Positions 1 through 36,132 of a stretch of DNA of 36,132 nt are shown one piece after another; position 1 is the stretch's first letter, and every line of letters begins with the position of its first letter. A program made the translations under genes and the position numbers. Origin of the DNA: Nocardioides sp. (lineage in GTDB: Bacteria; Actinomycetota; Actinomycetes; Propionibacteriales; Nocardioidaceae); contig DOWL01000204.1 of the NCBI GenBank assembly GCA_003519585.1, positions 8,701 through 44,832 on the forward strand, written 5' to 3'. Under the pieces are notes generated by a model. It made no database searches, was not told the DNA's origin, and was given only the letters and a program-made list of their open reading frames with translations.

Positions 1-1314
1 GTCTTGGGGCCCGACCAGCACGTCGTGCTCACGGCCGACGCCGGTCCGGCCAAGCGCTACCGCGACTTCCTGGCCGTGTCCCGCGGCCGTCGCCGGGTCG
101 TCGTAGGCACCCGCGCAGCGGCGTTCGCCCCGGTGGTGGCGCTCGGGCTGGTCGTGATCTGGGACGACGGCGACGACCTGCACGCCGAGCCCCGGGCGCC
201 GTACCCACACGCCCGCGAGGTGCTCCTGCTGCGTGCCGAGGGCGAGGGCACGGCCGCGCTGGTCGGCGGCTTCGCGACCAGCGTCGAGGCCGATCAGTTG
301 GTCCGCACCGGTTGGGCGCACCAGTTGGCGGCGTCCCGCGAGGTGCTGCGCGAACGACTGATCACCTCGGTGGCGGGCGCCGACGAGCACGCGCTGGCCC
401 GAGACCCCCTGGCCCGGGTCACCCGGGTGCCGACCGAGGTGCACCGGACCATCCGAGACGCCCTGGCTGTGGGGCCGGTCCTGGTGCAAACGCCCCGTAG
501 CGGGTACGCCGCCGCGCTGGCCTGCGAGCGCTGCCGGAACCCCGCCCGGTGCCGGGTCTGCGCCGGGCCGCTCGCGCTGTCCTCGGCGACGGCCCCGCCG
601 ACCTGCCGATGGTGCGGCGCCAGCGACGAGTCCTGGGCCTGCCCCGAGTGCGGCCACCGCGGGCTGCGGGCGCCGGTGGTGGGGGAGACCCGCACCGCCG
701 AGGAGCTGGGCCGCGCCTTCGCGGGCACGGTCGTGCGCACCTCCGGGGGCGACCGCGTGCTGGCCACGGTCGCCGCGGAGCCGGCCATCGTGGTGGCGAC
801 ACCGGGTGCCGAGCCCGTCGCCGAGGGCGGGTATGCCGCGGTGGTGCTGCTCGACACCTGGCTGGTGCTGGGCCTGGCCCAGCTGCGGGCGGAGGAGGAG
901 GCGCTGCGGCGATGGGCCAACGCCGCGGCCCTGATCCGACCCGGTGGCCGGTGCGTGCTGGTCGGCGACCCCGCGCATCCCGCGCTCCAGGCACTCGTCC
1001 GCTGGGACCCGGCCGGGTTCGCCGCCCGAGAAGCAGCGCAACGTCGCGAGGCGCACCTGCCACCTGCCTCCCGGCTGGCGACCATCACCGGCGAGCCGGG
1101 AGCCGTGGATGACGCGTTGACGCTCCTGGCCGCCCCCGCCGGACTCGAGGTGCTCGGGCCGGTCGCACACGGTGCTGAGGGCGAGTCACGGGTCGTGGTG
1201 CGGGTGCCTCGCGCCCACGGCGTAGAACTGTCACGAGCGCTGGGCGAGGTACAGCGGGTTCGTTCGGCGCGCAAGCTGGACGCCGTACGCATCCAGGTCG
1301 ACCCGTCCCTCTAG
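1..1314 (+). CDS. priA: Primosomal protein N' (PriA), C-terminal part; 5' end outside window
   Basis: PriA restarts collapsed replication forks by recognising branched DNA and loading the replicative helicase. The reading frame is open from the first base, so the N-terminal DNA-binding part is missing; 437 residues are visible. The motif GTRAAAFAPV is typical of PriA. The position of the DEAH box reads WDDGDD, so the catalytic acidic motif is degenerate, as is known for actinobacterial PriA proteins, which are thought to lack helicase activity. Two zinc-binding clusters are intact: CERCRNPARCRVC (C-x2-C-x5-C-x2-C) and CRWCGASDESWACPEC (C-x2-C-x8-C-x2-C). Next downstream is def on the same strand, a common actinobacterial order. 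The family call is firm; loss of ATPase activity is inferred because Walker A lies outside the window. Confidence 0.93.
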   Translation, partial: VLGPDQHVVLTADAGPAKRYRDFLAVSRGRRRVVVGTRAAAFAPVVALGLVVIWDDGDDLHAEPRAPYPHAREVLLLRAEGEGTAALVGGFATSVEADQLVRTGWAHQLAASREVLRERLITSVAGADEHALARDPLARVTRVPTEVHRTIRDALAVGPVLVQTPRSGYAAALACERCRNPARCRVCAGPLALSSATAPPTCRWCGASDESWACPECGHRGLRAPVVGETRTAEELGRAFAGTVVRTSGGDRVLATVAAEPAIVVATPGAEPVAEGGYAAVVLLDTWLVLGLAQLRAEEEALRRWANAAALIRPGGRCVLVGDPAHPALQALVRWDPAGFAAREAAQRREAHLPPASRLATITGEPGAVDDALTLLAAPAGLEVLGPVAHGAEGESRVVVRVPRAHGVELSRALGEVQRVRSARKLDAVRIQVDPSL

Positions 1315-1473
1315 GCCATGTCTCCAAGTCCCGGCGGCGCCGGCGCCGCCCAGCTCACGCGGTGGCGGCGTTGCCGTCGCTCGCTGGACGTACAGGTAGA
1401 GCTTCGCTTCGGCGCCTTGCCACCGCGCGCCTGGACGACGCCGGCATCCACCGCTACTCGGGAGGCATGGCCT

Positions 1474-1531
1474 AGCGATTCGTCTGTGGCAGGACACCGC
1501 GGAGGCCCCGTCAGAGCGCAGACGAATCGCT
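1474..1531. repeat. 13-bp perfect inverted repeat before def
   Basis: Arms AGCGATTCGTCTG (1474-1486) and CAGACGAATCGCT (1519-1531) are exact reverse complements, and as RNA would add one G-U and one G-C pair inside. The loop is about 28-32 nt. The right arm ends 2 nt before the putative def -10 element. It could terminate priA transcripts (there is no U tract) or be a protein-binding site. The rest of the 228-bp gap (1315-1542) holds no convincing gene. Confidence 0.6.
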
Positions 1532-1533
1532 CC

Positions 1534-1539
1534 TAGACT
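1534..1539 (+). promoter_or_regulatory. Putative -10 element of def (TAGACT)
   Basis: TAGACT lies 6 nt before GTG 1546 and 3 nt before ATG 1543, and there is no Shine-Dalgarno sequence. This is the spacing of leaderless transcripts and would favour GTG 1546 as first codon, whereas the length of homologues slightly favours ATG 1543. Confidence 0.5.
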
Positions 1540-1542
1540 CGG

Positions 1543-2088
1543 ATGGTGATTCAGCCCATCCGGCTCTTCGGCGACCCGGTGCTGCGGCAGCGCGCGGTCG
1601 AGGTCGTCGACTTCGACAAGGAGCTGCGCAAACTCGTCGACGACCTCACCGAGACGATGCTCGACGCACCCGGAGCCGGGCTGGCGGCGCCGCAGATCGG
1701 GGTCGGGCTACGGGTCTTCACGTGGAACGTCGACGGAGAGATCGGACACCTGGTCAACCCGGTGCTCGACCTGTCGGAGGAGGAGCAGTTCGGCCCTGAA
1801 GGGTGCCTGTCGATCCCGCAGCTCTCCTTCGACTGCCGGCGGGCCCTGCACGTGGTGGCGAAGGGCTTCGACATGCACGGCGAGCCCGTGGCTATCGAGG
1901 GCACCGAGCTGTTGGCGCGGGCGCTGCAGCACGAGACCGATCACCTCGACGGCGTGCTCTTCATCGACCGGCTCGACGAGGAGACCCGGCGAGCTGCGAA
2001 GAAGGCGATCCGCGAGGCGGAGTGGTTCGGCGTACAGGCGCCGACGGTCAAGGTCTCGCCACATCCGATGGGTGGGCTGGGTCGATGA
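1543..2088 (+). CDS. def: Peptide deformylase
   Basis: Removes the formyl group from the N-terminal methionine of new proteins; a metal-dependent cytosolic hydrolase. All three signature motifs are present: [10 protein letters not shown] at residues 44-53, EGCLS at 86-90 with metal ligand Cys88, and HETDH at 130-134 with ligands His130 and His134 and catalytic Glu131. At 181 residues it has normal length. The next gene, fmt, adds the formyl group that Def removes, so the pair is functionally matched. The stop codon overlaps the ATG of a 9-codon micro-ORF that leads to fmt. The start is ATG 1543 or GTG 1546. Confidence 0.97.
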
Positions 2089-2114
2089 GCGGGCCGATGA
2101 GCGGGCCGCGTTGA
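2085..2114 (+). CDS. Possible 9-codon bridging micro-ORF between def and fmt
   Basis: The ATG overlaps the def stop codon (ATGA, 2085-2088), the frame reads MSGPMSGPR, and the stop overlaps the proposed TTG start of fmt (TTGA, 2111-2114). The sequence is a tandem copy of ATGAGCGGGCCG (2085-2096 and 2097-2108). It would let ribosomes pass from def to fmt, which has no Shine-Dalgarno sequence. The peptide itself need not have a function. The overlaps are seen; translation is inferred. Confidence 0.35.
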
Positions 2115-3061
2115 GGGTCGTCTTCGCCGGCACTCCCGAGGTGGCGCTCCCCAGCCTGAGAGCGATCGCCGACTCGGGCCACGACCTGGTCGGCGTGGTG
2201 ACCCGCCCCGATGCCCCCGCCGGCCGCGGCCGGCGGCTGACACCGAGTCCGGTGGCCCAGTTGGCCGCCGAGCTCGGAGTCCCGGTCCTCACCCCCGAGC
2301 ACCCGCGCGAGCCGGAGTTCCAGGCGGCGCTGCGCGAGCTGGCGCCGGACTGCTGCCCGGTGGTGGCCTACGGCGCCCTGCTGCCGCAGAGCGCCCTCGA
2401 CATCCCGGTCCACGGATGGGTCAACCTGCACTTCTCCTGCCTGCCGGCCTGGCGCGGGGCCGCACCGGTCCAGCACGCGATCTGGGCGGGCGACGAGGTG
2501 ACCGGAGCGACGACCTTCCGGATCGTCCGGGAGCTCGACGCCGGCCCGGCGTACGGCGTCATGACTGAGCGGGTCCGGGCCACCGATACGGCGGGCGATC
2601 TGCTGGGCCGGTTGGCCGAGGGTGGAGCCGGGCTGCTGGTGGCCACGCTCGACGGCATCGAGGACGGCAGCCTGGAGGCCCGTCCGCAGCAGGCAGAGGG
2701 CACGTCCTATGCGCCCAAACTCAGCGTCGAGGACGCCCACGTCGACTGGACCGAGCCCGCGCAGGCGCTGGACCGGCAGATCCGGGCCTGTACGCCGGCT
2801 CCGGGGGCCTGGACCACCTACGCCGGCACCCGGCTCAAGGTCGGGCCGGTCCAGCTCACGGCCGAACGCCTCGAGCCGGGCGAGCTACGCGTCGGCAAGG
2901 CCGAGGTCCTGGTCGGCACCGCCACGACGGCGGTGCGCCTCGGTGAAGTGAAGGCGTTCGGTGCCCGCCAGATGCCCGCAGCCGACTGGGCCCGAGGGCT
3001 GCGGCTGCCCTCGGAGGGTGACCGGCTCGGTTCGGCTCACGAGCCGACGGAGGTCGAGTAG
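2111..3061 (+). CDS. fmt: Methionyl-tRNA formyltransferase
   Basis: Transfers a formyl group from 10-formyl-tetrahydrofolate to Met-tRNAfMet to make the initiator tRNA. From TTG 2111 the protein is 316 residues and begins [15 protein letters not shown], matching the usual family N-terminus. An ATG in frame at 2072 would add 13 residues overlapping def and is less likely. Catalytic residues Asn105 and His107 ([13 protein letters not shown]) and Asp143 (ELDAGP) are present, followed by the C-terminal OB-like tRNA-binding domain. It sits directly behind def and before rsmB, probably in one operon. Initiation at TTG may depend on coupling through the micro-ORF at 2085. Confidence 0.95.
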
Positions 3062-3062
3062 C

Positions 3063-3116
3063 GTGGACGGCGTGACCGCGACCCCTCCCCATCCGGCGTT
3101 CCTCGCCGATGGCTGA
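3063..3116 (+). CDS. Possible 17-codon bridging micro-ORF between fmt and rsmB
   Basis: A GTG one nucleotide after the fmt stop opens a short frame (VDGVTATPPHPAFLADG) whose stop lies 5 nt past the rsmB ATG, so the two overlap. A TAGCGT hexamer (3059-3064) also lies 7 nt before the in-frame GTG at 3072. rsmB has no Shine-Dalgarno sequence, so coupled re-initiation is plausible. Weaker than the other micro-ORFs because neither overlap is of the 4-nt type. Confidence 0.2.
   Translation: MDGVTATPPHPAFLADG
3089..3112 (+). other. Hairpin over the rsmB start codon
   Basis: CCATC, a bulged C, then GGC (3089-3097) pair with GCCGATGG (3105-3112) around the loop GTTCCTC. The right arm includes the ATG of rsmB at 3109, so folding would hide it. 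A translational control role is inference only. Confidence 0.35.
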
Positions 3117-4533
3117 GCCCCGCTCCCGGGCTCAGGGGCGGGGCACCGCACCCGCGGCCGCCCCCGGCGGGCGCAGGATCGTCCTCGACCCTGCCCGCGC
3201 CGCCGCCCTCGACGTCCTCAAGGCGGTCCGGGTCGATCGGGCGTACACCAACCTGGTGCTGCCCGCGGCGATCCGGCACTACGGTCTCGAGGGCAGGGAC
3301 GCGGCGTTCGCCACCGAGCTCGCCTCGGGGACGATCCGCCGGCGCGGCACCTACGACGCGATCCTGGCCGCCTGCACCGACCGCCCGCTGTCCAAGGTCG
3401 AGGCGAAGGTGCTCGATGCGCTGCGGGTAGGCACCCACCAACTGGTCTCGATGCGGGTGCCCGCCCACGCCGCGATCAGCACGACGGTCGACCTGGTCCG
3501 GGCACGGGTCAACACCGGCGCGGGCAACTTCGCCAACGCGGTGCTCCGCTCGGTGAGCGAGCGTGGGCTGGACGAGTGGATCGAGAAGGTCACGCCTGAC
3601 GAGCGCACCTCGCCCACGCGGTACGCCGAGATCGCCTTCAGCCATCCGGCGTGGATCGTCGACGAGCTCCGCGAGGCGGTGGGCCGGGCCGAGCTGCACC
3701 AGCTGCTGGCCGCGGACAACGAGAACCCCCGCGTCACCCTGGTCGCCCGTCCGGGGCACTCCACCCGCGCCGAGCTGCCGGGCGAGCCGACGCCCTTCTC
3801 GCCGTACGGCGTGGTCCTCGAGGGTGGCGACCCGCGCTCGGTGCCCGCCGTGGCCGAGGGCCGGGCCGCGGTGCAGGACGAGGGCTCGCAGCTGGTCGCC
3901 CTCGCGGCCGCGCAGGCGCCGCTGACCGGACGCGACTCGCTGTGGCTGGACCTGTGCGCGGGCCCCGGCGGCAAGGCCGGGCTGCTGGCGGCGTTGGCGG
4001 CCGAGCGCGGGGCCAGCGTGGTGGCCAACGAGCGGTTGCCAGGCCGCGCGGGTCTGGTCCACCGGACGCTCGCGGCAACGGGCGGCGGGTGGGTGCCCGG
4101 CGCGACGGGCGTCGTGGCCGCCGACGGCACCCTGGCGCCGTACCGCGCCGGCGTGTTCGACCGGGTGCTGGTCGACGCTCCGTGCACCGGACTGGGCGCG
4201 CTGCGCCGCCGTCCCGAGGCGCGGTGGCGCCGCAAGGCCGACGACGTCGTGACCCTGGTGATGCTGCAGCGACAGCTGGTCCGGTCCGCGCTCGACCTGG
4301 TGCGCCCCGGGGGCGTGGTCCTCTACGCCACCTGCTCGCCGGTCATCTCCGAGACCTCCAGCGTGGTGACCTCGGTCAACGGTGCCCGCGCCGACGCCGA
4401 GCTGGTGAGCCTCGCCGAGCAGTTCGCCCACGTGCCGCGCTCGGAGGGGCCGGTGCCCGGGACCGTCCAGCTGTGGCCGCACCGCCATGGCACCGACGCG
4501 ATGTTCATGGCGCTGTTCCGCCGCGTGGCCTGA
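3109..4533 (+). CDS. rsmB: 16S rRNA (cytosine-5) methyltransferase RsmB/Sun family
   Basis: Methylates a cytosine in 16S rRNA using S-adenosylmethionine. The 474-residue protein has an N-terminal NusB-like RNA-binding domain (about residues 15-150, with GAGNFANAVLRSV) and a C-terminal Rossmann methyltransferase domain. SAM-binding motif I is LDLCAGPGGKAG; the release cysteine is Cys359 in DAPCTGLGALRRRP, and the catalytic cysteine is Cys409 in YATCSP. Both cysteines are required in m5C RNA methyltransferases. It follows fmt by 47 nt, a classic def-fmt-rsmB arrangement. No Shine-Dalgarno sequence precedes ATG 3109. The converging ATPase gene ends 18 nt downstream. Confidence 0.95.
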   Translation: MAEPRSRAQGRGTAPAAAPGGRRIVLDPARAAALDVLKAVRVDRAYTNLVLPAAIRHYGLEGRDAAFATELASGTIRRRGTYDAILAACTDRPLSKVEAKVLDALRVGTHQLVSMRVPAHAAISTTVDLVRARVNTGAGNFANAVLRSVSERGLDEWIEKVTPDERTSPTRYAEIAFSHPAWIVDELREAVGRAELHQLLAADNENPRVTLVARPGHSTRAELPGEPTPFSPYGVVLEGGDPRSVPAVAEGRAAVQDEGSQLVALAAAQAPLTGRDSLWLDLCAGPGGKAGLLAALAAERGASVVANERLPGRAGLVHRTLAATGGGWVPGATGVVAADGTLAPYRAGVFDRVLVDAPCTGLGALRRRPEARWRRKADDVVTLVMLQRQLVRSALDLVRPGGVVLYATCSPVISETSSVVTSVNGARADAELVSLAEQFAHVPRSEGPVPGTVQLWPHRHGTDAMFMALFRRVA

Positions 4534-4551
4534 CGGTTCCTACGACGGCCA

Positions 4552-5280
4552 CTACGGCTCGACAACGTGCCGCAGGTAGCGCCCCGGGGTCTCCAGATAG
4601 GCCTTCCAGTGCTGGACCAACTCCAGCTCGTCCCAGGTCGTGCGCCGCAGCCCCCAGTCGCCCACCTCGAGGATGGTCGCGCCCGGCATCGCCGCGAGCA
4701 CGGGGGAGTGGGTCGCGCAGAGCACCTGGCCGCCGGCTCGTACGACGTCGTCCAGGGCGCCGATGAGGCCGAGCGTGGCGCTGAACGACAGGGCTGCCTC
4801 GGGCTCGTCGAGGCAGTAGAAGCCGGCGGAGTCGAACCGGGTGCGGAGCACTGCCAGGAACGACTCGCCGTGGCTCATCTCGTGGAAGCGCGGGTCGCGG
4901 GGGCCCGCGTGGTCCTCGAGGAAGGTGTACCAGCCGTGCATCGTCTCGGCGCGCAGGAAGAAGCCCCATCGCGGCGATCCGAGCCCGCGCTGGAGCCGGA
5001 GGGCGCCGGCCAGCGGCGACTCGCTCGGTCGTGTGGAGTGGCGTGCCTGCGTGGAGCCGCCCTCCGGCGACAGCCCGAACGCCACCGCCACGGCCTCGAC
5101 GATGGTGGACTTGCCTGACCCGTTCTCGCCGACCAGGAAGGTCACGCCGTTGTCGAGGGTGAGCCCCTCCTCGAGGAGTTGCGCGACCGCCGGGACGGTG
5201 GCCGGCCACTCCCCGCTCGGCAGTGTGGCCTCCGGATGGCGGTCCACCCGCACCACCGGAGGTTGGTCGAACATCGTCAC
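4552..5280 (-). CDS. ABC/RecF-like AAA ATPase of unknown function
   Basis: A 242-residue stand-alone ATPase. Walker A is GENGSGKST (51-59), the ABC-type signature is SHGES (136-140), Walker B is FYCLDEPE (154-161) and the switch histidine is His191 in CATHSP. There is no long coiled coil, so it resembles the compact predicted-ATPase group related to RecF and ABC proteins rather than SMC. The start is GTG 5280, preceded by TAGCCT at exactly 6 nt on the minus strand, a leaderless pattern. It converges with rsmB and diverges from the Uma2-type gene 97 bp away. ATP binding is near certain; the cellular role is unknown. DNA repair or defence partnership with the neighbouring nuclease is speculation. 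Confidence 0.85.
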   Translation of the reverse strand: MTMFDQPPVVRVDRHPEATLPSGEWPATVPAVAQLLEEGLTLDNGVTFLVGENGSGKSTIVEAVAVAFGLSPEGGSTQARHSTRPSESPLAGALRLQRGLGSPRWGFFLRAETMHGWYTFLEDHAGPRDPRFHEMSHGESFLAVLRTRFDSAGFYCLDEPEAALSFSATLGLIGALDDVVRAGGQVLCATHSPVLAAMPGATILEVGDWGLRRTTWDELELVQHWKAYLETPGRYLRHVVEP

Positions 5281-5286
5281 GCGGCG

Positions 5287-5292
5287 AGGCTA
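5287..5292 (-). promoter_or_regulatory. Putative leaderless -10 element of the ATPase gene (TAGCCT)
   Basis: On the minus strand TAGCCT is followed by exactly 6 nt and then GTG 5280, with no ribosome binding site between. Confidence 0.55.
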
Positions 5293-5377
5293 CGGGTCGC
5301 CTGTGGATGAGCGACGACGTCCGACGGCGAAATCGGGCAGGTTCGGCTCATGCGTGGAACTCGGGAGGTGAGGCACC

Positions 5378-5947
5378 ATGGCAGTCATGACGGCACTCGA
5401 GCCAGCTGGGCTGTTCACGCGAGCGGACTTCGAGAAGTTGCCGGAGTTCCCGGGTGAGACCCGGTATCGCTACGAGCTTCTCGACGGAGCGATCATCGTG
5501 AGCCCGTCTCCGGGGTTGGCGCACCAGCAGGCGGTCCTGGAGCTGGCGGTGCTCCTGCGAGAGGCGGCGCCGTCAGGGTTGATGGTGGCCGTGTCTCCCC
5601 TCGACACCTACCTTCCGACCGGCGACGTCCTCGAACCGGACGTGCTGGTCTTCGATCCGGCGATCATCGTCGACGACAAGCTGCAGGGTGGCGTGCCGCT
5701 CCTCGCCGTCGAGGTCCTCTCGCCCAGTTCGCGCCGCCGCGACGTCGGCGACAAGTTGACCGCCTACCGTGACGCAGGAGTGCCGTCGTACTGGGTGGTG
5801 GACCCGATCGATCCCCGGTTGCGGGCGTGGAGCCTGGTGGACGGCGCGTACGTCGAGATCGCCGACGTCAGCGGTGACGAGGAGTGGACGGCCGCGGCGC
5901 CGTACGCCGTGACCTTCCGCCCGAGCGATCTGACGGCGGGCCACTAG
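5378..5947 (+). CDS. Uma2 family (DUF820) PD-(D/E)XK-type endonuclease
   Basis: A 189-residue protein with the Uma2/DUF820 restriction-endonuclease-like fold. Family landmarks are YELLDG (about 33-38), EPDVLVF and LAVEVLSPSSRRRD, then the conserved AGVPSYWVVDP near the C-terminus. Glu, Asp and Glu of these motifs make up the predicted metal site. A strong ribosome binding site (GGGAGGTGAGG) precedes ATG 5378, unlike the leaderless neighbours. Uma2 proteins are plentiful in cyanobacteria and actinobacteria and are mostly uncharacterised. The stop codon TAG also forms the first three bases of the -10 element of the next gene. Confidence 0.85.
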   Translation: MAVMTALEPAGLFTRADFEKLPEFPGETRYRYELLDGAIIVSPSPGLAHQQAVLELAVLLREAAPSGLMVAVSPLDTYLPTGDVLEPDVLVFDPAIIVDDKLQGGVPLLAVEVLSPSSRRRDVGDKLTAYRDAGVPSYWVVDPIDPRLRAWSLVDGAYVEIADVSGDEEWTAAAPYAVTFRPSDLTAGH

Positions 5948-5950
5948 GCT
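5945..5950 (+). promoter_or_regulatory. Putative leaderless -10 element of the LigD-type polymerase gene
   Basis: TAGGCT lies exactly 6 nt before ATG 5957, and its TAG is the stop codon of the upstream Uma2-type gene. Confidence 0.6.
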
Positions 5951-5956
5951 CGCCGC

Positions 5957-6916
5957 ATGGCCTCGAAGCCCCCGTCCGTCGAGATCGAGGTCGACAACCG
6001 GGTGGTGCGGATCAGCAACCCCGACCGCGTCTACTTCCCCGAGAGCGGCGCGACCAAGCTCGACCTGGTCGAGTACTACCTCGCGGTCGGGCCGGGCATC
6101 GTCAACGCGTTGCGCGAGCGGCCGTGCATGTTGCACCGGTTCCCGAAAGGGCTGGCCGACAAGAAGGTCCACCAGAAGCGGCTGCCGGCCGGAGCGCCCG
6201 ACTGGGTCGAGACGGTGCAGCTCTACTTCCCCCGATGGGGTCGGACCGCCGACGAGCTGTGCGTGACCGAGCTGGGTTCGGTCGTCTGGGCGGTACAGAT
6301 GTCGACGGTCGAGTTCCATCCGTGGAACAGCCGACGAGACGACACCGAGCAGCCCGACGAGTGGCGGATCGACCTCGACCCGGGCGACGAGTGCGACTAC
6401 GCGACCGTGCAGCGCGTGGCCCACGTCGTGCACGAGGTGCTCGACGAGCTCGGAGCGGTCGGCTTCCCCAAGACGTCCGGCGGCAAGGGGCTACACGTAT
6501 ACGTGCGGATCCATCCCGACCATGGCTTCAAGGACGTCCGCCGCGGCGCCCTGGCCTTCGCCCGGGAGATCGAACGGCGGACGCACGACGACGTGACCAC
6601 CACCTGGTGGCGCAAGGACCGGGACCCGCGCAAGCTGTTCGTCGACTACAACCAGAACGCCCGCGACCACACCATCGCGGCGGCATACTCGGTCCGCGGC
6701 GTTCCCGACGCGCGGGTCTCCACGCCGATCGCCTGGGACGAGGTCGACGACGCCGACCCGCGCGACTTCACGATGTTCACGGTGCCCGCCCGGTTCGCGG
6801 AGCTGGGCGACCTGCACGAGGCCATCGACGAGCACGCCTTCGACATCCGGCCACTGCTGGAATGGGCCGAGCGCGACAAAGCCGAGGGCCAGGAGACCCC
6901 CGAGGAGCCGGATTGA
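5957..6916 (+). CDS. Stand-alone LigD-type DNA polymerase/primase (PolDom)
   Basis: A 319-residue archaeo-eukaryotic primase-like polymerase equivalent to the polymerase domain of DNA ligase D, which fills gaps and adds nucleotides during Ku-dependent end joining. The catalytic acidic pair is Asp139 and Asp141 (RIDLDP), SGGKGLHVYV (from residue 174) contributes nucleotide binding, and the third acidic residue is Asp230 in LFVDYNQNARDHT. FHPWNS is also conserved. There are no ligase or phosphoesterase domains and no ku gene in the window, so partners would lie elsewhere. ATG 5957 fits the leaderless pattern. The stop codon is the start of a dispersed repeat copy. Confidence 0.9.
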   Translation: MASKPPSVEIEVDNRVVRISNPDRVYFPESGATKLDLVEYYLAVGPGIVNALRERPCMLHRFPKGLADKKVHQKRLPAGAPDWVETVQLYFPRWGRTADELCVTELGSVVWAVQMSTVEFHPWNSRRDDTEQPDEWRIDLDPGDECDYATVQRVAHVVHEVLDELGAVGFPKTSGGKGLHVYVRIHPDHGFKDVRRGALAFAREIERRTHDDVTTTWWRKDRDPRKLFVDYNQNARDHTIAAAYSVRGVPDARVSTPIAWDEVDDADPRDFTMFTVPARFAELGDLHEAIDEHAFDIRPLLEWAERDKAEGQETPEEPD

Positions 6917-6960
6917 TACCACGGCGAGTCTCGGCCCGAGTCCGCGGCGACGCTCGCTGG
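6913..6960 (+). repeat. Dispersed repeat end module, copy A
   Basis: Begins on the stop codon of the preceding gene with TTGATACCACGGCGAGTCTC, close to the copies at 12667, 26557 (minus) and 26671 (minus). It shares an extra stretch (GAGTCCGCGGCGACGCTCGC) with the 26.4-kb copy. Confidence 0.65.
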
Positions 6961-6999
6961 CTCTCGCCGGGCGCCTGGCTCGCTGGCCGGTCATATTGC

Positions 7000-7020
7000 G
7001 CCCTTGCTTCCACGAAGGGC
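7000..7020. terminator. Weak hairpin between convergent genes
   Basis: GCCCTT (7000-7005) and AAGGGC (7015-7020) can pair around a 9-nt loop between the converging polymerase and SRPBCC genes. The stem is only 6 bp with no good U tract, so a terminator role is tentative. Confidence 0.3.
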
Positions 7021-7031
7021 CACGCAGCGGG

Positions 7032-7457
7032 TCAGGCTTCGAGGTGCGCCTTGAGCCCGTCGAGCATGCTCTGCCAGTTCTGGCTGAACTGCTCGGCCTG
7101 CTCCTCGCTGTCGTTGCCGTCCTGGGTGAGCTCGAGGTGCGTGCCGGATCCGTCGGCGGTCAGCGTGTAGACCAGCGTGTGATAGTTCTCCGGCTCGTCC
7201 GGCTGGCCCATCATCGGGCTGTAGTGCGTCACGGAGAGGACGTGCGGCTCGTCGTAGGTCAGGACCTCGCCCTTGTCCTGGTAGGCGCGCTCGTCGTACT
7301 CGCCGTCCCAGGTGATCGGGGTACCGACCTCCCAGGTCGTGGTCACCCGCGATCCCTGCATGTAGACCGCGATCTGCTCCGGCTCGGTGAGCGCCGCCCA
7401 GACCCGCTCGGGGCCGGCGGTCACGTCGATGCTGGCGGTGGCGATGTGTCCGGACAT
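7032..7457 (-). CDS. SRPBCC (AHSA1-like) domain protein
   Basis: A 141-residue small protein of the START/Bet v1-like SRPBCC fold, AHSA1-like subgroup. It starts with the typical strand (HIATASIDVTAGPERVWAALT) and ends with a long amphipathic helix (NWQSMLDGLKAHLEA). Such proteins bind hydrophobic ligands; no ligand can be inferred. The start is placed at ATG 7457 because GAGGAG sits 9 nt before it; an upstream in-frame ATG at 7493 lacks a ribosome binding site and overlaps the promoter. It diverges from a MarR-family gene and probably answers to that regulator through the operator at 7476-7498. Confidence 0.85.
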   Translation of the reverse strand: MSGHIATASIDVTAGPERVWAALTEPEQIAVYMQGSRVTTTWEVGTPITWDGEYDERAYQDKGEVLTYDEPHVLSVTHYSPMMGQPDEPENYHTLVYTLTADGSGTHLELTQDGNDSEEQAEQFSQNWQSMLDGLKAHLEA

Positions 7458-7475
7458 CCGTGTCATCTCCTCAGA

Positions 7476-7498
7476 ATTGTGTGACTTACTCATACAAT
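7476..7498. promoter_or_regulatory. Candidate MarR operator over a bidirectional -10 element
   Basis: Arms ATTGTGTGA (7476-7484) and TCATACAAT (7490-7498) form an inverted repeat, 8 of 9 matched, with a 5-bp spacer. The right arm contains TACAAT (7493-7498), exactly 6 nt before marR ATG 7505. The opposite strand reads TATTGT over 7499-7494, so nearly the same base pairs could be the -10 for the SRPBCC gene. MarR proteins commonly autorepress by binding palindromes in such divergent regions. Confidence 0.65.
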
Positions 7499-7504
7499 AG
7501 CCAG

Positions 7505-8065
7505 ATGGCCACCTCGGTACACCCCCGGTTGGACAACCTCCTGGCCTCGCTCACGCTCAACCTGGCCGACGAGGGCCGAGTCGCGCTGGAGGAGGCTGCG
7601 GGGCTGTCGGGGAGTGCCGCCCTAGCGCTGCTCGCGCTCGAGGAGTTCCTCGGGGACGCTCACGTGGGCCGGCTCGCAGAGGTGATGGGCGTGACCCACT
7701 CGGGCGCCGTTCGGCTGGTGACCCACCTGGAGCGCGAAGGCCTCGCCGAACGCCGCTCCGGCGCGGACCGGCGCCGGGTCGAGGTCCGGCTCACGGCAAC
7801 GGGCCGCCGCCGGGCCGCCGCGGCGCGGGCCGCTCGAGATGCGGTCGTACGGCGCGCGACCGCCGGCCTCACGGAGGCGGAAGCGGCCAGCCTCGAAGGG
7901 CTGCTCGAGCGGCTGGTCTCGGCCCGGGTGGAGGCGCGCATCGAAGGCCGCCGGGCGGGCCAGACCGGGGCCTGGTGGTGCCGGACCTGTGACTTCGCGG
8001 CCTGTGGACGACCCGAGGGCCGCTGCCCCGCCCAGGTGACGGCGGCCCGGGTCGTCGGTCAATAG
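7505..8065 (+). CDS. MarR family transcriptional regulator with C-terminal cysteine cluster
   Basis: A 186-residue winged-helix regulator. The recognition region VGRLAEVMGVTHSGAVRLV is followed by the wing (AERRSGADRRRVEVRLTATG) typical of MarR proteins. The C-terminus carries a cysteine cluster, WCRTCDFAACGRPEGRCP (C-x2-C-x4-C-x6-C), a likely zinc or redox site; I recall similar tails in other actinobacterial MarR proteins. ATG 7505 is chosen because TACAAT is exactly 6 nt upstream and the frame farther upstream overlaps the operator. It probably represses itself and the divergent SRPBCC gene. Its stop codon TAG is part of the rpe -10 element. Confidence 0.88.
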   Translation: MATSVHPRLDNLLASLTLNLADEGRVALEEAAGLSGSAALALLALEEFLGDAHVGRLAEVMGVTHSGAVRLVTHLEREGLAERRSGADRRRVEVRLTATGRRRAAAARAARDAVVRRATAGLTEAEAASLEGLLERLVSARVEARIEGRRAGQTGAWWCRTCDFAACGRPEGRCPAQVTAARVVGQ

Positions 8066-8068
8066 GAT
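8063..8068 (+). promoter_or_regulatory. Putative leaderless -10 element of rpe (TAGGAT)
   Basis: TAGGAT lies exactly 6 nt before GTG 8075 and begins with the stop codon of the MarR gene. Confidence 0.6.
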
Positions 8069-8074
8069 CGCGAT

Positions 8075-8749
8075 GTGGGCATCCAGATCACGCCGAGCAT
8101 CCTCAACGCCGACTTCGCCCGGCTCGGTGAGGAGGTGGCCCGGATCGGCAGCGCCGACTGGGTGCACGTCGACGTCATGGACAACCACTTCGTGCCCAAC
8201 CTGACCTTCGGGCCGACCATGGTGGAGGCGTTGGCCCGCAGCACCTCCACACCGCTCGATGCGCACCTGATGATCGAGGACCCCGACCGCAACGCGTTGG
8301 AGTACGTCGAAGCCGGCTGCGGCTCGGTGACCTTCCACGTCGAGGCAGCGACGGCGCCGGTGCGGTTGGCCCGTGAGATCCGGGCCAAGGGCGCCCGCGC
8401 GGCCATGGCGCTCCGGCCGGCTACCCCGGTCGAGCCCTACGAGGAACTCCTCCCCGAGCTCGACATGCTGCTGGTGATGACCGTCGAGCCCGGCTTCGGC
8501 GGCCAGAAGTTCCTCGATCTCTGCCTGCCCAAGATCCGCACCGCCCGCCACCTGCTGGACAAGCACGGAGTGGAGACCTGGCTCCAGGTCGACGGCGGGG
8601 TCTCCTTGGAGACCATCGAACGCTGCGCCGAGGCAGGCGCCGACGTGTTCGTGGCCGGCAGCGCGGTCTACTCCGCCGACGACCCCGACCGGGTGGTCGC
8701 CGAGCTGCGAGCGAAGGCGGAAGCGGCTCAGCGCGCAGCATCCGACTAA
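8075..8749 (+). CDS. rpe: Ribulose-phosphate 3-epimerase
   Basis: Interconverts ribulose 5-phosphate and xylulose 5-phosphate in the pentose phosphate pathway, the source of the ribulose 5-phosphate used by RibAB. The 224-residue TIM barrel shows PSILNADF at the N-terminus, [18 protein letters not shown] with metal-binding His and Asp, [21 protein letters not shown] and [10 protein letters not shown] with the second catalytic Asp. The GTG start is leaderless by the TAGGAT pattern. In many actinobacteria rpe sits near rib genes; here the Hen1-Pnkp operon lies between them. Confidence 0.96.
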
Positions 8750-8777
8750 TCCGAGCGACTCTGCGCAAGACCGCGGG

Positions 8778-8783
8778 CACACT
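8778..8783 (+). promoter_or_regulatory. Putative leaderless -10 element of hen1 (CACACT)
   Basis: CACACT lies exactly 6 nt before GTG 8790. The hexamer is off consensus at the first base. Confidence 0.35.
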
Positions 8784-8789
8784 GTCTCG

Positions 8790-10187
8790 GTGCTCCTGAC
8801 CATTTCGACCACCCACCGGCCCGCAACGGACCTGGGTTACCTGCTGCACAAGCACCCGGACCGGATCCAGGAGTTCGTCCAGTCGTTCGGCACCACGACG
8901 GTGCTCTATCCGGAGGCCACCGACGAGCGCTGTACGGCGTTGGTCTGCCTCGAGATCGACCCGATCCGGCTGGCGCGCTCCCGCCGGCGGGGCAGCCCGG
9001 ACTTCGGGCTGGCGCAGTACGTCAACGACCGCCCGTACGCCGCCTCCAGCCTGTTGGGTGGCGCGCTCGCCGACGTGTTCAGCACTGCTCGGGCCGGCCG
9101 ATGCGCCAGCCGCCAGGAGCTGGCGGACTCGGCGCTCCCGCTGGAGCTCGAGATCCCGGTGCTGCCGTGTCGCGGAGGGCCCGAACTGGCCGAGCGGCTG
9201 TTCGGCCCGTTGGGGTGGCAGGTCCAAGCCACGCCGATCCCGCTGGACGAGGCGTTTCCGGAGTGGGGTGACTCGCGCTACCTCCATGTGGTCCTGCGCG
9301 GCACGATCCGGCTGGCCGATGCGCTCAACCAGCTCTACGTGCTGCTGCCCGTCCTCGACGAGGCGAAGCACTACTGGCAGGCGAGCGACGAGGTCGACAA
9401 GCTGCTCCGCTCCGGAGGCGCCTGGCTGGCCGGTCACCCCGAGCAGGAGCTGATCGCCCGCCGCTACCTCGGCCGCCGCGGCGCGCTCACCCGACTCGCG
9501 CTGGAGCGGCTCGCCGAGCTCGGGGACGACACTGCCGAGGCGATCGAGCCGGCCTGCGAGGAGGAGGTGGGCCAACCCGAGGAGCGGCGGGTCCCCCTCA
9601 ACGCCCAGCGCCACCGCGCGGTCCTCGACGTACTGCTGGCCGCGGGGGCCGCCAGCGTCATCGACCTCGGCTGCGGTCAGGGCCAGTTCCTGCGGCTCCT
9701 GCTCGAGAAGCCCCGCTTCGCGCGGATCGGCGGCGCCGACGTCTCCGCCTCTGCCCTGGCCACAGCCGAGCGCCGACTCCGGTTGGACCGGATGGGCGAT
9801 CGCCAGCGTGAGCGCCTGAGCCTCTTCCAGGGTTCGGTGACCTACGAGGACGACCGGTTCGCCGGATACGACGCCGCCGTGCTCATGGAGGTCATCGAGC
9901 ACATCGACCCGTCTCGGCTCGCGGCGCTGGCGCGCGTGGTCTTCGGCGTCGCGCGGCCGGGGACCGTGGTGGTGACCACCCCGAACGTCGAGTACAACCA
10001 GCTCTACGCGGGGCTGACCGGCGCCCGGCATGCCGATCACCGGTTCGAGTGGACGCGCGCCGAGTTCGCGGCGTGGGCGGAGCGGGTCGCCGCGGCGTAC
10101 GGCTACACGGTCGAGGTCAGTGGCATCGGCGACCCTGATGAGGTGCTCGGTCAGCCGACTCAGCTGGGGGTGTTCCGACATGGCTGA
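8790..10187 (+). CDS. hen1: 3'-terminal RNA ribose 2'-O-methyltransferase Hen1
   Basis: Bacterial Hen1 methylates the 2'-OH at the 3' end of broken RNA before sealing, which protects the repaired site from being cut again. The 465-residue protein has the bacterial two-part layout: an N-terminal half (about 1-240), which in studied homologues activates the Pnkp ligase, and a C-terminal SAM methyltransferase. The latter shows VIDLGCGQGQFL, metal-site residues in VLMEVIEHID, and TTPNVEYN and HRFEWTRAEF, all typical of Hen1. It overlaps pnkp by 8 nt, so the two are translationally coupled. The GTG start is preceded by CACACT at 6 nt. Confidence 0.95.
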   Translation: MLLTISTTHRPATDLGYLLHKHPDRIQEFVQSFGTTTVLYPEATDERCTALVCLEIDPIRLARSRRRGSPDFGLAQYVNDRPYAASSLLGGALADVFSTARAGRCASRQELADSALPLELEIPVLPCRGGPELAERLFGPLGWQVQATPIPLDEAFPEWGDSRYLHVVLRGTIRLADALNQLYVLLPVLDEAKHYWQASDEVDKLLRSGGAWLAGHPEQELIARRYLGRRGALTRLALERLAELGDDTAEAIEPACEEEVGQPEERRVPLNAQRHRAVLDVLLAAGAASVIDLGCGQGQFLRLLLEKPRFARIGGADVSASALATAERRLRLDRMGDRQRERLSLFQGSVTYEDDRFAGYDAAVLMEVIEHIDPSRLAALARVVFGVARPGTVVVTTPNVEYNQLYAGLTGARHADHRFEWTRAEFAAWAERVAAAYGYTVEVSGIGDPDEVLGQPTQLGVFRHG

Positions 10188-12666
10188 GTTGAAGGTCCCC
10201 GCACTGGGTCTCGTGGTGCTGGTCGGTGTCTCCGGGTCGGGCAAGAGCACCTTCGCCGCACGTCACTTCGACCCGTGGGCGGTGGTCTCCAGCGACCACT
10301 ACCGCGGAGTCGTCGCCAACGACCCGACCGACCAGGCCGCGACGAAGGACGCCTTCGACGTGCTCGGGTACGTCGTGAGCACCCGGCTGCGGCGCGGGCT
10401 GCTGACGGTCGTGGACGCCACCAGCGTGCAGCGGTCGGCCCGGCAGCAGTTGGTCCGGCTGGCCAAGGAGCACGACGTCCTGGTGGATGCGATCGTGCTC
10501 GACGTACCTGAGCAGGTCGCGCAGGCGCGCAACAGTGAGCGGCCGGACCGCGACTTCGGTCCGCATGTCGTGGCGCGGCAGGTCCGCGACCTCCGGAAGT
10601 CGCTCCGAGGCATCCGCAAGGAGGGCTTCCGGCGCGTCCACGTGCTCACCGGGGTCGAGGAGATCGAGAAAGCCACGGTCGCCACCGAACGGTCCTGGAA
10701 CGACCGCACCGAACTCACCGGGCCGTTCGACGTCATCGGCGACGTGCACGGCTGCCGGTCCGAGCTCGATACGCTCCTCGACGCGCTGGGCTGGGCGGGC
10801 ACCCACCACCCCGAGGGCCGGACGGCGCTCTTCGTAGGCGACCTGGTCGACCGCGGGCCGGACACGCCGGGCGTGCTGCGCCGGGTGATGGCCATGGTCG
10901 AGGCAGGCACCGCGCTGTGCGTGTCCGGCAACCACGAGGCCAAGCTGGTCCGAGCCCTCAAGGGCGCCCAGGTGCAGGTCACCCACGGGCTGGAGGAGTC
11001 GCTGGAGCAGTTGGCCGCCGAGAGTGAGGAGTTCCGAGCCGAGGCATTGGCCTTCATGGACGGGCTGATCAGCCACTACATCCTCGACGGGGGCCGACTC
11101 GTGGTCGCGCACGCGGGGCTCAAGGAGGCCTACCACGGTCGGGCTTCGGGGCGGGTGCGCTCCTTCGCGCTGTACGGCGACACCACCGGCGAGACCGACG
11201 AGTACGGCCTCCCGGTCCGCTATCCCTGGGCGCGCGACTACCGCGGCCAGGCGATGGTCGTCTACGGCCACACCCCGGTCCCCGAGGCCGAGTGGGTCAA
11301 CAACACCATCTGCCTCGACACCGGGGTGGTCTTCGGCGGCAAGCTGACCGCGCTGCGCTACCCCGAGCGCGAGATCGTGTCGGTGCCCGCCGAGCAGCAG
11401 TGGTACGAGCCGGCCCGGCCGCTCGTGGCGGAGCCGATCGAGCGCGAGCCGACCGCCCTGGCCATCGACGACGTGATCGGGGAGCGCTGGCTCGAGGCGC
11501 CGTACGCCGGGAAGGTGAAGGTCCCCGCAGAGAACGCCGCCGCGGCGCTGGAGGTGATGAGTCGGTTCGCGGTCGACCCGCGGTGGCTGGTGTATCTCCC
11601 CGCGACCATGTCGCCGGCGACCTCGTCCACCCGGACCGGCCTGCTCGAGCATCCGGAACAGGCCTTCGACGACTACGTCGCCATGGGCGTGACCTCGGTG
11701 GTGTGCGAGGAGAAGCACATGGGCTCTCGCGCCGTCGCGGTGCTCGCTCGCGAGGCGGAGGCGGCTGAGCGACGGTTCGGCGTCGCCGACGGGACGACCG
11801 GTGTCGTCTACACCAGGACCGGCCGCCCGTTCTTCGACTCTTCGGAGACCATGACCGAGCTGGTCGCGCGGCTGCGCGCCGCTGCGGCACCGCTGTTCGA
11901 GCGGCTCGACACCGACTGGCTCGTGCTGGACGGCGAGCTGCTGCCTTGGTCGGCCAAGGCGCTCGGTCTGATCCGCGGGCAGTACGCCGCCGTCGGTGCG
12001 GCTGCCCGGCATGCGCTGCCGGCTCTAGGCGCTGTGCTGGACACGGCCGCGGCCCGTGGGCTCGATGTGCGCGAACTCGCGGCCCGCTCCGATCGACGGC
12101 TGGCGCACGCGCAGGCGTTCCGGGATGCCTACGCGGCGTACTGCCGGCCGACGGACGGTCTCGACGGGGTCACCTTCGCGCCGTTCCAGATCCTGGCCGG
12201 CGAGGGCCGGGTGTCGGCGGCGACCGAGACGCATGCGTGGCACCTCGAACATCTGGCCCTGATGGCCGGCGCCGACCTCATCACGTCCACCCGGCACCGG
12301 TTCGTCGAGCTCGGATCGGCCGAACAGCGAGCCGACGCCGCCGCCTGGTGGGAGGAGCTCACCGCGGCCGGCGGCGAGGGCATGGTCGTCAAGCCGGCCC
12401 ACCTGACCGACGGGCGGGTGCAACCCGGGCTCAAGGTGCGTGGCCGCGAGTACCTCCGGATCATCTACGGCCCGGACTACACCGACTCCCTCGACCTGCT
12501 CCGCCAACGCCACCTCGGCAAGAAGCGCGAGCTCGCCCGCCGCGAGCACGGACTGGGGCTCGACTCACTGACCGCCTTCGTGGCCGGCGAACCGCTGTGG
12601 CGCGTGCACCAGTTGGTCTTCGCGGTCCTCGCCCTCGAGTCGGAGCCGGTGGATCCCAGGCTCTAA
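10180..12666 (+). CDS. pnkp: Polynucleotide kinase-phosphatase with ligase-like domain (Pnkp)
   Basis: An RNA end-healing and sealing enzyme of 828 residues, near the usual length of about 850. Three domains follow in order: a 5'-kinase with P-loop GVSGSGKST (16-24), a binuclear metallophosphatase with GDVHGC (187-192), GDLVDRGP and GNHEAK, and a nucleotidyltransferase ligase domain with motif I EEKHMGSR, adenylation lysine Lys512. Together with Hen1 it repairs RNA cut by ribotoxins. The start is ATG 10180, inside the end of hen1; an earlier in-frame ATG at 10030 lies deep inside hen1 and is not likely. The stop codon is followed directly by a dispersed repeat copy. Confidence 0.96.
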   Translation: MAELKVPALGLVVLVGVSGSGKSTFAARHFDPWAVVSSDHYRGVVANDPTDQAATKDAFDVLGYVVSTRLRRGLLTVVDATSVQRSARQQLVRLAKEHDVLVDAIVLDVPEQVAQARNSERPDRDFGPHVVARQVRDLRKSLRGIRKEGFRRVHVLTGVEEIEKATVATERSWNDRTELTGPFDVIGDVHGCRSELDTLLDALGWAGTHHPEGRTALFVGDLVDRGPDTPGVLRRVMAMVEAGTALCVSGNHEAKLVRALKGAQVQVTHGLEESLEQLAAESEEFRAEALAFMDGLISHYILDGGRLVVAHAGLKEAYHGRASGRVRSFALYGDTTGETDEYGLPVRYPWARDYRGQAMVVYGHTPVPEAEWVNNTICLDTGVVFGGKLTALRYPEREIVSVPAEQQWYEPARPLVAEPIEREPTALAIDDVIGERWLEAPYAGKVKVPAENAAAALEVMSRFAVDPRWLVYLPATMSPATSSTRTGLLEHPEQAFDDYVAMGVTSVVCEEKHMGSRAVAVLAREAEAAERRFGVADGTTGVVYTRTGRPFFDSSETMTELVARLRAAAAPLFERLDTDWLVLDGELLPWSAKALGLIRGQYAAVGAAARHALPALGAVLDTAAARGLDVRELAARSDRRLAHAQAFRDAYAAYCRPTDGLDGVTFAPFQILAGEGRVSAATETHAWHLEHLALMAGADLITSTRHRFVELGSAEQRADAAAWWEELTAAGGEGMVVKPAHLTDGRVQPGLKVRGREYLRIIYGPDYTDSLDLLRQRHLGKKRELARREHGLGLDSLTAFVAGEPLWRVHQLVFAVLALESEPVDPRL

Positions 12667-12830
12667 TTGGATACCCCGGCGAGTTTCGGCCCGGCACCCT
12701 CGACGGACGCTCGCTCCGCTTCGCGGGCTTCGCAGTCCATCGTGGGCGACGGCCCGATCGCGGGGCGCGGGCTTCGCCCGTTTGGGGCGCGCGGCTGCGC
12801 CGCGAAAGACCGGGTCGCTGCGCTCCCTCC
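12667..12830 (+). repeat. Dispersed element of about 164 bp, copy B
   Basis: Begins right after the pnkp stop codon. The 5' module (12667-12692) starts TTGGATACCCCGGCGAGTTT. The 3' module (12785-12830, 46 nt) matches 26395-26440 in reverse at 45 of 46 positions. The middle has diverged and contains CGGGCTTCGCCCG, a small hairpin. Offset between the module starts is 118 nt here and 117 nt in copy C. No protein is encoded. From 12831 to the riboflavin promoter I see nothing further. Confidence 0.75.
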
Positions 12831-12942
12831 CGAGTTGCGACCGCGGCCCGGTCGGGCGACACGCCTGGTGGGTCGTCGGTCAGGTGTGGGAAGTATCACT
12901 GGGAGCGGCTTGAAGACCCTGTGGCAGACTGCTCGGGACGAG

Positions 12943-12949
12943 TAGCAAT
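12943..12949 (+). promoter_or_regulatory. Putative -10 element of the riboflavin operon
   Basis: TAGCAAT would place transcription start near 12955, just where the P1 stem of the FMN riboswitch begins. No clear -35 was found. Confidence 0.45.
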
Positions 12950-12953
12950 GCTC

Positions 12954-13079
12954 GCGTGCTCTGGGGGCGGTGAAATTCCGCGCCGGCGGTCACAGTCCGC
13001 GACCCGGTGGCAGCCAGCCACCGGTTGACCAGGTGAAATTCCTGGACCGACGGTCAAAGTCCGGATGGGAAGTGCACGC
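12954..13079 (+). ncRNA. FMN riboswitch (RFN element)
   Basis: The conserved RFN core is plain: GGCGGTGAAATTCCGCGCC, CACAGTCCGCGACCCGG, CCAGGTGAAATTCCTGGACC and GACGGTCAAAGTCCGGATGG occur in the canonical order. P1 is formed by GCGTGC (12954-12959) and GCACGC (13074-13079). Binding of FMN turns down the riboflavin genes downstream. The expression platform is probably translational (see the hairpin at 13115). Confidence 0.95.
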
Positions 13080-13114
13080 AGGTGTCGTCAGCACCCACGC
13101 GGGTGTCGACGAGC

Positions 13115-13150
13115 CGTCGCCCCGGAGCTGCGAGCCCCGGAGAGGCGACG
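13115..13150 (+). promoter_or_regulatory. Hairpin masking the ribD ribosome binding site
   Basis: CGTCGCC plus CCGG (13115-13125) pair with CCGG (13137-13140) and GGCGACG (13144-13150) around an 11-nt loop. The right arm and its AGA bulge contain the Shine-Dalgarno GGAGAGG (13139-13145), 5 nt before the ribD ATG. A smaller hairpin (CACCC/GGGTG) lies at 13092-13106. The arrangement suggests FMN-dependent sequestration of the ribosome binding site. Confidence 0.6.
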
Positions 13151-14197
13151 ATGACGTTCACAGCAGTCGAGCAGGCCGCGATGCGGCGCGCCCTCGAGCT
13201 GGCCTCGACTCCCGGCGTACCGCTTGGGCCCAACCCGCGGGTCGGCTGCGTCCTCCTTGACGAGTCCGGAGCCACCGTCGCCGAGGGGTACCACCGTGGT
13301 GCCGGAACGCCGCACGCCGAGGCCGATGCGCTGGCGCGGGCAGGGGAGCGCGCCAGAGGTACGACGGCCGTGGTCACCCTCGAGCCGTGCGCGCACACCG
13401 GCCGCACCGGTCCGTGCGCGGTCGCCTTGCGCGAGGCCGGCGTACGGCGCGTGGTCTTCGCCCAGGGCGACCCCAACCCGGTCGCCGCCGGAGGTGGCGC
13501 GCTGCTGCGGGCCGGTGGGGTAGAGGTCGAGCAGGGCCTGCTGGTCGACGAGGCGCGTGCCCTCAACGAGGTGTGGACCTTCGCGGTCGAGCACGGGCGA
13601 CCGTTCGTGACCTGGAAGTTCGCGACCACGCTGGACGGTCGAAGCGCGGCCGCCGACGGCACCAGCCGCTGGGTCTCGGGCCGCGCCGCCCGGCTGGACA
13701 CCCACCGGCTGCGGGCGCTCTGCGACGTGATGCTGGTCGGCTCCAACACCGTCGACGTGGACGACCCCCAGCTCAACGTCCGCGACGAGCACGACCAACC
13801 GCTGCCGCACCAGCCGCTCCGGGTGGTGATGGGGGAGCGCGACCTGCCCGCCACCATGCGGATCTTCGACACCCGGCACTCGGGCGGGAGCCTCCACCTG
13901 CGCACCCGTGACCCCGAGACCGCACTCAAGACCCTCTTCGAGCACGACCGCCAGCACGTCTTGCTGGAGGGCGGACCGACGTTGGCTGCGGCCTTCCTCA
14001 ACGCCGGCCTGGTCGACGAGATCGTCACCTACGTGGCGCCGATGCTGCTCGGCGCGGGCCGGTCCGCTGTGGCCGACCTCGGAATCACCACCATCGCCGA
14101 CGCGTTGCGTCCCGTGGTCACCGACGTGACCGTGTTGGACGGCCTCGACGGCGAGGAGCCCAACGTCCGCATCACCATGAGACCAGGAGCGCACTGA
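13151..14197 (+). CDS. ribD: Bifunctional riboflavin deaminase/reductase RibD
   Basis: Carries out the second and third steps of riboflavin synthesis: deamination of the pyrimidine, then NADPH reduction of the ribose side chain. The N-terminal deaminase holds the zinc motif HAEADAL (His55, Glu57) with Cys80 and Cys89 in [12 protein letters not shown]. The C-terminal reductase (about 145-348) shows [18 protein letters not shown] and [16 protein letters not shown] 13151 is preceded by GGAGAGG. Length is 348 residues. First gene of the operon, it takes the direct effect of the riboswitch, and its stop overlaps the ribE start (TGATG). Confidence 0.96.
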
Positions 14198-14799
14198 TGT
14201 TCACCGGGATCGTCGAAGAGCTCGGCACCGTGGCTGGAATCGAGGACCAGGGTGATGCCCTGCGGCTCACCATCCATGCCCAACACGTCCTTGCCGACGC
14301 GGGGCTCGGCGACTCGATCTCCGTCAACGGCTGCTGCCTGACCGTCGCGGAGCGCGACGGTGACACGTGGACCGCCGACGTCATGCAGGAGACGCTCGAC
14401 AAGACCAGCCTCGCCGGCGTCCAGCCCGGCGACCGGGTCAACCTCGAGCGCGCGGTCACCCCAACCACCCGGCTCGGCGGCCACATCGTCCAGGGCCACG
14501 TCGACGCCGTGGGGGTCGTACGCCGGCGCACACCCAGCGAGCACTGGGAGGTGGTGGAGATCGAGATGCCCGCCCACCTCGGTCGCTACCTCGTCGACAA
14601 GGGGTCGATCACCGTCGACGGCGTGAGCCTCACGGTTGTCGAGGCGGGCGCCGACTCGTTCACGGTGAGCCTCATCCCCGAGACCCTGGCGCGCACGACG
14701 CTCGGGAGTCGCAAGGTCGGCGACCGGGTCAACCTCGAGGTCGACGTCCTCGCCAAGCACGTCGAGAAGCTGCTCGCCCACCGAGAGGGGTCGGCGTGA
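14197..14799 (+). CDS. ribE: Riboflavin synthase alpha chain
   Basis: Dismutates two molecules of 6,7-dimethyl-8-ribityllumazine into riboflavin and the pyrimidine precursor. The protein (200 residues) has the two homologous lumazine-binding halves: it begins [12 protein letters not shown], and the second half follows GHIVQGHVDAVG. The repeated pattern GDSISVNGCCLTV and KGSITVDGVSLTV marks equivalent sites. AGGAG lies 8 nt before the start, and the ATG overlaps the ribD stop. The stop overlaps the GTG of a 20-codon ORF leading into ribAB. The same gene is called ribC in some actinobacteria. Confidence 0.96.
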   Translation: MFTGIVEELGTVAGIEDQGDALRLTIHAQHVLADAGLGDSISVNGCCLTVAERDGDTWTADVMQETLDKTSLAGVQPGDRVNLERAVTPTTRLGGHIVQGHVDAVGVVRRRTPSEHWEVVEIEMPAHLGRYLVDKGSITVDGVSLTVVEAGADSFTVSLIPETLARTTLGSRKVGDRVNLEVDVLAKHVEKLLAHREGSA

Positions 14800-14854
14800 C
14801 CGCCGTTGCCGCCCGCGCGGCACAGGAGATGCATGAGATGCAAGGAGCGACAAG

Positions 14855-14858
<4 letters not shown>
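14796..14858 (+). CDS. 20-codon micro-ORF bridging ribE and ribAB
   Basis: The GTG overlaps the ribE stop (GTGA, 14796-14799) and the TGA overlaps the ribAB start (ATGA, 14855-14858), so the frame exactly spans the gap. It encodes [20 protein letters not shown], with no recognisable domain. ribAB has its own Shine-Dalgarno AAGGAG (14842-14847) inside this ORF. It could keep ribosomes moving through the gap, be a true small protein, or be a remnant. The overlaps are certain; translation is not. Confidence 0.4.
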
Positions 14859-16603
<1,745 letters not shown>

Positions 16604-16620
16604 GTCAGTGGCCGCTCGGG

Positions 16621-17190
16621 TCAGCGGGCGGCGTGCCACTCGTCGGCGAGCAGCGCGTACATCATGCCGTCGAGCCACTGCCCGTTGCGGTGCAGCGAAT
16701 CCTGCTTCGTGTGCTGCTCGCGGCGCATGCCGAGCCGCTCCATCAGCCGCCACGAGGCCGTGTTGTCGGCGAAGCATTGGGCGATGACCCGGCGTACGCC
16801 GACCTCCTCGAAGCAGATCCGCAGCAACTCGCAGGCGGCCTCTGTGGCGTACCCCTGGCCGGCGTACGTCGGGTCGAGGACGTAGCCGATCTCCGCCACC
16901 GTGCCCGCCGCTTGCGCGCGCACCTCGGTCTGGGACCACGGGTCCTCGACGCGCAGCATGAGGTCGCCGATCACGACGCCGTCCTTCTCGATGACCAGAG
17001 TGTCGCCGAGCCGCCCGCCGAACCCCTCGACCCACGTGTCCTGGTCGCTCGTCAGGCTGGTCAGCCACTCGGCCACCGCGGGCATGCTGCGGAACGCGAA
17101 GGTCGGCAGGGCATCGCGCGGCTCGGCGGGTCGTAGCGACAGACGCTCGGTCGTCGTGGGCCAGTCGAGGTCGGCAAGGCTGCGGGACAT
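16621..17190 (-). CDS. GNAT family N-acetyltransferase (RimJ/RimL-like)
   Basis: A 189-residue acetyltransferase of the type that modifies protein N-termini or small amines. It begins with the RimJ/L-like [19 protein letters not shown], has the strand [19 protein letters not shown] that binds acetyl-CoA (Q-G-Y-A-T in place of the usual R/Q-G-x-G/A), and ends with [20 protein letters not shown] 17190 is chosen because CAGGAT lies exactly 6 nt upstream on the minus strand; an earlier in-frame ATG at 17226 would add 12 residues without support. The substrate is unknown. It stands alone between the riboflavin and histidine genes. Confidence 0.88.
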
Positions 17191-17196
17191 CCCGCC

Positions 17197-17202
17197 ATCC
17201 TG
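17197..17202 (-). promoter_or_regulatory. Possible leaderless -10 element of the GNAT gene (CAGGAT)
   Basis: CAGGAT on the minus strand is followed by 6 nt and ATG 17190. The first base is off consensus. Confidence 0.3.
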
Positions 17203-17263
17203 ACCCGCCGACCGCGTGGGGTCCACGTAGGGAAGGCGAGCGAGCTCGACCGACGCGGGCCTC

Positions 17264-17269
17264 TAGGCT
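17264..17269 (+). promoter_or_regulatory. Putative -10 element of hisE (TAGGCT)
   Basis: TAGGCT lies 8 nt before GTG 17278, slightly longer than the 6-7 nt seen for other genes here, with no Shine-Dalgarno sequence between. Confidence 0.45.
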
Positions 17270-17277
17270 GGTGCGTC

Positions 17278-17541
17278 GTGAAGACGTTCGAGGAGCTCTG
17301 GTCGGAGCTCTCCGAGAAGGCCCGGACCCGTCCCGACGGCTCGGGCACCGTGCGCGCGCTCGACTCCGGAGTCCATGCCATCGGCAAGAAGCTGGTCGAG
17401 GAGGCCGCGGAGTCCTGGATGGCCGCCGAGCACGAGGGCAAGGACCGCGCCGCCGAGGAGATCAGCCAGCTGCTTTACCACGCCCAGGTGCTGATGCTGG
17501 CCACGGGCCTCGAGCTCGACGACGTCTACGCCCACCTCTAA
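17278..17541 (+). CDS. hisE: Phosphoribosyl-ATP pyrophosphatase
   Basis: Second step of histidine synthesis: hydrolyses phosphoribosyl-ATP to phosphoribosyl-AMP and pyrophosphate. The 87-residue stand-alone protein has the all-alpha MazG-like fold with the metal-binding pattern [20 protein letters not shown] followed by [20 protein letters not shown] 17278 has no ribosome binding site and a TAGGCT nearby. It lies 9 nt before hisG, the first-step enzyme, so the two are one transcript. Confidence 0.95.
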
Positions 17542-17550
17542 GGAGAACAG

Positions 17551-18411
17551 GTGTCTCTCCTCCGCATCGCGGTCCCCAACAAGGGGTCGCTCTCCCAGTC
17601 CGCCTCCGAGATCCTGCGCGAGTCCGGCTATCGCCAACGCGACGACGCCAAGCAGTTGACGCTGACCGACACCGAGAATGGCGTCGAATTCTTCTACCTG
17701 CGCCCGCGTGACATCGCCCTCTACGTCGGCGAGGGCACGCTCGACGTCGGCATCACAGGTCGCGACCTGCTGCGTGACTCCGGCGCGAAGGCCGAGGAGG
17801 TGCTCTCCCTGGGCTTCGGGCGCAGCCGCTTCCGGTTCGCCGGGCCGGTCGGCCGCTACTCCGATCTGGCCGAGCTGGCGGGCACTCGGATCGCGACGTC
17901 GTACGTCGGGGTGGTGAGCGCATTCCTCGAGGAGCGTGGCATCGAAGCCGAGGTCGTGCGGCTCGACGGGGCCGTCGAGACCAGCATCCAGCTGGGTGTC
18001 GCTGACGTGGTCGCCGACGTGGTCGAGACCGGCAGCACGATGCGCCAGGCCGGGCTCGAAGTGTTCGGCGAGACGATCCTGGACTCCGAAGCGGTGCTGA
18101 TCACCCGCTCCGGTGACATCCACGGTGACGTTCAGGGGGACTTCGAGATCTTCCAGCGCCGCGTCGAGGGCGTCCTGGTGGCCCGCAGCTACGTGATGAT
18201 GGACTACGACATCGAGCAGGCACGGGTCACCGACGCGGTCGCCCTGACGCCGGGCATCGAAGGTCCGACCATCGCACCGTTGCATCGCGAGGGGTGGGTC
18301 GCCGTACGCGCCATGGTCCCGCGCGACGGCGCCCAGCGGCTGATGGACGAGCTCTACGAGCTCGGTGCGCGGGGCATCCTGCTCACGGACATCCATGCCT
18401 GCCGCCTCTGA
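17551..18411 (+). CDS. hisG: ATP phosphoribosyltransferase, long form
   Basis: First and committed step of histidine synthesis, joining ATP and PRPP. The 286-residue protein is the long form: a catalytic domain starting LRIAVPNKGSL, with the PRPP-binding region GVADVVADVVETGSTMRQAG, and a C-terminal ACT-like regulatory domain that in studied members mediates histidine feedback (GPTIAPLHREGWVAVRAMVP). AGGAG lies 5 nt before GTG 17551. The next gene starts 16 nt before the hisG stop. Confidence 0.97.
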   Translation: MSLLRIAVPNKGSLSQSASEILRESGYRQRDDAKQLTLTDTENGVEFFYLRPRDIALYVGEGTLDVGITGRDLLRDSGAKAEEVLSLGFGRSRFRFAGPVGRYSDLAELAGTRIATSYVGVVSAFLEERGIEAEVVRLDGAVETSIQLGVADVVADVVETGSTMRQAGLEVFGETILDSEAVLITRSGDIHGDVQGDFEIFQRRVEGVLVARSYVMMDYDIEQARVTDAVALTPGIEGPTIAPLHREGWVAVRAMVPRDGAQRLMDELYELGARGILLTDIHACRL

Positions 18412-18874
18412 CCCGACCCGCCCACCCGCGCTGCCCGAGCTGCCGCGCACGTGGCGCCCACTCGGCGCGCGGGTCGTGGGTATCGCGATCTCGGTCTGCC
18501 TCGGCGCGGTCTGTGCGGCCACCTGGCTGACCTTCGACGCCGAGACCCGCGGCCGGTTCACGGTCTTCCAGCGTGGCACGCTGGTCTTCTTCGGGCTGCT
18601 CTTCCTGGTGCTGATGTACGCCTTGATCCGCTCCCGCGCGGTCGCCTACCCCGACCGGCTGGTCGTGGTGAACGGCTACCGGCGCCACGAGTACGAATGG
18701 CCCCAGATCGTGGCCGCCCGCCTCCCGCCGGGAGCACCCTGGGTCACCCTCGACCTCGCCGACGGCGAGACCGCTTCGGTGATGGGCATCCAAGGCTCCG
18801 ACGGAGACCGCGCCCGCTCCGCCCTCCGCGAACTCAAAGCCCTGGTCGCCGCCGCCTCCCCACCCTCCCCGTGA
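18395..18874 (+). CDS. PH domain-like membrane protein
   Basis: A 159-residue protein with two membrane segments (about residues 26-46, GIAISVCLGAVCAATWLTF, and about 57-75, LVFFGLLFLVLMYALI), followed by a small bacterial PH-like domain (AYPDRLVVVNGYRRHEYEWP and WVTLDLADGETASVMGIQ). Its function is unknown. It commonly follows hisG in actinobacteria as far as I recall. ATG 18395 overlaps the end of hisG, which suggests coupling. The stop codon is the first bases of the tandem palindromic repeat. Confidence 0.8.
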   Translation: MPAASDPTRPPALPELPRTWRPLGARVVGIAISVCLGAVCAATWLTFDAETRGRFTVFQRGTLVFFGLLFLVLMYALIRSRAVAYPDRLVVVNGYRRHEYEWPQIVAARLPPGAPWVTLDLADGETASVMGIQGSDGDRARSALRELKALVAAASPPSP

Positions 18875-18963
18875 CCCGTCGTTACTCGTGAGGAGTAACG
18901 ACGGCTCGGCGCAAATTTCGCGGTGACCCGTCGCTACTCGTGACGAGTAACGACGGGTCGGCG
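18871..18963. repeat. Two tandem palindromic 41-nt repeats between convergent genes
   Basis: Unit 1 (18871-18911) and unit 2 (18923-18963) agree at 38 of 41 positions and are separated by 11 nt. Each is a near-perfect hairpin: unit 1 pairs CCGTCGTTACTC with GAGTAACGACGG (12 bp, loop GTGAG); unit 2 pairs GACCCGTCG and TACTC with GAGTA and CGACGGGTC with one internal mismatch. They fill the gap between the PH-like gene (plus) and the aldose epimerase gene (minus). Likely two-way terminators or a protein-binding repeat. Confidence 0.8.
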
Positions 18964-18981
18964 TCGAGCGATATATCGGCG

Positions 18982-19899
18982 TCAGTCGGCGATACGGATT
19001 CCCCAGGAGGCGGAGAAGTCCGCACCGGGGGCCAGGGTGATGACGTCCTCACCGGTGACGAAGGCGTTGGCCTGGGCGGTCATGGGTTCAACGGCGACCG
19101 AGCGCCGTCGGGTGCCCTCGGCGTTGTCGTCACCGGTGTAGACCATGAGCCACGGGTGTGCGGCGTCGGCCCACAGCGCGACGGCGTGGCCGGAGACGGG
19201 GTCGCGCAGCTGGACGGTGACGCGGCCGGCGTCGTCGCGGGCCAGATCCGTGAAGGCGTGGTCGAGCACCGTGTTGCGGATCGGTCGGGCCACCCGGAAG
19301 TCGGCTTCGGTCCCGTCCACCGGCTCACGGCCGACCGGCAGCTTGCGATCCGGGTCGGACAGCGTCCGGGTGGCCGCGGGCAGGGTGAGCTCCCAGCCGT
19401 CGCAGGGACCGGTGCCGACGGTGAGATAGGGGTGCGCGCCGTGAGCGTACGGCGCCGGCCCGTCAGCCAGGTTGGTCGCGCTCTGGGTGACGGTGAGTCC
19501 GTCGGCGCTGACGTCGTAGACGACCAGCAGGTCGAGGGTCCACGGATATCCGCTTTGCGCCATCAACCGATAGCGCAGCGCCGCGGAGTGCTCGGTGTGC
19601 TCCTCGAGCGTCCACGCCGCCCACCGAACCAGTCCGTGCGACGCGTTGTGCCGGCCGGGCTCGCTGAGCGGGAGTTGCTGCCGCGTGCCGCCGAAGGTGT
19701 ACGCACCGTCGGCGATCCGGTTGGGCCACGGCGCGAGGAGTTGGCCGCGCCCGCTCGAGGACTGCTCGCGCTCGTCGAATCCGTCGACCAAGGGCCTGCC
19801 GTCGTGCTCCAGGAGACGCAGCGCGCCGCCGCTCTCGGTGACCACCGCGCGGTACCCGTTGCCGCTGATCTCGTACTGCTCGCCGCTGGGTGCCACCAC
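18982..19899 (-). CDS. Aldose 1-epimerase family protein
   Basis: A 305-residue mutarotase-like enzyme (galactose mutarotase fold) acting on an unknown sugar. Typical features are an early GRGQLLAPWPNRIADG (substrate-binding Asn-Arg), NASHGLVRW with a conserved His, and PYAHGAHPYLTVG with the catalytic His, then a late VAVEPMTAQANAF holding the conserved Glu. GTG 19899 is chosen because TAGGTT lies 7 nt upstream on the minus strand; TTG 19908 in frame is an alternative. Longer forms reach into the divergent lipoprotein gene and are rejected. Confidence 0.88.
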   Translation of the reverse strand: MVAPSGEQYEISGNGYRAVVTESGGALRLLEHDGRPLVDGFDEREQSSSGRGQLLAPWPNRIADGAYTFGGTRQQLPLSEPGRHNASHGLVRWAAWTLEEHTEHSAALRYRLMAQSGYPWTLDLLVVYDVSADGLTVTQSATNLADGPAPYAHGAHPYLTVGTGPCDGWELTLPAATRTLSDPDRKLPVGREPVDGTEADFRVARPIRNTVLDHAFTDLARDDAGRVTVQLRDPVSGHAVALWADAAHPWLMVYTGDDNAEGTRRRSVAVEPMTAQANAFVTGEDVITLAPGADFSASWGIRIAD

Positions 19900-19906
19900 G
19901 CGGGTC

Positions 19907-19912
19907 AACCTA
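19907..19912 (-). promoter_or_regulatory. Putative leaderless -10 element of the epimerase gene (TAGGTT)
   Basis: TAGGTT on the minus strand lies 7 nt before GTG 19899, in a 61-bp divergent region. Confidence 0.45.
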
Positions 19913-19948
19913 CGTGGTGGCCCCGGCGACAGGGGAGCCCTCGCTCGT

Positions 19949-19954
19949 GATCCT
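19949..19954 (+). promoter_or_regulatory. Possible -10 element of the lipoprotein gene (GATCCT)
   Basis: GATCCT lies 6 nt before ATG 19961; it keeps only the A and final T of the consensus, so it is weak. Confidence 0.25.
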
Positions 19955-19960
19955 GGGCGG

Positions 19961-20941
19961 ATGGCGGCAGTCACCGGATCGGTACGACGGACGGTGCTGG
20001 CCGCGGTCGCGCTCGTCGCTGCCACGGCAGGCTGCGGTGACGGTTCCGACCGATCGACCGGCGCCCCAGCCGGCACGACCGCTACCGGCCCACTAGCGCT
20101 CGAACTCGCCGACGTCTTCGAGACAGCGGGCAACCCCGAGTGGCTCGTGGCGGGGTTCGACCGCGTCTGGGTGCACAAGGACGACGGGGCCGTCCTCGGC
20201 CTGGACGCCGACACGGGAGAAGTGGTCCAGACTCTCGACACCGGCCACCACGAACTCCCGGCCTGTCAGGGATTCGGCCGCGACGACACGGCCCTCTGGT
20301 CCTGCGCCGGCACCGACGCGCTGGTCAGGATCGACCCCGAGACGGCCGCAGTCACGCGCGTGCCGGTGGCCAAGCGCAGCGACCAGGGGCGGCTCGCGTT
20401 CGCCGGCGGCCTGCTGTGGTACCTCGAAACCGGCACCAACGACCTCGTCGGGTTGGACGACCAGGCGGCCGAGGCAGCCCGCGTTCCCCTTGGTGAGGTG
20501 TGCACCGATCTCGCCTACGACGACGACGTGATCTTCGCGCTCTGCCCCTCCACTCACCACGTGCTGCGGGTCGATCCCGTGGGCCGGGAGCTGACCGGAT
20601 CGATCGACGTCGGTAACCCGCGGAACGCCGCGGTCGGCGCGGACCTGTTCGTCGGGGACGGCGGCGGGATGCTGCAGGTCGACACCGAGTCGCTGGAGGT
20701 CCTGCATCGATACGACGACGTCGGCCCGGGACAGGTGGGCAATGTCGACGCGAGCGCCGACGAAGTCTGGGTCCGCGAGCAGGACGGCACGTTCCTGACC
20801 CGGATCGATCCGGAGACCCATGAGGTGGTGGCGACCGTCGAGGCCCCGGATTACCCCAGCGGCGGCGATGTGCTGATCACCGACGACTGGATCTGGGTCA
20901 CCGCGTCGGACGACAACCTGGTGGCCCGCGTAGCCAGGTAG
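19961..20941 (+). CDS. Predicted lipoprotein with YncE-like beta-propeller
   Basis: A 326-residue exported protein. Residues 1-25 are a lipoprotein signal peptide: SVRRTVL, a hydrophobic stretch and the lipobox ATAGC, with Cys25 as the lipid anchor. The remainder consists of repeated beta-propeller blades of the YncE/NHL type, recognisable in repeated units such as ALVRIDPETAAVTRVPV, HVLRVDPVGRELTGSIDVG and FLTRIDPETHEVVATVEAP. Such proteins bind ligands or partners at the cell surface; the role is unknown. It diverges from the epimerase gene and converges on the kinase gene. Confidence 0.82.
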   Translation: MAAVTGSVRRTVLAAVALVAATAGCGDGSDRSTGAPAGTTATGPLALELADVFETAGNPEWLVAGFDRVWVHKDDGAVLGLDADTGEVVQTLDTGHHELPACQGFGRDDTALWSCAGTDALVRIDPETAAVTRVPVAKRSDQGRLAFAGGLLWYLETGTNDLVGLDDQAAEAARVPLGEVCTDLAYDDDVIFALCPSTHHVLRVDPVGRELTGSIDVGNPRNAAVGADLFVGDGGGMLQVDTESLEVLHRYDDVGPGQVGNVDASADEVWVREQDGTFLTRIDPETHEVVATVEAPDYPSGGDVLITDDWIWVTASDDNLVARVAR

Positions 20942-20949
20942 GACTCTGC

Positions 20950-21534
20950 CTACCCGGGTCTCACGACAGGCGGGCGGGCGCCGGTGCCGTCCACCAGGAC
21001 ATCGGCGCGCTCCTGGGACCGGAACCGGTCGAACAGGTCGCGTTCGGAGCCCATGAAGGTCCGCCAGTGCTGCTCCAGGTGGTCGCCGTCGCGGGCCAAT
21101 CCGCGGGCCAGCCGCAGCTCGTCGTCGACCTCGACCCAGACCAATGCGGTGACGTACGGCGCGATGGCCGGCTCGCTGCTGCCGACGCCCTCGACGACCA
21201 GCCACGGTCCTGGAGGGACCGACACGGACGCGTCGAAGCGGCCCTGGTGCCAGTCGTAGACCCGGTAGTGGCCCGTTCGTCCGGCCGCCAGCTCGGTGAT
21301 CACCTCGACAAGCTGGCGCGAGACGGTGGCGAACCCGCCCCAACCCTCCATCAGGTCGTCGCCGTGGATGACCACGGCGCCGGTGCGGGCGGCGATCTCG
21401 GCGGCCAGAGTGGTCTTCCCGGAGCCGGCCGGTCCGTCCACGCACACCAGCCGTCCGCCACCCAAAGTGACCGCCCGGCCCGCCGCGAGCGTGACGACCA
21501 CGCCGGCGACGTCAGAAGGCGAGCCCGTGGCCAC
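20950..21534 (-). CDS. P-loop kinase, uridine kinase-like
   Basis: A 194-residue P-loop NTPase with Walker A GPAGSGKTT (from about residue 34), the strand VVIHGDDLMEGWGG with a catalytic-type Asp, and WLVVEGVG (Walker B-like), as in uridine kinase and related small-molecule kinases. The substrate is unproven. The GTG start (21534) overlaps the 3' end of the aldolase-like gene by 23 nt, so it is translationally coupled as the third gene of a minus-strand operon; a shorter form starting near VVVTLAAG is possible. Confidence 0.8.
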   Translation of the reverse strand: MATGSPSDVAGVVVTLAAGRAVTLGGGRLVCVDGPAGSGKTTLAAEIAARTGAVVIHGDDLMEGWGGFATVSRQLVEVITELAAGRTGHYRVYDWHQGRFDASVSVPPGPWLVVEGVGSSEPAIAPYVTALVWVEVDDELRLARGLARDGDHLEQHWRTFMGSERDLFDRFRSQERADVLVDGTGARPPVVRPG

Positions 21535-22738
21535 GGTAGGTCGAGACCTCCTCGACGAACCGCGATCCCGACAGCAGTTGCACGGTGTTGGTGTGCTCGA
21601 ACAGCTCGCCGGACTTGGCGTGCCGGAACCACACCAGGTCGCCGACCGACAGCAGCGCTGCCGGATGTCCGGTGAGCGGCGTCTGCACCTCGCCGGCGCC
21701 CTCGAGCCCGGTCAGGTGCAACCCCGCAGGCGCCCACGGCGACGGCGCGCGGTCCTTGCCTGACGGGCCGGACGCGATCAGACCGCCGCCGTGCACCGTG
21801 GCGATCTCGGGAGACGGGCGACGGGTCACCGGCAGCCCGAAGAAAGCCGCCGGCCGCGGGTCGAAGGACTGATAGTGGTCGAACAGTGTGGGCGCCAGCA
21901 GCCCCGAGCCGGCGGCGACCTCGGTCACGACCCGGTCGGCGACCGTGGCTTCCACCGAGCCACTGCCTCCGGCATTCCAGAACTCCAGCTCGGCACCCGA
22001 TGCGCGGAGTGCGTCGGCCACCTCGCGGCGCCGTACCTCGAGCTGGCTCATCGACAGCGACTTGATCCGGCGTACGACGGCCGAGCGGGCCCGCTGCGAG
22101 GGCACCTCGTCCTGGACGCCGGCCACCTGACCCTCGTAGGTCATCGCGCCGACCAGGCGGAAGCCGGGACGCTCGCCGACCAGCCGCGCCAGCCGCGCGA
22201 CCTCGGCGGCGTCGTAGAGGGGTGAGCGCTTCGGGCCGACGTGCTGGCCGCCCATCCGGAGCCCGGCGTCGACGTCGATCGCGATCCGGACCGGCACCGC
22301 GTGCGAGGAGCGCACCGAGTCGACCACGTCGAGATGCGCGACGTCGTCGATCATCAGCGTGATCCGGGCCGCGGCTGCGGGGGAGGCCACCAGCCGGGCC
22401 AGGGCACCCCGGTCGACGGTGGGATAGGCGACGACGATGTCGTCGCTCACGCCGTTCTCTTCGAGCCAGAGCGCCTCGGCCAGCGTGTAGCCGAGCACAC
22501 CCTCGAAGCCGTCGCGCGCCAGCACCCGGCGCAGGAGCGCCGGGATCCGCACGGACTTCGACGCGACCCTGATCGGCGTACCTCCGGCGCGGCGGAGCAG
22601 GTCGTCGGCGTTGGCGTCGAAGGCGTCGAGGTCGACGACCATGAGCGGAGTGGCCAGTGGCGTCTCGTGGCTCGCGACCGCGCCGTTGAGCCGCGCCCAG
22701 AGCCGGTTGCGCTCGACGCTGGAGCCGGCCGAGATCAC
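21512..22738 (-). CDS. D-threonine aldolase / alanine racemase-like PLP enzyme
   Basis: A 408-residue fold-type III PLP protein of the amino acid deaminase/aldolase group. The N-terminus shows ATPLMVVDLDAFDANADDL and IRVASKSVR with the PLP lysine, then DVDAGLRMGG, GAMTYEGQVAG and FWNAGGSGS, which bind the cofactor phosphate. The C-terminal beta domain begins with GGGLIASGPSGKDRAP. Such enzymes split or deaminate beta-hydroxy-D-amino acids; the true substrate is not known. The GTG start (22738) overlaps the stop of the membrane protein gene by 4 nt (GTGA), a tight operon. Confidence 0.85.
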   Translation of the reverse strand: MISAGSSVERNRLWARLNGAVASHETPLATPLMVVDLDAFDANADDLLRRAGGTPIRVASKSVRIPALLRRVLARDGFEGVLGYTLAEALWLEENGVSDDIVVAYPTVDRGALARLVASPAAAARITLMIDDVAHLDVVDSVRSSHAVPVRIAIDVDAGLRMGGQHVGPKRSPLYDAAEVARLARLVGERPGFRLVGAMTYEGQVAGVQDEVPSQRARSAVVRRIKSLSMSQLEVRRREVADALRASGAELEFWNAGGSGSVEATVADRVVTEVAAGSGLLAPTLFDHYQSFDPRPAAFFGLPVTRRPSPEIATVHGGGLIASGPSGKDRAPSPWAPAGLHLTGLEGAGEVQTPLTGHPAALLSVGDLVWFRHAKSGELFEHTNTVQLLSGSRFVEEVSTYRGHGLAF

Positions 22739-23169
22739 GTGATGCCGCGCTTGCGCAGCAGGGCCTCGATCTCGGCGAGCTCGGGGTCGACGTCGGCCAC
22801 GACCGGCTTGGCCGCCCGGCCGCTGGAGCGGTTGAGCTCCGTGCTGTTCTTCGAGTCGCCTGCGGACGACGCTCCGCGGTTGACGGCATACCCGGCCACC
22901 ACGAAACAGACGACCGAGACGCCGGCGAGCATGATGCCGAGCCAGTTGGACGGGCTGAAGGCGAAGTCGATCGCCCAGTCGCCGATCGCCGAGCCGATGG
23001 TGGTGACCAGTTGGAGGGTGTCGGTGAGCAGCAGGGCGAGGGGGATCAGCGTGATCCCGACCCCGCGCAGTCCAGCGACGAACCCGCGCCGCCGGAAGGC
23101 GAACCAGGTGTAGAGGCCGCCGAGCAGCGTGAGGGTCGTCGCCAGCGCCCCCCAGGTCACGTCGTCCAC
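22735..23169 (-). CDS. Small membrane protein of unknown function
   Basis: A 144-residue protein with three or four predicted membrane segments (about 4-25, 30-52, possibly 55-70, and 75-97), then a charged cytoplasmic tail ending in a short helix (LAEIEALLRKRGI). I do not recognise a family. It is the first gene of a minus-strand operon with the aldolase-like and kinase genes. GTG 23169 has TACGCT exactly 6 nt upstream, a clear leaderless pattern. Confidence 0.7.
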   Translation of the reverse strand: MDDVTWGALATTLTLLGGLYTWFAFRRRGFVAGLRGVGITLIPLALLLTDTLQLVTTIGSAIGDWAIDFAFSPSNWLGIMLAGVSVVCFVVAGYAVNRGASSAGDSKNSTELNRSSGRAAKPVVADVDPELAEIEALLRKRGIT

Positions 23170-23175
23170 ACTGCA

Positions 23176-23181
23176 AGCGTA
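23176..23181 (-). promoter_or_regulatory. Putative leaderless -10 element of the membrane protein operon (TACGCT)
   Basis: TACGCT on the minus strand lies exactly 6 nt before GTG 23169. Confidence 0.55.
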
Positions 23182-23318
23182 GGGGGCGCTGGTTGCGACG
23201 TTCGCTGCGCGACCTCCCTCAACCGGCAGCGACGGCTACCGGGCACCGGCGTCGTGTCGTCGGCCCACCTCGGGCGATGCGCGATCCCTGGACTTTCGCG
23301 GGAGCGACGCCCACCGCC

Positions 23319-23324
23319 TACCGT
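23319..23324 (+). promoter_or_regulatory. Putative leaderless -10 element of the SseB-like gene (TACCGT)
   Basis: TACCGT lies exactly 6 nt before GTG 23331. Confidence 0.55.
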
Positions 23325-23330
23325 AGAGCC

Positions 23331-23777
23331 GTGCACACGTCCGGGACCAGGTTGCTGGCCGGCGCCGGTGCTCCCGACGACCGCGGCGAGCCCGACCCGG
23401 CGCTGACCGCCGCGCTCTCGGCGTACGGCGCGGACCCGGCCCGGGAGCCCGACGTGCTCGCCGCTCTCGCCGACGCGCGACTGCTGGTGCCGGTCGTGGC
23501 CGAGCTCGGCGAGAGTGAGACGGGGGCGGACGGCCTGGTGCGCGACAAGTCGGCGGACCTGGCGACCGTCCTGATGCGGGGCCGCGACGGCCGGCTCGCG
23601 CTACTGGCCTTCACCGGGCTCGAGGCGCTGCACCGGTGGGACCCGGATGCCCGCCCGGTGCCCGTGCCCGCGCGTACGGCGGCGCTCGCGGCCCTCCAGG
23701 ACGGCGCGGAGGCACTGCTCCTCGACGTGGCCGGCCCAGTGTCGTACGTCGCCGCGGTTTCCACTCCGGCGGAATAG
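23331..23777 (+). CDS. SseB N-terminal domain-like protein
   Basis: A 148-residue soluble protein matching the SseB-family core: an early helix-strand (DVLAALADARLLVPVVAE), a strand pair DLATVLMRGRDGRLALLAFT and ALHRWDPDARPVPVPARTAALAAL, then LLLDVAGP. The name comes from an enhanced-serine-sensitivity gene; biochemical function is unknown. It often precedes infC in actinobacteria as I recall. GTG 23331 is chosen by the TACCGT pattern; a longer frame from 23193 has no support. Confidence 0.75.
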   Translation: MHTSGTRLLAGAGAPDDRGEPDPALTAALSAYGADPAREPDVLAALADARLLVPVVAELGESETGADGLVRDKSADLATVLMRGRDGRLALLAFTGLEALHRWDPDARPVPVPARTAALAALQDGAEALLLDVAGPVSYVAAVSTPAE

Positions 23778-23782
23778 TCCGA

Positions 23783-23788
23783 TACCAT
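23783..23788 (+). promoter_or_regulatory. Possible -10 element of the infC operon (TACCAT)
   Basis: TACCAT just after the SseB-like stop would start transcription near 23795 and give a leader of about 260 nt before infC. No good -35 is seen. Confidence 0.4.
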
Positions 23789-23794
23789 CGGGCG

Positions 23795-24056
23795 TTGACC
23801 GATACGTGCTCTCCGGAGCACGGATCTCAAGCGGATGACAGTGGCCCCCGGGTCGCAGGTCCTCCCACCCGCATCGACCGCCTCAGCAACACCGCAACAA
23901 CACCGCAACAACACAGGTCGTCGGGTCCGGTCCTGGCAGTGGTTGGTTGCTCTGGCGAGCGACGAGCTGACCGCCTGGCCTCCGCTTGCGACGCGGAGGC
24001 CTTCTTGCATTTCTAGAGGGATCCTCCGAGGCCAGTCACCGACAGCAGGAGGACAC
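23795..24056 (+). ncRNA. Structured leader of the infC-rpmI-rplT operon
   Basis: A long untranslated leader. Its first element is a perfect 7-bp hairpin (CGTGCTC 23805-23811, loop TCCG, GAGCACG 23816-23822). A CA-rich unstructured stretch follows (AACACCGCAACAACACCGCA), then an intrinsic terminator at 23977-24015. In other phyla this operon is controlled by L20 or other leader mechanisms; a role in attenuation here is inferred from structure. Confidence 0.55.
23977..24015 (+). terminator. Intrinsic terminator in the infC leader (attenuator candidate)
   Basis: GGCCTCCGC (23977-23985) and GCGGAGGCC (23993-24001) form a perfect 9-bp stem with loop TTGCGAC, followed at once by TTCTTGCATTTCT. This is one of the few hairpins in the window with a T-rich tail. 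It stands 41 nt before the infC start, so read-through must be regulated or partial. Confidence 0.7.
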
Positions 24057-24740
24057 ATCAGCACCGAGCTTCGTATCAACGACCGGATCCGGGTACCCGA
24101 GGTCCGCCTCGTGGGTCCCAACGGCGAGACCGTCGGCATCGTGCCGACGGACCAGGCGCTCAAGCTCGCCCAGGAAGCCGACCTCGACCTCGTCGAGATC
24201 GCGCCGCAGGGCAAGCCCCCGGTCTGCAAGCTCATGGACTACGGGAAGTTCAAGTACGAGAACGCCCAGAAGGCCCGTGAGGCGCGCAGGAACCAGACGA
24301 ACGTGATCATCAAGGAGATGAAGCTTCGTCCCAAGATCGACGCCCACGACTACGAGACCAAGAAGGGCCACGTCGTCCGGTTCCTCAAGGCCGGCGACAA
24401 GGTCAAGATCACCATCATGTTCCGCGGTCGCGAGCAGCACCGTCCCGAGCTCGGGTTCCGGCTGCTGCAGCGGTTGGCGGAGGACGTCACGGAGCTGGGC
24501 TTCGTGGAGTCGGCGCCCAAGCAGGACGGCCGGAACATGATCATGGTGCTCGGCCCGCACAAGAAGAAGGCCGAGGCCAAGGTCGAGCAGAAGGCCGCCA
24601 AGGAGGAGCGCGCCGCCGAGCGCGCCGCCGAGGCCGCAGCAGAGCACGAGGAGCGGGCCGCGGCCCGCGCCGCCGGCCCCGTGGCCCAGAAGAAGGAACG
24701 CGGTCGCTCGGAGAATCTCGACCCCGAGATCGAAGCGTGA
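24057..24740 (+). CDS. infC: Translation initiation factor IF-3, ATC start
   Basis: IF-3 binds the 30S subunit and checks start codon and initiator tRNA. The 227-residue protein carries the N-terminal domain ([19 protein letters not shown]), the linker ([17 protein letters not shown]) and the C-terminal domain ([13 protein letters not shown] [19 protein letters not shown], then [16 protein letters not shown]). A charged Ala/Lys/Glu-rich tail of about 50 residues follows. The likely start is ATC 24057, 4 nt after AGGAGG; no ATG, GTG or TTG lies at the expected position. Known infC genes in other bacteria use rare starts for autoregulation by IF-3, so the same is likely here. Confidence 0.95.
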
Positions 24741-24745
24741 GCCCA

Positions 24746-24840
24746 GCCGTGAGCGAGGAACGAGCTCACGGCGTGCGGGCGAACGGGTCGAGCAAGCGCC
24801 GCGGCTGAGGAACGAAGCCGCGGCAGCGCGTCGAGACACA
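24746..24840 (+). repeat. Twin-hairpin repeat, locus I (loop GAGGAACGA)
   Basis: Two perfect 9-bp hairpins: GCCGTGAGC/GCTCACGGC (24746-24754 and 24764-24772) and GCCGCGGCT/AGCCGCGGC (24798-24806 and 24816-24824). Stems differ, but both loops are GAGGAACGA. The second is flanked by GTCGAGCA before and GTCGAGACA after. The same design recurs on the minus strand at 29172-29319. It lies in the infC-rpmI gap. Confidence 0.8.
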
Positions 24841-24897
24841 CCGCAGCGATCAGCCCGACTCGATCAAGACGACGTAACGCAGCACGAGGAGAGAGAC

Positions 24898-25092
24898 ATG
24901 CCCAAGAACAAGACGCACTCGGGTGCCAGCAAGCGGTTCCGGGTCACCGGGTCCGGCAAGATCCGGCGCCAGAAGGCCGGCCTGCGCCACAACCTGGAGA
25001 AGAAGCCCTCCAAGGTGACGCGCCGGATGTCCGGCACGACCGAGGTCGCCAAGGCCGACGTCAGCCGAGCCAAGAAGCTGCTGGGCCTCTGA
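24898..25092 (+). CDS. rpmI: 50S ribosomal protein bL35
   Basis: A 64-residue basic protein of the large subunit; sequence [20 protein letters not shown] is diagnostic for bL35. GAGGAGAG precedes ATG 24898. It lies between infC and rplT as in most bacteria, with a 157-bp gap before it that holds the twin-hairpin repeat. Confidence 0.98.
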
Positions 25093-25152
25093 GCCTGCCC
25101 TTCTCAGAGACCTCAGCGACACAGCGACCCAGACACAAGGAGCAACGAAGAC

Positions 25153-25545
25153 ATGGCACGCGTCAAGCGGGCAGTGAACGCCCAGAAGAAGCGTAGGACC
25201 ACCCTCGAGCGCGCCAGCGGCTACCGCGGCCAGCGCTCGCGCCTCTACCGCAAGGCGAAGGAGCAGGTCACCCACTCGCTGGTCTACAGCTACAACGACC
25301 GGCGCAAGAACAAGGGCAACTTCCGGCGCCTGTGGATCCAGCGGATCAACGCCGCGGCCCGCGCGCAGGGCATGACCTACAACCGGTTCATCCAGGGCCT
25401 CGGCCTGGCCGGGGTCGAGGTCGACCGCAAGATCCTCGCCGACCTGGCCGTCAACGACATCGCGGCGTTCAACGCGCTGGTCGAGGTCGCCAAGGCCGCC
25501 CTGCCCGAGGACGTCAACGCGCCCAAGGCCGAGGCCTCGGCCTGA
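25153..25545 (+). CDS. rplT: 50S ribosomal protein bL20
   Basis: A 130-residue protein required for early 50S assembly. [39 protein letters not shown] and [19 protein letters not shown] are characteristic. AAGGAG lies 10 nt before ATG 25153. In some bacteria L20 represses its own operon by binding the leader; nothing in this leader clearly mimics its rRNA site. A short tail ([13 protein letters not shown]) extends the usual length of about 117 residues. Confidence 0.98.
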
Positions 25546-25565
25546 CCACTCCTCCGGACCGGTCG

Positions 25566-26339
25566 GTGGACGAGGACGGCGCGCAGCGCCTGTCCCGCAA
25601 CCGCCTGAAGGAGCTGCGTCGACTCAGCCGCCGTTCGGAGCGATCCGAACGGCGGCTGTTCCTCGCCGACGGCCCGAAGGCCGTCGAGGGTGCTCTCGCC
25701 GTCGGCTGTGTGGTCGAGCTCTTCGCCAAGCGCGACACCGAGCTCCCGCCTGGGTCCGACTCCCTCGCCGAGATCACCTGGATCGATGAGCGCGCGCTCG
25801 CATCGCTGAGCGACTCGGTCACCCCGGCCGGCGTCGTCGCGCTGTGCCGGTACGTCGACGTACCCCTCGACCAAGCCCTCGCCGGTGCCCGGCTCGTAGC
25901 GATCTGCGCCGACGTGCGCGACCCAGGCAACGCCGGCACCGTGATCCGCTGCGCCGACGCGGCCGGCGCCGACGCGGTCGTCCTGGCCGGCGACTCCGTC
26001 GACCTCTACAACCCGAAGACCCTGCGGGCCAGCGTCGGCAGCGCGTTCCACCTGCCGATCGCCGTCGAGCGCTCCGCCGCCGCGGCGGTGGCGGCGGCCC
26101 AGGCCGCCGGGCTCACCGTGCTCGCCGCCGACGGCGCCGGTGAGGTCGGGCTGTACGACGCCCCGCTGGCCGGGCCGACGGCGTGGCTGTTCGGCAACGA
26201 GGCCTGGGGGCTGCCCGAGGAGTTGGCGGCACTCGCCGACCACCGGGTCGCCATCCCGATCCACGGCCGCGCCGAGAGCCTCAACCTCTCCACCGCCGCC
26301 GCGCTGTGCCTCTACGAATCGAAACGAACGCAGATGTGA
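25566..26339 (+). CDS. SpoU/TrmH family RNA 2'-O-ribose methyltransferase
   Basis: A 257-residue SPOUT-class methyltransferase that modifies ribose in tRNA or 23S rRNA. The N-terminal substrate-binding domain (ERRLFLADGPKAVEGAL) precedes the knotted domain with motif 1 ICADVRDPGNAGTVIRCADA, motif 2 WLFGNEAWGLPEEL and motif 3 IPIHGRAESLNLSTAAAL. The GTG at 25566 is the likely start; there is no clear ribosome binding site, and the gene begins 20 nt after rplT. A 15-bp perfect hairpin is embedded near the 5' end of the reading frame. Confidence 0.9.
   Translation: MDEDGAQRLSRNRLKELRRLSRRSERSERRLFLADGPKAVEGALAVGCVVELFAKRDTELPPGSDSLAEITWIDERALASLSDSVTPAGVVALCRYVDVPLDQALAGARLVAICADVRDPGNAGTVIRCADAAGADAVVLAGDSVDLYNPKTLRASVGSAFHLPIAVERSAAAAVAAAQAAGLTVLAADGAGEVGLYDAPLAGPTAWLFGNEAWGLPEELAALADHRVAIPIHGRAESLNLSTAAALCLYESKRTQM
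25625..25658 (+). terminator. 15-bp perfect hairpin with GCGA loop inside the methyltransferase gene
   Basis: Arms CAGCCGCCGTTCGGA (25625-25639) and TCCGAACGGCGGCTG (25644-25658) are exact reverse complements around a GNRA-type tetraloop, followed by TTCCTC. It lies 80 nt after the rplT stop but inside the coding frame. It may partly terminate the infC-rpmI-rplT transcript, or stabilise a processed 3' end. Confidence 0.65.
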
Positions 26340-26394
26340 CGCACGTGACGCCCGGTCGACGCTGAAGGGAATGCCCGAGCGGCTTCGCAAGCCA

Positions 26395-26557
26395 GGAGGG
26401 AGCGCAGCGACCCGGTCTTTCGCGGCGGAGCCGCGCGCCCGGTGATCGGCCTCGATGGCCGTGGCGACAGTGCCGAGTGAGCGTCAGCGAGCGAAGGCAC
26501 CGGCGAGCGCAGCGAGCGTCGCCGCGGACTCGGGGCCGAAACTCGCCGGGGTATTCA
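26395..26557 (-). repeat. Dispersed element of about 163 bp, copy C (reverse)
   Basis: Reverse orientation relative to copy B. The start module (26533-26557) reads TTGAATACCCCGGCGAGTTT on the minus strand; the far module (26395-26440) matches 12785-12830 at 45 of 46 positions. The middle is rich in CGCTCGCTG-like steps. No protein is encoded. The full gap between the methyltransferase and EAL-HDOD genes is 26340-26781. Confidence 0.75.
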
Positions 26558-26650
26558 ACAAGCGGACATGACGATCTCCGAAGCCGGCCAGCTTCTAGGA
26601 GGGCCCTCGCGTGGCTGGCCAGCATCGAGCCGGCGCGCAGACCCGGGGGT

Positions 26651-26671
26651 GAAACTCGCCGGGGTATCCAA
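26651..26671 (-). repeat. Dispersed element end module, copy D (reverse)
   Basis: TTGGATACCCCGGCGAGTTTC on the minus strand is identical to the start of copy B over these bases. Beyond this the sequence diverges, so it is an end fragment 94 bp from copy C. I see nothing else in 26672-26781. Confidence 0.65.
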
Positions 26672-26781
26672 CGGCGACACATCTAGCCCACCTTGGCCCG
26701 TGGCCCGGATCGGCTCAGGCGGGGAGCCGAACGACCGATGGGGACCCACGTCCACCAGGCGACGGCGAATGTGGGGTGCCC

Positions 26782-28035
26782 ATGACAGAGCACGCGAACG
26801 AGTCTTCGACGACCGTGCACCGATTGGTGGCCCGGCAGCCCATCATGGGCATCGACGACGCGATCGTCGCGTTCCAGCTCGTGCACCGCGCCACGCCTGA
26901 GGCGCAGCCCGCCACGCCGAACGCCGCAGACGAGACGATGACGGTCGCGGATCTGTTCGGCGACGTGTCCGTCGACGTCGGCCGCCTGGTCGGCGACCTG
27001 CAGGTCTACTGCGAGCCCGGGCCGGGGGTGCTCGACGGGTCGACCCCGGTCACGCCACCCACCCATCGCACGGTGCTGGACGTCCCCGCCGACCTCGGCA
27101 GCGATCCCGAGCTGGTCGAGCGCTGCCGAGGCTTCATCGAGGAGGGGTACTCCATCGCGGTCGACCGGTTCTCCGGCCAGCCCGGCGTCGAGGCGCTGCT
27201 CGAGTTGGCCGAGGTGGTCAAGGTCGACCTCGAGGCGCACCCGCGGCCAGAGGTGCTGGAACTGGTGGCCCGGTGCCGACCGCTCCAGGTGAGCCTGCTC
27301 GCCACCCGGTGCCGGACCGAGGAGGACCTGGCCTGGGCCAAGTTGGCGGGGTTCACGCTCTTCCAGGGCCCGGCGGTGCAGCGACCCGTGGAGGCCGCCG
27401 GTGGCACGCTGGCGCCGTCAGCGCTGGCTCAGGTGCAGCTCGCGACCGAGCTGCTCGACGAAAGACTCGACTTCGGGCGCGTCGAGGCGATCTTGGCGCA
27501 TGAGCCGGCCCTGGTCGCGCAGATCCTGCACGAGGCCTCCCTAGGGGCCGGTGGGGGACTGCGTCGCGAGGTGCACACGGTCCGCGGTGCGCTGGTCCTG
27601 ATGGGCACCGTCCGGATCCGCCAGTGGGCCGCCCTGACCGTGTTGGGCCGGCAGGTCAGCAACAGCCGTACGGACGCCCTCGCGACCTCGCTGGTCCGGG
27701 CCCGGATGTGCGAGCTGCTGGCCCCGACCCGAGGGATCGACCGGGCTTTCGCCTTCACCGCGGGCCTGTTGTCGGGGCTCGACCGGCTGCTGGGGGTCGA
27801 GCTCAGCGAGGTCGAGGAGCGGGTCGACGTCGACGACAAACTGGCCGGTGCGGCGTTCCGCCGCGAGGGCGCCCTGGGCGAGCTGGTCGGCCTGGTCACC
27901 GACTACCAGGAGCTGGTCGACAACGGCGAGCCGACCGGACCCGAGTTCGGGAACTTCGAGCTGATGGCCGCCATGGCCTTCTGCTGGGCGATGTCGCACA
28001 TCACCGCCATGGAGCGCACCCCAGCCGCCGCGTGA
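26782..28035 (+). CDS. EAL-HDOD domain protein
   Basis: A 417-residue signalling protein. The N-terminal part resembles an EAL domain of the kind fused to HDOD, with VARQPIMGIDDAIVAFQLVHR in place of catalytic EAL motifs, so c-di-GMP hydrolysis is unlikely. The C-terminal HDOD domain has ILAHEPALVAQILHEASLG, then ALVLMGTVRIRQWAALTVL, and later helices that end near MAAMAFCWAMSHI. HDOD proteins serve as scaffolds in signalling. ATG 26782 or GTG 26776 could be the start; no firm ribosome binding site is seen. It is followed by a histidine kinase gene, a likely functional link. Confidence 0.82.
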   Translation: MTEHANESSTTVHRLVARQPIMGIDDAIVAFQLVHRATPEAQPATPNAADETMTVADLFGDVSVDVGRLVGDLQVYCEPGPGVLDGSTPVTPPTHRTVLDVPADLGSDPELVERCRGFIEEGYSIAVDRFSGQPGVEALLELAEVVKVDLEAHPRPEVLELVARCRPLQVSLLATRCRTEEDLAWAKLAGFTLFQGPAVQRPVEAAGGTLAPSALAQVQLATELLDERLDFGRVEAILAHEPALVAQILHEASLGAGGGLRREVHTVRGALVLMGTVRIRQWAALTVLGRQVSNSRTDALATSLVRARMCELLAPTRGIDRAFAFTAGLLSGLDRLLGVELSEVEERVDVDDKLAGAAFRREGALGELVGLVTDYQELVDNGEPTGPEFGNFELMAAMAFCWAMSHITAMERTPAAA

Positions 28036-28051
28036 GCCATACCGTCCATGA

Positions 28052-28057
28052 CAGGGT
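28052..28057 (+). promoter_or_regulatory. Possible leaderless -10 element of the PAS kinase gene (CAGGGT)
   Basis: CAGGGT lies exactly 6 nt before ATG 28064; the first base is off consensus. Confidence 0.3.
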
Positions 28058-28063
28058 TGCCCC

Positions 28064-29119
28064 ATGTCCGGACCCCTCGCGCACGAGGTCGTCGATGCGC
28101 TGCCCGACGGAGTGGTGCTCGCCGGCCCGGACGGCCTAGTCACGCTGATCTCCCGGGTTGCCGCGACCATGCTCGGCGTACCCCCTGACTCGGTCGGGCG
28201 GCCGCTCGGCGAGGTCCTCGCGCTGCGCGATCAGGACGGGAATGCGTGGGTGGGCCACAACCTCCCCTACGCCGGATTGCCGACGCGTACGGCGGTGCCG
28301 GAGCAGTCCTGGCTGCTCCCCAACGGCACCGAGGTGCTGGTCGCCGCGCGGATCCACCGATCGGCGCTCGACCAGCCGGTGTCGCAGGTCGCAGTCACCA
28401 TCCGCTCGGGTCGCGGCCGGGCCCGGCTCGACCGTGAGCGCTCCGACCTGGTCGCGACCGTCGCGCACGAGCTGCGCTCGCCGCTGACCGGCGTCAAGGG
28501 CTTCGTCCAGGCGCTGCTGAATCGCTGGGACCGCCTCAACGACGAGCAGAAGAAGCTGATGCTCACCACGGTCGCGGCCGACGCCGACCGGCTCAGCCGG
28601 CTGATCGCGGAGCTGCTGGACGTCGCCCGGATCGACACCGGCCGGCTCCAACTGCATCCGCGCCCCTGCGACGCGGCCGCGCTGACCCAGCGGATCGTCG
28701 ACTCGGTCGTCGCGGGCACCGCTCGCCCCATCGACCTCGACGTCACAGGGGAGCTGCCCGACATCCACGCCGATCCCGACAAGTTCACCCAGGTGGTGAC
28801 GAACCTGGTCGAGAACGCCGTCCGCCACGGTGAGGGCACCGTGCGGGTCACGCTCGAGCCGCTGGTCGAGGGAGAGCTGACCGACCAGTCGGGGGTCCGC
28901 GTCACCGTCGACGACGAGGGCGAGGGCATCCCCGTCGAGATGCGCCGGCGGGTCTTCACCAAGTTCTGGAAGGGCGGCAAACGGGGCGGCTCCGGCCTCG
29001 GCCTCTACATCGTCGGCGGACTGACCAAGGCCCACGGCGGGACGGTGACGATCGGCGACGCACCGGGTGGCGGCGCCCGGATCTCGGTCGCCTGGCCCTC
29101 GGGGTTCCCGGACATCTAG
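28064..29119 (+). CDS. PAS-domain sensor histidine kinase (soluble)
   Basis: A 351-residue kinase without membrane segments. A PAS-like domain (about 8-110: LPDGVVLAGPDGLVTLISRVAA) precedes the dimerisation domain with phospho-acceptor His135 in VAHELRSPLTGVKGF. The ATP-binding domain has the N box (TNLVENAVRHGEG), G1 (VDDEGEGIP), F box (FTKFWKGG) and G2 (GSGLGLYIV). It may sense a cytoplasmic signal. No regulator is adjacent in the same operon: the next response regulator gene is 263 bp away behind a repeat and has its own promoter and its own kinase partner. Confidence 0.9.
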   Translation: MSGPLAHEVVDALPDGVVLAGPDGLVTLISRVAATMLGVPPDSVGRPLGEVLALRDQDGNAWVGHNLPYAGLPTRTAVPEQSWLLPNGTEVLVAARIHRSALDQPVSQVAVTIRSGRGRARLDRERSDLVATVAHELRSPLTGVKGFVQALLNRWDRLNDEQKKLMLTTVAADADRLSRLIAELLDVARIDTGRLQLHPRPCDAAALTQRIVDSVVAGTARPIDLDVTGELPDIHADPDKFTQVVTNLVENAVRHGEGTVRVTLEPLVEGELTDQSGVRVTVDDEGEGIPVEMRRRVFTKFWKGGKRGGSGLGLYIVGGLTKAHGGTVTIGDAPGGGARISVAWPSGFPDI

Positions 29120-29138
29120 TGTGCTGACAGGACACTAG
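29116..29138 (+). terminator. Hairpin at the end of the PAS kinase gene
   Basis: CTAGTGT (29116-29122, holding the stop codon) pairs with ACACTAG (29132-29138) around a 9-nt loop. There is no U tract, so terminator function is tentative. Confidence 0.4.
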
Positions 29139-29171
29139 GCAGGCTGAGGTGCGGCGGTCGCACGCATCGCC

Positions 29172-29319
29172 GGTCGAGCCTGTCGAGACCACTGCAGCGC
29201 GTGTTGGGACCCGCCCTCGCGGAGATCTCGACACGCTCGGATGCGACCTCGTCCCTCGGTCGCGCTCGCTGCTCGATCACCGATGATCTGGTTCCGCTCG
29301 TTCCTCGCGGTCCCAGATC
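29172..29319 (-). repeat. Twin-hairpin repeat, locus II (reverse) with REP-like palindrome
   Basis: Read on the minus strand: the first hairpin pairs GATCTGG and CCGC with GCGG and CCAGATC (29285-29319, 2x2 internal mismatch), loop GAGGAACGA; then a spacer with ATCGAGCA; then GCGACC/GGTCGC (29243-29263), loop GAGGGACGA; then GTGTCGAGATC. A palindromic GGTCTCGACAGGCTCGACC follows (29190-29172). It matches locus I in order and in the conserved parts. Confidence 0.8.
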
Positions 29320-29338
29320 CTGCACAGAACCTTCACGA

Positions 29339-29356
29339 GTCCCACCCCCGTCCCAC
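29339..29356 (+). promoter_or_regulatory. Tandem GTCCCAC direct repeat before the regulator gene
   Basis: GTCCCAC occurs at 29339-29345 and 29350-29356, an 11-bp period, ending 13 bp before the -10 element. OmpR/PhoB-type regulators bind 11-bp direct repeats beside the -35 region, so self-regulation is plausible. Confidence 0.4.
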
Positions 29357-29369
29357 GCGCTCGCGCTCC

Positions 29370-29375
29370 TACCCT
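29370..29375 (+). promoter_or_regulatory. Putative leaderless -10 element of the response regulator gene (TACCCT)
   Basis: TACCCT lies 7 nt before ATG 29383. Confidence 0.5.
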
Positions 29376-29382
29376 CAACGGC

Positions 29383-30066
29383 ATGGAGCTGCGTCGGGTC
29401 CTGGTGGTCGAGGACGAGCCGGTCATCAACGATGCGGTGGCCGAGCGGCTCCGCGCCGAGGGGTTCCACGTCGACCAGGCGTACGACGGTCCGGGGGCGG
29501 TCGCGCAGGCCGTCGAGACCGAGCCCGACCTGGTGGTGCTCGACGTGATGCTGCCGGGCTTCGACGGCCACGAGGTGTGCCGCCGGATCCAGGCGAGCAA
29601 GCCCGTGCCGGTGCTCATGCTCACCGCCCGCGACGACGAGGCGGATGTCCTGGTCGGGCTCGCGGTGGGGGCCGACGACTACCTCACCAAACCGTTCCGG
29701 ATGCGGGAGATGGTGGCCCGGGTGCGTGCGTTGCTGCGCCGCGTCGACCGCGCGGCCGAGCTGGCCGCCCGCCCGTCGGCCCGGCTCGTCGTCGGCGACC
29801 TGGTCGTCGACACCGGCACCCGCCGGGTCACGGTCGGCGAGGAGGAGGTACGGCTCACCCCCACGGAGTTCGACCTGCTGGTGCGGCTGGCAGCCAACCC
29901 GGGGGAGGTGCTCACCCGCGAGCACCTCCTGGCCGAGGTGTGGGACTGGCCGGATGCCTCGGGCACCCGGACCGTGGACAGCCATGTCCGGGCGCTGCGC
30001 GCCAAGGTCGGCACCGGTCGAGTGCGGACCGTGCACGGCGTCGGCTACGCGCTGGAGCAGCCGTGA
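29383..30066 (+). CDS. OmpR-family response regulator
   Basis: A 227-residue two-domain regulator. The receiver domain has the acidic pair in VVEDEP, phospho-acceptor Asp54 in LVVLDVMLPG, and Lys in DYLTKPF. The C-terminal winged helix shows LTPTEFDLLVRLAANPGEVL and GTRTVDSHVRALRAKVG, as in OmpR and PhoB. Its stop overlaps the GTG of the kinase-DUF4173 fusion by 4 nt (GTGA), so this pair forms the two-component system. It probably binds the direct repeat in front of its own gene. Confidence 0.95.
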   Translation: MELRRVLVVEDEPVINDAVAERLRAEGFHVDQAYDGPGAVAQAVETEPDLVVLDVMLPGFDGHEVCRRIQASKPVPVLMLTARDDEADVLVGLAVGADDYLTKPFRMREMVARVRALLRRVDRAAELAARPSARLVVGDLVVDTGTRRVTVGEEEVRLTPTEFDLLVRLAANPGEVLTREHLLAEVWDWPDASGTRTVDSHVRALRAKVGTGRVRTVHGVGYALEQP

Positions 30067-32699
30067 GCTCACCGCTCCAGCCGGTCACCTCCATCAAGGT
30101 GAAGCTCGGCCTGCTCGTGACCGCCAGCGTGCTGGTCGCCGCCCTCGTGGGCGTGCTCGGCAGCCGGGCCGACGTACCCGTGCTGCTCGCCGTACCCGTG
30201 ACTGTCGCCCTGGCGCTCGCGGTCACCCAACTGCTCGCGGTCGGCATGACCTCGCCGCTGCGGGAGATGACCGAGGCGACCCGCCGGATGGCGCGCGGTG
30301 ACTACCGGGGCCGGGTCCGTGCCGACTCCTCCGACGAGATCGGCGAGCTCGCCCGCGCGTTCAACCAGATGGCCGCCGAACTCGCCTCCGTCGATCGCGA
30401 GCAACGCGACCTCGTGGCCACCGTCTCGCACGAGCTGCGTACGCCGTTGGCAGCGCTCACGGCGACCTTGGAGAACCTCGCGGACGGCGTCACCCCGGCG
30501 AACCCGACCACCCTCGGCGCCGCGGTCGACCAGGCCGAGCGGGTCGGAGGTCTGGTCGGGGACCTGCTCGAGCTCTCGCGGGTCGAGGCCGGCGTCGCCC
30601 CGCTCCGGCTCGGACCGCTGCGCGTGGGCGACCTGGTCGACGAGGTCGTCGCCGACCTGGTCCCGACCGGCCGCTCGGTGCGGTTCGAGGTGGCGCTTCC
30701 CGACGGACTCGAGGTGGACGCCGACCGGGCCCGGCTCCGCCAACTGCTGGTCAACGTCCTCGACAACGCCGTCCGCCACAGCCCCGAGGGTGGCCGGGTC
30801 ACCGTCACCGGTGTCGTGCTCGCCGACCGCTGGCGGCTCGACGTCGCCGACGAAGGCCCCGGCATCGCTCCGACCGATCGGGAGCGTGTTTTCGAGCGGT
30901 TCGGCACCCTGGCAAATCCCGCCGAGGGTGCGGCGACCGGGGGCACCGGCCTCGGCCTGGCCATCGCGCGGTGGGTCGCCTCGCTGCACAGCGGCACCAT
31001 CCGGTTCGTCGAGCCGCCGGTCGGCAGCTCCGGGGCACTGCTCCGGGTCGAGCTACCGATCCGGCCTCCCGTCCTGTCCGCCGTCCTTACTCCGTCCACC
31101 GCAGCCTTGCCGCACCCGCTCCCGCAGGAGGTCCCCGTGGTTACCCCGTCGACACCGTCCTCGCTTCCCGCACCACGTGTCCAGAGCGGTCCGCCGGGGT
31201 CGGCGGTGACGGCTGCGCCCGTTCTCGACCCCTTCTACGGCCGGTTCTGGCCGGACATCCCCGGCGCGGGTAGGGGACCGGTGCTGGCCGCCGCCGGGGT
31301 CGGCGTCCTGGCTGGCCTCGTGCTGCCCTTCCGGCCCGCCGGCCTGGCGCTGTTCCTCGTGCTTCTCGCCGCCGGGATCACCGTCGGGCTGAGCGCCAAG
31401 CATCGTCGCGACCCGTTCACCCTGGTCTGCCTCGGGCTGGGCGTGCTCTGCGCGCTGCCGGTCCTGCTGCTCGACGCGGACTGGATCGCGGTGCTCTGTG
31501 TGCTGGCCGGCATCACCGCGGTGATCGCCGGGGTGACGCGCGTACGACGGTTGCCGGAGTTCCTGCTGGCCGGCTTCTCCTGGCCGCTGGCCGGGCTGCG
31601 GAACCTGCCCTGGGTGGCCCGCACCCTGCGCAGCCTCAGCGGGCGTGACCGCACCCCACGGGTGCTGGGCACGGTGGTGATCTCGGCACTGGTCGTGTTG
31701 GTGTTCGGTCTGCTCTTCGTCTCGGCCGACGCGATCGTGGCCAGTTGGGTCGATGCCGTGCTGCCCGACCTCAGTGTCGACTCCGTCGTGCTGCGTGTCT
31801 TCGTGGCGGTGGCCGTGGCCGGGCTGACCCTCGCCGCGGCGTACCTCGCACTGAACCCGCCGGCGGTCGAGATGTGGGGGCTGCCCCGCGGGTCCACCGT
31901 GGCGCACCGCTTCGAGTGGCTGGTGCCGGTGCTGCTGGTCGATGCGGTGTTCGCGCTCTTCGTGGCCGCCCAGCTCAGTGTCTTCTTCGGAGGGCACGAC
32001 TATGTCCAGCGCACCACCGGACTCACCTACGCCGACTACGTCCACCAGGGTTTCGGGCAGTTGACCGTGGCGACCCTCCTCACCCTCGTGGTGGTCTGGG
32101 CCGCGTCGCACTGGGCCGGGGACCGGCGAGCCGACCGGTTCTGGCTGCGGGTCTCGCTCGGCGCCCTGTGCGGACTCACGCTGGTGGTCGTCGGCTCGGC
32201 GCTCTATCGCATGCACCTCTATCAGGAGGCCTACGGCTTCACCCGGCTCCGGCTCGTCGTCGACCTGTTCGAGGGTTGGCTCGGCCTCGTGGTGGTCGCC
32301 GTCGCTGTGGCCGGGCTGGTCCGCTGGGGTGTCTGGCTGCCGCGCTTCGCGCTGATCACCGGCGTCGCGGCTCTGCTGGGGCTGGCCGCGATCAATCCGG
32401 ACGCGTGGATCGCCGAGAAGAACCTCGACCGATACGCCGACACGGGCCGGGTCGACTGGTACTACCTCCAGGATCTCTCCGCCGACGCCGTACCCGTCTT
32501 CGAGGGTCGCTCCGAGATCGAGGTGAGCTGTGGGACACCTCGGCACTGGTCCCACGACGACGACTGGCTGTCGTGGAACCTCGGACGCAGCCGCGCCGAC
32601 GCCGCAGGGGTCGAGATCACGTCGATGGCCGACAGCGGGCGCGCCGACCCGTGCCCCGCGCAACCGCCACCGCCGCTACCGGGCGGCACGTCGGACTGA
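30063..32699 (+). CDS. Sensor histidine kinase fused to a DUF4173-like membrane domain
   Basis: An unbroken frame of 878 residues. The N-terminal part is a membrane kinase: two transmembrane segments (about 12-32 and 37-60), HAMP ([20 protein letters not shown]), His123 in [13 protein letters not shown], then N box [22 protein letters not shown] and [12 protein letters not shown]. It would normally end near residue 340 (LLRVELPI). A Pro/Ser-rich linker follows, and from about 375 an integral membrane region with roughly ten helices ([56 protein letters not shown]), resembling DUF4173/DUF4153 proteins. At residue 359 an in-frame GTG has AGGAGG 5 nt upstream, so a separate product is likely. 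The kinase call is firm; the DUF match is from memory of the pattern. Confidence 0.85.
31126..31139 (+). promoter_or_regulatory. Internal ribosome binding site and GTG start in the fusion gene
   Basis: AGGAGG (31126-31131), 5 nt spacer, GTG 31137. The codon is in frame and would start a 520-residue protein beginning [13 protein letters not shown], which is the size expected for a stand-alone DUF4173 protein. Confidence 0.55.
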
Positions 32700-32724
32700 G
32701 GTCATGGTGGGTGCCCGGTCAGCG

Positions 32725-32789
32725 CCGGGCGGCGGTGGGAGATCAACGTGTCGCGGGGCGGAAGTGGTTGATAGGTCACCGCCGCCCGG
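32725..32789 (+). terminator. Long nested inverted repeat upstream of pheS
   Basis: CCGGGCGGCGGTG (32725-32737) pairs perfectly with CACCGCCGCCCGG (32777-32789); inside, ATCAAC (32742-32747) pairs with GTTGAT (32767-32772). It lies upstream of the apparent pheS promoter, so it more likely ends the upstream transcript than controls pheS. There is no U tract. Confidence 0.55.
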
Positions 32790-32858
32790 AGCGGGCGCCG
32801 GCGACAGGTTCTGCACAGACACGACGTCACCAGTTCGCGGCGGTCGCGCCGTGGTTCC

Positions 32859-32864
32859 TAGACT
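32859..32864 (+). promoter_or_regulatory. Putative leaderless -10 element of pheS (TAGACT)
   Basis: TAGACT lies 7 nt before GTG 32872, with no ribosome binding site between. Confidence 0.55.
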
Positions 32865-32871
32865 CGACCCC

Positions 32872-33969
32872 GTGTCTGGACCCAACACCGACTTCGACCC
32901 CGTGGAGGTGGCCGCGTTGCAGCCAGAGGAGGTCGAGGCGGCGCGCGATGCCGCTCTCTCCGCGATCGCCGCGGCCGGCGACCTCGAAGCGCTCAAGCAG
33001 GTCCGGATCGACCACACCGGAGACCGCTCGCCGCTGGCTCTGGCCAACCGCGAGATCGGCGCACTGCCTCCCCAGGCGCGCAAGGAGGCCGGCCAACGGG
33101 TCGGCCAGGCTCGTGGCGCCGTACAGCAGGCGCTCGCCCAGCGGCAACAGGTGCTCGAGGCCGAGCACGAGGAGCGGATGCTGGTCGAGGAGACCGTCGA
33201 CGTCACCCTGCCCACCGACCGGGTGCCGGCCGGGGCCCGCCATCCGGTGACCACCGGTTCCGAGCTCATCGCCGACATCTTCGTCGCGATGGGCTGGGAG
33301 GTCGCCGAGGGCCCGGTCCTCGAGGCCGAGTGGCTCAACTTCGACGCGCTCAACCTCGGGCCTGACCACCCGGCCCGCACCATGCAGGACACGTTCTGGA
33401 CCGACCCCGCCGACGACCACCTGGTGCTCCGGACCCACACCAGCCCGGTCCAGGCCCGCACCATGCTCTCGCGCCAACCGCCGATCTACGTCGTGTGCCC
33501 GGGCCGGGTGTTCCGCACCGACGAGTACGACGCCACGCACAGCCCGGTGTTCCACCAGGTCGAGGGGTTGGCGGTCGACCGGGGCATCACGATGGCCCAC
33601 CTCAAGGGCACCCTCGATCATTTCGCCAGCGCGATGTTCGGTGAGGGGATCACCACGAGGTTCCGGCCGTCGTACTTCCCGTTCACCGAGCCCAGCGCCG
33701 AGGTCGACCTGATCTGCTTCGTCTGTCGAGGCGTCGACTCCGACGACTGTCGCACCTGTCGCGGCGAGGGCTGGATCGAGTGGGGCGGCTGCGGCGTGGT
33801 CAACCCGCGCGTCCTGCACGCCTGCGGCATCGACTCCGAGGTCTACTCCGGCTTCGCGTTCGGGATGGGCATCGACCGCACCCTGATGTTCCGCCACGGC
33901 ATCGAGGACCTGCGCGCGCTCTTCGAGGGCGACGTCCGGTTCACCACTGCCTTCGGGGCGGAGCTGTGA
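32872..33969 (+). CDS. pheS: Phenylalanyl-tRNA synthetase alpha subunit
   Basis: Catalytic subunit of the alpha2-beta2 class II synthetase that charges tRNA-Phe. The 365-residue protein has an N-terminal coiled-coil arm (about 10-100) for tRNA binding, then class II motif 2 ([26 protein letters not shown]) split here as [20 protein letters not shown], and motif 3 ([18 protein letters not shown]). A cysteine-rich insert ([20 protein letters not shown]) is usual in this lineage. GTG 32872 is preferred over an upstream in-frame ATG at 32704 because of the -10 pattern and family length. The stop overlaps pheT by 4 nt. Confidence 0.96.
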
Positions 33970-36132
33970 AGACACCGATCTCCTGGATCCGCGACTACGT
34001 CGAGCTGCCCGCCGAGGTCACGACAGAGCAGCTCGCGGCGCGCCTGACGGCACTCGGCCTCAAGCTCGAGGCGATCGAGAAGCCGGGGGAGCAGATCCAG
34101 GGCCCGCTGGTGATCGGCCGCGTCCTCACCGCAGAGGCCGAGCCGCAGAAGAACGGCAAGACCATCAACTGGTGCTCGGTCGACGTCGGTGTCGCCAACG
34201 GCACCGGCGAGCCCCAGGGCATCGTCTGCGGCGCCCACAACTTCGGCCCCGGCGACCTGGTCGTGGTGATCCTTCCCGGCGGTGTTCTGCCAGGGAACTT
34301 CGAGATCTCCGCCCGCAAGACCTACGGCCACCTCAGCGCCGGCATGATCTGCTCCTCCCGCGAGCTCGGCATCGGTGAGGATCACGATGGCATCATCGTG
34401 CTGCCCGCCGGTGCGGGGGAGCCCGGCCAGAACGCCCGACCCGTGCTCGGCCTCGACCAGGAGGTCATCGAGTTCGAGATCAACCCCGACCGCGCCTACG
34501 CCCTGAGTCTCCGCGGAGTCGCACGGGAGGCCGCCCTCGCCTACGACGCGCCGTACGTCGACCCGGCCGAGCGCGACGTGCCGGCGCCCAACGATCAGGG
34601 CTACCCGGTGCTGATCGAGGACGCGATCGGGTGCCCGGTGTTCGTGGCCCGCAAGGTCACGGGCATCGACCCGTCGGCCGCCACGCCGGACTGGATGGCT
34701 CAGCGCCTGACTCTGTCGGGAATGCGGCCGATTTCCCTGGCCGTCGACATCACCAACTACGTCATGCTCGAGCTCGGCCGGCCGATCCACGGCTACGACG
34801 CCGACAAGCTCCAGGGCCCGATCCGGGTCCGCCGGGCCGCCGAGGGCGAGCGGCTGACCACACTCGACGGCATCGACCGCGCACTTCTGGCCGGGCCCGA
34901 GGGCGACCTCGTGGTCACCGACGACTCCGGGATCATCGGCTTGGGCGGCGTGATGGGCGGCGAGACCACCGAGATGTCCGAGACGACGGTCAACGTGCTC
35001 GTCGAAGCCGCGCACTGGGACGCCGTCTCTATGTTCCGCACCGGCAAGCGGCACAAGCTCACCTCCGAGGCCGGCAAGCGCAACGAGCGCGGCGTCGACC
35101 CGGTGATCACCCCGGCCGCGGCCGACCGGGTCGTCGAGTTGCTGGTCGAGCTCGGTGGCGGCACCGCCGATCCGGGCGTCACCGTGGTCGGTACGCCGCC
35201 CGAGCGGGGTGCGATCGCGATGGCGCCCGACCTGCCCGCGCGGATCTCGGGGATCGACATCGCCGCGGACACCGCGGTCGCGCACCTGATCGCCGTGGGC
35301 TGCGAGGTCACCGACGCGGGCTACGTCCCGCCGCCGTGGCGCCCCGACCTCACCGACCCCTACGACCTGGTCGAGGAGGTGGTCCGGCTCGTCGGCTACG
35401 ACCAGGTTCCCTCCGTGCTGCCTCGTGAGGCCGCCGGTCGAGGGCTGACCCGCGAGCAGCGGCTGCGGCGCCGGATCGGCCGCACCCTGGCCGGCGCGGG
35501 CTGTGTCGAGGTGATCAGCTTCCCGTTCGTCGGCGACGCGGCCTTCGACCAACTCGGGCTGGCCGCCGACGATCCACGTCGGCACACGGTGCGGCTGGCC
35601 AACCCGCTCTCGACCGAGGAGCCGTCCTACACCACCACGCTGCTGCCCGGCCTGCTGCGCGCGGCGGCCCGCAACCTCGGCCGGGGCACGCCCGGGGTGT
35701 CGCTGTTCGAGACGGGCACCGTCGCCTTCCCGTCCGACCGCGGCCCGGCGCCGATCTACGGCGTCGACTGGCGGCCCAGCGAGGACGAGCTCGCCAAACT
35801 CTTCGAAGCACTGCCCGTGCAGCCGTTGCACCTGGCGGTGGTCCTCGCCGGCGAACGCGAGCGCCCCGGCTGGTGGGGAGAGGGCCGGGTTGCCGGCTGG
35901 TCCGACGCCATCGGTCTGGTCCGGCGGCTCGCCGACGAGCTCGGCCTGGACGTCGAGGTCGCCTCCGCGAGCCGGATGCCCTGGCACCCCGGCCGCTGCG
36001 CCGAGCTCTCCGTCGCCGGCGCGCCGCTCGGCCACGCTGGCGAGCTCCACCCGCAGGTCGTCACGGCCTTCGGCCTCCCCGCGCGGGCCGCCGCGGTCGA
36101 GATCGATCTCGACGCGTTGATGGCGCACGCGG
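33966..36132 (+). CDS. pheT: Phenylalanyl-tRNA synthetase beta subunit, 3' end outside window
   Basis: Beta subunit with tRNA-binding and editing domains. The GTG at 33966 overlaps the pheS stop (GTGA), and the frame stays open to the last base (722 full codons). It begins [20 protein letters not shown], followed by an EMAP/OB tRNA-binding domain ([34 protein letters not shown]), the B3/4 editing domain ([46 protein letters not shown]), B5 (about 400-470) and the catalytic-like core. The C-terminal FDX-ACB anticodon-binding domain lies beyond the window. Confidence 0.96.

Follow-up and report, generated by a model that had tools for sequence, protein, structure and literature searches.

A dispersed two-hairpin repeat with structured tips at gene ends in Nocardioides and near kin

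Introduction

Between infC and rpmI in a 36,132-nt stretch of Nocardioides DNA, here called the window, lie two adjacent hairpins with different stems and one common loop. What keeps a loop while the stem around it changes, and is the fold there for a repeat that spreads or for the host that carries it? The original prediction took the pair for two separate members of a dispersed hairpin family with selection on their shape, a fixed loop and a changing stem, and thought of a REP-like element moved by a RAYT transposase or of an RNA-protein binding site.

Results

Both hairpins are found as predicted (Table 1), with 9 of 9 Watson-Crick pairs in each inner stem, and Pfam confirms the neighbours as infC (IF3_N, IF3_C) and rpmI (Ribosomal_L35p). 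The words GTCGAGCA and GTCGAGACA around the second hairpin are the two strands of its outer helix, GTC pairing with GAC. The infC stop codon stands at -8 from stem 1 (-11 is the commonest distance in other copies), and in the RNAfold prediction its U is paired with A while its GA is left facing GA; the stop codon may join the fold as a U-A pair and a tandem G.A with positions 24781-24783. At the other end of infC, at about 24057 in the window, the expected start lacks an ATG, and the in-frame ATC ahead of AGCACCGAG may be the start codon. The window holds two copies of the composite, the second being antisense to both of its neighbours, and at that site the unaligned gap between the histidine kinase and response regulator genes is 220 nt in the window against 61 nt in the relative G061, which is 159 nt shorter.

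Table 1. Features of the two composite copies, in positions of the window
Feature	Position	Strand	Evidence
Whole two-hairpin composite (~112 nt)	24735..24846	+	Model R1 92.4 bits, cmsearch E 8.8e-22; fold and alignment
infC stop codon TGA, at the foot of hairpin 1	24738..24740	+	Sequence
Hairpin 1, outer helix, 5' strand GCCC (partner GGGC 24777-24780)	24741..24744	+	Helix 1 of the counted structure; RNAfold
Hairpin 1, inner stem of 9 bp, 24746-24754 GCCGTGAGC / 24764-24772 GCTCACGGC, tip 24755-24763 GAGGAACGA	24746..24772	+	Sequence, alignment
Linker, with GGGC 24777-24780 (3' strand of the outer helix of hairpin 1) and conserved GAGCAAGC 24790-24797	24773..24797	+	Alignment A1
Hairpin 2 with outer helix, GTC 24787-24789 / GAC 24835-24837, tandem G.A 24790-24791 / 24833-24834	24787..24837	+	Alignment
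Hairpin 2, inner stem 24798-24806 GCCGCGGCT / 24816-24824 AGCCGCGGC, tip 24807-24815 GAGGAACGA	24798..24824	+	Sequence
Second composite copy, flanked by genes for a histidine kinase and a response regulator and antisense to each	29216..29326	-	R1 61.1 bits, E 1.4e-13; Pfam

Chance or a compositional artefact has some things in its favour when the window is taken alone. A high GC content makes hairpins common, the fold of the 165-nt region is modestly better than that of shuffled sequences (z = -2.0, equalled by 4 of 200 shuffles), and the loop word GAGGAACGA is on its own not enriched, with 11 matches at no more than one mismatch against 10.2 +/- 3.1 in shuffled sequence, where 42 of 100 shuffles reach 11. 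It is the recurrence across genomes, rather than the window fold or the loop word, that exceeds chance. The 61-position composite pattern (at most 3 mismatches) matches 90 of the 215 genomes in the Nocardioides genus group of L008 and G007, and the reversed pattern matches none of them; this control and the slid and shuffled ones given below refute chance, to which we assign practically no probability. The family is thus dispersed, as had been predicted. A 15-nt stem-loop pattern matches 75 of the 215 genomes (2 control matches), and the covariance model R1, which has the infC-rpmI copy of the window among its own training sequences, matches 164 of them at E<=1e-3, 17 candidates having been scored in each genome. 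When 150 candidates were scored in each of eight chosen genomes, seven gave 22-44 hits with R1 and G007 gave 0. In G007 (Nocardioides nematodiphilus; L081, L084-L091) the pattern finds 9 hairpins with the same tip, GAGC-GAGGAACGA-GCTC, set in different surrounding sequence.

In a class-wide sample R1 matches 22 of 394 genomes at E<=1e-4, and 7 of these are outside the 215. Five of the 29 genomes reached through named loci are positive at E<=0.01, namely Nocardioides L005 and L002 and, weakly, Aeromicrobium L013 and L014 and Propionibacteriaceae L017; the other 24, including Streptomyces, Kribbella, Amycolatopsis, Pedococcus and Nocardioides L001, gave no match. Model searches of loci used chosen sets of 36, 44 and 64 sources. 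The closest infC relatives are Nocardioides and other Nocardioidaceae (L001-L011, 84-90% identity), and the infC-rpmI spacers of 19 relatives that were inspected have no GAGGAACGA hairpin. The window copy is without a match in the phage and plasmid collections, and Rfam has none near the element at the gathering threshold and only Ms_IGR-4 below it (E 4.1, opposite strand, outside the element). No paper in the open-licence PMC literature, mostly judged from listings, was recognised as describing the element. Elsewhere in the window there is an FMN riboswitch (12952-13081, plus strand, 94.7 bits), and two 46-nt palindromic repeats with GAGTAACGA arms, 89% alike and 52 nt apart (18866-18963), which look like a separate family.

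The two hairpins both exist but are not separate: they are halves of a single composite of about 105-125 nt. Copies in other genomes carry both, at the same spacing as in the window (52 nt from loop to loop) and with a conserved linker. We collected 112 distinct copies, among the matches listed, from the loci of the 15-nt pattern, the loci and fetched matches of the 61-position pattern, and the window. The right-hand anchor is missing in 6 of the 112. Alignment A1 holds 109 copies, leaving out L146, which has 3 mismatches, and two members of the tandem trio in L150. Since GAGCAAGC and the tip were both in the search pattern, their conservation in A1 is partly by construction. The structure in which pairs were counted was set by us and has 32 pairs in five helices. 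In A1, 86.7% of its cells are paired, against 67.8% in shuffled and 28-45% in slid controls, of which the slid ones keep the kinship among copies and the shuffled ones lose it. Double compensatory changes are present in 29 of the 32 pairs, and the covariation score is 0.489 against 0.164 when shuffled. RNAalifold, unaided, found 22 pairs, 19 of them with double changes. The inner stem of hairpin 1 is paired in 93.8% of cells with compensatory change at 9 of 9 pairs, helices 3 and 5 of hairpin 2 are paired in 94.5% and 94.2%, and the outer helix of hairpin 1 is the weakest (70.6%). Hairpin 1 is fully paired in 54 of 109 copies, and 93 of 109 have all 6 bp in the core of hairpin 2.

Another comparison is that between the window and G061, which has a copy at the same infC site. 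They differ in 12 of 113 columns, and eight of these are four pairs that have changed on both sides and are still paired, while the other counted pairs are identical. Among copies at related genes and equal offset, both sides had changed with pairing kept 337 times and broken 50 times, and one side had changed with pairing kept 102 times and broken 179 times; these are pairwise counts and the events are not independent. The further copies in relatives thus have stems that mostly keep pairing, and the predicted selection on the hairpin shape is borne out to the extent that the element tends to hold its folded shape while the letters change, which looks like a shape under selection.

The fixed loop of the prediction is supported as a fixed tip and needs correction in one respect: what was read as a 9-nt loop is a structured tip. 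With GAGGNACGA as the training set of a model, 68 matches were obtained, in which we counted 103 tips, taking a tip only if it had GA at both its beginning and its end and closed at least 4 pairs. Ninety of these are GNA tips, in which the third and seventh bases covary (G-C in 82, C-G in 8, broken in none), and the remaining 13 are 10 of a GAGCYYGCGA type and 3 others. In the pattern-based A1, 2 of 109 hairpin-1 tips are broken (G/G). The tip fits tandem sheared G.A pairs followed by a closing pair and a GNA triloop, a geometry predicted from the letters. The base of hairpin 2 has the same G.A / A.G tandem in 107 of 109 copies; the search pattern covered its 5' side and not its 3' side. At a different place CC/GG (43 copies) alternates with GA/GA (33), the remaining 33 copies being mixed. 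A CsrA site was considered because of the GGA in the loop and was set aside: 31 of 112 hairpin-1 tips have C, G or T in the middle, and CsrA is expected to be absent from these bacteria. Sites of the attC kind were set aside on the orientation of attC core sites.

Mismatches hint at which strand folds. In hairpin 1 they are G.T 51 times and A.C 6 times, where arms taken from different copies give 9.0% and 5.9%. At the 21 well-paired positions the numbers are 69 and 17, and at positions 4-9 of hairpin 2 they are 6 and 2; over all positions of hairpin 2 they are 8 and 110, with the outer two or three positions out of register. An excess of G.T over A.C in hairpin 1 is expected if the sense strand folds, and together with the gene-sense orientation described below it favours a structure of the sense strand; as far as this goes, the RNA-protein binding site that had also been predicted may be present. 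The excess also bears on the idea that there is no selection at all and that template switching, in the form of quasipalindrome correction, keeps the arms matched. The many double changes among copies at related genes are what such a process would give, but it predicts neither the G.T excess nor the alternation of CC/GG with GA/GA, the conserved tip, the linker or the orientation. We consider covariation by this route quite improbable; template switching is unlikely as the sole cause, and may be a contributor.

The element is tied to the ends of genes. In 98 of 112 copies the interval -60..+10 relative to stem 1 contains the end of a same-strand coding-like frame, which had to have at least 60 codons and was recognised by the GC of its codon positions. 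An antisense gene end lies near in 20 of 112; at shifted control places, not all of which could be tested, the sense count is 17 of 671 and the antisense count 50. The 14 other copies have no detected sense gene end nearby. The commonest position of the stop is exactly 11 nt before stem 1 (37 of the 98 copies), and the stop is TGA in 86 of 98. The same picture was obtained in G165, which has no match to the composite pattern, where 17 of 20 tested model hits (of 44) have a sense gene end and 2 of 20 an antisense one. The 112 copies are not independent, because many sites are common to several genomes: the genes upstream of the 98 copies form 42 clusters, among them ones of 15 and 12, and such shared sites are compatible with old insertions as well as with repeated ones. 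The next coding-like frame downstream is on the same strand in 52 of 111 copies and convergent in 59, so not every site is intercistronic, and where the nearest downstream frame is convergent there is no coupling at stake. In two of the five tail-to-tail pairs of elements that were tested (L285, L352) each element stands behind the stop of its own gene, and in the other three an own-gene stop was found for one element only.

Such a position would suit a 3'-end RNA element useful to the host, be it for protection of the transcript end, as a processing site or as a site for an RNA-binding protein, whose dispersal is old. The sense orientation and the closeness to stop codons, the numbers of same-strand and convergent neighbours, and the tail-to-tail pairs behind their own stops are all in line with this. 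It agrees less well with identical junctions that are patchily occupied, with tandem arrays as in L150, with the 51 of 215 genomes that have no R1 match among the 17 candidates scored in each, and with the place of the element between infC and rpmI, at which termination would be expected to do harm. Of sigma-70 promoter-like sites there are none in the region 23500-26500, and its three terminator-like sites are all outside the element. We give a host role of this kind a minor but real share of the probability.

The occupied and empty junctions are those of two genes. At the end of a carboxyltransferase gene (Carboxyl_trans), followed by what its motif suggests is a biotin carboxylase gene, 4 of 30 orthologues have an R1 match (L252, L253, L259, L278) and 10 have a clean overlapping stop and start with TGATC and 20 nt to the motif. 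In the remaining 16 the spacing is different, pieces of the element are present, or the parse was wrong. RTGATCA flanks the element on both sides at this junction; it lengthens the junction by 125 nt in L253 and L259, where the word on both sides is ATGATCA, and L262 has kept a piece of its left end. In the cluster of copies at this gene, an open frame joins both overlaps in 11 of 15, with 41-44 codons in ten and 62 in one. At the LON_substr_bdg junction (n=14) three are occupied, one has a remnant, nine are empty and one was not parsed; the empty ones have 7-25 nt from stop to start by eye, and L327 and L329 are nearly identical.

These features are weaker when all copies are considered. The flanking word shared by the two sides has a mean of 4.65 nt over 74 copies against 4.27 in shuffled pairings (200 shuffles, maximum 4.54), and direct repeats of 6-9 nt, some of which are tandem copies or chance, are present at 18 of 74. 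Duplication of the target, a feature of MITEs, is therefore seen at some sites and not generally. An overlap with a downstream frame of at least 60 codons at the end of the element occurs in 14 of 77 copies. The four bases at the upstream stop are CTGA in 47 of 98 and ATGA, GTGA or TTGA, which overlap a start, in 39 of 98; with CTGA the commonest, an overlapping start is not the rule. Conservation of a codon frame is not supported as a general property: of the 112 copies, 35, 54 and 80 are open in the three frames, and shuffled sequences give 50-54%.

Discussion

The explanation that we find most rational, and think probably correct, is a mobile repeat of gene ends in Nocardioides and near kin, built from two hairpins that each carry a structured tip, in part similar to MIRUs and with a selected structure in RNA (or single-stranded DNA). 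The folded shape that is kept while the letters change makes it look like a mobile element with its structure under selection. It would spread by insertion at or beside stop codons, where insertion would do little harm because the upstream stop and the downstream start survive. It would then be transcribed together with the gene and fold on the sense strand, and the folded form, as RNA or less likely as single-stranded DNA, may be recognised by a trans-acting factor, for copying or for protection. At one overlapping junction, that of the carboxyltransferase gene, the element supplies a frame that stays open between the two stop/start overlaps. There are points against a mobile gene-end repeat: clear direct repeats are confined to some sites, the coupling frame does not hold for copies in general, stems are imperfect, and the second copy in the window is antisense to both neighbours. 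No mobilising enzyme for it was found.

DNA mini-hairpins with GNA loops are described as exceptionally stable (PMC4686876). The tips resemble the d(GCGAAGC) type in holding G-N-A closed by G-C or C-G, and differ in the tandem G.A positions that come after the closing pair.

MIRUs, the mycobacterial interspersed repetitive units, are among the closest known systems. They are described as mobile repeats that insert at start codons and whose internal frame is coupled at -4 nt (PMC12548453, PMC2734929, PMC4213456), and also as present between senX3 and regX3 (PMC4213456), a site that can be compared with the histidine kinase and response regulator pair around the second window copy. The present element shares with them that it is a short actinobacterial repeat at dozens of places, at gene ends and sometimes in tandem. 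The parts of these sources at hand do not, however, present MIRUs as pairs of hairpins whose stems show compensatory change, and most copies of our element are away from coupled junctions, an internal frame that keeps the overlap being a matter of the carboxyltransferase junction much more than of the copies overall. MIRUs reportedly, following Supply et al. in 1997, prefer DTGA sites. At coupled junctions the element seems to act like a MIRU, the likeness meant here being one of behaviour.

The BOX, RUP and SPRITE repeats of streptococci are presented as modular and MITE-like with strong RNA secondary structure, and 36 BOX supply the stop codon of a gene; mobilisation of BOX was proposed from terminal repeats that resemble those of an IS (PMC3049150). 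As far as these descriptions go, our element likewise carries RNA structure and stop codons, but the bacteria are different and no fixed gene-sense orientation is named for BOX in the parts of that source at hand.

REP, REPIN and BIME sequences are, like the present repeat, small dispersed extragenic palindromes in which dimers are frequent, and the short, dispersed, extragenic palindromes are a point in favour of mobilisation by a RAYT, an IS200-type Y1 transposase. In most REP/RAYT classes a RAYT goes together with a GT[AG]G (or CGTC) tag, and some subclasses lack the guide (PMC6006769, PMC3733652). There is a partial resemblance to such a guide in the GAGTAG, which holds GTAG, before the stem of some variant second hairpins. 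At the feet of the window hairpins there is no GT[AG]G, the stems being preceded by CCCA and AAGC, and the strong gene-sense orientation does not fit either. The search for a RAYT gene also speaks against it: the Y1_Tnp domain (PF01797) was found in 1 of the 215 genomes, against the 164 that carry the element, and the search was positive in 5 of 14 control genomes. The one match is L121 (G130). A REP element moved by a RAYT, the mobility that had been predicted, is accordingly very improbable.

Within mobility, one could go further than a MIRU-like repeat and hypothesize a new class of mobile element targeted to stop codons. Translation termination or the folded transcript would guide the insertion, and an enzyme other than a Y1 transposase would recognise the two hairpins with their tandem G.A and GNA tips as RNA (or single-stranded DNA), place the element in the sense direction and restore coupling at coupled junctions. 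We regard this as rather unlikely, if worth stating.

Conclusions

Some genomes of the Nocardioides group carry dozens of copies of a structured repeat that is tied to the ends of genes, and for the copy in the window there is no curated RNA family. Taken together, position, strand and covariation allow a sharp test of the way in which small repeats of bacteria come to select stop codons, and of whether the fold is there for the element or for the host.
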